Shown here piece by piece: positions 1 through 64,000 of a stretch of DNA of 64,000 nt. The stretch is taken from contig CM073886.1 of assembly GCA_037176705.1 (NCBI GenBank), forward strand, positions 90,679,501 through 90,743,500, in the 5' to 3' direction. The notes below the pieces were generated by a model. It saw only the letters and a list, made by a program, of their open reading frames with translations, searched no databases and had not been told where the DNA came from. The stretch's first letter is position 1. Each line of letters starts with the position of its first letter. Source of the stretch: Molossus alvarezi (Eukaryota; Chordata; Mammalia; Chiroptera; Molossidae). A program made the translations under genes and the position numbers.

Positions 1-279
1 CTTAGGTTCTTTTATTTTATGTTAAATAGTGAAGTTGAATTGATCGTTTTTTAATACTATATCACTGATATAACTGGCAGTTTATGAGCTATAATTAATA
101 TGGTTTAAAGCAGAATTCTGGAGTGATAATTTTTTATAGTTTCGATGGATATATGTTAACCATTTATGGCAAGACCTTGTATTAAAGTATTAAGAATGTC
201 TACACATTCATCTATGAGTAGTTATGAATATTCTACAAGGAATGATTTTGTTTTATTCTCTCTTTTTTTTTTTTTATAG

Positions 280-352
280 CTGTCATTATTAATCATGCAA
301 GTGAAATGTTTAACTGCTGAACTCAGTCAATGGCAGAAAGAAACTCCTGAAA
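280..352 (+). CDS. CENPK: CENPK coding exon a (first in window)
   Basis: The exon follows a T-rich tract ending TATAG and is followed by GTAAGA. It starts in phase 0 with CTG TCA and encodes 24 residues, [20 protein letters not shown] then ETPE. It leaves one base (A) to be completed by the next exon. Confidence 0.95.
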
Positions 353-3300
353 GTAAGATCCTTATTTTTAGGTTTATATTTTTGTAAACAAAGGAATGAT
401 CACAAGAAGAATTATAAGATCCATTTAGCATTTGCTATATTGCATTGATATTAGGAATTTACCTTATTTTTATTTCTTTATATACATTATTTTGTGCTTA
501 TTTTACTATAATAGTTGAACAATGTGTCTCACATTATAATAATTTTGATTATGGAGACATTTTTGCCACATTTCATTCTCATAGACACAGTCTTATATGC
601 TAAGTATAAACTATAAATTGTTTCTTAATGAATGAAACTTACCTAGTGGAAAAGTATTTTAGATGCTTATTTATGGAAGGGCTACATAAATTGCATGTGG
701 CCTTTTGACTTGTCAGACAAAACCAACTATATGTTTGCCTTTAGTTGAGAAATAGAAGATGGCTTAAAAATCTGTAGTTATAACACCCAACTAGGACATA
801 TTTTTCTGTTATGAGAGCCTACATTTCTCTATGCCATATATATCTGTGTATGGTATTCTGTATGGATTATACCCTCTTTTTCCATATATGTCTCCCTTCT
901 TTCTGCTTATTCTATCCTTTCCTTTAACTCTCCCCGTTCCTTTCTTAGTCTCATTTGTAAGCTTATCATTCTCTGTCCTAGTTATTGGGAGTCTTTTTTC
1001 TTCATTCTCTTCCTAGACAATTTCATCTGCATTCTTTGAAATAATTACTATATTGATGCCAATGTCTACCATTGTTCCACATCCTCTCTACCACATAGTA
1101 TCTTCTTAATTTTAGCACACACATACAATTGTGATTTTCATTTGCATCCAACTATATATTCTGTTGCCTTGTGAGCATTATATTGAGCATCTCAAAAGCT
1201 GCTCATACTCTGCTTTTAAAATTTGTTGTTCTCTAGAGGACTGTGCTCAGCTCTTATCGCTTCTTACTCTAAATGCTATTCCAGCATTATATTTTCTGAT
1301 CCTGTTTTTGTGTGTTATGTCTTCTAGATTAGGTTGCTAACTTCTAGATTAGAGTGCTAGGGTTGCCATTTCAAAGTACCATGGACTGGGTTTTTAAATA
1401 ACAGAATTTTATTTTCTCACAATTCTGGGGACTAGAAGTCCAAGATCAAGGTATTACTTTCTTCTGAGGTCTCTCTTTTTGGGTTATAGATTGCCATCTT
1501 CTCTCTGTGTCTTTATGTGGCCACCCATCTGTATCCTAATCTCTTTGTATATGACCTCATTTTAAATTAATTACCTTTTCAAAGACCAAATTCCAAATAT
1601 AGTCATATTCTGAGGTACTGGGGATTAGGACTTCAACATTTCAACTTGTGGAGTCAGGTGACACAATTTTTATAACAATTTCCAAAACTATCCAAACCAG
1701 ATTTTACTGTAGTGTTATGCTTATATATCTTTCTAGCTTCTAGACATCTTTCCCAAAATATTCTGTAGGTACCTCTGATTCATGAACTGGTCTTCATTCC
1801 CTGACCTATTGAATTCTCTGACCTATTGATATGCCAAAAATTTGAGTACTTCTAGTTTCTTCCTTTTTTATGTTTCATATACAGCCAGTCATAAAATATT
1901 GAACCTTATTGCCACAGATTTACTTTAGGCCTTCATTCCTAATCCATTAGTTATTATAATAGACTTTTTACTTCTCAATCAAGATTTCTTTTTAGGCCCT
2001 GGCCAGTGTGGCTCAGATGGTTGGGTGTCGTCCCATGCACTGAAAGGTTGCTGGTTTTGTTTTCGGCTAGGGCACATGCCCAGGTTGTGGGCTCAGTACC
2101 CAGTGTGGAGCATGCAGAAGGCAGCGGATTAATGTTTCTCTCTCACATCAGTGCTACTCTCTCTCCTTCTCCTTTCTTTTCCCTGAAAAATCAATAAAAC
2201 ATGTTTTTTAGAAAAAGTTTTGTTTTAGTTGGAGATTTTCAAATTTAAAAGAAAGTTAAAGGCCTGACTTTATTCTTTTACATGTGTATTATCTCATTTT
2301 CCCAGTAACGTTTGTTGAGGAAATTGACCTTTTTCTCACTGAATTATCTTGGCACCCTTGTCAAAAATCATTTGACCATAGAGTGAGGATTTATTTCCGA
2401 GCACTTTATTCTGTTGGTCTATATGTCTTTCTTCATGCCAATAGCACATGTTTTATTACTGTAGATTTGTAGTTGGAAAGTAGGATGTCTGAGACCTTTC
2501 TAATTTTGTTCTTCTTTTTAAAAATTGTTTTGGCTATTTGAGATTCCATGTGAACTTTGGGATGGATTTTTCTATTTTTACAAAAAATATCACTGGGAAT
2601 TTGATAGGGATTACACTGAACCTGTAGATTGCTTTGGGTAGTATTGACATCCTAACAACAATAAGTCTTCCAGTCCTTGAACATGGAATGTATTTCTATT
2701 TCTTGGTGTCTTTAATTTCTTTCAGCAACATTCTATAGTTTTCAGTGTATAAGTCTTTTCCTTCCTAGGTAAATTTATTCCTAAATATTTTATTGTTTTT
2801 GATGCTCTATGTCAGGGAATTTTTAATTTTTCTTTTTCTTATTTTCATCATCCCTGACATATACACTTGGTACTGGTAACACTGAATACACAGACTGCCC
2901 TGTTGGTCAAATATATACCTTGCTTAGGGTTGTCAGTGCCATAGGCTGCCACAGTGGAAGGATTTAGAAAAATCTTTGTATTCTTAGAACCTACCATATT
3001 GTATTGGTTGAAATAGTTGTTGGAATGAATATTGAAATGCTACTATTGGCTACACTAAGAGGGAGATTTTAAAACTTTATGTTCTTAGAATCCTCACTGC
3101 ATTTGTTGAAATGATTGAGTATATTCTGTGGCTCCCTATAATCAGTTTTAAGACGGGACCTATGAAACACATGTAGGAAGCTCTGGCCTGTTAGAGGATC
3201 CTCTAGGATAAGCAGATAGCTTAGAAAGTTTTCGGTAGCATATCATTTGAGGAATTTTAAATAACATTTTATTAAGAAAGGTAATATTCTAAGTATAAGG

Positions 3301-6300
3301 GTTGAAGTTTTATTTTTTTTCTTTATTGATTTTAGAGAGAGAATAGAGAGAGGGAATGAGAGAACATCAATTGGCCTCCTCCTGCATGCCCACCATTGGG
3401 GATTGGGCCCACGATCCAGGCATGTGCCCTGACCAGGAATCAAACTGGGATCTCTTGGTGCATGGGATGATGGTCAACCTCTGAACCACACCAGCTGGGC
3501 AGAGTTGAACTTTTATAACTATAAGGATTTAATTTTGCTATACAAAGTTAAAATGAAATATTCTACTCATCAGACTGGCAAAAATTTTAGACAGGTTTAT
3601 AATATCTTTTGCTGTTTTTTTTTTTAAATTCATTACTCACAGAAATTTTTAGAAAAGAATCTTGCATCTTATATTAAAATTCAAAATACACATTTCTTTT
3701 GTGAAATTCCATTTCTGGGAATTTCTTCCATAGTAATGAAAATACCAATACAGAAAGACATAAATAAAAGAATGCTTACTGCATTTTTGTTTTTTGTTTT
3801 TTTACAGCTAAAAATTAGACACAAAATTAATGCTCAGTTAATAGCAAAATAATTTAATGCATTATGGTACATTTACCCTATGGAATATTGTGCAGTGATT
3901 TAAAATTATGAATTAGATTTACACTAGATGACTAGAAAGGTTTTCCATGGGGGTTATGTTGAGTGAAAATAAGATAAAAATAACATGTATGATAGGATCC
4001 CATTCTTGTAAAACCAGCATTGACAAAATTAACCCTTGCATTTTTATGTACAGATGTGTAATGTATCCATATATATGTATGTATGAATAGGATCCTATAG
4101 AAGGAATATACTAGAGATTATTCATTTTGATTTTTAATGATTGGGAAAACAAAAGAAAAAGACACTAGAAACAAAATGCATGATATCACATTTGTCTAAA
4201 ATAATATATAAGTTAGTTATACATAAAGCTGTTAAATAAAAATAATTTCATAAATTGTACATGTATCATAAAAAGTTCTGTAACATTAAATGAAATGGGA
4301 AAGGTGTATCTGAGAAACTACAAAGTCAGATTCTTGATTTTTGAGAGTTAACTAAGCATATGTTTAATTTTTTATTTGTTTGTTTGTTTCTGTAGTACTT
4401 CCACTGAATGAAGAAATTCTGTTAACATTAGGAAAAGAAGAGGTAAGTTACTTAATGAATTTGTAGTAACCCTAAATAATTTATCAATATAAATGTTTTA
4501 TATAAATTTATGACATAAGAAGTAGGATGCAACCAATTTAAAACCATGTTAATTTTCTATTTTAATTTTAATTATGTTGTATTTAACAGAATATTTTATT
4601 TTATTTTTTGGACCTTTGTATTTTATTGCTGATATTTTTTAAATAATTTTTTATTTTTCAATTACAATATTACAATTACAATATTATAGTAGTTTCAGGT
4701 GTACAACCTGATGATGAGACATTTATATAATTTATGAAGTGATCATATTCCATTGTGTATGTACCACTTCTTCATTGTCCATTTGTCTATTGATGGGCAT
4801 TTAGGTTGCTTACATATCTTGGCTATTGTAAATACTGCTGAGTGAACATACAGATATATATGTCTTTTCGTTGGTGTTTTGAGTTTCTTGGATAAATACC
4901 CTGAAGTGTAATTTCTAGGTCCTCCTTTTTCTCTTGTTACAGCCTTTATTTTAAAGTCTGTTTTGTCTGGTATAAATTATTGCTAACCCAGCTTTTTTTT
5001 TTTTACCCTTTCATGAAATATCTTTTTCATCTCTTTATGTTTAGTCATTGTCTTCTAATCTGAAGTGAGTTTCATGTAGACAGCTTGTGTATGGGTCTTG
5101 TTTTCTTATCAGTTCAACTACCCTGTGTCTTTCAATTGGAGCATTTTGTCCATTTGTATTTAAAATAATTGTTGATAGACATGTATTTATTGCCATTTTA
5201 TTATTCATATTTTTTATCTGTCTTTTCCTTCTCCGTAAAGAAGACTCTTTCACATTTGTTGTACTGCTATTTTGGTGGTGATGAACTCCTTTAACTTTTC
5301 GTGATCAAGGAAACAATCTGTTCTCCCATTCTAAATGATAGCCTTACTGAGTAATTTTGGTTGCAGGGCCTTGTTTTTCATCATTTTGAATATTTCATGT
5401 CACCTCCTTCTGGCCAGCAAAGTTTTTATGGAGAAATCAGTCTAATGAGAGCTTTCTTGTAGGTAACTATCTGCTTTTCTTTTGCTGCTTTTAAAATTCT
5501 TTCTTTGTCTTTAATGTTTGGCATTTATTTTCCTTTATTGATTTTAGAGAGAGAGGAAGTGAGAGGGAAATAGAAACATCGATGAGAGAGAACATCGATT
5601 GGCCGCTTCCTGCATGCCCCCCACTAGAGATCGGGCCCACAACCTGGGCATGTGTCCTGACCAGGAATCGAACAGTAACCTCTTGATGCATGGGGTCGAC
5701 ACTCAACTGCTGAGCCACACCAGCGGACAAACCTTTAGCATTTTTATTATGATGAGTCTTAGTGTGGGCCTCTTTGGTTTCATCTTTTTTGGGACTCTGT
5801 TTCCTGGGCTTGTCTGTTTTATTTCCTTTGCCAAGTTAGGAAAGTGTTCAGACATTATTTTTTAAAATAGGTTTTAAATTCTTTGCTCTCTCTCTTCTCC
5901 TTTCAGCATCCCCATGATGCAAATGTTGGTATGCTTGAAGTTGTCCCAGAGACCCTTAAAGTACCCTCATTATTTTCTTTTATTAATTTTTTCATAAAGA
6001 GAGAGGAAGGGAGAGAGAGAGAGAAACATCGATGAGAGAGAACATTGATTGGCTGCCTCCTGCATGCCTCCCATTGAGGATTGGGCCCACAACCTAGGCA
6101 TGTGCCCGGACCAGGAATCAAACTGGCAACCTCTTGGTGCATGGGTCTACGTTCAACCACTGAGCCGCACCAGCTGGGCTACCCACATTATTTTTTATTC
6201 TTTATTTTTTCTCCTGCTATGATTGGGTGTTTTCTTTTACTTTATCTTCCAAATCACTTTTTTGACCTTCTGCTTCATCTTATCTACTGTTGATTCCTTC

Positions 6301-9300
6301 CAGTATATTCTTTACTTTTTTTTTTTTTTTTTTTTTTGGTACATTCCCCTAGCAGGAACCAAACCCAGGACGCTCTGGTCTGCAGGCCAATGCTCCAACC
6401 GCTGAGCCAAACCAGCCAGGGCCCTTCTAGTATATTCTTAATTTCAGTTATTATATTCCTTATTTCTTACTGGTTCTTTTTTATGTTTTCTCTGTTTTTA
6501 TGTTTCCTGTCTTTTTGTTGAAGTTCTCACTGAGTTGATCTATTCTTCCCCTAAATTTGTTGAGCATCCTTATAACCATTGTTTTGAACTTTGTATCTGG
6601 TAGATTGCTTGTCTCCATTTTGTGTAGTTCTTTTCTGGAGTTTTGTCCTATTCTTTCATTTGGGACCTGATTCTTTGTCTTATCATTGTGGCTGCTTTCC
6701 TGTGTTTGTTTCTATGTATTAGGTAGAGCTGCTATATCTCCCGGGCTTGGCAGCATGGCCTTAAGTAGTAGGTGTCCTATAGAGCCCAGTGGTATAGCCT
6801 CCCCATCACCTGAGCGGAGCACTCCAGGTGTGCCCTCTGTATGGACTGTGTGTACCCTCTTGTTGTTGTTGAGCCTTGATTACTGTTAGCATGTCAGTGG
6901 GAGGGATTGAGCCCCCTGGGCTGATGGGCTGCGAGGACTAGCATGACTACAGCAGGGAAGCTGCTCTTCGAGGGCCCACCCCACAGAACAGAACTTGCTG
7001 CAGTGGGGCTCTGGTGTTCACCAAGTCCTCCCCTTGAGTGTGTTGCTTGTGGAGGGGTTGGGCATTGCTCCGGCTTGGTCTGAAGCTGTCCACTTAGTAC
7101 ACTGACTCTGGGGCCTCCTGAGAGGGTCAGGCCAAGGTGAGCCACTGCCTGTGCCCTGACTAGGGTCACCTGGCATGAGCTCCAAAGTAATCTACCAGTG
7201 GTTGCCAACTGTGCTGGGCTTGGAATTGCCCAGGAGAGGCCAAGCTGTGAACTGAGGCCAGCTGTCGCTAGTGCTGGGCTTGGGACTGCTTACAAAGAGG
7301 TACAGGACGTGCTGTGGACAGATGCTGCTTGTTTGGGATTTGTGGAACTTAGATTTTAGGAAAGTCTGCAGCATGAACCAAGACAGGCCATTTAAATGGA
7401 AATGCCACTGGAAGCAGCTTGGATGGGTCCAAAAGTTAGTTGGGTTGGGGCTCAGAGAATTACCAGAGCAGGGCAAAAAATGTTAGCCACATTGATGGAG
7501 ACTCAGATATGGTACTCACCTGCTAGCTCTATGGGGAGAGACTATGGTTTCTATCAGCGCTTCTTTCTGGGAAACAGCTGCCCCTCCACACCTCAACCTG
7601 AAGCCAGACAATTCAGTTCTTGCCATATGTCCCTGGTGTCTTTTGAGCTGTTGCCCCAGCGCTGGAGCTCAGAGCAATTGAGTTCAAGCGTGTCTGTGTT
7701 GTGCAGTCCCTTTAAGAGGACCACCTGGGACTTCAACAGCCCTCTGTCTCACTCAGCCACAATTCCCACTGGTTTTCACGGCCAGAAGTTATGAGGACTT
7801 CTCTTTCTAGCACTGGAGCCTTGGGCTAGAGATCCTGGTGTGGAGATGGGACCCCTCACTCCTCAGGGGGGACCTTCACAAGCCTAGATGTCTCTCTTGA
7901 GTTTTAACTGCCACACATGGGTGTAGGACCATCCAGTTCACAGTCTTCGCCTCTCCTACCAGTCTGGAAGTGGCTTCTATATGTTCTTAGTGATAGGACT
8001 TCTGTTCAGCTAGACTTCAGATGGTTCTCAGTGATGCTTGTTCTGTAATGTAGTTGTAATTCTGATGTACTATCTTGACCCTGAACAGAATATTTTAAAA
8101 GATGTAAATTTTGAACTCAATTTGTATATCAGATCTATTGCTAATATTAGCGTTTAATATGTAAACCTTACTCTTACACTTAATTTTCAGTTAATTAAAC
8201 TCTTTGTAATAAAAGCAAAAATGTTAAATATAGCTAAAAATCATACACATACATTCTTTTCAAAACATAACATAAATGTCAATAAAGACATAGTTTCAAA
8301 GTGTGAGTCCATTAGGTCAAAGTGTAGGAGAGAAGATAGAAGCAAACAGAAATTTTAACAAGGTTGTAGAGCATGGGAAGAGATAATTATCTGTATGTCT
8401 AGGATCAGAAGTAGGGTTGAAAAGAGATATCATCTGCCCTACAGAATTAAAGAAAGACTTGGGATATGAAGCAACCTAAATTCACCAATGAAAAGGCAAA
8501 GAGTAGCAGATTGGATCAGATAACGAAACCCAACCATATGCTGCCTTCAGGAAACACACTGAGCTGCAAAGACAAATAGAGACTCAAAATGAAAGTGTAG
8601 AAAATAATTCTCCAAGGAAATGGCATCTACAGAAAAGCAGGTTCAGCCATACTTAATCTGACAAAATAGATTTCAAGATAAAACAGGTAACAAGAGACAA
8701 AGATGGACATTTTATAATGGTAAAGGGGACAGTACCTCAAGAAGAAATAACATTTCTAAATAGATATGCACCCAATCAGAGAGCAGTGAAATATATAAAG
8801 CAACTACTAACAGAAGTAAAGGGAGAAACTGACAATAACACAATCATAATATGGGACCTAAATACTCCACTGATAGCTCTAGATAGATCATTCAAACGGA
8901 AAATCAATAAAGAAATATCTATCTTAATGGACACATTAGATCAAAGGCACATAATTGACATTTACAGAGCCTTTTATCCCAGAACATCAGATTATATATT
9001 CTTCTCTAGTGTTCATAGAACATTCTCAAGGATAGACTATATGTTGTAACTTAAAACTAGCCACAACAGCCCTGGCTGGTTTGGCTCAGCGGTTGGAGCA
9101 TTGGCCCGCAGACCAAAGAATCACAGGTTTGAGTCCATTCAAGGGCATGTACCTCAGTTGCGGGTCAGTCCCCAGCCCTGGTTGGGGTCATGTGGGAGGC
9201 AACCAATCAATGTGTCTCTCATCAATGTTTCTCTCTTTCTCTCTCTCTCTCTCCCTCCCTCCCTCTCCCCCTCCCCCCCAATCTGTCTGAAAATAAATGG

Positions 9301-12300
9301 AAAAATATATCATGGGTGAGGATTTAAAAAAAACTAGCCACAACAAATTTAAGAAAACTGAAATCATATTAAGTATATTGTCCTATTACAATGCTTTAAA
9401 ATTAGAAATCAACTGCAAAAAAGAAGTGAAAATAAAAACCCACAAATATCTGAAGATTAAACAGCATGCTACTAAAAAGTGGGTCAAAGAAGAAATAAAA
9501 GGTGAGATTAAAAGAGACATGATAATGACAATATAGTATATCAAAACTTTTGGGAATGCAGCGAAAGCAATAAGAAGAAGGAAATTTGTATTATTACAGG
9601 CCTGTCTTAAGAAACAAGAACAATACCAAGTAAACAACCTAAGCTTACATCTTAAAGAACTAGAAAAAGAGGAACAAAAGCAGCCCCAAAGACAGCAAAG
9701 GAAGGAAATAATAAAAATTAGAGCAGAGCCCTAGCTATTGTGTCTCAGTTTGACTGTCCTGTGCACCAAAAGGTTGCTGGTTTGATTCCCGGTCAGGGCA
9801 CATGCCCAGGTTGTGGATTTGATTCCCCACTGGGGGTTGTGCAGGAGGCAGCTGATTGATGTTTCTCTCCTTTTCTCTTTCTAAAGTCAGTAAAAATATA
9901 TTTAAAATCAAATACTATGAAAGACCATATGCCACCAAATTCAATAACCCAGAGGAAATGAATAAGTCCCTAGAAATATATGACCTTCCTAGATTGAATC
10001 ATGAAGAACTGGAAAATCTAAATAGGCTGATCAACAGTGAGGAAATTAAAGCATCCATAAAAAACCTCCCCCCAAAATAATGTCCTAGACCAGATGGCTT
10101 CACTAGTAAATTCTATCAAACATTCAAAATAGATTTGATACCTGTCCTTCTCAAAATCTTCCAAAAAATTGATGAAGAGGCAATAATTCCTAATAATTTT
10201 ATGAGTCAACGTTGATACCAAAAATGGCAAGGATAACATAAACAAAACTATAGACTCTCAGATGAATACAGATGCAAAACTCTTAAACAAAATACTAGCA
10301 AATTGAATACAACCATACATTTATAAAATATATGTCATGCCCCGCTGGTATGGCTCAGTTGGTTGAGTGTCGTCTCTGCACCTAGAGGTCACCAGTTTGA
10401 TTTCTGGTCAGGGCACATGCCCAGGTTGTGAGCTTGATCTCCAGTAAGAGGCATGCAGAAGACAGTGATCGATGTTTCTGTCTTTCTCCCTCTCCTTTTC
10501 TGTCTCTCTAAAATCAACAAAAATGTTTTGTTTTTGTTTTTAAGTCAAGATTTAAAAAAAAAATATATTATGTCACAATCAAGTGGAATTCATTCCAGGG
10601 GCACCAGAATGGTTCAACATAAGCAAATCAATCAATGTAATAAATCACATTAACAAAATAAGGATAAAAGTCTTTTATCAATCGATGCAAGAAAGCATTT
10701 AAAGAGATACAATAACACCGTGGCTGGTATGGCTCAGTGGTAAGAGCATTGCCCGTGGATCAAAGAGTCCTGGGTTCAATTCTGACCAAGTGCACGTACT
10801 TCGGTTGCAGTTCATCCCCGGCCCTGGTTGGGGTTGTGCAGGTGGCAACCAATTGATGTGTCTCTCTCACATCAATGTTTCTCTCTCTCTTCTACCCTCT
10901 CTCCCTCCAGCTCTATCTGAAGATTAATGTAAAAAATATCTTCAGGTGAGGATTAAATAAATAAAAATAAAGATATCCATTTATGAGTAAAATACTCAAT
11001 AAAATGTGTATAGAAGGAAACTACCTCAACATGATAAAGATCATGTATGACAGTCCCTCGCTAGCATACTCATTGGTGAAAAACTGAAAGCTTTTCTTCT
11101 AAAATCACTCTTACTCACCACAGTACTGGAAGTCCTAGCCAGAGCAGTCAGGCAAGGAAAAAAATAAAGAGCATCCAAACTGGGAACAAAGAAGTAAAAT
11201 TTTTACTTTTTGGAGATGACATGGCTCTTTATATAGAAAACCCTGATGACTCTACCAAAAAACTATTAGAAACAATAATCAAATACAGAAAAATTGCAGG
11301 ATACAAAATCAATGTACATTGCATTCCAGAAAAAGAAGTGAAAAAAACTCACTTTGCATTTGCAACAAAAAGAATAAAATATGTACACATGAACTTAACA
11401 AAGGATGTGAAGAACCTGTATACTGAAAACTAGAAAACATTATTAAAAGAGAGAAAAATCACAAAGAAATGGAAAGATATTCTGTGTCCTTAGATTGGAA
11501 GAATCAACATAGTTAAAATGTCCATATTACCCAAAGCAATATATGGTTTTAATGCAATCTCCATCACACTCCCAAAGAAACATTTTTTTCTATTTTTAAA
11601 AATTTTTTTCTTTATTGATTTTAGAGAGAGAGGAAGGGAGAGGGGGAGAGAGATAGAAACACCAATGAAAGAGAACATCAGTTGGCCACCTCCTGCATGC
11701 CCCCCATGGGGGATTTGACCCACAACCTGGTCATGTGCCCTGACAGGTAATCAGACTGGCAACCTCTTAGTACATGGGTCGATTCTTAGCTGCTGAGCCA
11801 CACTGGCCGGGCCAAAGAAACATTTTTAAAAGACTTTTTTTAAAGAAATAGAACAGTGAATTATCAGATTTATATGGAACTACAAAAGACCCCCAATAGC
11901 CAAAGCAATACTTAGAAAAAATAATGAAGCTGGAGATATCACATTCCCAGACTTCAAATTATTCTACAAAGCGACAGTAGTCAAAACAGCATTGTATTGG
12001 CAGAGAAACAGATACACAGACCAATGGAACACAAGTAAGAGCCCAGAAATAAACTCACATGTTTATGGGCAAACAATTTTTGCCAAAGGAACCAAAGACA
12101 TACAATGGAGAAAAGAAAGCATCTTCAATGAATTGTTCTGGGAAAATTGAAAAGCTACATACAAAAGAATGAGACTAGACTACTGTTTGTTCCCATATAC
12201 AAAAATTAACTCAGAATCTACCAAAGACCTAAATATAAGACTTGAAACAATAAATTACATAAAAGAAAACATAGATACTAAATTTATGGATCTCGGTTAT

Positions 12301-15300
12301 AGAGAGAATTTTATGAATTTGACCCCAACAGCAAGGGAAATAAAGGCAAAAATAAATTAACGGGACTATATCAAACTAAAAAGCTTCTGCGCAGCAAATG
12401 AGACCACCATCACAACAAAAAGGCAATCAACTAAATTGGAAAATATATTTTCAAACAATAGCTGTGACAAGGTGTGAATACCCAAAATATAAAAAGAACT
12501 CATACAACTCAACACCAAACAAACAATCCCATTGAAAAATGAACATAACAGTCTGAGGAATACAGTAGACCCAGAAACATGGAAGTAGGGCACAGACTGA
12601 CATCCCTCAGAAGGGGGGGTGGGGGGGTGGGAATAGATAAACCACAGAACTTATATGCATGTATGCATGACCAATGGACATGGACAACTAAGCTGGGGAT
12701 GGGGCGGAGGTGGGGTGGGGTGGGGGGCGCCAATGGGGTAAAAAAGGTAAAATATCTAACAAAATAAATAAATAAAAAATTTATTAAAAAAATAAAATAA
12801 AATAAAATTATGAATCCAGCCCCCCCCCCCAAAAAAAAAGAAAAAGAAAAATGAGCTGACAACCCACACAGAAACTTCTCCCAAAAACACATACAAATGG
12901 CCAACAGAAATAGGAAAACATGCTCAACTTTACTAGCTATTAGGGAAATACAAGTCAAACCTGCAATGAAATACCCCTCACATGTGTTAGAAGAGAATGG
13001 CTAGTATCCATAAGACAAGTACAAGAAGTGTTGGCGAGGTTATGGAGAAGAGGGAACCCTCACTGCTAGTGGGAATGTAAACTGGTGCAGCCACTACAGA
13101 AAACAGTATGTAGGCTCCTCGAAAAATTAATAACAGAGTTACCATATTTCCCAGCAACCCCTCTTCTGGGTATCTACCCCAAAATGTTGACATTTGTTTG
13201 CAAGATATTTGCACCTCCTGTGTTCATTGCAGCATTATTCCTCCTCTCCAAAGTTTTCTGTTGGTTCTTTTTTAAAAGTTTCTACGTATCTCTTTGGTAA
13301 AGTACTTGTTTTGTTCATTGATTTTCTTTCTGAGTTTGTTAAACTGCCTATCTATGTTTTCTTGTAACTCATTGAGTTTTTTCAGAACTGTAATCTTGTA
13401 TTCTGTCATTTAAATTACATATTTCTAAGTCTTTAAGTGTATTTTCTGGAGATTTTTTTAAATTTTATTTTTGAGCTGCCCTGTTAACTTTGTTTATTCA
13501 TGGTACTTGATGTATTCCTTCTCTGCCTAGGCATCTATGTGAGTGGCATTTCTCTAGTATATTGTAAGAAGTCTTTCTATTGTTTTCTAGTAGGTGGCTC
13601 TGAGGCGCAAGTTGTTTAGTCTCTTGCACTGCTCTGACCTTTCAGATCTCTGCAGGGTGGTGGAAATGTCCTGTGTTCCCTGGGAAGGTGGACATCACTC
13701 TGTGTTCAGATTGCCTCAGTCTCACAGTTTCTACCCAGCGGGGGAATGTTTTAGGCAATGGGGTTCTAAATCTGGGAAATCCTAGGGCTGTCCACTGCAG
13801 CCAGACACAGCTGTGATAGATGGGGGTGGGGTGAGCTGGGGGAAGCTGGCTGCTGTCTTTGTTGTTTTGTTCTCCCAGTTGTGGTGACTGGCAAACCTCT
13901 GCATCCTCCCCTTTGTGTCTTCATCTAACCCTGGATTAGTTGCAGAGCATGCCTGTGGCTGAGGGAAAAAATATTTCTGTAGTACCAGTTCTCAGCTTTG
14001 CAGATTGTGTGCTCTGCAGCCAACACTCACTGCGACAGCTTCTTCTGGGGCCCAGGGCTAGCTCTGGGAGGTTGAAGAGAGGTGAGCTCTGGAAGGGTGA
14101 GGGCAGGTGGGCAGGCAGCCAGGCTTGTCTCTTGTTTCTCTGTCTGGAATGTTGATTGCCAAATGACTGTGGCTGCACTTCTGTGCTGCCCAGGTCACTG
14201 GGTTCAGCCACAGTGCTTACTGACCATTCCTTCAGAAATACTGTGTCTCTCTGCTCCTCCTGGCTGAAGGAAGTGCCAGTGGCAACCTGATTCCTCCCCT
14301 CTTTAGGCTGAGACCCGTAGTGCACTCTGGGCTGTAAGATCTGGGCTGTATCCCTGACACCATCTCAGATCTTCTCCCTTCTCGCCTCCTCAGTTTGCTT
14401 CCACTTGCCCAACTTAAGTTGTGTCAATATGTGGATCTCTCAGACGTGTTTGTGCATTGACCAGTGAATACTGTACTTTGTTGAATTATAGCTGTTCAAA
14501 TGGAAAGTTCAAGGGGAGACAACAAGGAGACCTCTCGCACCACCATTTCTTTGACTACAAAGCCCACTTCTGATGCCAACTGTGTCAGTGTTTTCCCCAA
14601 GACCACTCTCAGGTTCCATGGTTAGCTAAATAAGCTCACAGCATTCAGAAGAGCTGTTATACTCATGGTTGTGGTTAATTATAGTGAGAGGACACAGATT
14701 AAAATGAGTAAAGGAAAACACCAACTATATGGGCCAAGCATATAGGAATCCTTTCCCAGTGGGTATGTTTAATTCTCCCTGCACCTGTATGTGATAACAT
14801 TGTCAATGTGTGGTCAAGCAGGGAAGTTTATTTTAGTTTGTTCATGGTTTTTATCAGGGCCTCCTTGACTGACAGCAGCTACTCAGACTCCAGGTCCCAA
14901 AGCAAAAATGCATTAACCAAAAATGACATAGTTAGAATAAACTAATCAAACTGGTACCAATTGACCCAAGGCTCCAGGCACACTCAAACACCCTTCATAG
15001 GCAGAATATTCCAATGCCTCATAGCTTCTCTTCCAGGAATCCACCAGGAGCCAGTCCTGAACACAGGCCTTTCTTGGTAATGTACAGTTTGTGCAACCTT
15101 GACATGCTGAATTAACCCCTTTCACTGAACACCTGTTTTTTAATTCTCTTAATAGTGTCTTTTGAAGACCATAAGCTCCTAATTTGGTTCTATTTTATCA
15201 AGTTTTCTTTTTATTTAAAAATTTATTTATTTTTTTATTGATTTTAGAGAGAGGAAAGAAGAGGAAGAGAGAGATAGAAACATCAATGAGAGAGAACATC

Positions 15301-18300
15301 AATTGGCCTCCTCCAGCATGCCCCCCTCTGGGGATTTGGCCCACAACCTGGGCATGTGCCCTGACCGGGAATTGAACTGGTAACCTCTTGGTGCATGGGT
15401 CAACATTCAGCCACTGAGCCACACCGGCCAGGCTCAAGTTTTCTTTTAAGGTTTACTCAAATATAGGAAATATTTGTCCAACTTAAGGTCACAAAGATTT
15501 CTTCATGTTTTCTTTTAGAAATTTTAAAGTTTTAGGTTTTTAGGTTTCACATTTAGATCTATGATCCATTTTGAAATAATGTTTATATATGAATTTAGTT
15601 GTTGATAAAGGTTTATTTTTTGCATATAGATAAGAATTGTTCCAACACAAAATGTTGAAAGAACTATCTGTTTTGGATTTTTTTTGCACATTTACTGAAA
15701 ATTAACAATATATGAGTGAATTTATTTCTAGATTCTTCATTTTTTCTCTATTCTGTGCTTTGCATATGTGTTTTTTCCTTGGTTCTGGTTTCTGTCTTAG
15801 TCCAATACCACATTTTTTTACTTACTGAAGCTTTGTAATAAGTCTTGAAATTAAATAGTGTAGGTTATCTAACTTTGTCGTTTCTTACCAAAATCGTTTT
15901 CTATTTTTATATAAATTAGAGTTGGCTTGTCATTCTATCCCATAAAAAAACCTTACTGAAATTTTGACTGAGAGTGCTGTGAATCTGTAGTTTAATATGT
16001 GGAGAATTGACATCTTTAACATATTGAGTCTCAGTTCAGATCCATATGCATTGTATGATCTCAGCATTAATTTAGGTGTTCATTTATTTGGATTTTAAAA
16101 TACCAAATACAGTGTTTTATATTTCACTATATATCAGCACATTAAAAAAGAAAAGAAAATCTTGATCATCTCAATGAATTCAGAAAGAATGAGAGAGAGA
16201 CATTGATTGGTTGCTTCCCGAACACTCCCTGACTGAGGATTGAATCCACAACCTGGGTATGTGCCCTGACCAGAAATCTAACCCTCCACTGGACAATGCT
16301 CCAACTGACTGAGCCACACTGGCCAGGGCTCAGATAATATTTATTTTTGTAATTTCAATTTCTAATTATTTATTCCTAGTACATACAAATGCAATTAATA
16401 TGTATCCATTGATCTTGTACCTAGGGAGCATGATAAGCCCCTTTATACTAATAGCTTTTTCCTAGGTTCTGTATGATTTTATTTGTAGCTAGTCATGTCA
16501 TTTGAGATCAAAGGCAATTTACTTATTCCTTTCTATCTGAAAAATTGTTATATCTTTTTCTCGACTTAGTATACTGTCCTAGAACATTTAATACTATATT
16601 GAATAAGAGTACTTATTTTTGCTTTGTTCCTGACCTGAGCAGATAGCATTCACTCTTTCACCATTAAGTGTGATGTTTGCAGCAGATTTTTCATTGATTC
16701 CCTTAATTAATTTGAGGAAATTACCTTCTGTTACAATTTATGAAGTCTTCATTAAATCACAAATTAATATTGAGTTTTATCACTTCTTTCTGAATTCACT
16801 GAGAAGACCAAAACTTTCTTTTTTTTTTGTCTGTTGATAAATTACATTGATTTTTAAAAATTGATTTTGATTGTTTCACTGTACATTCCTAGAATAAATT
16901 CCACTTTGGTATAATGCATTAATCTTTTTTATTTGCTGAAAGATTTCATTTGCTAAAATTTTATTAAGATTTTTGCAATTCTGTTCATGAGAGATATTGG
17001 TCTGTGATTTTCTTTGCTCCTGACATCTTTGTCAGGCTTTGTTATCAAAGCAATACCAGCTTCATAGAAATTGAGAAGTATCTCTCATCAAAAGAGTTTG
17101 TATAGCCCTGGCCGGTTTGGCTCAGCGGTTAGAGCGTTGGCCTGCGGTCCTGAGAGACCCGGGTTCGGTTCCCGCTAAGGGCACGTACCTCGGTTGCAGT
17201 TTGTCCCCGGCCCTGGTCGGTTGTGCGGGTGGCAGCCACTCGATGTGTTCCTTTCACATCGATGTTTCTCTCTCTCTCTCTCTGTTCCTCTCTCTCCCTC
17301 CCACTCTACCTGAACAAAAAATGGAAAAATGTCCTCTGGTGAGGATAAAAAGAAAAAAAAAAAGAGTTTGTATAGAATTAGTATTATTCTTTGAATGTTG
17401 GTTAGAATTTTTATGTGAAGCCTTCTGGGCCTGGCATTCTCCTTGTGAAAAATTTTTAACTACAAATCTAGTTTCTTTACTGCTAGTCAGGTTTCTTGTT
17501 TTCTCTAAGCGAGTTTTGTCATTTGTGTCTTTCATAGAGTTTATCTGATCTCATTTTAAAATTTATTGACATAAGCTATTCATAGCATTCCCCTATTACC
17601 ATTTTAATGTTTGTAAAATGTCACCATTTTCATCCGTGATGCTGGTAATTTGTGTCCTTTTTTCTTTATAAATTAGGCTGGGTAATTTTACTGACCTCAA
17701 AAAATACTTATTCTTCCTTTCTGTATCCTTAGACTTTGACTTTTTTCCCTATTTTTCAATTTCATTAATTTAAACTTTTATCATTTTTTTCTTCAGCTTA
17801 ATTTTGTTTTGTTTTTTTGCTCTTTTTTTAGTTATGGTGGAAGCTGAGGTCGTTTTACTGAGAGCTGTATTTTTCTAATATAGAGTTTTAGTGATATAAA
17901 TTCTCATTTGATTACTGATTTTGCTTCATCCCAGAAATTTTAATATTGTTTTTATTTTCAAACAGCTTATAATTATTTTTCTGTTGATTGCTTCTTTGAC
18001 TAATGGATTATGTAGAGGTCTGTTTTTTTTCTTTTTTATTTGTTTTTAAACTTTTTTTCTTTATTGATTTTAGAGAGAGAGGAAAGGAAAGGAAGAGAGA
18101 AACATGGATGAGAGAGAACATCGATTAGCCGCCTCCTGCATGCCCCCCACTGAGGATTTGGCCCACAACCTAGGCATGTGCCCTGACCAGGTATTAAACC
18201 GGCGACCTCTTGGTTCATGGTTCGACGCTCAACCAGTGAGCCACACTGGCCGGGCAGAAGTCTGTTTTTAGTATCCAAATATTTGCAAAATTTTCAGGTA

Positions 18301-21300
18301 CCTTTTCATTATTGGTATTTAATTCCATTGTTAGTCATATTTAAAGTAATATCAAGCCTGGCCGGTGTGGCTCAGTTGATTGAGCATCGTCCGATCGACT
18401 GAGAGGTCCTGGTTCGATTCCTGGTCAGGGCACATGCCCAGGTTGCAGGATCAATCCCCAGTTGCAGGCGTGCATTGAGGCTACCAATCGATGTTTCTCT
18501 TTCATGTTGATGTGTTTCTATCTTTCTCTCCCTCTCTAAAAAAATTTTAAAAATCAATTTAAAAATTTTTCAAAGTAATATCAATATGGTTGCTTTGACA
18601 TGTATGTACTTGATCTTTCATTTCTAGTTGTCCAGCTTTTCTGTTCCTGCTTTCCTCTTTTCCCACTGTCTTGGATTAGGTGTGGATATTAAAAAATAAA
18701 TTCATTATATTTGTTATATCTCTTTATTTTTGTGTATAATTGCTCTAGGTCTTGTAATATACATTTTTATATTATCATTGATGTACATTTAGAAAAAAAC
18801 TAATGGTAGCTCTTGACATCAGGAGAATTAAACACTAACTGATTGTCTTAGAAACAAAGGGATCCTAGAAAAGGTCCAGAATCTATTGCAGTTTCCTCAA
18901 ATACCTCAAGCATACATGCCTTAGGGCCTTTGTACTTAAAATTCTCTGTCTCTGGAACATTCTTTTGCTACATAGAGACATGATTTATATCTTGTCTTCT
19001 TTTTCTACTGCTAAAATGTTAACATGATCAGAGAGGTCTTTCCATATCATACTACCTCTCATGCATATCATACCTGTTCCTCCTTTCTGTATCCTTAGAT
19101 TTTTTTTTTTTTTTTTTTGCCCATGTAACTTATCACTCGCTGGAATAATATGTTTGTCTGGATTCCCCTCTTTGTCCTGTTCATCTTTGTATCCCTGACT
19201 CCCTTCAACAATGCCTTGTAGTCAGTGACTGATTAATAAATACTTGTTGAATTAATGATATTCATTTGTGTCTGTTTTTGTATAGTCTCCTTAGAAAAGA
19301 CACCTAATATACCTGATTATTGAAAACTCACCATTAAATTGCCTGTCAATATGAAATTAAAATGTATTGCTCAAAAACCACGTCTTATATTTTTTAACAA
19401 TGGAATATTACAGAGAACTTAGCACCTGCCCTATATTTCTGTTTCAAAGGCTTTCTGCTCAGCTTTTTTGTTGTTAATTTCTGAATATAAATTTTAGAAT
19501 TATATATAAGTTTTATTATCATTCAGAAATATAATTATTTATAGGATTAAAGACTAAGCAATGAATATGAATTATTTGTTCCAGTTCCAAAAATTGAGAC
19601 ATGATCTTGAATTGGTACTCTCTACTATTCAGTCAAGGAATGAAAAGTTAAAGGAAGACTTGGAAAGGTATGTTTATATTATAATTACTATTAGTCATTG
19701 ATGTGTGAATTGGCATTAATGTTTTATTTTGCTACTGTTTGTTTTGCTTTCCTGTTCTGAAAGGGAGCAACAATGGTTGGATGAACAGCAAAAGATATTC
19801 GGATCCCTTATTGTACTACACGATGAATTGAAACAACAGATTGTGACAGTTTCTGAATCAAGGTATTATTTTTGTGTTCTAGTTTTTTAAACTAGGAGAA
19901 AGTAGTTTCTTTTTTTTATGAGAAATACATGAAAGAAGGTAAACTTTACCAAAAAATTGTGAGTCTTATCCTAGCTTTGCCATCTATTAGTTACATGATC
20001 TTGTATGAATGACTTGACTACTAGTTTCCCTATGTATTAAATAGAGAATATTATTTTCATAAAACTAGTTATATTTGTTTTGAACAAATGAAATTTGAAC
20101 ATAGTTCTTAATCAACCTTATGAGTAACCAGTTGCATACACTTACGTATTTTATCAGTGAGATCTAATTTTTTTAAAAAATCTATTAGAATCTTTAATGT
20201 GCTGAAATCTTGATCCGTGTGGCTCAGTTGGTTGAGCATCGTCCTATGCACTGGCAGGTTTCTGGTTCAATTCCCTGTCAGGGCAAATGCCCAGGTTACA
20301 GGTTCAGTACATAGTCGGGTGCATATGGGAGGCAACTGACTGATGTTTTTCTCTCACATTGATGTTTCTTTCTCTCTCTCTCTCCCCTTCCTCTCTCTCT
20401 ATAATTCAATGAAAATATATATATATTTTTTAAAAAAAGAGTCTTTAATGAGCTGAAAACTAAACTACGTGATATAAAAGACTATAAGGAGAAACTATTG
20501 ATTACCTTGAGTGAGTTTCTAGAAGACCACTTTCCTTTGCCTGAAAGAAATGTTAAAAAGAAAAAGGTAAGTTTCAAAGAAGATATTCGTTTAGATTTAC
20601 ATGTATGAAATTATTTCAGGTAGGATCAAATATAAATTTTCTGATAAATTTTAAATGTTATACATTTGAAAGTTATACACACATAGATACATGTAGAGAA
20701 ATTGTACCTCATCATATTAAACTATTGAAAAATTAGAAGCAAACTTGTTGTTCAATAATATAGGAGGAGTTAAATACAGTTTTTGATATTGTATCCATAT
20801 GATGAGGAAAATGCAGCTTTTAAAAAAATGTATTGAGCCTGGCCGGTGTAGCTCAGTGGTTGAGTGTCGACCCATACACCAAGAGGTCACCAGTTCGATT
20901 CCTGGTCAGGGCACATGCCCAGGTTGTGGACCCAATGCCCGGAGAGGGGCATGTAGGAGGCGGCCAATTGATGTTCTTTCTCATCGATGTTTCTATCTGT
21001 CTCTCCTTCTCCCTTTCTCCCTCTCTCCCTAAAATTAATAAAGAAAAAAAATGTACTGAACATTTTGCAATACATTTGAAAAGAAGTTAATGAAATGCTC
21101 ATAGTTTATTGTTAAATGGATAAAATATAGATTACATTGTGTAAGTATAATTTATACCAAAAGATGTAATATTGCTTATGTCTAGGGGCTAGGATTATAG
21201 GAAAGATTTGTTTTCATTTTTACTGTTTTTCATGTTTTCCATGAACATATGTAACTTTCAAAATCAGAAGAATTGTTGTTTAAAATCTGTTAATGTAAGT

Positions 21301-24300
21301 TATTGACTATTTTAATAGTAGTTAAGATGGAATGAAGCTTTTCCACAAAAGCAAATAAATGTTACATTGGGTGACAGAAGATGAGACAACTGCTTTAATT
21401 TCTTTTTTTAAAACAATAAGTTGTATGAATAAGACGTGTGGAAGTGGAACAGGAATAGGCATTGAAACTGCCACCAGAATGATCTTTCTAAAAATATATA
21501 GTTTAATCAGTTTTCAACATAAAACTTTTGATGGCTCCCTACAGGATGAAGCCTATAAATTCCTTAGAGTAATGAACTTGTATGCTGGACTTGGTCTATC
21601 TCTTTACCCTCCTTTCCAGTCATTCTTTATCCATCTCGCATGAATCTATTCAACCATACTGTAGTTCCAGCAAGTATGCAATGACCTGCCACTTTTTGGG
21701 TCATATACATTAAATTCCCTCTGCTTGCAAAACACTTTCTACCCAGTGAGGATAGCAAAGTTCTACTTAAGGCAACTCAAACATCATCTTTTATGCAAAG
21801 CATTGAATGAAATTTGTATCATTTTATTAGCATTTATTATATAATTTTGTAGTAATCGTTTATGAGCTATCTCCCTGTTTGTCCACCATGCACTGTGAGC
21901 TTCTTGATATGTTTAATTCATTGTTGGGTCTCTACTATCTTGCATATCTATTATAGTACCTTCTAATTTCATATGAATATGTATACTAGGAAAAAGAAAA
22001 AAAATTATCTTGGTTTTCTTATAATCTTTGTTTTAAAAATTTTTCCCTTTCTTCCTTATAATTATCAGTAGGCTTTACATTTGTTGTGGACTATGTCTCC
22101 TGTTCTACTCTCCATTGTTTACTATACCCCTAAGTTATTTCTGAATTGTGGATAGCCTTATATTAAACATTTCATTAAGTTCATGGTTCTTTACCTATTA
22201 ATGATAATAATACTACAGTAACTCACTGACTTATTTTCTGATTCCCATTGCCCTTTTTTCAACTTTTAAAAAATCTGTTAACTTTCTCCACTAATAGAAG
22301 TGGAAGTTTGAGACACTCTCAGAAGGAAGCATTGACTACAGAAGTCATCATGGTTCTTTAAGTCATGTTTGATAAGCTCACTTTTTTTTTTTTTAATGAA
22401 ATATGTGTACTATTGATTCATGTCACAAAGTGATAGGTTATTTTCTCTGTCAAGTGATATAATACTGGATGTAATACTGGGTGTATTAGCTCCAGCTGCC
22501 ATAACAAAATACTGCAGATTAAGGGCTTTAAACGAAAGAATTTTGTTTTCTCACAGTTCTGGAGGCTAGAAGTCCAAGAATAGGGTGCCGTCAGAGTTGG
22601 TTTCCGCTGAGGCCTTTCTTCCTGGCTATAGATGGCCGCCTTCTTGCTGTGTCCTTGTATGGCCTTTTCTTGTGTGAGTGTAGAGAGAAAGAGCTCTCTA
22701 GTGTCTGTCCCTCTTCTTATTATAAGAACTCCAGTCTAATTGGATTAGGACCCCACTGTTATGACCCTATTTAACCCTGATCTCCTCTATAAAGGCTATA
22801 AGTTCAAATGTAGTCGCATTGGTTAGGAATTCAGTTTTTGAGGGCACAATTCAATTCATAACACTGGACTTTATAATTCAAAGATGTATACAAAGAAGAA
22901 AGAAGCAACCAAAATCCCCCCATCAGATCATTAACATTAGGTGAACATCATTTGACACATCTTCTAAACCCATACATCCATAGAAACATAAGTGGACTGA
23001 TGGATAGGTGTATCAGTGTAATTTTGTATATGCTAATATAATGTAAGTATTAGACAGCGCTGGCTGGTGTGGTTCAATCGGTTGAGCATCATCCCATGCA
23101 CCAAAAGGTCACCAGTTTGATTCCTGGTCAGGAGGCATACCCTAATCATGGGCTGGAACCTCAGTAGGGGGCATGCAGGAGGCAGCCAATTGATGTTTCT
23201 CTCTCACCCTTTCCCTTCCTCTCTCTGAAATCAATAAAAAACAATTTTTAAAATTATGAAAAACATTATGAATGAATATAAGTTTTATTTAATTTTATCT
23301 TTCAACTTTAGGCAATATTCATTGACTCCCCACTATGAAAGATGAAGAAATTAACATTCTTCTTCTTATATGCTCATTCCAAACTGTGTTATTTTTACTT
23401 TGGCAGGTGTATAGCATTTATATTCTTCTGATACCATTATTCATGTATATGCTTAGTCTTTATTTGCATTTTATTGGATTCATTGATTATTATCTTTTAC
23501 CATTCATTTAAAAAATTTTAAGTTTAATTCATCATTTCATTTGATGGGTTTCCTTGGCACATAATTTGTTCAGAAAGAATTCCTGGTGTTTTATTTTTTT
23601 GAAATTTAAAAAAAAATTATTTTTTATTTACAGTTTATGTACAATATTATATTAGTTTCAGGAGTACAACCCAGTGATCAGGCATTTATATAACTTATGC
23701 AGTGATCACCCTGATAAATCTAGTACCCATCTGATACCATAAATAGTTATCACAATACCATTGACCTATATTCTTAGGTGACCCTGTGAAAAGATTGTTC
23801 GACCCCCAAAGGGGTTGCGACCCACAGGTTGAGAACCACTGGGAGTCTAACGGCTGAGCCAAACCGGCCAGGGTCCAGTTGTATTTCTTAATCTGATCAT
23901 CTTTTTCACACATGTCCCCAACCCCCCTCACATCTGGCAACTGTCAAAATGTTTTCTGTATCTATAAGTCTCTGTTCTGCTTGTTCATTCATTTTGTTTT
24001 GTTAGAGTCCAAATATAAGTGAAATCATATGGCATTTGTCTTTCTCTGCCTGACTTAACTTCACTCAGCACAATACCCTCTAGGTCCATGTTGTTGCAGA
24101 TGGCAAGATTTCATTCTTTTTATGGCTGAGGCATATTCCATTGTACATACATACCACTTCTTTATCCATTTGTTTATTGATGGACACTTAACTTGCTTTC
24201 ATAATTTGACTATTGTAAATAACATTGCATTGAACATGGGGTGCATATATTCTTTTGAATTAGTGTTTTGGGTTTCTTTAGAAATATACCCAGAAGTGGA

Positions 24301-27300
24301 ATCACTGAGTCATGAGGCAGTTCCATTTTTAATTTTTTAGAGAAACCATACTTTTTTCCATAATGACAGCACCAATCTGCATTCCCACCAATAGTGCCCA
24401 AGGGTTCCCTTTTCTCTACATCCTGTCCAACACCTGTTTGTTGATTTGTAGGTGACAGGTGTGAGGTGATATCTGATTGTGGTTTTAATTTGCATATCTG
24501 CCTAAAGAATTCTTTATCTTTGACCTTCAACAACGGAGGACATGTTACAAAGTTGATCATTTACTATAATTTTGCTTTGAAGATGATATATTGTTTCTAA
24601 GGGCAGATTTATGTCACCTTTTATTTCATAGAAATATTATCATATATAGTTTATCAATCCTTATGTGGAAACATTTTTTCTTTGTTTGCTTTTTTAAAGT
24701 TTTTTCTGTGTTTTCTTTGTCTCAAACCTCTATGTTTTAATCCATGCTTCTTATTTCTTTGTCAATTCTATAATTGTATTTGCTTTTATCGCTAGTGAAT
24801 CATATGCTGTTTTAACACTACTTTTTTGTTTTATAAGGTATTAGAGACCAGGAGATTTTGTGATCCAGCTTTATTATCATTACTCAGAAATCACATTTAT
24901 TTTTGTCAGGGTTATTTTACTATTTCTTTAATACTTTCTTATTTAACCTCTTTTTAAAAAATATAATGAATAACTTGACAATAGATTCAACAAATTCGAT
25001 GGAATGAGCACATTCTTAAATGAGTCTACTTCTGATTATTTTTTCAGAATAAATCGGGCCCATAATTTGGGCATGTGTCCTGATCGGGAATCAAACCGGT
25101 GACCTCTTGGTGCATGAGTCAGTGCTCAACCACTAAGCCACACCAGCCGGACTATTTTATCTTTTTAAGACTTTATAAGTACTCCATGTTCTTTTTTGGT
25201 ATCTGGGAGGTACTAGCTGTTGTTCTAGTTGGTGACTTTGCAATTAATTGAATGTCTAAACTCAAAAGCTGCTGATTAGGATTAATATTATCTTGGAAGG
25301 AGATTTCTAGTAGTTCCCCACAGAGCTTTGTCCTATTGAACACTTTAAACAGTAATTTGGGTAAAGAGGTAGAAAACTTGGTCACCAAAGTTTGCAAATA
25401 ATATAAACTAAGAGGGCTAGATAATGAATATATTGGATGACAATTGGGACTATTTTTCAGCTGACTGGGAACTAGGCCAAATAAAATAGGATGGTGTTTA
25501 GGATGATATCTTTCTTGGATTTAGACTATTAAAGAATAAAGAGACCCAATTTATCTAGATACAGGTTAAGATATGTCATTTTAGATGACAATATGTTTAG
25601 ATATAGGTCAGTAGGATGAAATAGATGTCCAAAAGCTACTGCATTCTTAAACTTAATTAATAGAATTCCAGCATCTACAAGTATGGAAATAAATCTTCCT
25701 TTTTATCTTTGGTATTCAAATCACACCTATGTCATTGTGGAGACTGGAGTAAAAAAACAAAATAGACAAGCTAGACAACATTTAAACAACAACCATAATA
25801 CTGAAGGGCCACAAGTCTATGGCTTATGAAAAATAATCTAAGGAACAAGTGATTAATATGGAGAAGACTTGAGTTCATAATAGCTGTCTTCAAATATTTG
25901 AGGAACTCTTGCATGGAATTGGAATGAGATTTAGTCTCTGTCATATCAAGGATAAAAGAACCAGTGAGTTGAGTTAACATTAGGAACTGTCAAGAACTAT
26001 AGAAAGATGAATGAACAAAGGCTCCCTAGGAAGCAACTTTCCTGTCTTGAAACTGTATAAATACAGTGTGGAATGTCATTTGTTCAGGATATTTTGATTG
26101 AGAGGTTCAAACACTGGACTTTGATATATGTAAATATATAATATAATAGCCATTCTGTATTTATAGATAGTCTATATTGTATCCTCTAGTAATTGCAAAA
26201 GATTTCATTTAGAGGTTGTTCCAACTGTTTTTTTTTTAATTAAACTGTTAGTACAAGAATTCTTTTTAAATCACCTAATTATAAGTGTTTGAATTTAATA
26301 TACCTGACACCATTGCAATTAAGACATATTAATTTTTTAAAGTATGTAATAAATACAGTTTAATATTCTGCCATTGGCAGAATCAAAATGTTAATTCTTT
26401 GTTATTCATGTTTCTCCTGAAGAAAAATGTTCAAGAATCAACTACACAGCTGATAACACTGCATGAAATGTTAGAGGTAAGTGTTCTGTATAGTTGTTTT
26501 GTCTTGAAGTTGTCTCTTAATTAGTGATTTGTGAATAATTTTACATAGGCATGAAAAAGAAAAAATACTGCTGTAGTTTTTAAGGTGTACACCAATCTTT
26601 ATTAGATATATTTATGTTAATTTATCTTTAGTATAAAATTAGTTTTTGTTTTCTATATAGTATTAGAAAGAATATTGTCACTTTTTTAAAAAGAACATGA
26701 AATTAGAATCTAGCTCTTAATCATTTCATTAATTAAGATTATTACTATAAGAATATTTTATGATGTTATTTGGTATTTACACAATGAAACCTTATTGACA
26801 GTATCTTTAGTTGGCAACTCTGCATTCTGTTGAAAATACATAAGTGAGTGTAAGGATTCTTTGAACAAAGTTGCAGAAATTCATGCATAATTTTTCTTAA
26901 ATACTTTTTTTAATAATGTGAGGTAATTCCAAACAATTATAGAATTGATAAAAAAATATTTTTTTGTGCTTAACACTTACCTTTTTTTTTTTTTTACAAA
27001 TATCTGTGACCTTTTTAAAAAATATTTTTGAACTTCAGCCAATTATCATAAGTTAAATATTTTAGAAATCTTATTTTAGAAATCTTGGTATGACAATCCA
27101 TTGCAAATTGGGCAGAGAGAAAGGTAAAGTAATCTATAAAGAGGGAGATATTTAACAATTAGTGTGTCTTTTTAAATTCATTGGCAAGTTTAGGAGAAAG
27201 AGTGATAACATTAAACTTGTTTCATTGTAATTTTATGAATTGGATGCTCTGTTTTTTTTTTAATCCAGCTAAATAGTTTTGGTGCTTCAAGATATCTTAA

Positions 27301-29148
27301 TATAGAATATTATTGCTTTGAAAGCAAAATGCAAAAAAAAAAGAGAGAGAGAAAACACAAATATTTATTATATTTGTGATTAGAATTTTTGAAATATTTC
27401 TAATTATTCCAGGTTATACTGAAACTAAGAAACTGCTATTTTTTATGGATGACAACTTTTTTTAAAAAACAAAAGTTGTCATATATGTAGCAAATATTGA
27501 TAGTGATTAACTGGTAAGTACATGTGTAATTTTTGAGTAATATACTATGAGATCCCATCTAAAATTTAGAATTAGAAACCATTTTTTGTGTCCAGCCTAT
27601 ATTACTAATGCTAAAAGTAACCAATGTAGACAGCTGCAATTTAGCAAAAAATGAAACAATATACATGTTCATTTTAAAGTTGAATTTTTAGCATTTAATT
27701 ATTTTTGACATCTAGTAGAATTAGAATGAAAAGTAAGAAAGATTTTAAATATATTAAAATAGACAATTGTTTTTAAATAGGTATACTATTTAATTCTATT
27801 ATCATCATACCTAAAAGAATGAGACCAAAAGATTTTTCCCTCTAGGATGTGTACTTGAAATAGCTAAAGCTTAATGACAGATGGAAATTTTATTTCAGTA
27901 ATTGAAATATTGATATTATTATGAAATGTGATTGAGATGTGAGTTTCACAGTTTCACTTTATTACTATGGCAGTTAATATTTGTATAAATTATGCTCCTC
28001 CCCCCACTTTCCTTAAAATAATATCTTTTAATTAAAGCTTTGGCCTGGCAATTTAGAGATATGGATTCTAATTCATGATCTGTCACTAATTATATTCTCC
28101 TTGAGGAATCTCTTAACCTTTCTGAATTCTGGTTTTGTAATTTGTGAAGATACTGTGTGTTAGCTGAGGATTCAGAGTAAAAATTTATACATTTTTTGAG
28201 TTTTTCTGCATGTTTCATGAAACATTATTGTTCAAAGAATTTCAGTTATTTGTTTCTTGAAAAGAACTCCTAATGCCAGTGTGTCTGGGAAAGACAGGTG
28301 ATTTTCAGTGTACATTAGCAGCCAAGAACATCCTTTGGGAGACCAATTTGATGGAATGCTGTTTCGGAAATGTCAGCTTATATAGTCTACTACAAATACC
28401 TAAAACTTTTGTTTGTGGTTGTAACCCCTCAATATTCCTAGTGAAGAAATCAGATATTCAAAATGAAGTTGAAGGAAGTGATGATGTTAGAATTGTTTTG
28501 AAGATTTATCAGAAGAATAGGTGTCTTGACAGGGAAGGGGGCAAATGGTTGGTGATTTATTTTTCCTTCAACTATTAAGACTTTTTTTTTTTTTTTAACT
28601 TTATACATATTTTGTTGAGTAATTGGTTTGTTTCTTATTTTTATTTTTAAGAAATGGTTATATCTAAACGTCTAAGTTAGAGAAATTATCAACTCCAAGA
28701 GAAGTGGGAGAATTGTAAATGCCTTTCAATTAGTTTTTAGGAAATGTTTTCAAAGTTAAGATGTAGAGATTCATTTTAAAGCATTTTATATTCACTAATA
28801 TCTGTAGTCTTTTAAAAAAGAAAATCAGTTATTTAAGTTAATACATAGAAATTATGATAGAAACAATTATGCAAAGAAAGCACATTGATTCTTTGGTAAA
28901 AAACAAAAACAAAACTATTTTAATATTTTATTATAGCTGTATTAATTTTTCCCTAACTAAGGTATATTTTGAATGATGTTTTTTCCTAGATTCTTTTAAA
29001 TAGATTATTTGATGTTCCACATGATCCATATGTCAAAATTAGTGATTCCTTTTGGCCACCATATATTGAGCTGCTCCTGCGTAATGGAATTGCCTTGAGA
29101 CACCCAGAAGATCCAACCCGAATAAGATTAGAAGCTTTCCATCAGTAA
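280..29148 (+). CDS. CENPK: Centromere protein K, exons 3' part of gene (partial at 5' end)
   Basis: CENP-K is a coiled-coil subunit of the CENP-H/I/K/M part of the constitutive centromere-associated network at the inner kinetochore. Seven coding exons join in frame: 280-352, 4396-4442, 19585-19667, 19764-19862, 20440-20566, 26423-26476 and 28990-29148. They give 213 residues and a TAA stop. All have AG acceptors and GT donors, and exon phases match across each junction. The visible protein begins near residue 57 of the roughly 269-residue mammalian protein ([20 protein letters not shown]) and ends RIRLEAFHQ. The middle is rich in E, K, Q and L, consistent with coiled coil. The conserved C-terminal block includes [17 protein letters not shown]. 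Upstream exons, the start codon and the promoter lie outside the window. The oddity is exon 20440-20566, whose acceptor is rebuilt by a SINE insertion. Identity rests on recalled family sequence; the match is close along the whole length. Confidence 0.97.
1350..1690 (+). repeat. Old interspersed repeat, copy 1 of a family of four
   Basis: Starts GTTGCCATTTCAAAGTACC and contains TTCTCACAATTCTGGGGACTAGAAGTCCAAG in scattered form, ending near GACACAATTTTTATAACAA. Diverged relatives lie at about 22487-22865, 41985-42315 and 56645-57215. I recognise it as a widespread ancient mammalian repeat but cannot name the family safely. Confidence 0.6.
1996..2201 (+). repeat. Ves-type SINE
   Basis: Head GCCCTGGCCAGTGTGGCTCAG, box-B-like segment, TGTTTCTCTCTC tract and an AATCAATAAAA tail. 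The flanking repeats are TTCTTTTTAG / GTTTTTTAGA-like. Confidence 0.85.
2290..2815 (-). mobile_element. L1 ORF2 fragment, antisense
   Basis: The sequence from CTTGTCAAAAATCATTTGACC to TTTATTGTTTTTGATGCTC is the reverse complement of the L1 ORF2 segment between the RT and C-terminal regions. Many stops; a dead fragment inside a CENPK intron. Confidence 0.75.
3314..3503 (-). repeat. Ves-type SINE
   Basis: The complement of the family: T-rich tail CTTTATTGATTTTAGAGAGAG on the left, head ACACCAGCTGGGC on the right. Target duplication GTTGAAGTTTTAT (3301-3313) / GTTGAACTTTTAT (3504-3516). Confidence 0.9.
3520..4320 (+). repeat. Degraded L1-like 3' region
   Basis: Contains ATTATGGTACATTTACCCTATGGAATATTGTGCAG and a run to TTGTAAAACC in pieces, resembling the 3' end of an old L1. 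Highly diverged and without an open frame; the assignment is tentative. Confidence 0.45.
4396..4442 (+). CDS. CENPK: CENPK coding exon b
   Basis: This is a short 47-base exon after TTTCTGTAG and before GTAAGT. With the carried-in A it encodes [16 protein letters not shown], which corresponds to the IPLTEDVLITLGKEE segment of the family, and it ends in phase 0. The intron upstream (353-4395) holds one SINE and old L1-like fragments. The intron downstream is about 15.1 kb and is the main repeat reservoir of the gene. Confidence 0.93.
4630..5290 (-). mobile_element. L1 fragment, antisense: 3' UTR joined to ORF2 endonuclease start
   Basis: Left part (4630-4920) is the reverse complement of an L1 3' end. 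From about 5041 to 5253 the minus strand encodes 70 residues including [20 protein letters not shown] and HETHF, the beginning of the L1 ORF2 endonuclease domain. RT and C-terminal regions are missing between them, so either a large internal deletion or two fragments are joined here. Confidence 0.75.
5527..5729 (-). repeat. Ves-type SINE in antisense L1
   Basis: T-rich tail TTTATTGATTTTAGAGAGAG, head GCCACACCAGCGGAC. Flanking copies TTTGGCATTTA / CTTTAGCATTTTTA. Confidence 0.9.
5977..6178 (-). repeat. Ves-type SINE in antisense L1
   Basis: Head at right (GAGCCGCACCAGCTGGGC). Target duplication GTACCCTCATTATTTTC / CTACCCACATTATTTTT. Confidence 0.9.
6315..6421 (-). repeat. Short Ves SINE, about 107 bases
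   Basis: A long T run followed directly by the tRNA-related head, without the CT-rich middle. Target duplication CCAGTATATTCTTTA / CTAGTATATTCTTAA. A second copy of this short form is at 34176-34283. Confidence 0.88.
9069..9330 (+). repeat. Ves SINE, long form
   Basis: Head GCCCTGGCTGGTTTGGCTCAG, then a CT-rich tract and a CTGAAAATAAATGGAAAAAT tail ending GGTGAGGATTTAAAA. Perfect target duplication AAACTAGCCACAACA (9054-9068 and 9331-9345). Confidence 0.95.
9728..9905 (+). repeat. Ves-type SINE
   Basis: Head GCCCTAGCTATTGTGTCTCAG, box-B-like GGTTTGATTCCCGGTCAGG, end near AAAATATATTTAAAA. Confidence 0.88.
10339..10560 (+). repeat. Ves-type SINE
   Basis: Head GCCCCGCTGGTATGGCTCAG. Flanked by AAAATATATGTCA / AAAATATATTATGTCA. 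Confidence 0.9.
10716..10968 (+). repeat. Ves SINE, long form
   Basis: Head CACCGTGGCTGGTATGGCTC; tail with GAAGATTAATG and CAGGTGAGGATTAAATAAA, the mark of the long subfamily. Confidence 0.9.
11588..11811 (-). repeat. Ves-type SINE
   Basis: Head ACACTGGCCGGGC at right. Perfect target duplication CCAAAGAAACATTTTT (11572-11587 and 11812-11827), splitting an L1 ORF2 segment. Confidence 0.94.
12553..12840 (+). mobile_element. Younger 5'-truncated L1 3' end nested in the old L1
   Basis: Begins near GTCTGAGGAATACAGTAGACCC, then a G-rich 3' UTR (runs at 12613-12631 and 12705-12728) and an A-rich tail to 12840. The same sequence recurs at about 41690-41920 after an L1 3' end, which identifies it. 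GAAAAATGA flanks both sides (about 12533 and 12845), consistent with a target duplication. Old L1 sequence resumes immediately after. Confidence 0.75.
12841..13245 (+). mobile_element. Old L1, sense, 3' terminal part (continuation)
   Basis: Resumes with AATGAGCTGACAACCC and runs through AAATGGCCAACAG, GGGAATGTAAACTGGTGCAG and CAGAGTTACCATATTTCCCA, the usual L1 end region. Confidence 0.8.
13245..14600 (-). mobile_element. Probable L1 5' region, antisense
   Basis: A T-rich stretch followed by a GC-richer part (13590-14350) has the same general composition and order as 6500-8000, which I read as the upstream end of an antisense L1. Frames of 60-130 codons occur on both strands but show no protein I know. 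The assignment is by analogy only. Confidence 0.4.
14600..15200. other. CENPK: Intron sequence without recognised element
   Basis: Between an L1-like block and a SINE; A+T-rich with no exon, open frame or repeat I can name. Confidence 0.4.
15212..15433 (-). repeat. Ves-type SINE
   Basis: Head CACACCGGCCAGGC at right. Target duplication TCAAGTTTTCTTTT (15198-15211 and 15434-15447), perfect. Confidence 0.94.
16180..16329 (-). repeat. Ves-related SINE, older form
   Basis: AGAGAGAGACATTGATTGGTTGC on the left and GAGCCACACTGGCCAGGGC on the right. The box-A region is diverged and the target duplication is not clear. Confidence 0.8.
17105..17359 (+). repeat. Ves SINE, long GC-rich subfamily
   Basis: Head GCCCTGGCCGGTTTGGCTCA, box B GGTTCGGTTCCCG, tail ATGGAAAAATGTCCTCTGG. 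Perfect target duplication AAAAGAGTTTGTATA (17090-17104 and 17360-17374). Low divergence suggests a young copy. Confidence 0.95.
18028..18255 (-). repeat. Ves-type SINE
   Basis: Head CACACTGGCCGGGC at right. Target duplication AGAGGTCTGTTTTT / AGAAGTCTGTTTTT. Confidence 0.93.
18356..18571 (+). repeat. Ves-type SINE
   Basis: Head GCCTGGCCGGTGTGGCTCAG. Perfect target duplication AAAGTAATATCAA (18343-18355 and 18572-18584). Confidence 0.95.
18880..19265 (+). repeat. LINE2-like 3' end
   Basis: GGGCCTTTGTACTTAAAATT, CTGTCTCTGGAACATTC, then TTAATAAATACTTGTTGAAT at the end is the order seen in mammalian L2 3' ends. Interrupted by a T run at 19100-19118. Confidence 0.65.
19585..19667 (+). CDS. CENPK: CENPK coding exon c
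   Basis: The acceptor is TTGTTCCAG and the donor GTATGT. It encodes [20 protein letters not shown] then KLKEDLE, leaving AG to complete an arginine codon in the next exon. The heptad-like E/K/L pattern fits the central coiled coil. Only 96 bases of intron separate it from the next exon. Confidence 0.95.
19764..19862 (+). CDS. CENPK: CENPK coding exon d
   Basis: The acceptor is CTGAAAG and the donor GTATTA (weak at the +4 to +6 positions). It encodes [20 protein letters not shown] and [13 protein letters not shown], then AG of the next arginine. The donor AG|GTATTA lacks the usual GTRAGT and could favour skipping, although the short flanking intron would help exon definition. Confidence 0.94.
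19960..20110 (+). repeat. MIR-like fragment
   Basis: CCTAGCTTTGCCATCTATTAG, then TGACTTGACTACTAGTTTCC and TAAATAGAGAATA follow MIR order. Diverged. Confidence 0.55.
20187..20207 (+). other. CENPK: Upstream copy of target duplication: ancestral CENPK acceptor and exon start
   Basis: After TTTTTAAAAAATCTATT come AG and then AATCTTTAATGTGCTGAAA. This is the 21-base left duplicate of the SINE at 20208-20437. The AG at 20187-20188 is the original intron end. Spliced to the previous exon it would read R-I-F-N-V-L-K-S and stop at TGA 20211-20213, inside the SINE. Confidence 0.88.
20208..20437 (+). repeat. Ves SINE inserted at the start of a CENPK exon
   Basis: Head CTTGATCCGTGTGGCTCAG, box-B-like GGTTCAATTCCCTGTCAGG, CT tract 20362-20400, AT-rich tail. 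The duplicated target is 20187-20207 and 20438-20458, 19 of 21 positions identical. The junction TT|AGAA resembles the L1 endonuclease preference TT|AAAA. The element now forms the last 230 bases of the intron and supplies its pyrimidine tract. Confidence 0.93.
20438..20439 (+). promoter_or_regulatory. CENPK: Inferred working splice acceptor AG of CENPK exon e
   Basis: This AG is the first dinucleotide of the right-hand target duplicate. No other AG occurs back to about 20333. That AG-free stretch holds a CTGAC branch-point-like motif (20336-20340) and a 30-base CT run. Its use is inferred from the reading frame. Confidence 0.7.
20440..20566 (+). CDS. CENPK: CENPK coding exon e, acceptor rebuilt by a SINE
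   Basis: The exon encodes [20 protein letters not shown] followed by [23 protein letters not shown] and ends before GTAAGT, in phase 0. Its first base follows AAAAAAAG, the A-tail of a Ves SINE plus an AG. The same start sequence with its own AG also occurs at 20187-20207, upstream of the SINE. The exon start and its AG are therefore a target-site duplicate. The codon after arginine is GTC (V) here and ATC (I) in the upstream copy; isoleucine is the residue I recall in human CENP-K. The frame is open and conserved, so this copy appears to be the functional one. Confidence 0.93.
20700..21260 (+). repeat. Old L1-like 3' fragment split by a SINE
   Basis: A+T-rich sequence on both sides of the SINE at 20837-21043 reads continuously (TTGTATCCATATGATGAGG, then AAATATAGATTACATTGTG), in the style of old L1 3' ends. 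Low confidence. Confidence 0.4.
20837..21043 (+). repeat. Ves-type SINE
   Basis: Head GCCTGGCCGGTGTAGCTCAG. Target duplication AAAAAAATGTATTGA / AAAAAAATGTACTGA. Confidence 0.95.
21440..22000 (+). repeat. LINE2-like 3' end
   Basis: CTGCTTGCAAAACACTTTC, GGCAACTCAAACATCATC, then CACTGTGAGCTTCTTGATA follow L2 order. The 94-codon frame at 21359-21643 lies in it and is not a gene. Confidence 0.65.
22487..22865 (+). repeat. Old interspersed repeat, copy 2 of a family of four
   Basis: TCTCACAGTTCTGGAGGCTAG and AAGTCCAAGAATAGGGTGCC, ending GGGCACAATTCAATTCATAA. It is the longest of the four copies. Confidence 0.65.
23056..23252 (+). repeat. Ves-type SINE
   Basis: Head AGCGCTGGCTGGTGTGGTTC, box-B-like GTTTGATTCCTGGTCAGG, tail AAATCAATAAAAAAC. 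Confidence 0.9.
23772..23841 (-). mobile_element. hAT (SPIN/Charlie-like) terminal fragment
   Basis: Read on the minus strand it starts CAGTGGTTCTCAACCTGTGG, then GTCGCAACCCCTTTGGGGG and ends in a CACAGGGTCACC-like part. This is the terminal segment of hAT elements of the SPIN/Charlie type, known in bats. Only about 70 bases remain and there is no transposase. Confidence 0.7.
23846..23874 (-). repeat. Isolated Ves SINE head, 29 bases
   Basis: CTAACGGCTGAGCCAAACCG then GCCAGGG equals the reverse complement of the first bases of a Ves SINE. The body and tail are absent; the hAT fragment takes their place. Confidence 0.7.
25052..25151 (-). repeat. Ves SINE, head half only
   Basis: From GGGCCCATAATTTGGGCATG to GCCACACCAGCCGG. 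The CT/AG-rich part and tail are missing. Confidence 0.85.
26423..26476 (+). CDS. CENPK: CENPK coding exon f
   Basis: This 54-base exon follows TTTCTCCTGAAG and precedes GTAAGT. It encodes [18 protein letters not shown], matching the short linker before the conserved C-terminal block. Phase 0 at both ends means it could be skipped without frameshift. Confidence 0.94.
27449..27482. repeat. Perfect 12-bp inverted repeat
   Basis: ATGACAACTTTT (27449-27460) and AAAAGTTGTCAT (27471-27482) are exact complements with a 10-base loop. Function unknown. Confidence 0.85.
28040..28160 (+). repeat. MIR-like fragment
   Basis: GGATTCTAATTCATGATCTG, then CTTAACCTTTCTGAATTCTG match MIR order. Confidence 0.55.
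28990..29148 (+). CDS. CENPK: CENPK last coding exon
   Basis: The acceptor is TTTTTTCCTAG. The exon encodes 52 residues starting [20 protein letters not shown] and ending IRLEAFHQ, then TAA at 29146-29148. This C-terminal block is the best conserved part of the family, and every residue I can compare is compatible with a functional protein. Confidence 0.97.
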   Translation: MLLNRLFDVPHDPYVKISDSFWPPYIELLLRNGIALRHPEDPTRIRLEAFHQ

Positions 29149-29865
29149 AGGATGGTCTCTTTTTTACACAGTACTTAAAGAATCTTGTCATTCAAGGATA
29201 ATGGAAACACTGAATATTATTTGGATAAAGAAAATTATTTGCAAATTAAAGTATGTAGTCCATATTCCTTCTGTCCTTAAAACGACACATGCTGCCATCT
29301 ACTGCTTTTAAAAATGGCCCTTTCACATCCAGGCCAGTGCTTCAGTGTTTTAACATTGATGGACAAGGATGCAAGTCAAAATATTCTAGACTTAATTATT
29401 ATTTTTAATGTACCTTATTTTTGCAGTAATTTTTGGGAAATTCTTTGTTAACTTATGATATTGCTAATGTCATAATTTTTAAAAATTTTATGACAGTTTC
29501 TTTTATACATTTTGATTTCTATTTGCTGCTTAACTTCTTTAAATTTAGGAATTATAATGTAAAGGCCATTTAATATGCAGATGGTTTTAAAATGACAATA
29601 TATGATATAGAAGGAAACAATTTCAAAGTATTTAGTAAAGCTGTTACATGTATACTGCCTTATTTCTAGGTTTGTTAAAGAATTGAAATATAAAAAAAAC
29701 AAATAGATAAAGGTAGTAGAAAACTCTTTTAATGTGTATCATATATCAAGTGATATATATTAAACCACTCTTGATTCTGTTAATTATTACTAACGAAATT
29801 GTGTTCATAAAATTTTGTTTATCTTTGTGACTTTTCTGTAAATAAAATTATCTAAAAATACCTAG
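29149..29865 (+). promoter_or_regulatory. CENPK: CENPK 3' UTR and poly(A) signal
   Basis: About 0.7 kb of A+T-rich sequence follows the stop. An AATAAA hexamer sits at 29841-29846, followed by a G/T-rich stretch (TTGTTTTGGTGATGTGG, about 29873-29889) typical of a downstream cleavage element. The 3' end near 29860 is inferred from these signals. Confidence 0.75.
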
Positions 29866-29999
29866 CTTGTTTTGGTGATGTGGCATGATATTTTAATATA
29901 CTAAATAGACTTTTTGGTAGGTAGATAAATGAAGATATTATAGGGATCATTCAGGATTATATACAAGCTAAACTACAGAATTCCAAACTCATTTGGTAT

Positions 30000-30557
30000 T
30001 GTTAGCAGACTAAATGGACTCATTTGTCTGCATGAATCAAAGTCCAATAAGGAGCTTGCAGCACAGAAAGTTAGGGTTTATTGGTTCAGGAAGTGGCCCA
30101 CACCCAGAGTCACAGGTGAGCTAATACTCAAAGACCTGACTAATCAGTGGCTTCCAAGGGATGAGTTATTAATCATGATGATTAAGGGAGTGAAGAACAT
30201 GGTCTTTGATTGACCAGTGCTAGGGTGGATGGTAGTTGATCAGTGCATCCAGTCTTGTCAAAAATGGCATCACTTTATCTGGATTCGTCACTTCTCCAGG
30301 TGTGGAGTTGAAACAACGGAAACCTAAATGTTATCTCTAGTTTGATGAAACTGTTTCTGTGGACAACAGACCTGAGGCTTTGTTCTTAAGATTATTTGAT
30401 ACTGACCAAAACCTTATTTACCTAAGGGCTTATTGATAAAGGGAGTGGACATGCAAGGAAAAAGTAGGAAGGTGAGTCAGGGTGCTGGATAAGGCCAATT
30501 TAAATTTGAAAAAATGAAGAAAAGTTTATATTTAAATGAAGTTTCTACATGGTTTCA
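30000..30557 (-). repeat. 3' LTR of the antisense element
   Basis: Minus-strand start TGAAACCATGTAGAAACTTC and end in TAACA. An AATAAA (minus strand, complement near 30077-30082) precedes the likely poly(A) site. Shares long blocks with 35500-36093, for example CCACACCCAGAGTCACAGG / CCACACCCAGAATCACAGG. Confidence 0.8.
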
Positions 30558-30579
30558 ACCCCCCACCCCTTTTATTTTG
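30558..30579 (-). other. Polypurine tract
   Basis: Minus strand AAAATAAAAGGGGTGGGGGG directly before the 3' LTR, the expected place for plus-strand priming in an LTR element. Confidence 0.75.
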
Positions 30580-32273
30580 ATCATTCCTTAATCTTAAAGA
30601 ATACCGGGTAACTATGTCCAGGTTAAGTCAAGAGGGAGGGTTAGCTCATAAGATGGAGTCAGATTTGTCTGCCTGTTGTGCCCCTCTTACCTGACTCTTA
30701 CTAACTCATATGCCCACTTGTTCCTCAAGGGTTCCTGTGTCTTAGAGGGGACATTCTGGGTGTTCTGTTTACAAGCAGGAACCACAGCAATGGTAGATGA
30801 AGCTGTAGGCCAGGATACCTGTACCCTAAGTGTTAATCAGAGCACACCACACTTAGTCTCTAAGTCTTTAAGACTGCCACTTGGGAAGACCTCATTTCTG
30901 TTGGAATTAAGGGAAACCATGACAATCTGACAGATTCCCCTGTCCACAGTCTGAGCGTCCCTGAGGAATGCCCTGACACTGCTCAAGAATGCTCTGTGCG
31001 TGGCTTACACAGTGCAGTCACTGACACCATCCATGTATGAGCTGTTCTGAGGGTTTCCCTGAAGTTTACATTATGTTGTCTGCGATTGCAAGGCTCAGGA
31101 AAAATAAGTTTTAGTTCTCAATAATTCCAAGGCAAAGGATGGGAGAAAAGTGAAACACTAGTTCAGAGGGCTGTACCCAAATACTTTCATTAGAAAAATT
31201 CAGGATCCAGTCCAGTCCACAGGTGAAAAATAAGATTTTAAAGACAATTAACTGAACTAGAATCTAATATCCACAATTGGACATTATGGTTTCTATTGAA
31301 ACATTTTTTCCACTCAAGATCATGCTCATTTTATCAAAGATAGCCAAGTTAAGACTATCTTATAAGTTTAGTTTCAATAAATTTGGCCTGTTATTTGCAT
31401 AAATACAACAAGGATAGTAATTGATCAGATAGGTTCTTTTAACTCTGCTTGGCTAGAATTTTGTAAGCAAGCTCCCAATTGAATTTTAACCTCTCAAGGC
31501 AAAGAAGCCAAGCCATAGAGTTGCCAAAAGCTTTTATCTGCAGTACCTATTGATTTGGGTGAATACCTCAGGTTCTTTAGGTGCCCCAAATATCTTGAGG
31601 TTTTTACTTGCCATCTCTCATATAATTAATTCTTGACTATTTTTGATCCTTCACCTGTATTTCATAAGTGCAGTTATTCCCTAGAGTTTTGTAAATCTTC
31701 ATTGAGTTTAAAGCTATGATCTGAGAGTTTATCCTCAGAAAACGCTGTTTTAGAATAACTCAGTGTTCTTTTTATGGATCTTTCTTAAGATGAAACATAC
31801 ATGCAAAACAATGTAAAACAATGACTGCCTATAAATGGCAAAACAAAATGACATGTTTATAGATCTGATTATTATGTAATTGACAAAGAATTTGGCCTTT
31901 CTGTAACAAAGCATTTTAAGATAATGCTCCTGGAGATGTTTATAGAATCTCCAATATATAATATCCCTTAATAATAAGAATATATGCACAGAAATACAAC
32001 TCAACTATTAGTTAGCAAAGCTCATGCAATTCAGACATATCAAATAGACCTAACTAATTTAAAACCTCTCCCTTGCAAGGAGAGAAAACAATTTCTTTGA
32101 GGTGTTCCAGGAGTCCATTGGAACAACCTGAAACCATTTCTAGGTTAAGAAGATATTCTTGTGTTAAAATTTGAACCTGGAAGTTTGTCAAACACACTTG
32201 ACCAAAAAGATCATATATCATTATTAAACTATTAATGTATTTACCCAAGTGACAATCAAAAGGTATCGAATAA

Positions 32274-32473
32274 GCCCAGCTGGTGTGGCTTAGTGGACTG
32301 AGCATCATCCCAAGGATTTAGAGGTCCCAGGTCAATTCCTGGTCAGGGCACATGCCCAGGTTGTAGGCTTGATTCCCAGTGAAGAGCGTGCAGGAGGTGG
32401 CCGATCCATGTTTCTCTCTTACATGGATGTTTCTGTCTCTCCTCCTCTCTCTAAAAAAATTAATAAAAAAACA
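32274..32473 (+). repeat. Ves-type SINE
   Basis: Head GCCCAGCTGGTGTGGCTTAG. Target duplication AGGTATCGAATAA / AGGAATCAAATAA. Confidence 0.93.
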
Positions 32474-32930
32474 AAGGAATCAAATAAAAACACAGGTTAG
32501 CAAAAACTCGTTTATTTGACTCAAAGTTATTTTCTTAAATAATCAACTGCCTGATCAAGATAACAGAAAACTATTTTAATAAAACATAAAATCTCTGCTT
32601 TTTATTTATTTTATTATCTTATTTGGAAATGGTCTAGGCATTCAACGAATATTCATTATTTAGTTAGCAAAACTTAACATTTCAAGTTGCCATGTAGATT
32701 TATAACACTAAGTACAATATAATTATTGCTAAATAGTTAACCTAAAAGAAACCTTTATCCTGTTTACATTTAATTTACCTCCTTCTAACAATTAACTTTG
32801 GATTACTTATGAAACTCATCATACCAAGTTTCCTGCTGACAAATTTTACAACAGAGATACATTAACTATAAACCAAGGTAGAATAAAAGTATTATTAAAG
32901 GCTGATAATTTTAAAGATATACACATTTTA

Positions 32931-33150
32931 TTATTTTTTAATATATTTTTATTGATTTTTTAGAGAAAGGAAGGGAGAGAGAGATAGAAACATGGATGTG
33001 ATAGAGAATCATGGATTGGCTGCCTTTTGCACACCCCCTACTGGGAATTTAGCCCTCAACCTGGGCGTGTGCCCTGAACTGGACTCGAACTGGGACCTTT
33101 CAGTCCATGGGATGATGCTTAATTCACTGAGCCACACTGGCTGGGCAAAC
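32931..33150 (-). repeat. Ves-type SINE
   Basis: Head CACACTGGCTGGGC at right. Target duplication ATATACACATTTT / TTATACACATTTT. Confidence 0.92.
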
Positions 33151-34175
33151 TTATACACATTTTTAGAAAAGATGCCCATATTTAAAACCAAACCAAACTC
33201 AAAACAGCTCTAATATCAAATATTTTCCCTGATGACGTGATTCTGGAAAGCATTTGGCTTCGTTCCTGTTATATTTTTGAGAATTCTCATATAAGCACTT
33301 GTTAGTTTAAGCCAATTTAATAGAGTTCCTCCTTTTTATTTCTAATTAACAATACCATTCAGATGTAGAAAATACTACAATGCACATGGACAGACACACA
33401 CACGGATCTTTCAACCACGAGACAGACATCATAAAGCAAAGTTCATTAATTAAGAAGTTAATGAAATAAGTTACATTGATCTGCTCAGATGACCAAGGTA
33501 TTTTTCCTTTAATAGTTGTGGAGAAAGCCTTTCAGACCTGTGGTTGTCCTTGCTAAGGGAGCCTTGGAGCCACAGAAGCAGTTCGTGCTTTCAAAAAAAC
33601 TTACTTTTCAGTCCTAGGAATGAGGATGATAGATAAGTGGGCTTAAACAGCCTCTAGAGCTGCATTTTTGGTTTTACAAAGGCTTATCAGATATGGACAG
33701 CTGTTCTCAAATTTGGGTTGAAACTTAAGTGACATCATAGGCTGACCTGCCTGTTTAATTACATAATCTCTTCTTTCCCTTGGGCCATATAGTTTTATTT
33801 TATTTTAGGAAGAGGACTCAAATAATTCCTATCAGGCTGTGACATTAGTTTTTAAAATGGCCAAATTTCGGGTGTAAAAAGTTATTAAATCCTTTCAAAT
33901 ATCTTGTCAGGTTTCAGCTGGGACACACAGTAAATATTTCTGGCATTATTAATGCAAAGACTTTCTAGGCTTTTCCTCTGACAGCCACAAGAAAGAACTG
34001 ACAGCATTCATGTCACAGTTTCCCAGTGAGACAATGTCTTTCTACAATACAGTCAGGTGAAAGATGAAGTAACTTTAACATAAAGCCTGTTTAAACATTT
34101 CAATTTTCCTAATCGTATCAATCTTTACATTTGCCTTTAATCTACTTGTAGTCTGAGTCAGGGCATTGGGTTTTT

Positions 34176-34283
34176 TGTTTGCTTGTTTGTTGGTTGGTTG
34201 GTATATGCCCCTAGTGGAACCGAACCTGGGACTCTCTGGTCCGCAGGCCGACGCTCCAACCACTGAGCCAAACCAGCCAGGGC
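34176..34283 (-). repeat. Short Ves SINE
   Basis: Same short form as 6315-6421: T/G-rich tail then head GAGCCAAACCAGCCAGGGC. Perfect target duplication GGCATTGGGTTTTT (34162-34175 and 34284-34297). Confidence 0.93.
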
Positions 34284-35480
34284 GGCATTGGGTTTTTGTA
34301 CCACGGTTCAGGAATTCCCATCTCAAGGAGTTGTGTTAGTTTCTCTTTTCTCTCCCCTGAGCATTTTACCCACTCTTGAGTAAAGCGGCTTTGGATCCCC
34401 AGCAAGGTGTTAAGCCAAAGGACCCTGGCCCTGTTATCAATCCTTAAATTGATTTTACCAGCCTGACTACTGTCCCAAGCGATTGTAATCTCTTCCTTCC
34501 AGGCTTTTCAATTCCTCCACACTGGGGTAAATAGAGCAGACTTTTTTGGGGCCCTTTGATCTTAGGGGGCCAACAGGGGGTCATCTTGGTCCCATTCAGC
34601 CTTTCGTAGTGCTGCACTAAAACCTTTGTCTTAACCTTGTTCTGTTTTATTTAGCCCAATATTTTCTTTTATAGGTTTGTTACTAAATGTACCCCAGTTC
34701 TGTAAGATACAGCTCAGAGAACTACACTGGGGTGCAAAGATGGAATTACCAGTGTTACTAAGGTCTTTATCGATCAAAGTAGTGACTGATGGTCAGCTCG
34801 AGCAAGCTTAAATAAGTCCTAGGATTAGACAGTTCACACAACAGAACAAACAGGGAACAAGCAGCTACAAGATCTAAGAATAAAGTCTGGTCAGCAATAA
34901 GTCAGACACAACAGACAAGATAGCGTAAGGGGTTGAGTGGTCAAAATCCCCCTACTTCTCATATACGTGGTGGGCTCAGATGAGTTGGGCCTGGACAAGC
35001 TTTCGTTGCCCACTCCTAGGTTTGCTGGCACTCAGTCAGAGTTGGCCTTCTTCCACAAGATGAGTCACAGGCCCAACAGGTTTGGAAGATGACCTCAAGC
35101 AGATTGACAAACAAGACTTCTCCCTCTTGGTTCCCCGAGTTTCCTGGAGTCCAGGAGAATGAGACTAGACCAGGTAAAGATTTCTCAGGACCTGCTTACC
35201 TCCCTGTTCCCATTCAGGTTTCCCCAAGCCCAGAAGAGGATGGTTTTCCTGAGGTTGTCCTCCATGAAACCTTACTGTAAGATATCATCAATTTCCAAAT
35301 CACAGCAAATTCCAAATCTAGTCATTTGCATATGCTGCAAACAAAAGCGTTGTAGGTTGGGGGCACCCAGTCATGGACTGCCATCCAGCCTTTGCCTACA
35401 AGACCACAGGTCTGCGCAGCTGCTGGATGAGAGCCTGCCTGATGGCAAGCCCTGGGTCCATGGGTCCACAGGCAAAAGGG

Positions 35481-35499
35481 AGTCCCACGTTGGGCATCA
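35481..35499 (-). other. Primer-binding site, lysine tRNA type
   Basis: Minus strand TGATGCCCAACGTGGGACT. It differs at two positions from the TGGCGCCCAACGTGGGG pattern complementary to a lysine tRNA. It sits next to the 5' LTR, which fixes the element's orientation. Confidence 0.75.
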
Positions 35500-36093
35500 G
35501 AATTATTACAGGACTAAAGGTGTCCATTTGCCTGCACGCATCAAATCCCAATAAGACATGCACAGAGTTTGCAGCATAGAAGTAAGGGATTACTTGAGGG
35601 AGTAGCCCACACCCAGAATCACAGGCAAGCAAATGCTCAAAGACCTGGCTAATCGATGGCTTCCAGGGTTATATAGGGGGGAAATCATTAATCATGGTAA
35701 CAAAGGTTGTTAGGGTTGTGGTCTCTATTGCTTGGTTGGTGGTAGGGTACGGGGTAGTTGATCATTGCATCTGGTTTTGAAGTCAGCCATGGCATTGCTT
35801 TATCTGCTTTTGCCACTTTTCTAGGTCTGGAGCCGAAACGCAGCTGAGGCCTACGTGTTATGTCTGGTTTGATGCAAACTGTCTCTGTGGCCAACAGACC
35901 CGAGGCTTTGTTCCTGACATTATTGGATACTGACCAGAATGTCATTATCCTGAGGGCTTCATGATAAAGAGAGTAGACGTGAAAGGTTAGAAGGAAGAAG
36001 GTGAATCAGAGTGCTGGATGAGGCTATTTTAAATCAAAAAAGGAAAGAAGGGGAAAGGTCACACTAAAGAAATGAAGTTTCTACATGGTCCCA
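35500..36093 (-). repeat. 5' LTR of the antisense element
   Basis: Minus-strand start TGGGACCATGTAGAAACTTC. Homologous to 30000-30557 over its whole length with insertions and many substitutions. Confidence 0.8.
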
Positions 36094-36842
36094 GTATCAT
36101 TAGTTTTCTAAGAGAACTTAGTGTGTACTTTTACTTTTAAAAATGCTTCCTACTATTTGTCATCCAAGTTTCTTGATAACCTTAAATCATCTTTTTAAAA
36201 GTAAGCAAGTAATATTCCAAGTATACCATGTCTTTTCTATAGAAAATACAAATGCTGTTATATTTTTATGAATGTAAGTTTTTTTACAGGAAGATAACAT
36301 ATTCCTTCCTAGAATACTTCAGTTGGGAGTCAAAGGAATGCACAACTTTTCATTCCTTGAAGTTATGCAGAAAGAAATGGTCCTGGCAGTATACGCCTGA
36401 CCATAATTCTACAGAGCAGGTTGTGCTGTTGTCCATGGACCTCTCTGTGTTGCAAATTACAGAAAGAAAGAAATAAAGGCAATAAACAACTTGATTTATT
36501 TGGCAAGTCTTCATTTCACATTTCACTGATAAATCTCCAGATTAGGATTATTTTACTACAGTATCTTGTATTAGGCTCTAGAGAAAACTGTGACTTTATC
36601 CGAGTTTAATTCAGTAACCCAGGCTTCTTAGATAGCAAAATTATTTGCCCACTTTCGAGATCAATCATAAAGTAAATTTTAGTAGAATTAGTCTTGATTT
36701 GGACTCCATCTAAATTTACAGTTCTTGAAGCTTTTTGTGATTTTGAGTATGTTGGAGAAAATGTTTCAAGTTCTGAGGATCTATGTGTATTTTCACTTTT
36801 CATGGATTTAAAGAAATCAGCTGGTTAAAGAATCATCACAAA

Positions 36843-36973
36843 ATGCCAAGGTTGTGGGTTCAATCCCTGGTTAGGGCACATACAAGAATCAACCAGAAAA
36901 TGTATAAATAAGTGGAATAACCAATCTATGTTTCTCTCTCTCTCTAAAAATCAATAAATAAAAAATTTTAAAA
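36843..36973 (+). repeat. 5'-truncated Ves SINE
   Basis: Starts at the box-B part (GGTTGTGGGTTCAATCCCTGG) and ends CTCTCTAAAAATCAATAAATA. Confidence 0.8.
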
Positions 36974-37105
36974 AGACTGGTTCAACATTCACAAATCAAT
37001 TAATATCCATCACATCAGACGAAAGCAAAAAAATCTATGCTCATACTAACAGATTTCTGAAAAGCCATTTGACAAAACCCAACACTCATTCATTATTAAA
37101 AACTC

Positions 37106-37375
37106 GCCCTGGCCGGTTTGGCTCAGCGGTTAGAGCGTCGGCCTGCGGTCGGGAGAGACCCGGGTTCGGTTCCCGCTAAGGGCACGTACTTCGGTTGCAG
37201 TTTGTCCCCGGCCCTGGAAGGTCGTGCGGGTGGCAGCCACTCGATGTGTCCCTTCACGTCGATGTTTCTCTCTCTCTCCCCCTTCCTCTCTCTCCCTCCC
37301 TCTCTAACTGTACAAAAAATGGAAAAGTGTCCTCGGGTGAGGATAAAAAAAAAATAAAAAAAAATAAAAAAAAAA
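37106..37375 (+). repeat. Ves SINE, long GC-rich subfamily
   Basis: Head GCCCTGGCCGGTTTGGCTCA. Duplication AAAAACTC on both sides; tail of repeated A4-9T units. Among the least diverged copies here. Confidence 0.94.
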
Positions 37376-37605
37376 TAAAAAACTCAGCAAACTAGAATGA
37401 GAAAAATTCATTCACTTGATAAAGAACATCTACAAAAAACTAAAAGCTAACATACTTAATGGTGGGAAACTAGGTGAATTCCTCTAACATTAGGAGCAAG
37501 GCAAGAATGTTTCCATTCACCACTCCTGTTCAACATTGTAATGGAAATTTTACCTAATGTAATAGGAGAAAAAAAAATTTCCAAGAATCAACAACAAAAA
37601 AATCT

Positions 37606-37842
37606 CACCCTGGTTGAATTTGGCTCAGTGGTTAGAGCATCATCCTGCAGACCAAAGAGTCATAAGTTCAGTTCCTGTCAAGAGCATGTACCTCGGTTAT
37701 GGTTCAGTCCCCGGCCCTGGTCAGGGTCGTGTGGGAAGCAACCAATCCATGTGTCTATCTTACATCGATGTTTCTCTCTCTCTCTTCTTCTCACTCTACC
37801 TGAAGATAAATGGAAAAATATTCTCGGGTGAGGATAGGAAAA
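37606..37842 (+). repeat. Ves SINE, long form
   Basis: Head ACCCTGGTTGAATTTGGCTC, tail GATAAATGGAAAAATATTC. Duplication AAAAAAATCTC. Confidence 0.92.
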
Positions 37843-38799
37843 AAAAAAATCTCTTAGAACTAAAGCCCAATTACAGCAAGGTTGCAGGATACAAGGTTAA
37901 TATACAAAAGCCAATTGTTACCTATATACCTGACATTTAAAACATTTATATTACACACACACACAGACAATAAATCTAGAGAGACTTAGTATAATTCTAA
38001 CAATATGTATAAGATTTATATGAGAACCTATAAAAGTTATGAAATTAAAGAAGATCACAATAAATGGACAAATATTTCATGTTTATGGACAGAACTACAT
38101 ATTGTTAAAGTCTCAGTTCTTCCAAAATTGATTTATAGATTTAATGCATTCCAATAAAAATCCCAGCAAGCTACTTTGTGGAAATCAACAAATTAATTCT
38201 GAAGTTTATGTGGAAAAGCAAAAGACCCAGAATAGCTGTCACAATACTGAAGAAGAATAACAATTTGGAGGACTGACACCAACTTTAAGACTTACTATAA
38301 GGCTATAGCCTCCAAGACAGTGTGATACTGATGAAAGAATGGATAAGTAGTAGATTAATGGAACAGAATAGAGAGCTCAGAAATAGACCCATACAAACAT
38401 GGATAGCTGATCAATGACAAAGGCACAAAGGCAATTCAATGGAGAAAGTGTAGTCTGTCTTTTATTACACCTTTAACAAAAATCAACTCAGATCATAAAA
38501 ATGTATAACTATAAAACTTCTAGAAGATAACAAGAGAAAATCTAGTTTGACCCTGGGTTTGGTGAAGACTTTTTAGATACAATACAAAAGCACAATCCAT
38601 GAAAGAAAAGTGGGTAAGTTGAATTTCATTAAAATTTTAAAAACTTCTGCTGTATTTAGGACACTGATAAAATGAAACAGTAAGCTACAGACTAGGAGAA
38701 AATATCTGTAAAACACGTTGATAAATCACAGAACTATCAAAATATTTAAAGAACTCTTACAATAAGACAACAAACATTCCAATTAGAAAGAGAGCAAAA

Positions 38800-38872
38800 G
38801 CCTAGCTGGTGTGGCTTGGATTGAGCATCATTCCACGGACTGAGAGGTCCAAGTTTCATGCCTGGTCAGAGA
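38800..38872 (+). repeat. Ves SINE head, 3'-truncated
   Basis: GCCTAGCTGGTGTGGCTTGG to CATGCCTGGTCAG, then an AGAAGGAGAAGGAG simple repeat in place of the body. Confidence 0.75.
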
Positions 38873-39142
38873 AGGAGAAGGAGAATAAAAATGACAAACC
38901 ATCAAACACTTTTCCTAGTAAAATGACCATGTAAACCAACTGTTAAGTAAGTAGACTAAATGCAAAGATAGCCAGGACAGCAGATTTTATTGTTTGCCTC
39001 GGCCCTTCCTGCTTTCTAATACCTAAATTTTGGTTGAACAGTCTATTCTTGTGTACACAGCCATGCATTTCGTTCAGCAAAATATGGTTGAATCCCCTTC
39101 TTAGTGATTTATTTAGGAATGCATGTGATGCACTATTGAATA

Positions 39143-39205
39143 CACACACACACACACACACATATTTCACACACACACATATTTCACACACACACATGTA
39201 TATAT
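39143..39205 (+). repeat. Compound (CA)n microsatellite
   Basis: Pure CA units, then two copies of a CATATTTCACACACACA unit of about 19 bases, then TATATA. Confidence 0.9.
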
Positions 39206-39228
39206 AAAATTTTGGAAAGTTTTTTTTT

Positions 39229-39483
39229 ATTTTTATTTTTTTTTATCCTCTCCCAAGGACATTTTTGCATTTTTGTTCAGACAGAGTGAGAGGGAGAGAG
39301 AAAAAGAGAGAGAGAGAGAGAAACATCAACGTGAAAGTGACACATCGAGTGGCTGCCACCCACACAACCAACCAGGGCCGGGGACAAACTGCAACTGAGG
39401 TACATGCCCTTAGCGGGAACAGAACCTGGGTCTCTCTGGACCGCAGGCCGACGCTCCAACCGCTGAACCAAACCGGCCAGGGC
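39229..39483 (-). repeat. Ves SINE, long GC-rich subfamily
   Basis: TTTATCCTCTCCCAAGGACA on the left, GAACCAAACCGGCCAGGGC on the right. Duplication GGAAAGTTTTTTTTA / CAGAAAGTTTTTTTTA. Confidence 0.94.
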
Positions 39484-39777
39484 AGAAAGTTTTTTTTACT
39501 GACTAAAAAGAAAACAACAGTTCAAGAAGTGATGTCTTCTCTTGTTCTGGTGGGTGTTATTTGGTCTTCATGGAACATCTAGAACTGTATTTTGTAGCCA
39601 TAATAAGAACTGCCATGGGAAAATCTGGCATATTTAGTATGACTGAGTCACAAAAGGGAAAGAACAAATTCTGATAATATTATTAAATTAATTGTCCCTA
39701 GAGCTGCTCCACTGGGGAAGGTGATATATAAGATAACAAATTTCCCTTCTGGTTGAAGTCAATTGAGACAGGTTTGT

Positions 39778-39932
39778 TTGTTTTAATTGATTTTAGAGCG
39801 AGAGAGAAACATTGATTTGTTGTTCCACTCGTTTATGCATTGGTTGTTTCTTGTATGTACTCTGTCTGAGGGTCGAATTCACTTGGCATATCAGGATAAT
39901 GCTCCAACTAGCTGAGCTTCTCAGCCAGGGCA
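39778..39932 (-). repeat. Older Ves-related SINE
   Basis: Has the CACTCGTTTATGCATTGGTTG middle and TTCTTGTATGTACTCTG segment shared with 42690-42861 and 46735-46899, a different subfamily from the CT-rich copies. Confidence 0.78.
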
Positions 39933-40012
39933 AGGCAGGTTTTTTTTTTTTTTTTTAATATTACTTGATACTGCCTGGTACAATATCCAATCATCAAATG
40001 GAACATTGATTC

Positions 40013-40236
40013 TTTTTTTTTTTTTTTTTAAACACGTTTTTATTGACTTTAGAGAGAAAGGAAGGGAGAGAGAGAGAGAAATATTGATGAGAGAGAAATA
40101 TTGATCTGCTACCTCCTGCACGTCCCCCACTGGGGATTGAACCCACTACCTGGGTATGTGTGCTGACCAGGAATCAAAGCAGAGACCTCTTGGTGCGTGG
40201 GTCAACGCTCAACCACTGAGCCACACCAGCCGGGCT
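40013..40236 (-). repeat. Ves-type SINE
   Basis: Head CCACACCAGCCGGGC at right. Duplication GAACATTGATTCTT / GAACATTAACTCTT. Confidence 0.92.
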
Positions 40237-40249
40237 AGAACATTAACTC

Positions 40250-41050
40250 TTCATGAAATTAATATTATGGAACACACTGCTGAAGACTTTCATATGTGTA
40301 ATTTGAGGTCATTCAAAGAAATACATCTCTTCCATTCAGCATGGGCTAGGCATTATAACACAAAATAGTGACAAATGAAATGAGATTTGTTTATGAAAGG
40401 GAATTAATTACAAATCCCATATCTGATTAAATATAAAAGTTTAAATACAAATTCTACAAGTGGGATACACTGAATAGAGTCAAACTTTGAATTAATGAAT
40501 TGAAAGTAAAGTGTTTCTGGAAAAGATTTTGCAAGGATAACATATTTTAGAATGTCTAGCTATTTAAATAAAAAATACAACCTATATTTAAAGGAAAAAC
40601 TCTATAAGGTTACCAAGTTGTATTAGCCTGTTCATAGTGGGGGGGAAATAGCAATTTTTCCACGTGATTATCATATGCACATATAAGTTGTGATGTATCT
40701 TTAGGCATCAGTATTGCTGAAGTAAGGAGTAAATATTTGGTAGGAAGTTAACTTATGGAAGTACTTGTGGTGTTTTGAAGATGAGATAGGATTTTCTTTC
40801 TATGTTTTGCTTATCTCAGGATATAATGTGTTTGTTTTGACTATGGAATATGATATGCATTCTTACTGTGCAACAGCAGCAGGGAAATGGTTGATTTTGC
40901 TCTTGGACAGTTACATATTATGAAGGAACCAATGGGTGTTTTTTGGGTTGTTTTTTGCTTTACTGTAAGAAAAAAAATTATAAAAAGTAAGCAAAAAAAA
41001 AAAAAAAAGAGGAAAGTGTTAAAATGGTCTATATATATTTTAAATGATTT
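40250..41050. other. Intergenic A+T-rich sequence
   Basis: No exon, repeat family or long frame recognised, apart from an A run at 40995-41008. Confidence 0.4.
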
Positions 41051-41068
41051 TTTTTAAAAAGAATTTCT

Positions 41069-41191
41069 GCCCTGGATGGTTTGGGTCAGCTAGAGTGTTG
41101 GCCCACAGATCGAAGGGTCACAGGTTTGATTTCCAGACAAGGGCACAGGCCTGGATTGCAGGTTCGATCCCCGAGTGGGAGAGGCAACCAA

Positions 41192-41222
<31 letters not shown>

Positions 41223-41285
41223 CCCCTTCTCTCTAAAAAAAAAAAATCAATGGAAAAATATCCTCCAGTGAGGATTAACAAAATA
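41069..41285 (+). repeat. Ves SINE, long form
   Basis: Head GCCCTGGATGGTTTGGGTCA, 12 CT units, tail CAATGGAAAAATATCCTCC. Duplication AAAAAGAATTT. Confidence 0.92.
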
Positions 41286-41464
41286 AAAAAAGAATTTTGT
41301 TTATCAAAAAGGAAAACACATTTAGAGAGAGTTAGAAGGCAACCCATAGAATTGGAGAGAATATTTACAATACCTACAATATTTATTCAACAAAGAATTA
41401 AAATATGAAATATAGAGAGAGTGCCCAAAAATCAATAAATAGAAAGCATACATCTCTATTAAAA

Positions 41465-41920
41465 ATTATATTGTAATTGCTAAGATCTGGAAACAGCCCA
41501 AGTATCCATCAATAGATGAGTGGATAAAAAAGCTGTGGTACATATACACAATAGAACACTATGCAGCTGTTAAGAAAGAAAGATCTCTTATCCTTTGAGA
41601 CGACATGGAAGGACCTAAGTGAAACAAGCCAATCAGAGAAAGACAAATATCACATGATCTCACTTATATGTGGATTATAATGAACAAAACAAGCTCAGGC
41701 ACAAAATAGACCCAGAGACATGGAAGTGGGTTGCAGACTGATAAACCTCAGAAGAGGTGGATGTGGGGGGAGAGAAGAGATAAACCATAGAACTTTTGTG
41801 CATTATGCATAAACAAGGACATAGACAACAATGCTGGGGAGGGGGGCGGGATTGGGAGGAGGGTGTCAATGGGGAAAAAAGAGAAACATCTGTAACAAAA
41901 ATAAATAAATTTTAAAAAGT
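41465..41920 (+). mobile_element. L1 3' end with G-rich 3' UTR, 5'-truncated
   Basis: GGAAACAGCCCAAGTATCCA, ATGAGTGGATAAAAAAGCTG, then a G-rich UTR (GGGGAGGGGGGCGGG near 41837) and an AAAATAAATAAATT tail. It links the G-rich tail seen at 12553-12840 to L1. Confidence 0.85.
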
Positions 41921-41984
41921 ATATTGATAAATATACACAACAATAAAAAAGAAATTTGTTGAAAATGTTGTAAAAATAAAGGAG

Positions 41985-42315
41985 GGAGAGTTTGTTAGCC
42001 TGTTTAGGCTTCTGGGTAACTTATAAAAATCAGAAATTTATTTTTCACAGTTCTGGAGGCTGGAAATCTGAGATCAGGGTACCAGCATGGTTCATAGCTG
42101 GTACCTTCTCACTATGTCCACCAAAGGTGTACAGGGTGAGGGATCTCTGTAGGGTCTCTTTTATAAGAACACTAATCCTATTTATGAGGGTTCCACCTAA
42201 TAACCTAAGCAACTTTCAAACACCTCACCTCATAATACTCATTACATTGGGCATTAGGAATTCAACATATGAATTATTTTGGGGGGACCACAAACATTCA
42301 GACCATATCATAGAG
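41985..42315 (+). repeat. Old interspersed repeat, copy 3 of a family of four
   Basis: TTCACAGTTCTGGAGGCTGG, GGGTCTCTTTTATAAGAACAC, then GGGCATTAGGAATTCAACAT. Confidence 0.65.
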
Positions 42316-42689
42316 TAATTCTAGTTTCCAACTAAAAATGGAATAGACACACTTCTTTCTTCTGCTACATACAGCTAAAAACTTTGCTCATTATATATAA
42401 AACATGTTAAGAAAACTGAAAAGTGAACTGAAGAAGGAACAGTGGCTAGGGATTTGGTGAACTGTGATTGCATTTATTAGATGTAAAAGACCGAGAAACA
42501 AGTTGAATTCTGTTGCGGTCACATGAAGTTTGTGCTGCGTATTGCACACACTCAAGCAGACATTTAGGTACAGGAGTCATTGGCATATAGATGTTCTTCA
42601 AAGCCATGAAAAATGATACATTAATCAAAGGAAAGCTCAGTTAATAAAGAATAGAATGGATATCAGGACTGACCCCTGGGCACTTTATT

Positions 42690-42861
42690 TTTTATTTTAT
42701 TTTTTATTGATTGTTTTTAGAGAGAGAGAAACATCCATTTGTGGTTCCTCTTATTTATGCATTCAAAGGTTGATTCTTGTATGTGCCCTGACCAGTGATC
42801 AAACCCACAACCTTGGCATATGGGGTTAATGTTCTAAATCAAATGAGCTACCCAGCCAGGG
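42690..42861 (-). repeat. Older Ves-related SINE
   Basis: TTATTGATTGTTTTTAGAGAG left, GAGCTACCCAGCCAGGGC right. Flanks CTGGGCACTTTA / CTGGGTATTTAA. Confidence 0.85.
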
Positions 42862-42869
42862 CTGGGTAT

Positions 42870-43465
42870 TTAATATTTAGTGATTGAGCAGAGAAGGAAG
42901 AAGACCTTGAGATAGGAGGGGATCTAGGAGAGTATAGCATCACAGAACCGGAGGGAAGAAAATACAGCATTCCTAGAACTTGGGAGTGATCGACTAATTC
43001 GCATGTTGCTGGGAGTTCAAGAACCACAAAGTTGACCGAGAGGGATTGGCAACGTGGATGTCAGAAAATCATTTAGACTTCACTGAGGTCTCTATTATTT
43101 GAAACCCATAGATAGCACTTACAATGTACGTCACTAAATTATATAACTCACTGCATTTTCCCTTATCATACTTTAATCTTGTTTTCAATTTGTAAATTTA
43201 TTGAGACAAGGAACCATGCCTTATATTTTTATACTTCCTAGCCCTTTGCACAATGCTAAAGAGTAGACAATTATTAATAATATGTTAGGGTCTTTGCTGT
43301 TAGAGCAAGGTCTTTGCTGTTAGCTTTGACTTCATTTTCTCGTCCTTCTTTCTGAATGTTAGATATTTTTATAGTCTCGTTGTAAACCATTGATTATACC
43401 CACTCTTTTTCTTCTCATTTTTTTTTCTCCCTGCTATTGATCTCATATTCTAATAAGAAAGTAAA
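42870..43465. other. Intergenic sequence, mostly unassigned
   Basis: An L2-like end (GAGACAAGGAACCATGCC, 43203-43290) is the only element I can suggest. Confidence 0.35.
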
Positions 43466-43467
43466 TA

Positions 43468-43713
43468 GCCCTGGCCAGTTTGGCTCAGCGGTTAGAGCGT
43501 CGGCCTGCGGTCCAGAGAGACCCGGGTTCGATTCCCGCTAAGGGCATCTACCTTGGTTGCAGTTTGTCTCCGGCCCTGGTTGGGTCGTGCGGGTGGCGAC
43601 CACTGGATGTGTCCCTTTCATGTCGATGTTTCTCTCTCTCTCTCTCTATCCTTCCCACTCTATCTGAACAAAAAATGGAAAAATGTCCTCAGGTGAGGAT
43701 AAAAAAAAAAAAA
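43468..43713 (+). repeat. Ves SINE, long GC-rich subfamily
   Basis: Head GCCCTGGCCAGTTTGGCTCA, box B GGGTTCGATTCCCG, tail GAACAAAAAATGGAAAAATG. Flanks AAGTAAATA / AAGGAAATAA. Confidence 0.93.
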
Positions 43714-44049
43714 AGGAAATAAGGAAAGAGAGGTTAAAATGAAACTATTTTTTGTCACTCTTTGTGGTAAATGAAAGGCTGAAATAAGATAAATCATATG
43801 AATTTCACTTCACTTTGCTCATCTATATCATTATATTGCTAATTAGCAATATGCAAAATATTCACTAATTGCAAAATAGTATGAAAGTCTGAAATTTTCA
43901 GATAAATTTTAATAACAAATAATAGTAGTCTCTATTTTTTTCCTTTTTGTAAAGTTGTAAATCAGTACAACTATACAGAGATTAAAATAATAAATACCTG
44001 CTTTGGACAAAACAGTGTGGTTCTTTGGAAAATAAATTTACAGGGTGAT

Positions 44050-44435
44050 GTGATCATAAATTCCTAGCTGGGCAGGTCATGGGGTTGTCATGCTCCAGGC
44101 CTATAGCTTTATCTTTGCCTTGAGCAAGCCCTGTCCATTGTTTCTGAACTGCTAGTCGGGCAGGTTCTTTCAAATGCCTCTTTTCAGACCCTTGAGAAAC
44201 CATACTCAAAAGAGCACACATTCTTGTTAACTAGTCTCAATCCAATCATTGCTTTCTCCCACCCTCATGTAATCTTCCTTACTTCCCTCCTTAATTTCAA
44301 ATGTATAAACAAAACTGCAAAACTGTTGTTCTCTGGAGCATTGGAGATCTTGCTTTCCAGCAATTGTCATGGGCTTTGACTCAAATAAACTTTAATGAAA
44401 ACTCTCTACGGGTTTGTATGTTTCTTAAGTCGACA
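44050..44435 (+). repeat. LTR of a second family, copy 1
   Basis: Shares CCAATCATTGCTTTCTCCC, ATGTATAAA, CTGCAAAACT, CATAAA-like and TATGTTTCTTA blocks, in order, with 45740-46415. It has AATAAA at 44385-44390 and ends GTCGACA. The left edge is uncertain. Confidence 0.6.
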
Positions 44436-44675
44436 CCATGCTCACTAAACACCCTGAATGAACAGATGTTAAACATTTAAAAAATAATAATTCAGGTTGT
44501 TGTTTTTTTCAAACAAAATTTTATGGATTTGGTTGATGCCCACTTTGTGCTCCTCCTCAACACCATTTGTTTCTCTCTCTCCCCCAGGTAACTAAGGTCT
44601 TTAAGATTCTATGTTCTTCCTGTGCACACTTTTGTAAGTTTGAGATATATATTTGGTGTATTATTAAAAATTTAT

Positions 44676-44909
44676 GCCCTGGCCGGTTTGGCTCAGCAGT
44701 TAGAATGTGGGGCCTGTGGACCAAAGAGTTGCGGGTTTGATTCCAGTCAAGGGCACGTACCTCAGTTGTGGTTCGGTCCCAGCCCTGGTTGAGGTCGTGC
44801 AGGAGGCAGCCAGTCGATGTGTCTCTCTCACATTGATGTTTTTCTCTCTCTCCCTTCTACTCTGTCTGAAGATAAATGAAAAAGTATCCTTGGGCGAGGA
44901 TTTAAAAAA
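44676..44909 (+). repeat. Ves SINE, long form
   Basis: Head GCCCTGGCCGGTTTGGCTCA, tail GATAAATGAAAAAGTATCC. Duplication AAAAATTTAT / AAAATTTTTAT. Confidence 0.92.
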
Positions 44910-45154
44910 AATTTTTATATAAATGGTGTATTATATACATCTTACCCCAATATGAATCAGAATGCGTCCTATTATAGCATTTCAACTCAACGTTTTATAA
45001 TTTACCCACACTGATGCTTGTATATAGTTCATCATTTAACTGTCATATAAAATTCCATTGTAGAAATAGATTGCAATTTATTTTTTCCCTATTGATAATC
45101 ATTTAGGTTGTTTCCAATTATTCACTGCTACAAATTGTGTTCTTATAATTATTT

Positions 45155-45374
45155 AAAAAAATTTTTTTTCTTTATTGATGTTAGAGAGAGAGAGGAAGTG
45201 AGAGGGAGAGAGAGATAGAAACATCAATGAGAAAGTGCAATAATTGGCTGCCTCCTGCATGCCCCCCACTTGGGATTTGGCCGACAACCTGGGCATGTGC
45301 CCTGACTGGGAATCAAACTGGTGACCTCTTAGTTCATGGGTCTATGCTCAACCACTGAGCCACACCAGCCAGGC
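45155..45374 (-). repeat. Ves-type SINE
   Basis: Head CACACCAGCCAGGC at right. Flanks TGTTCTTATAATTATT / TTGTTCTAATTATT. Confidence 0.92.
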
Positions 45375-45739
45375 TGTTGTTCTAATTATTAATGGGGATT
45401 CTCATGTGCAAGAATTTCTTATGATTATATACTTAAAAATGGAATGGCCAGGTAAAAGACTATGCGCATCTTCCTCTTTATTAGATGTTGCCAAATTGCT
45501 CTCCATGGTGTTTGCACTTAATTTGTACATCCGTCAACAGTATATCAGATGTCCAGTTTGCCCTATCCTCCCAAACACCCGATATTATCAAATTTTCAGT
45601 TTTACCACTCGAATGAAGGAGAAGCATTTCCATTTCAATGATTGCTAGCAAGATTGAACACTTTCTTATTCATTTATTGGTCATTAGCTTTTTTTCTCCT
45701 GTGACTTTTCTGTTCATGCTATTTTCCTCTTTTTACCTG

Positions 45740-46415
45740 TGTGGCCTATCTCTTGTGGATGAAGTAGTGGCCACATACTAAACCTGACAGGCTCAGGGGA
45801 GGTCTTCGAGGTGGGCCTTACAAACTCAGAGACCAAAAGTAACCATGTAAGATGGTCTGAATGTGCAAATTTTTAACTAAATGCCAAACATGGTGGGGAG
45901 TCTTACCCTAGGCCTGCAGATTCCTTGACAAAGGCCAATCTTTACCTTAAATGAGCCTTTTCTATTGTCTATTGTCTTTATGTAAGATAACATACCTCTG
46001 AAATGGCAGAGTAATCTTCTTTTCTAGACCTGCACTAGAACACAAGACCATAAAAATTTTTTACTGTTATCTCTGTTCACACATACATCTCTTTGTGCTA
46101 TAAAGGTCAGTTTTTAACTATCCCATTACCACCAATTAAAAGAAGTATGTGTCTCTCCATTTTGCTTTTTATCCAATCCTAGAGATTTGCACTTTGCTTT
46201 CTCCCGCCTCCCTAATCTACCACCAATGAATGGCGTTCATGTAGCCCTCCTTACGTCTTCTCCTTTTACTCTCATGTATAAAATAAGCTGCAAAACTCCC
46301 ATTCGCCAGAGCATTTTCTCACTTTGTTGAGATTTTGCTTCCTTGGCATCCATTTGGCTCGAACAAACTCATAAAAATTCTCTACAGGTAGGTGGATATG
46401 TTTCTTATATTGACA
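45740..46415 (+). repeat. LTR of a second family, copy 2
   Basis: From about TGTGGCCTATCTCTTGTGG to TTCTTATATTGACA, with a TATAAAATA box near 46276 and CATAAAAATT near the end. It may be a solo LTR, because LINE sequence lies directly on both sides. Confidence 0.65.
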
Positions 46416-46734
46416 CTCTTATAGATTTTTGAGAGTTCTTTCAGTATTCTAGGTATTGATTATATTTCACTTACATGTGTTGCAAATTCTCCTAATTTCT
46501 AGCTTATATTTTACTTTTCAGTGGCTTTAAAATTTTTATTTAAACTTATCAATCTTTTCCTCTGTGTTTTGATCTTTTGCATCTTATTTAAGAAATCCTA
46601 CAATAATCCTTCAAAAGACTAAAAAATATTTAATTTCACTATTTCAAATTCAATCCAGTCTCATTGAAAGAATAAAATGTATGTGTAGAAAGTGTATGGA
46701 CTTTTTAAGTTTTAATGTGTTGAATCTGATTTTT

Positions 46735-46899
46735 TGTTTTTTAATTTTTAAAAATTGATTTGCGAGAGAGAGAAACATTAATTTGTTATTCCACTTATTT
46801 ATACATTCATTTGTTGATTCTTGTATGTACTTTGACCTTGCACCCATAACCTTGGCATATTGGGATGATGCTCTAACCAATTGAGCTATTCATCCAGGG
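46735..46899 (-). repeat. Older Ves-related SINE
   Basis: Same subfamily as 39778 and 42690 (TTATTCCACTTATTTATAC). Flanks TTGAATCTGATTTT / TTGAATCTGGCTTT. Confidence 0.82.
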
Positions 46900-47059
46900 T
46901 TTGAATCTGGCTTTAATGTCTGGGATGTAGAATTCAAAATTTATCATATTTAGAGGTAGTCAGCGTTCCAATTTAATAATTCCAAGCAAGCATACAATCA
47001 GAATTCTTCATCTCTTTTTCTTAAAATACAAGCAAATAGTCTAATTTTAAGAAATGTCT

Positions 47060-47314
47060 GCCCTGAGAGGTTTGACTCAGCGGTTAGAGCATCGGCCTGC
47101 GGTCCGGAGAGACCCTGGTTCGGTTCCCGCTAAGGGCATGTACCTCGGTTGCAGTTTGTCCTCGGCCCTGGTTGGTCGTGCGGGTGGCAGCCACTCGATG
47201 TGTCCCTTCACGTCGATGTTTCTCTCTCTCTCTCTTTCTTCCTCTCTCTCCCTCCCACTCTATCTGAACAAAAAATGGAAAAATGTCCTCGGGTGAGGAT
47301 AAAAAAAAAAAAAA
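47060..47314 (+). repeat. Ves SINE, long GC-rich subfamily
   Basis: Head GCCCTGAGAGGTTTGACTCA. Perfect duplication AAGAAATGTCT (47049-47059 and 47315-47325). Confidence 0.94.
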
Positions 47315-47381
47315 AAGAAATGTCTTGTTTTTTATCTAAAAAATTAAATTTACATGCTGACATATTAAAATTGTAAGTTAC

Positions 47382-47557
47382 TCAGCGGTTAGAGCGTTGG
47401 CCTGTGGACCAGAGAATCCCGGGTTTGGTTCCTGCTAAGAGCACGTATCTTGGTTGCAGTTTGTCTCCGGCCTGATTGGGGTCGTGTGGGTGGCAGCCAC
47501 TTGATGTGTGTCTTTCATGTTGATGTTTCTCTCTCTCTCTCTTCCTTCCTCTCTCCC
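47382..47557 (+). repeat. Ves SINE missing the first bases and tail
   Basis: Starts at CTCAGCGGTTAGAGCGTTGG and stops in the CT tract. TAAGTTAC is present on both sides (47374 and 47558), so this may be a truncated retroposition with its own duplication. Confidence 0.8.
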
Positions 47558-47663
47558 TAAGTTACAGGTTTATTTATTTTTTACTTTTGAAAGTTTCTCA
47601 GTCCCCATTCATTGGCTCTCAAATGTCTTTTCTGACATTGCTTCTGTTTTTCAGTCTCTGAAA

Positions 47664-47702
47664 CACATACATACATACATGCAGACATACATACATACAA
47701 AT
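47664..47702 (+). repeat. (CATA)n microsatellite
   Basis: Tandem ACATACAT units with a GCAG interruption. Confidence 0.85.
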
Positions 47703-48013
47703 TCCTTCCTCTCTCGAATTTCCATTTATTCCATCTTGATTTCCTGAAAGGGTCCTATTCACTTAGATTTATTAGGCTTCTAGAGATTGCTCACACAACT
47801 TTTTTTAGGTGTAAGTAGGGGGGTTGTTATCAACTCTACTCTGTCCATAATCTTCGTTTCTTAATTAAACAGAAAAGGAAAGCTGAAGGGAAGTTTTCAT
47901 TCAGTAAAGGATTAGTCATTAAAATAATTTTAAAGAATTTCGACTGCAACTGAAATTCATTCAGGGTTTAATTTAAATTTGTTTCATACAATTAAATTAA
48001 GATATAATGCATG

Positions 48014-48222
48014 AGTTCGGCTGGTGTGGCTCAGTGGTTGAGCGTCGACCCATGCACCAAGAGGTCGCAGGTTCGATTGCCGGTCAGGACACATGTTCAG
48101 GTTGTGAGCCTGATCCCCCGTGAGGGGCATGCAGGAGGTGGCCAATCGATGTTCTCTCTCATTGATGTTTCTATCTCTCTCTCCTTCTCCCTTCCTCTCT
48201 CTCTCAAATCAATAAAAGAAAG
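48014..48222 (+). repeat. Ves-type SINE
   Basis: Head GTTCGGCTGGTGTGGCTCAG, box-B-like GGTTCGATTGCCGGTCAGG, tail AAATCAATAAAAG. Confidence 0.9.
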
Positions 48223-48289
48223 CAAAGAAAAAGAAAAAATGAGGAAGAACTGATAGATTAAAAGAGTTGCATGGTTACATAGGCAGATT

Positions 48290-48770
48290 CACTTTGTGAA
48301 AATTTATTAGATCATACACTTTCATTAAATTTTATATTTATGCACTTTACTATATGTTTATAAAACTTCAATAAAAATTTTTTAAAAAGAGACAAGAGAT
48401 CAGCTTAATGCAATATATGGATGATGATCCCAGTAAAAGGAGTTTTTTCAAAAGTATATTTTGTAATTGAGAAAATTTAATATTTGATGAAATTAAGGAA
48501 TTATTTTAGGAGTAATAGTGGTATAGTAATGATTATTTACTTGTTTAGTCCTTATATTTTAGAAATACAGGTAAATAATGGATGCAATGAATTGTTAACT
48601 GGAATTGGTTTCAACATAATCTAGTTTGGTGGAGGGAGTAATGGGAAAATATTGGTCAAGTGTTGACACTTTCTGAAACTGGATGATGGATACATTGGAA
48701 TTTTCTGCTTTTGTATGTGTTTGAATTCTCTGTAATACAATTAAAATGCAAACACACATACACATTTCCA
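48290..48770 (+). repeat. Probable old LINE 3' end
   Basis: GAAACTGGATGATGGATACA and CTCTGTAATACAATTAAAATG resemble L1 3' ends. Low confidence. Confidence 0.4.
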
Positions 48771-48811
48771 TTTCTCATGCTAGTAATTTTTCACTCATAC
48801 TTTAAAATTTT

Positions 48812-48950
48812 TTAAATTTTATTGATATTAGAGAAAGAGGAAGGGGAGAGAGATTAATTTGATATTCCACTTATTTATGCATTTATTTGTTTCTTCTTGT
48901 ATGTGCCCTGATGGGAGAATAAATCTGCAAACTTGGTATAATTCAGTCAT
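48812..48950 (-). repeat. Older Ves-related SINE, partial
   Basis: TTTATTGATATTAGAGAAAG, TTCCACTTATTTATGCATTT and CTTGTATGTGCCCTGATGGG. The head is lost. Confidence 0.7.
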
Positions 48951-48959
48951 TTGAAGGAG

Positions 48960-50090
48960 AGAAAGAATCTTTTGGAAAATGTTCATTACTCTCTTTAGAC
49001 GCAGGATGGCACTCTTTGAATAAGTAATTAGCCAAAGTCCACTGCTGGCTGGATAAACTCCTTTCCTTTACAATATTGTTACTTCCTAGGGCAGTTTGTC
49101 TCAGTTGAGAATAAAAAATTTTAAGATAGCTTATAGAGATGATTACTACTCACACCTTAACTTTAGTTTTCTGTGCTGGCTGTGTTTATCCATCACCAAT
49201 TTTTGAAAAATTAAGGACAGGGTTCACAACAATTTAAAGGATGATTTGATGCAAAAACAGCTCTGTGCCCACTCTTCTTACTTTTGTTGTTTACAATTAT
49301 TGCTTTGAGATCAGCCCCTTCTTCTATGTTAATACAAATATCTATATTTCCGTATGAATCATCTTCATTTAACGCTGTGAATGCCAACCACAGGATGTAT
49401 TTCTACGTTTTAAATGGCATTGAGCCAAATACTACTGATTTAAGGTCAAGATGAGGACTACTGACTGTGGACAGATGCTTTCCCCTTTCAACCCTCAAAA
49501 AAGAAGGGAAATAACTGTATTCTTGGACGTTCTCGGTCTGATTCATGCCTTCTTTTAGCCAACTATTCATGTATTCACCAGAAGAATTACACCTACTACC
49601 TCCGGTGTAGGAAGAAAAAAAAAAATCAAATGAGCAATAATGTTAGCAGAAGCTTGAAACTTAAGCGCCCGTTTTCAGAAAGGTCCTCCTCCCCACCCCC
49701 TTCCCTCCGGTCCAATTCCCTTTTCTGGTTCTGGCCATCGGAAATTGACTTGGCGTTAACTACGGACTGGAATTTCAAGGCGTCAATTCCTTCACCCCCA
49801 CCCCCAACCTTGGAAACTCTTAAACCTCTTCCTATCCTACTCTCAGCGGTAGAAACAGATAAATGATGCAGCAGATTCCACCGCTGAAAGACATTTGTCC
49901 TGAGCTATTTTCACTTTTTTCCCTCCTGTTTCCGATCGGTGTGCCAGACTTTGTTTGCTTGCTTAGGACATGGAAAACATATTTGGGCATTTCCCCCACA
50001 GTTTTATGCCAGTGGCTTTCTCCCAGCAAATGAAAGTGAAAGTGCTACGTTGTAGTGGTGTTTTATCCTTAAAGTAGGAACTGGCTTCTG
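48960..50090. other. Repeat-poor region upstream of ADAMTS6
   Basis: No SINE or LINE recognised. Composition rises in C and G from 49630 on. Possibly distal promoter or enhancer; no exon identified. Confidence 0.4.
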
Positions 50091-50098
50091 GTGTGTAT

Positions 50099-50136
50099 GG
50101 GGGCGGGGGGATGGGAGGCGGGAGGGTGGGATTGGG
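50099..50136 (+). other. Dense G-run tract, G-quadruplex candidate
   Basis: At least seven runs of three or more G separated by one to three bases, in the order GGGCGGGGGGATGGGAGGCG and onward. About 0.9 kb upstream of the inferred ADAMTS6 start region. Confidence 0.7.
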
Positions 50137-50899
50137 AAGCTTGAAGAACCAGTTTTGAGGTTTTGTTTGTTTATCTTGAGATCACAGCAGGGTTCCTGCC
50201 CCCCCCCCTTTTTAGGGGGTCTGACTTTGGATTTATTTTCTTTTGGGCAGTCATTGAAGTTTCATTCAATGTACTGAATTAAAAAAATACACTCCACTTG
50301 TAGCTTTCCCCGGTTGCACTTTAAAACACCACCCAGTCTCACCCTCATCTGGAAATAATGCAAGCTTCTTTCTCTTCCCCCGCTCCCTCCTCCCCTACTT
50401 TTTTTTTTTTTTTTTTTTCCTTTTAAAGCCCCACATAACCTGAAGTCGGCAATCAGATGGAAAATGTGCTGGTCTTAGTTTACTTTAGTCTACTCTCCCT
50501 TTCGGTGGCGATTTTACTTGCAGGGGTGTATTTTTAAAAGAGGCATTTTGTGCACATGTAGTTACCGAGTCTTGAAATCTGTCACTGATGTAAACTTCCT
50601 GTAAGATTCCTCAAAGGCACTATTTATGTGCAACTTTTAATATTTTTGTCGTGTGCACTTAAAAATAAAAGTACAAGCAGAAGGACACCGGAGATCTTAA
50701 CAGTGACATTAGTTCATCTAAAGTCATTCATCCTCTCCCTCCCCCTTCCTTTTTCCAAGAAACAACTAATCACAAACCAGGCTAGAATTTCTAAAAGAGG
50801 TTAGAGGAGGAGGAGGAGGAAAAGAGGCGGAGTGGGGTAGGGGGCTGAGGTTAGAAGGGCCAGAATATCTCTCATTCACAGGGTGGAAAAGTTGACATT

Positions 50900-51030
50900 G
50901 TCTAAGCCCTTCTGAATGGCTGGTAGTTGGTTACCCCGATTGTACCTCTACCTCCCCTCCCCCTCCACGTGACGACCTAGGACACATGCGCACCCGACGC
51001 CCGGCACATCTGCACACTGACGTCAGTGCT
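50900..51030 (+). promoter_or_regulatory. ADAMTS6: Candidate ADAMTS6 core promoter
   Basis: Within 60 bases lie an E-box CCACGTGAC (CACGTG at 50966-50971), an NRF1-like CATGCGCACCCG (ATGCGCA 50986-50992) and a full palindromic CRE TGACGTCA (51018-51025). No TATA box is apparent. Location 8.6 kb upstream of the start-codon exon, in a repeat-free block, supports a promoter. Transcription start is not observed directly. Confidence 0.55.
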
Positions 51031-51602
51031 CTGCCTCCGAGGAAACGCTTGCCAAATTTTCTGCTGCAATCCAAGTTGGCTCTAGGGCTACTTCAACAAA
51101 ACTTTGCTCCTCTTGTCTTCTTTTCTCCTGATACCTTTTGATGCTCTTCACATGTTATTTGCATAGCAAAGGCACTGAGCTGTCCAGGAAGAAAGGGCAC
51201 CACTTCCACCCCCAATAAGTCTTTTTAACCCCCTTCCTTTCTTTTTTCCCTTTCCTTTCCTTTTCTTTCTTTCCTTCTTTTTCTTTTCTTTGCTTATTTT
51301 TTTTTTTGGAGGGGGGGGCGGGAGAAAAAGGGGGTTTTGCAAAAGCAGCATCTCAGAATGATAACCTGGTTGTATGGAAGGCATCTCTTTTTCTGCCAAA
51401 TCGGAAAGTCCGTTCTCTAAAGCCCGGGTTAGCCAGACTATAGGGTTTTATTCTGGCTGCAGAATAACTAACTGACTGCTGTGGCTTTGCAAAGGGGGGC
51501 AGAAAAAAAAAAAGTTAAGAGAGGAGAGGGAGTACGTGAGTCGTCCAGTGAAATCTCTATTGTTTGAAACTTACTTTTTATCAGAATTTGAAGATGAAAA
51601 CG
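51026..51602 (+). other. ADAMTS6: Candidate non-coding first exon of ADAMTS6
   Basis: Downstream of the CRE, sequence without repeats runs to a good donor, ACG|GTAAGG at 51602/51603. It includes an octamer ATTTGCAT (51157-51164) and CT-rich tracts. The true start and whether this donor is used cannot be decided here; an alternative donor is possible. Confidence 0.4.
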
Positions 51603-51707
51603 GTAAGGAAGACTTCCACAATATTCAATGAAACCGTTTTTTTAAAAAAAAATTAAAACTTGTGCTTTGCTTGTCTTCCGAATAACGCGTAGAAAACTTT
51701 TTTTTTC

Positions 51708-51757
51708 TGTGTGTGTGTGTGTGTATGTGTGTGTGTGTGTGTGTATGTGTGTGTGTT
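51708..51757 (+). repeat. (GT)n microsatellite
   Basis: About 24 GT units with two GTAT interruptions, about 100 bases after the candidate first-exon donor. Confidence 0.95.
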
Positions 51758-52299
51758 TTAATGGCACTGAGTGAGCTTGACTGAACTCATTTTACAGATA
51801 GAAATCTTTTTAACTCCAGACTAGACGGGGGTTGGAGAATTCTGGGTCTTGCAAGTATTTTATGATGCAAAAATATATACGTTTATTATACGAATAGATG
51901 TTTTGTGAAGTGTGACTTGATTATGATTATGATTATTGTGGTCTTTTAACTCATCACCAAATAGTAATCGGGAAAGTAATAATGATGTGTATTTAAACTG
52001 ATTTCCAGTTTTCTTAAAGAAAAACCTTCTGCATTTTATGGTTTCATGTCAGTGTCTTAAGTAGTCAGACAAGTGCATAGTTTATGCCTGGGCTCCGAGG
52101 GCAGAATTAATGTGCTAGCTGTAGCCCCGATGCTCTAGGATATGTTAAGCTCTTAATAGGCTAATCAAAGAGATGGAAGCGTGTGTTTTTGATTTACTTT
52201 TGGCCACTTGGGACGTGCTAGACTCATATCCCTCCGGAGCCTTGAATATCGGGGTATGTCTGTTTATATGGTACATGGGATCAAAGTTCAGGGATGTGG

Positions 52300-52310
52300 G
52301 GGGGGGGGTG
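52300..52310 (+). repeat. G homopolymer run
   Basis: GTGGGGGGGGGGTGAGGG. A further G-rich segment lies at 52676-52701. Confidence 0.85.
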
Positions 52311-52799
52311 AGGGCTGGAGGGGTTATTGGAAAGCTGCCTTCTGATAATGTGTACTACAATTCCTGTCTTTGGTAATTTCTTTCCTTGTTGTACTAGAAG
52401 AAAAGAGAGCGAGAGAGTGAGAAAGCGCACTGAGAGGGAACAAGAGAGTGAGTTTCTTACTCTTGTTTTTATTTGAGCTGCCGGTGCAACGCGTTTGGGC
52501 CAAATGCCAACTGTCTGGGTCACACGCGTTTTATCCAAATAGATTTAGCGCTGCTGTCTGGAAATGGGCTGCTGAATGTTAACTTTAGGATCAACTCAAC
52601 CAGGGCAGCTCAGACTGTTACCCTCTGTCTGGGCGAAGTGGGGTTGGGGAAGGGGCATGAGGGTGTACAGAACTGGGCGGGGGGTGGGGTTTTTTGGGGG
52701 GGACACACTGAACCATTGCTTGGAGCTTTTAAAAAGACACTGGAGTGTGAATTTCAACATATTCTTTTATGTTTAAATATCTTGGACTAATTTTCTTTC

Positions 52800-54430
52800 T
52801 TTTGTTTTTCTTTCTCTTTTTAGCTTATGTTGATTAGACTCAAACTTAGATGTGGGAATGACAGTTCTCAAAATTCATCACAGGGAAAGAAATGTAAAAT
52901 AAAACTGCTGTAGTTGAAGGAAATTGAGAAAATTAATTTTGGAGTTAATTGTTTTTCTGTGTCTCACCAATGTGGTATAACTGCAATTCTGGTTTATATT
53001 AATTTAGTGCTTAAATGTGATCATTGGTGTTTTGCATTTTTGAAGAATAGTATATAAATGCAAATAGTTGATTTCAAACAAATCAAATTCATTCATTTGC
53101 TACAAATGGCAGCAAATGAAATCTATGTTGTAGTATTAATATTTTTGTAATTCTCAAGGGGAAAAACTCTAACCTCAAGACTTGAAATATTTAATACTTT
53201 TCCTGTCTGGACCAATATGTATGAGATTAATTCCTACTCTTGTCTACTCTTACCACTTCCTCTTTATTTCCTTAGCAACCACTAGTAGTGGTTTAGGATG
53301 GGTCTCTATGCCAAATCTTATCCTATGTGTGACTTTTGTGAGCAAATAAAGAGAGTTAACATATTAAGAGAGTTAATAGCACATGCAATAGGACATTTCT
53401 GAGTGGGGAGAAGCAAACGTGGAAGAGGTTGATAACTCTCTTGGTTATACCAGAGGACAGAGCTGATTATCAACATTGTGAGCCAACCCCAAGAGAAAAA
53501 AGTGTTTGTTTTTCAGGAGAGAAATTATAACAGATAATGTATATCTAATTTGCCATCTGGAAAAAAAAAATAGTTTGGGACAATTGTAATTTAGGGCCTG
53601 ATTTTTGTAGAATGATATTTTGTATTTTTGCTTTTGGCTCATTTGCTTTTCTTGGTAAGTTCTGAGTATGTTTAATTATACCTTTCCTTGGAAACCAATC
53701 TTACAAAGTTCATAAATGATCTGGAAAGCTTTGTACCTATGTCCTTGGCATGTAGTATAGGACAAGAAATATTTGTTGAGAGAATAAATGGAAAATGAAG
53801 TAGGTTAATTTTCACATATAAAAATTAAACACCTGAAGGGAGCAGAATATTGTTGCTTCTTCTGTGAAGACCAGATCAGCCTTAAAATAAATAGCCAGGG
53901 TTAAAATGGATGAAAGAAGTTGAGAAGGATGTTATACATGTTCTTTTAGCTCCATAATAATAGTTCAGGAGAGGAAATTATTACCTTGGCTACTCCCAGA
54001 TCACTTGAGTGGGAAGTAAAGATGATAGAGGGAAAAGACAAGTGAGCACCCTTCAGCCAGGCAGACTACTTGAGGGAACTACTGTAGTGCAACTTGTCTG
54101 ATCTTATTTCTGTTTAGCTAGAGTAGCTTTGATCCATGGAAGCAGGTAAATGATCCCTTAACCTTACTGGCAGGTGTGTATGTATTAGGAAAAAAGCATA
54201 CACATATGCAATCAAAGTAAAATGAAAGTTTTCAGTCTTGTTTTCAAATTTAAAGTCTTATAAGCCTGGTTATCATGACCTAAATTCTTTACTGTTTGCT
54301 CTAAAAGACAATACAATGTAGTTGATTGATTCCATCATCATCTCCAACCATTCCACATTTTTGAGGAAAGGAGGAACGTAAAACTATTTTTGAAGGAAGG
54401 CCTTTGAAAAGTGATGAGTCAGATAATGAG
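52800..54430 (+). other. ADAMTS6: ADAMTS6 5' intron, unique-looking sequence
   Basis: No Ves SINE or L1 recognised in this stretch. Possible small L2/MIR piece near 53740-53800. Otherwise nothing supported. Confidence 0.4.
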
Positions 54431-54434
54431 GAGA

Positions 54435-54640
54435 ACGGGGGCTAATATTTGTTTAGCCATTAAAGTGAAGTGTTCGAACACTTCACATCATGTGTAATCT
54501 AATTTAATCTCTCAACAGGTCTTTGTAAGGTAGATATCATTATCACAGTTTTATGGATGAGGTAACAGATCCAGAGAGTTTAAATAACTTGGAGTCAAGC
54601 CAGGGCTCAAAGCTTTTGTGCTTTTCCATAATAATGCTTC
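54435..54640 (+). repeat. MIR element
   Basis: AATCTAATTTAATCTCTCAAC, ATTATCACAGTTTTATGGATGAG and AGAGAGTTTAAATAACTTGG follow the MIR core. Its left part has become a perfect 22-bp palindrome (54465-54486). Confidence 0.75.
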
Positions 54641-55119
54641 TGCTATACAATGTAAAGAGTTAATGCATTATGATTTCTGGGCAATTATGTAATGTTTTAA
54701 TGTTAGTTTGAATTTTGGAAACTATATCTATTCATGACTCTACATAGTTGTTGATGATATGCAGGTTAAGGTCTCCAGCAGGTGTGAGACAGTAAGTTAA
54801 CCCATTCATTTAAAAAAAAAAAATGTTTTTAACTATTTAGATTATCCACTTTATTGATAGGAAAAAGTTTCAGTAAGAAACTTGGCACACTGATTTTCAT
54901 CTGCTAAACTGTTATCATCTGGTAAACAATAAGAATTAAGTAGGGAGTATAGTAAGGAAAGGCGAGAAAGGAAACCAAGAGGCGGACAGAAGCCTTATTT
55001 TCAGAGTTTAGGCCCTTGATAGGCTTTATCCTGAGAATAGCAGGGAGCACTTGAGGGTTATTGAGCAAAAAAGGGACATTGTCACTTTGATGGCTAGTGT
55101 CAGCCCTTAAACCCGTGGC

Positions 55120-55800
55120 TCCCATGTAGTATTCATAATCCTTACAGTGTCCACATGGGGGCACAGGGAGGTGTCCAAAGACTGGAAATCAGAGGTTGAA
55201 TTGGTTCCTGCCACCCTGTGTCTCCAGCCTGCAGTTCCTGGCTGAGTGTAACTGACCTCGATGAAGCCATCATCCTCCTCCTCTTCACTCGCCTCCGGAC
55301 ACATCCCCTTCCTTGTCTCAGGCAGCAGGTGATGCTGGTAGCTGGTGTGGTATTTACTGCACAGAAAGGACCACATCCCGCAGCAAAACCCCCACCAGCA
55401 CAGGCCTTGCCGGGCCCTGGTGCCTGGTTCAGCGGGATATGGCTGATGCTGTGGGGAGCTCTGAGGGCCCCACAAATGTTTGGTTTGTCTCACTCATGGA
55501 GTGGCTGGAAGATATCTGTGATCCTTAGCCTCGGCCAGAAGAGCCCTGCCTCGAAGGAGATCCCCAGGTATCAGGCAGCCTGGGGCACAGAGTTCTTTTG
55601 GAGGACCAGCTCGGGGTGCAGATTATCTGCAGGTGGAGTACCTGGGTCAGAGAAGTATCTTAGGGGAGTGTCCAGGCTAAGAAAGCACCCAATTTGTAGC
55701 TCTTTTCCTGCTCCCAGGAGCCCTCAGGCATTTGTGGGCTTCCCCTCCCAGCCTCCCCAACCCCACCCCCACCCCACCCCATTCATTTTTGTTGTGAGGT
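55120..55800 (-). pseudogene. GC-rich segment with open frames, possible retrocopy
   Basis: A sharply bounded G+C-rich block in an A+T-rich intron. The + strand is open for 194 codons (55218-55802) and the - strand for 128 (55107-55493). The minus frame includes SKYHTSYQHHLLPETRKG and an acidic EASEEEEDDGFIEVSY segment. I do not recognise the protein, and no poly(A) or target duplication is clear. It could be a processed pseudogene, an ancient exon cluster or chance in GC-rich DNA. Confidence 0.25.
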
Positions 55801-55899
55801 GACTAAGATATGTTTGTTGTTGATATTCGTTGAGCTTGAGCCAACTCATCTACTTACTATTAACTTTCTTCACTGGCCCTGGAGGCTTGAAAAATGTGG

Positions 55900-56050
55900 A
55901 AAGTGAGGGCTGGCGTAAGTAAAGGAGAAAGAAAGCCAAATGTATTGAGTGCCTATGTGCCAGATACTGTAGGTAGTGGTGGAACCAAGACTGTAGCTCT
56001 GGTTTGTTTAACCTCAGAGCTTCTGCTCTTTCTGCTGTGCACCGATGCCC
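55900..56050 (+). repeat. MIR-like fragment
   Basis: TATTGAGTGCCTATGTGCCAG and CAGAGCTTCTGCTCTTTC are MIR-like. Confidence 0.5.
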
Positions 56051-56529
56051 TTTTTACTACAAGTCCTTAAATCAAATGTTAGTCTACTTCTGGCCAAATA
56101 GTTACATATTACTTTTTCTCTCAATGCTACTGGTTTATTTAGCTTGGGTGTTTACAGGACAGTGTTAGTAATGGTAAGAGTGAAGGTTACAAAATTGAAG
56201 AGCAGGAAATTTCTCAAGGGAAAAAGGAGTGAACTATAAGAAATGAGATCAGCTAACTGATAACTGGATTATTTTCATTACTGTCATTGAGTAATTGTGT
56301 GATTTAATCTCTTTATAGATTTTTGCCTGAGAAAGGATATATAGTGCCTGCTGTCTTGCCAAATCATTGTAGAAATAATTTTGAAGTGAAACAAATGTGT
56401 ATAAAGTTGCTTAAAACTATTCACATTAATTAACCTATGCCATTTATGAATATCTTATCTGATACTGGTTATATGCAACTGTGATTGAATATTTAAGTTA
56501 GGGTGTCTTAAACTGGAAGTGTGATGTAA

Positions 56530-56640
56530 TAGAAACAATTTAGACCTTAGATCTAAGTAGCCTTTTTATGACTCTGGGCTCTGCTGTTTTCTATCTATAT
56601 ACTATGACCACTATGAGCTTCAGATTCTTTATCTGTAAAT
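56530..56640 (+). repeat. MIR-like fragment
   Basis: TGACTCTGGGCTCTGCTG, CAGATTCTTTATCTGTAAAT are MIR-like. Confidence 0.55.
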
Positions 56641-56644
56641 TGGC

Positions 56645-57215
56645 AGCTGTCTTAGTTATCAATTGCTGTAAAATAAATAAATAAATAAATAATAAAACAA
56701 CAAAAAACAAAACTAACAGACAAACAAAAAACCATAAACTTAATGGCTTAAAATTACACACATTTATTATCTCAGAGTTTTTGTGGTTCAGAAGTCTGGG
56801 CATGGCTGAGCTATCCCTTGTACTTCAGGGTCTGTCATGAATCTCAGTGAAGGTGTTGGCAAGGACTGGGGTCACCATAGAAGGCTCAACCGGGAGGGGA
56901 TCTGCTTCTATGCTTACATATTAATGTGCAGGATTCAGTTTCTTGCAGGCTATTGCATTGAGGGCCTCATCTCCTTGCCAATGGTTATCTAAAAGCTGCT
57001 TCCAGTTCCTTACCATGTGAGCCTCCCCATATGGCAGCTCGCTTCATCAAATCAACAAGGGGGAGAGAGTTCACAGTAAGATGGAAGTTAGAATCTTTTG
57101 TAATTTAATCATGGAAGTGATATCCCCTGCACATTGAGGTCTTCAATTAGGAGCAAATTTGTCAAGGGATGCAGTTTACACAAGAGTGGAGATATCAGGA
57201 AGCAGGATTATTAGA
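56645..57215 (+). repeat. Old interspersed repeat, copy 4 of a family of four
   Basis: CTTAGTTATCAATTGCTG, then TTATTATCTCAGAGTTTTTG. The most diverged of the four. An internal AAATAAATAAATAAAT simple run is present. Confidence 0.55.
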
Positions 57216-57399
57216 GTCTGCCTGGGCACAGGGCACTAATACCTACTTCACGAGATTGTTGTGAATATTCAAAGAAGTGACATATATTTCAAATCCCCTT
57301 ATTTTTGGTCTGACCTTGAACTACCTTTCTAGATACTACCTATTAGTCTTCTGCATAGGAACCAAACTTATTACTAATACTATTTTCCTTTTTTTTCCT

Positions 57400-58030
57400 T
57401 ACCATTTAGACTCTATGGAATCTATTTCTTTAATTTGTCATGATTGCCCCCAGCAATCTGTGAAATTCTGTTCATCTTCGAGGGCCTATCTCAAATGCTA
57501 TTTTTTTTTTGTTTGTTTTTTTATCCTCACCCGAGGATATTTTTCCATTTTTTGTACAGATAGAGCGGGAGGGAGAGAGAGGAAGGGAGAGAGAGAGAGA
57601 AACATCGACGTGAAGGGACACATCGAGTGGCTGCCACCCGCACGACCAACCAGGGCCGGGGACAAACTGCAACCGAAGTACGTGCCCTTAGCGGGAACCG
57701 AACCCGGGTCTCTCCGGACCACAGGCCGATGCTCTAACCGCTGAGCCAAACTGGCCAGGGCTCAAATGCTATTTTTTTTTTTTTTAATAAACTTTCCTTG
57801 ACGCATCCTTCTCTGATTCAGAAGTCATCTCCCTCATCGAATCTTGAACACCTTTCCAAACATCACTACGACATATGTCAGTCTGCCTTGAATTTTACCT
57901 TTGTTACTTAGATTATAAGTAATGATTGAGTCTTAATCTTTTCTGTGTCCCATGTTGTTATAATATCATTTTGAAAATATAGTAAGACAATATTTGTTGA
58001 TTGATGAATTAACTTTTCCAAGGCTTAGCA
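57400..58030 (+). repeat. LINE2-like 3' end split by a SINE
   Basis: CAATCTGTGAAATTCTGTTC before and ACTTTCCTTGACGCATCC, TGTTGATTGATGAATTAA after the SINE form one L2 end. Confidence 0.6.
57510..57760 (-). repeat. Ves SINE, long GC-rich subfamily
   Basis: TTATCCTCACCCGAGGATAT left, GAGCCAAACTGGCCAGGG right. Duplicate CTCAAATGCTATTTTTTTTT on both sides (57490 and 57761), the longest perfect one in the window, indicating a recent insertion. Confidence 0.96.
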
Positions 58031-58515
58031 GTTTAATAACTTGTAGAGACAGACATAAAGAATTTTAAATGGTTGTGGTTGTTTTATATGTTGTAATAAC
58101 CAATATTTCTAGCACCATAAGGAATAAGGTATTCCACATAATTTTCCAATTAACTACAAGTATCCTTTTATATGCCTAAAGTGACTTTATTTGAACAACT
58201 CTTTATTTACTTATTCATTTTTTTCAACCAACCAATATTTAAGCATTTATTATGATAATCTCATATATTAGAGACATGGGATCAAAATCTCTAACATCGC
58301 TTTTGTACTTCTCTATCTTTATAGTAAGTTGTCTTATTAAGAGTAGTTTAACCTTTTATTCCTGACTCAGGCATAGTATTCTGAGTATCAGATACTGATT
58401 ATAACACAGTCATATGCACAACTGCAACTCTTAAACCATAAAAGTGAGGACTGTTTGTTTCTACACCAAACTGTATTGATTTGGAGTTCTAAAACTACTT
58501 TTTCGTTTTTTGTCA

Positions 58516-58540
58516 TTATTATTATTATTATTATTGATCA
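58516..58540 (+). repeat. (ATT)n microsatellite
   Basis: Seven to eight ATT units. Confidence 0.85.
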
Positions 58541-59414
58541 CTTTTGTGCTGTTAGTGAGATAGTTTCTGGTCCCTTTGTTGTCTTCTTCTAAAGTGCTGT
58601 GTGCTGGGACATCAGGTAGCCAAGTACGCTAGCTTTCCGTATGAAGTGTGAATTCATAGGCTCGGAGTGAGGTTGTATGTCAAAGGGAAAGTACATGAGA
58701 TAGGACATGAAATCTGTTGTGATACCCAAAATGAATTTTTAAACATTATTTTCTTTCCAGAGAATGAATTTCTTTTCCTTTCAGATAGAGTCTAGGTAGT
58801 TGAAGTTGTCTTATATGAATTACCTTGGAAGTCATATAAGACTTCCTGATAAAGTCAAGGGTTGCAATAAATATGATTCAACTTTTCAGAAGTTTAGCTT
58901 GTGTTACTGTCTGAGCATTCAGACGGCGGCTAAATGTCACTGTGTGTTTGTAAATCTAGTCTGTAAGAAAAAAAATAGGTGCCTTAGTATGCAACAAATC
59001 AATCTGTGAATGTTCTAAAAAGCATGTAAAGCAATGGGATCACATACTGTTGAACACTTTCATAAAATGAACTTTGATTGTGAAGTCAGCCTACTTTTTA
59101 ATTTTATCAAAAGGAGGTTAGTCACTGTACCCACACATTGTTATCTTCAAAGTTTCTTTTTAAAGAACTTTTCTTTCTCTTCAGACTCCTTCTTTGATTA
59201 TTAAATAGCTCTGACATTATCCTGCTAAACATTTAGGTTTCTAACTCTGTGTTTAGTCTTGTGAATTTTATTTAGACTATAAAGAACAACAATGGTCTAA
59301 TTTAACTACATTAAATTATTTCGTAGTATATGTCCTTTGGCAAGGAATCAGCAAAATAGATCTGTCCATTCAAGATATTTTTCAGTTAATTAAAATTTTT
59401 TTTTGTTTTACTAG

Positions 59415-62312
<2,898 letters not shown>

Positions 62313-62570
62313 TAAATTTGCAATGTAAATGTCTTTCTTTGGAATATATATATATGTATATAATACACACACACATAAGTTTAAGTAGGGAAGGTAATAG
62401 TCTAAATTTTTTGTTATTTCTGCTGCCTTTGCTTTTTATATCCTTTTTGATATGTTTGTATTGATATTTTAAAGTAACAGCAGTATTTAAAACTCAGTAT
62501 TATGAGTAGAAAAATAAATGAAACCTCAGGTTTAAGTTTAGATTTAAGTTTCTCTGTTCAAGTAAGATAT

Positions 62571-62793
62571 CTTTTTTTTTTAAAATTTTTTTTTCTTTAT
62601 TGATTTTAGAGAGGAAAGGAGAGGGTGAGAGAGAGAGAAACTTCGATGAGAGAGAACATCGATTGGCTGCCTCCTGCATGTCCCCCACTGGGGATTCAGC
62701 TCACAACCTGGGCATGTGCCCTGACCAGGAATCGAACCAGCAACCTCTTGGTGCATGGGTCGATGCTCAACCACTGAGCCACACTGTCCAGGC
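62571..62793 (-). repeat. Ves-type SINE
   Basis: Head ACACTGTCCAGGC at right. Perfect duplication CAAGTAAGATAT (62559-62570 and 62794-62805). Confidence 0.95.
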
Positions 62794-62929
62794 CAAGTAA
62801 GATATATTTTATGTGTGTATGTATGTGTGCATATTCAACACTAATTGCCTCTTTAGGTTTCTTTCTATAATATCTTTCTCTGGTTGTTAACATAGCTTAG
62901 TTATGTATAGCCTACTTATGGTTATAAAT

Positions 62930-63151
62930 TCTTTTTTTTTTTTTAATTAAAAAATGGGTTTTAGAAAGGAGAAGGGAGAGAGAGCGATAAACATCAATGT
63001 GAGAGAGAAACATTGATCGGTTGTCTTCCTGTACACACCCTGACTAAGGATGGAACCCACAACCTGGGCATGTGCCCTTACTAAGACTCAAACCCACAGC
63101 CTTTCAGTGTACAGGACAATGCTCCAACCAAATGAGCCATATCGACCAGGG
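62930..63151 (-). repeat. Ves-related SINE
   Basis: T run left, GAGCCATATCGACCAGGG right. Perfect duplication TGGTTATAAAT (62919-62929 and 63152-63162). Confidence 0.92.
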
Positions 63152-63436
63152 TGGTTATAAATCCTTGAAGCAAAGTCGTTTATACCAATATCTCTTTATA
63201 AAATGATATTTTCCTGCATTTATCTGAAGATTGACTATAAATCGAATTTTACTTAGAAAACGGATTTCAAGAGTGTAGGGTCTATCCTGGGCATTTGAGT
63301 CCCTTCTAGTCTGATGGTAAATACACAGTTCAAAGCTGCAAAACGAACTATATTCTCACACTTCTACTGCTTTTACCCTATTCGGGCGGATGTAGACGTT
63401 CCAGTAAAGCTCTATTTGTGTAAAGAGCACAAACAT

Positions 63437-63780
63437 ATTGTTACTGTTGTTGCAAAAAGCTTTATTGTTTCCATTTGGTCCAATGCATGGGAGAGGGCTT
63501 TAGGGTGGTTAAAAGGAGGTCTAGTGGTTTCGGGGAGCAGCTCAGGCAAAAGCCAGACACCACGGGAATGCAGAGGGGCCCCTCGGAGGTCTCTGGGCTC
63601 CAAAGGCTCCTACTGGTGCTTGAAGGTGAGCCCCGCCTGGGGGCGCCAGCCCGTGGAGGTGAGTCAGGTGCGCCCATCTTCTTGATGAGTTTCACCTGCT
63701 CACCCAGGACGTGGTTCTCCGGGAAGTCAGAGCTGAGGTCTGCTCTGGAGACAGATCGGGGGACCGCCAAGGGCACTGCC
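63437..63780 (-). pseudogene. Probable retrocopy of an unidentified gene
   Basis: A 344-base G+C-rich insert flanked by a perfect 14-base repeat AAGAGCACAAACAT (63423-63436 and 63781-63794). On the minus strand its far end carries AATAAAGC followed by a decayed A/C-rich tail, as expected of reverse-transcribed mRNA. The minus frame covering it encodes RSVSRADLSSDFPENHVLGE then QVKLIKK and later turns low-complexity. I do not recognise the parent gene. An alternative is a short GC-rich repeat. Confidence 0.5.
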
Positions 63781-64000
63781 AAGAGCACAAACATTTTTAT
63801 GCTCAAGTCATATTTTCAGAAACCGTTTTTCTTCCATACTCTATCACATTCATATCCTTATTCCCACTTTAATATAACAAATACATAATTAGAGTTGGAG
63901 TTAAGTAAGTCCTACATTTGAAAGGATTAAGAACAACACAGTTTAAGAAATTTTTCACTATAGGTATATTTAAGAATTTGCTCAGATTGTCCACTTTCCA

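Follow-up and report, generated by a model that had tools for sequence, protein, structure and literature searches.

CENPK and the start of its exon 8

The gene at this locus is CENPK, which is read from the plus strand. Of its nine coding exons, two lie beyond the window (by which we mean the whole 64-kb stretch of DNA that was analysed), and the gene was assembled with 10 kb of upstream sequence. The exons were found by tblastn to human CENP-K and assembly of open reading frames; their numbers are our own coding numbering. AG precedes and GT follows the exon at all eight internal junctions. The coding sequence comprises 816 bases, 271 codons plus the stop, and 219 of 268 aligned residues (82%) are identical with human CENP-K. 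Exon 8 starts with SESRVFNELK, the human counterpart being SESRIFNELK. Around its start the following features are found:

19764..19862, plus strand: CENPK coding exon 7 (exon d), donor AAG/GTATTA
20187..20207, plus strand: 5' copy of a target-site duplication (TSD), AG and 19 former coding bases; bears a GAG to GTG change
20208..20437, plus strand (sense): Ves SINE, head to A-tail; its 5' end is diverged and uncertain by some 4-9 bases
20211..20213, plus strand: in-frame TGA reached via the original AG (translation of the site-1 isoform)
20438..20458, plus strand: 3' copy of the TSD, presumed new acceptor AG (20438-20439) and the exon's first 19 bases; bears an ATC to GTC change
20440..20566, plus strand: CENPK coding exon 8 (exon e), as the full-length protein requires, donor AAG/GTAAGT

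The two copies, AGAATCTTTAATGTGCTGAAA at 20187-20207 and AGAGTCTTTAATGAGCTGAAA at 20438-20458, form a direct repeat with 19 of 21 bases identical. The duplicated bases are an AG and 19 coding bases of exon 8. No further site with at least 16 of 21 matches to the first copy was found on either strand of the 64-kb window, and 16/21 was also the best chance match in 300 single-base shuffles of 1200 nt each. A preliminary description of this DNA had already seen a 21-base repeat with two mismatches around a complete Ves SINE, and this is indeed what lies there.

The Ves SINE and its relatives

The element between the two copies is a Ves SINE; it was named from the consensus of the family and from the descriptions in excerpts of PMC4436864 and PMC8466645. 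It has a tRNA-like head, a TC-motif and an A-rich tail, and it belongs to a family of dispersed copies: a search of the genome with the SINE yielded 39 matches elsewhere at 76-83% identity, apart from the locus itself (40 scored of 6518 candidates). The alignments of its relatives start at 20215-20217 in six of the seven best hits and at 20220 in the remaining one; the multiple alignment extends further into the head.

For a survey of the family, 274 kb of the same genome were used, i.e., the window and 21 stretches of 10 kb (L017-L037). They contain 114 Ves copies or fragments, 67 of which are full-length by the survey criterion. Another of these full-length copies in sense orientation lies at 20841-21047 of the window, about 275 bases downstream of exon 8, and has its own 15-bp TSD with one mismatch. 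Three copies (9074-9272 of the window, L020:6375-6576 and L017:4075-4268) carry GAGGAT or GGTGAGGAT ahead of the A run and in this resemble the tail of Ves_c, as depicted in excerpts of PMC8466645, whereas the tail of the CENPK copy reads TATTTTTT. The differing tails imply that several subfamilies are mixed in this genome.

Which AG keeps the reading frame

Splicing to the original AG (20187-20188) would give the frame RIFNVLKS, which ends after these 8 residues at the TGA. The 42 AGs starting at 19863-20559 were tested one by one; a 43rd makes up the last two bases of exon 8. Three of the 42 keep the frame and stay open. Two of the three lie inside the exon; only 20438-20439 delivers the whole of exon 8 in frame. 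Full-length CENPK therefore needs the duplicated AG, and the preliminary view that the second AG precedes the open frame is supported by the assembled reading frame as well as by the AG-by-AG test. An acceptor AG that sits in a TSD directly before a coding exon is also the structural hallmark of the TSD-preserved acceptor of the merle type (see below).

From the second AG, exon 8 measures 127 nt, from the first 378 nt. The intron was lengthened by 251 bp and none was gained. The locus is, accordingly, no introner, and the CENPK retrocopy described below, which is probably older than the SINE, joins the exons at the same point.

Splice signals at the old and the new acceptor

The signals that could serve the two sites are the following:

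20164..20188, plus strand: original 3' splice site with a CTAAT resembling a branch point (20164-20168, A at -22), T7 and AG at 20187-20188; leads to a stop
20332..20437, plus strand: 106 nt without AG, up to the duplicated acceptor
20336..20340, plus strand: CTGAC resembling a branch point, its A being 20339 (-101), and a CTGAT that overlaps it, its A being 20343 (-97)
20365..20400, plus strand: uninterrupted 36-nt pyrimidine run (Ves TC-motif), candidate polypyrimidine tract
20424..20431, plus strand: TATTTTTT, similar to the terminator for pol III in Ves tails, with a T-run at -9 to -14 relative to the new acceptor

The first AG after the SINE's CTGAC, pyrimidine run and T-run is the duplicated one. 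At 106 nt its AG-free stretch exceeds those of the seven other CENPK acceptors (24-67 nt) and that of the original site (25 nt); for random positions in the window the median is 25, and 7.3% reach at least 80 nt. Such a stretch is at least 60 nt long in 61, and at least 80 nt in 38, of the 67 full-length Ves copies. Only seven of the 67, however, combine a long AG-free stretch with an early CTRAY motif, and the branch-point part is thus not a rule of the family. The consensus of the seven nearest copies reads CTGAT, the C of CTGAC being a change in the CENPK copy. Branch points as far away as about -100 are uncommon. Both the TC-motif and the TAT(T)n terminator, the commonest of Ves, are known parts of these elements that function in RNA polyadenylation and pol III termination (PMC8466645, excerpts).

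Acceptors were scored with a position matrix, which gives -9.8 for the first and -7.2 for the second site; these values are equalled or exceeded by 75% and 58%, respectively, of the 3984 AGs in the window. The second acceptor, locally weak by its score, has A at -3 to -8, and the pyrimidine run ends 38 nt before its AG. Scores of 1.6 to 3.5 are reached by three AGs within the SINE, but each of them leads to a stop. Among the other CENPK acceptors that of exon 3 is also weak (-5.4), so that a weak score does not exclude use; the remaining six range from 0.1 to 5.6. From the frame and its conservation we infer that the second AG is the main acceptor. The SINE may also supply its branch point and polypyrimidine tract.

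Of course, both acceptors could be used. The first would then give rise to a transcript bound for NMD, with its stop near the start of the SINE, and the old site would thereby lower or regulate the output of CENPK in this bat. The first acceptor keeps its CTAAT at -22, T7 and AG and may still compete; its product stops at 20211-20213, upstream of the later junctions, and the new acceptor is locally weak. Yet the score of the first acceptor is even lower (-9.8 versus -7.2), and exon 8 would have 378 nt instead of 127 nt. The longer exon is less favourable for exon definition. That the two acceptors share the splicing, with the SINE-containing product lost to NMD, has to be taken seriously as a rival, although it is the less likely view.

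It may also be that the duplicated AG suffices. The pyrimidine run and the CTGAC would then be incidental and the branch point would lie elsewhere, e.g., in the AT-rich tail. The small number of Ves copies with early CTRAY motifs (7/67) fits such a view, and the T6 at -9 to -14 could act as a short tract. At intron 14 of human NF1, however, the exon was not rescued by the AG in the TSD downstream of a sense Alu, according to our own reading of Table 2 in the excerpts of PMC3219598, and we are sceptical that the AG does its work unaided.

A third possibility, that exon 8 is mostly skipped or CENPK is decaying and its open frame a relic, is very improbable. The sense AluY at the NF1 intron 14 acceptor does cause exon skipping (PMC3219598, excerpts). 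Since 127 is not a multiple of three, however, skipping would shift the frame, and the nine coding exons with their junctions are intact after an old insertion. Moreover, the search of the genome with CENPK (150 of 6443 candidates scored) listed 17 matches. Leaving aside the exons of the gene itself and weak matches, these comprise just five retrocopies, and all five contain internal stops.

Origin of the repeat

The first copy is preceded by TATT, which points to a nick at TATT/AGAATC (TT/AGAA), a site of the L1-endonuclease type. The TT/AAAA-like nick, the TSD and an A-tail set against the 3' copy (the A run at 20432-20437 adjoins it) are those of an L1-mediated insertion by target-primed reverse transcription (TPRT), the 21 bp being slightly long when measured by the usual criterion of about 7-20 bp. 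A TSD was recovered in 43 of the 66 full-length Ves copies with enough flank, the 67th having too little. By our count from the list, the first base is A in 39 of these 43, and TT precedes 18 of them, so the TSD of the CENPK copy is of the ordinary Ves type; two, the CENPK copy included, begin with AG.

That the two copies stem from an older or independent small duplication, or from an artefact of assembly, is almost certainly wrong: two mismatches in 21 bases, the low-complexity tail and the diverged 5' end of the SINE, which makes its exact contact with the first copy uncertain, could be adduced in its favour, but the copies flank both ends of a full-length SINE, match the usual TSD type of a family in which 43 of 66 testable copies have one, start at a TT/A site and have each acquired one change of their own since the duplication, unlike a recent duplicate made by an assembly error. 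A pre-existing duplication was rejected on these grounds.

Ancestral states and age

A further view of the junction comes from a CENPK retrocopy. Its five copies with internal stops lie on the same strand within about 40 kb (G000:C62:13341573-13381415; L009, L010, L011, L013 and L014). Four of them are 93.6-95.1% identical to L009 over the aligned parts; the cluster is a locally amplified old processed pseudogene and was counted as one witness, i.e., one event. Because it is only 66-70% identical to the gene over the main alignments, it is probably older than the SINE, and it would then record the junction as it was before the insertion. A younger retrocopy that might record splicing after the insertion had to be dismissed as a source, since the five old ones are the only retrocopies among the 17 matches listed.

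The retrocopy crosses the junction of exons 7 and 8 without a gap. Together with the position of the TSD on the intron end, this agrees with the preliminary description, which had taken the first AG for the ancestral intron end. At both mismatch positions A is found in all five copies. The coding copy has GTC (V) where the human protein has I, and the abandoned copy has GTG where it has E. The ancestral I and the change from GAG to GTG, both proposed beforehand, are thus backed by the human protein and the retrocopy alike. The simplest reading is that both substitutions postdate the duplication, one in each copy, and the independent drift that had been suggested would be just this. Replacement of A by G in the coding copy (I to V) has, in addition, produced two AGs in tandem (AGAG) at 20438-20441, and splicing to the second of these would shift the frame.

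As to age, the SINE differs from the consensus of its seven best genome matches at 15 of 156 sites, which corresponds to about 41 My at the rate of 2.366e-9 used by Ray et al. (PMC4436864, excerpts). K2P distances without CpG sites, taken to the consensus of the nearest 8, 12, 20 and 30 copies in a tree of 74, amount to 0.138, 0.168, 0.216 and 0.219, equivalent to 58, 71, 91 and 93 My. A consensus of nearest copies is pulled in the direction of the query, and a wide one blends several subfamilies; the choice of the consensus therefore biases the age and makes it only a rough one. A whole-family consensus was discarded for dating, as several subfamilies are mixed and the divergence outside CpG sites is 24%. 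The insertion is old, nominally some 40-60 My with narrow consensuses and up to 93 My with wider ones, and we would expect distant relatives of this bat to have the SINE as well. CENPK is intact despite this age, and the arrangement has thus endured.

A proposed course of events

The best explanation as a whole, to which we assign a probability of roughly 0.87, is that a Ves insertion hit the acceptor of CENPK exon 8 and that the TSD re-supplied it. The SINE would have been inserted by L1-type target-primed reverse transcription at a TATT/AGAATC nick that happened to coincide with the AG of the 3' splice site. The 21-bp TSD would have copied this AG and the first 19 exon bases to the far side of the SINE, and everything from the old intron end through the first copy to the last base of the SINE would have become intron. 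Splicing most likely moved to the second AG (20438-20439), which leaves the length of the protein unchanged. The SINE may contribute a branch point (CTGAC, A20339) and a polypyrimidine tract, with the duplicated AG as the first one downstream. The TC-motif and the terminator of Ves would thereby take on a second role, as the pyrimidine tract for an AG that the TSD provides.

The preliminary description had credited the TSD with the preservation of the exon. The TSD itself, the position of the AG and the frame speak for this claim. It is probably incomplete, though: an NF1 Alu of apparently identical geometry leads to skipping of the exon. The TSD may therefore be insufficient by itself, and what the SINE supplies upstream may matter as much.

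One might go further and speculate that sense Ves insertions at TT/AG intron ends are a recurring route of self-healing. The L1 nick motif would coincide in part with 3' splice sites, the TSD would restore the AG together with the start of the exon, and the TC-motif, the terminator T-run and the long AG-free stretch at the 3' end of Ves would provide a ready upstream half of the acceptor. We consider such generality unlikely. If true, Ves-rich bat genomes would hold many exon starts with acceptors run by SINEs, some of them keeping the old acceptor as a poison site.

Comparison with known systems

No report of the CENPK locus, or of an acceptor rescued by Ves and its TSD, was seen among the open-licence papers listed. 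A TSD-duplicated acceptor at an exon start is a rare but already known kind of event, of which the CENPK Ves is a clear natural example. By analogy, its closest precedent is canine merle. There, a SINEC_Cf has been inserted at the boundary of intron 10 and exon 11 of PMEL, and its 15-bp TSD includes the original acceptor; the polypyrimidine tract is provided by SINE sequence and, with short tails, the original site is spliced and normal protein is made (PMC7349775, excerpts). The two cases share a tRNA-derived SINE at an intron/exon boundary with the acceptor inside the TSD. The merle SINE, however, is in reverse orientation and offers a poly(T) tract, whereas Ves in CENPK is in sense and takes its candidate tract from the TC-motif. 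Also, merle segregates, has an unstable tail length and a phenotype, while the CENPK insertion is old and the gene intact.

Alu in sense orientation is not known to carry a pyrimidine tract ahead of its A-tail. The human AluY at NF1 intron 14 (patient UAB-R10408) is such a sense element, inserted at the acceptor via the L1 endonuclease (PMC3219598, excerpts). By our reading of Table 2 therein, its 11-bp TSD has the AG of the intron as its last two bases, so that an AG still precedes the exon, as with Ves in CENPK. The outcome in NF1 is exon skipping and disease; in CENPK the gene is intact, and the exon appears to be used. Set against the NF1 Alu, the CENPK locus suggests that harm or neutrality may depend on what the 3' end of a SINE contains, beyond the target duplication.

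More distant are elements that are spliced out themselves. Introners may recruit a splice site from their TSD, and most seem to be of DNA type with TSDs of 3-9 bp (PMC9860276, excerpts). They create whole new introns, whereas in CENPK an existing one became 251 bp longer. In the intronization of SINEs or Alus, an exonic element becomes spliced out, and alternative introns arise in 3' UTRs; an intron of rice catalase born from a SINE is cited in the same work (PMC2394776, excerpts). In contrast to the Alu cases in 3' UTRs, the CENPK insertion lies at the boundary of a coding exon and its acceptor was copied by the TSD. If the second AG is indeed used, CENPK would be a long-lived natural case of a retroposon that landed on a coding splice acceptor and left the protein intact.
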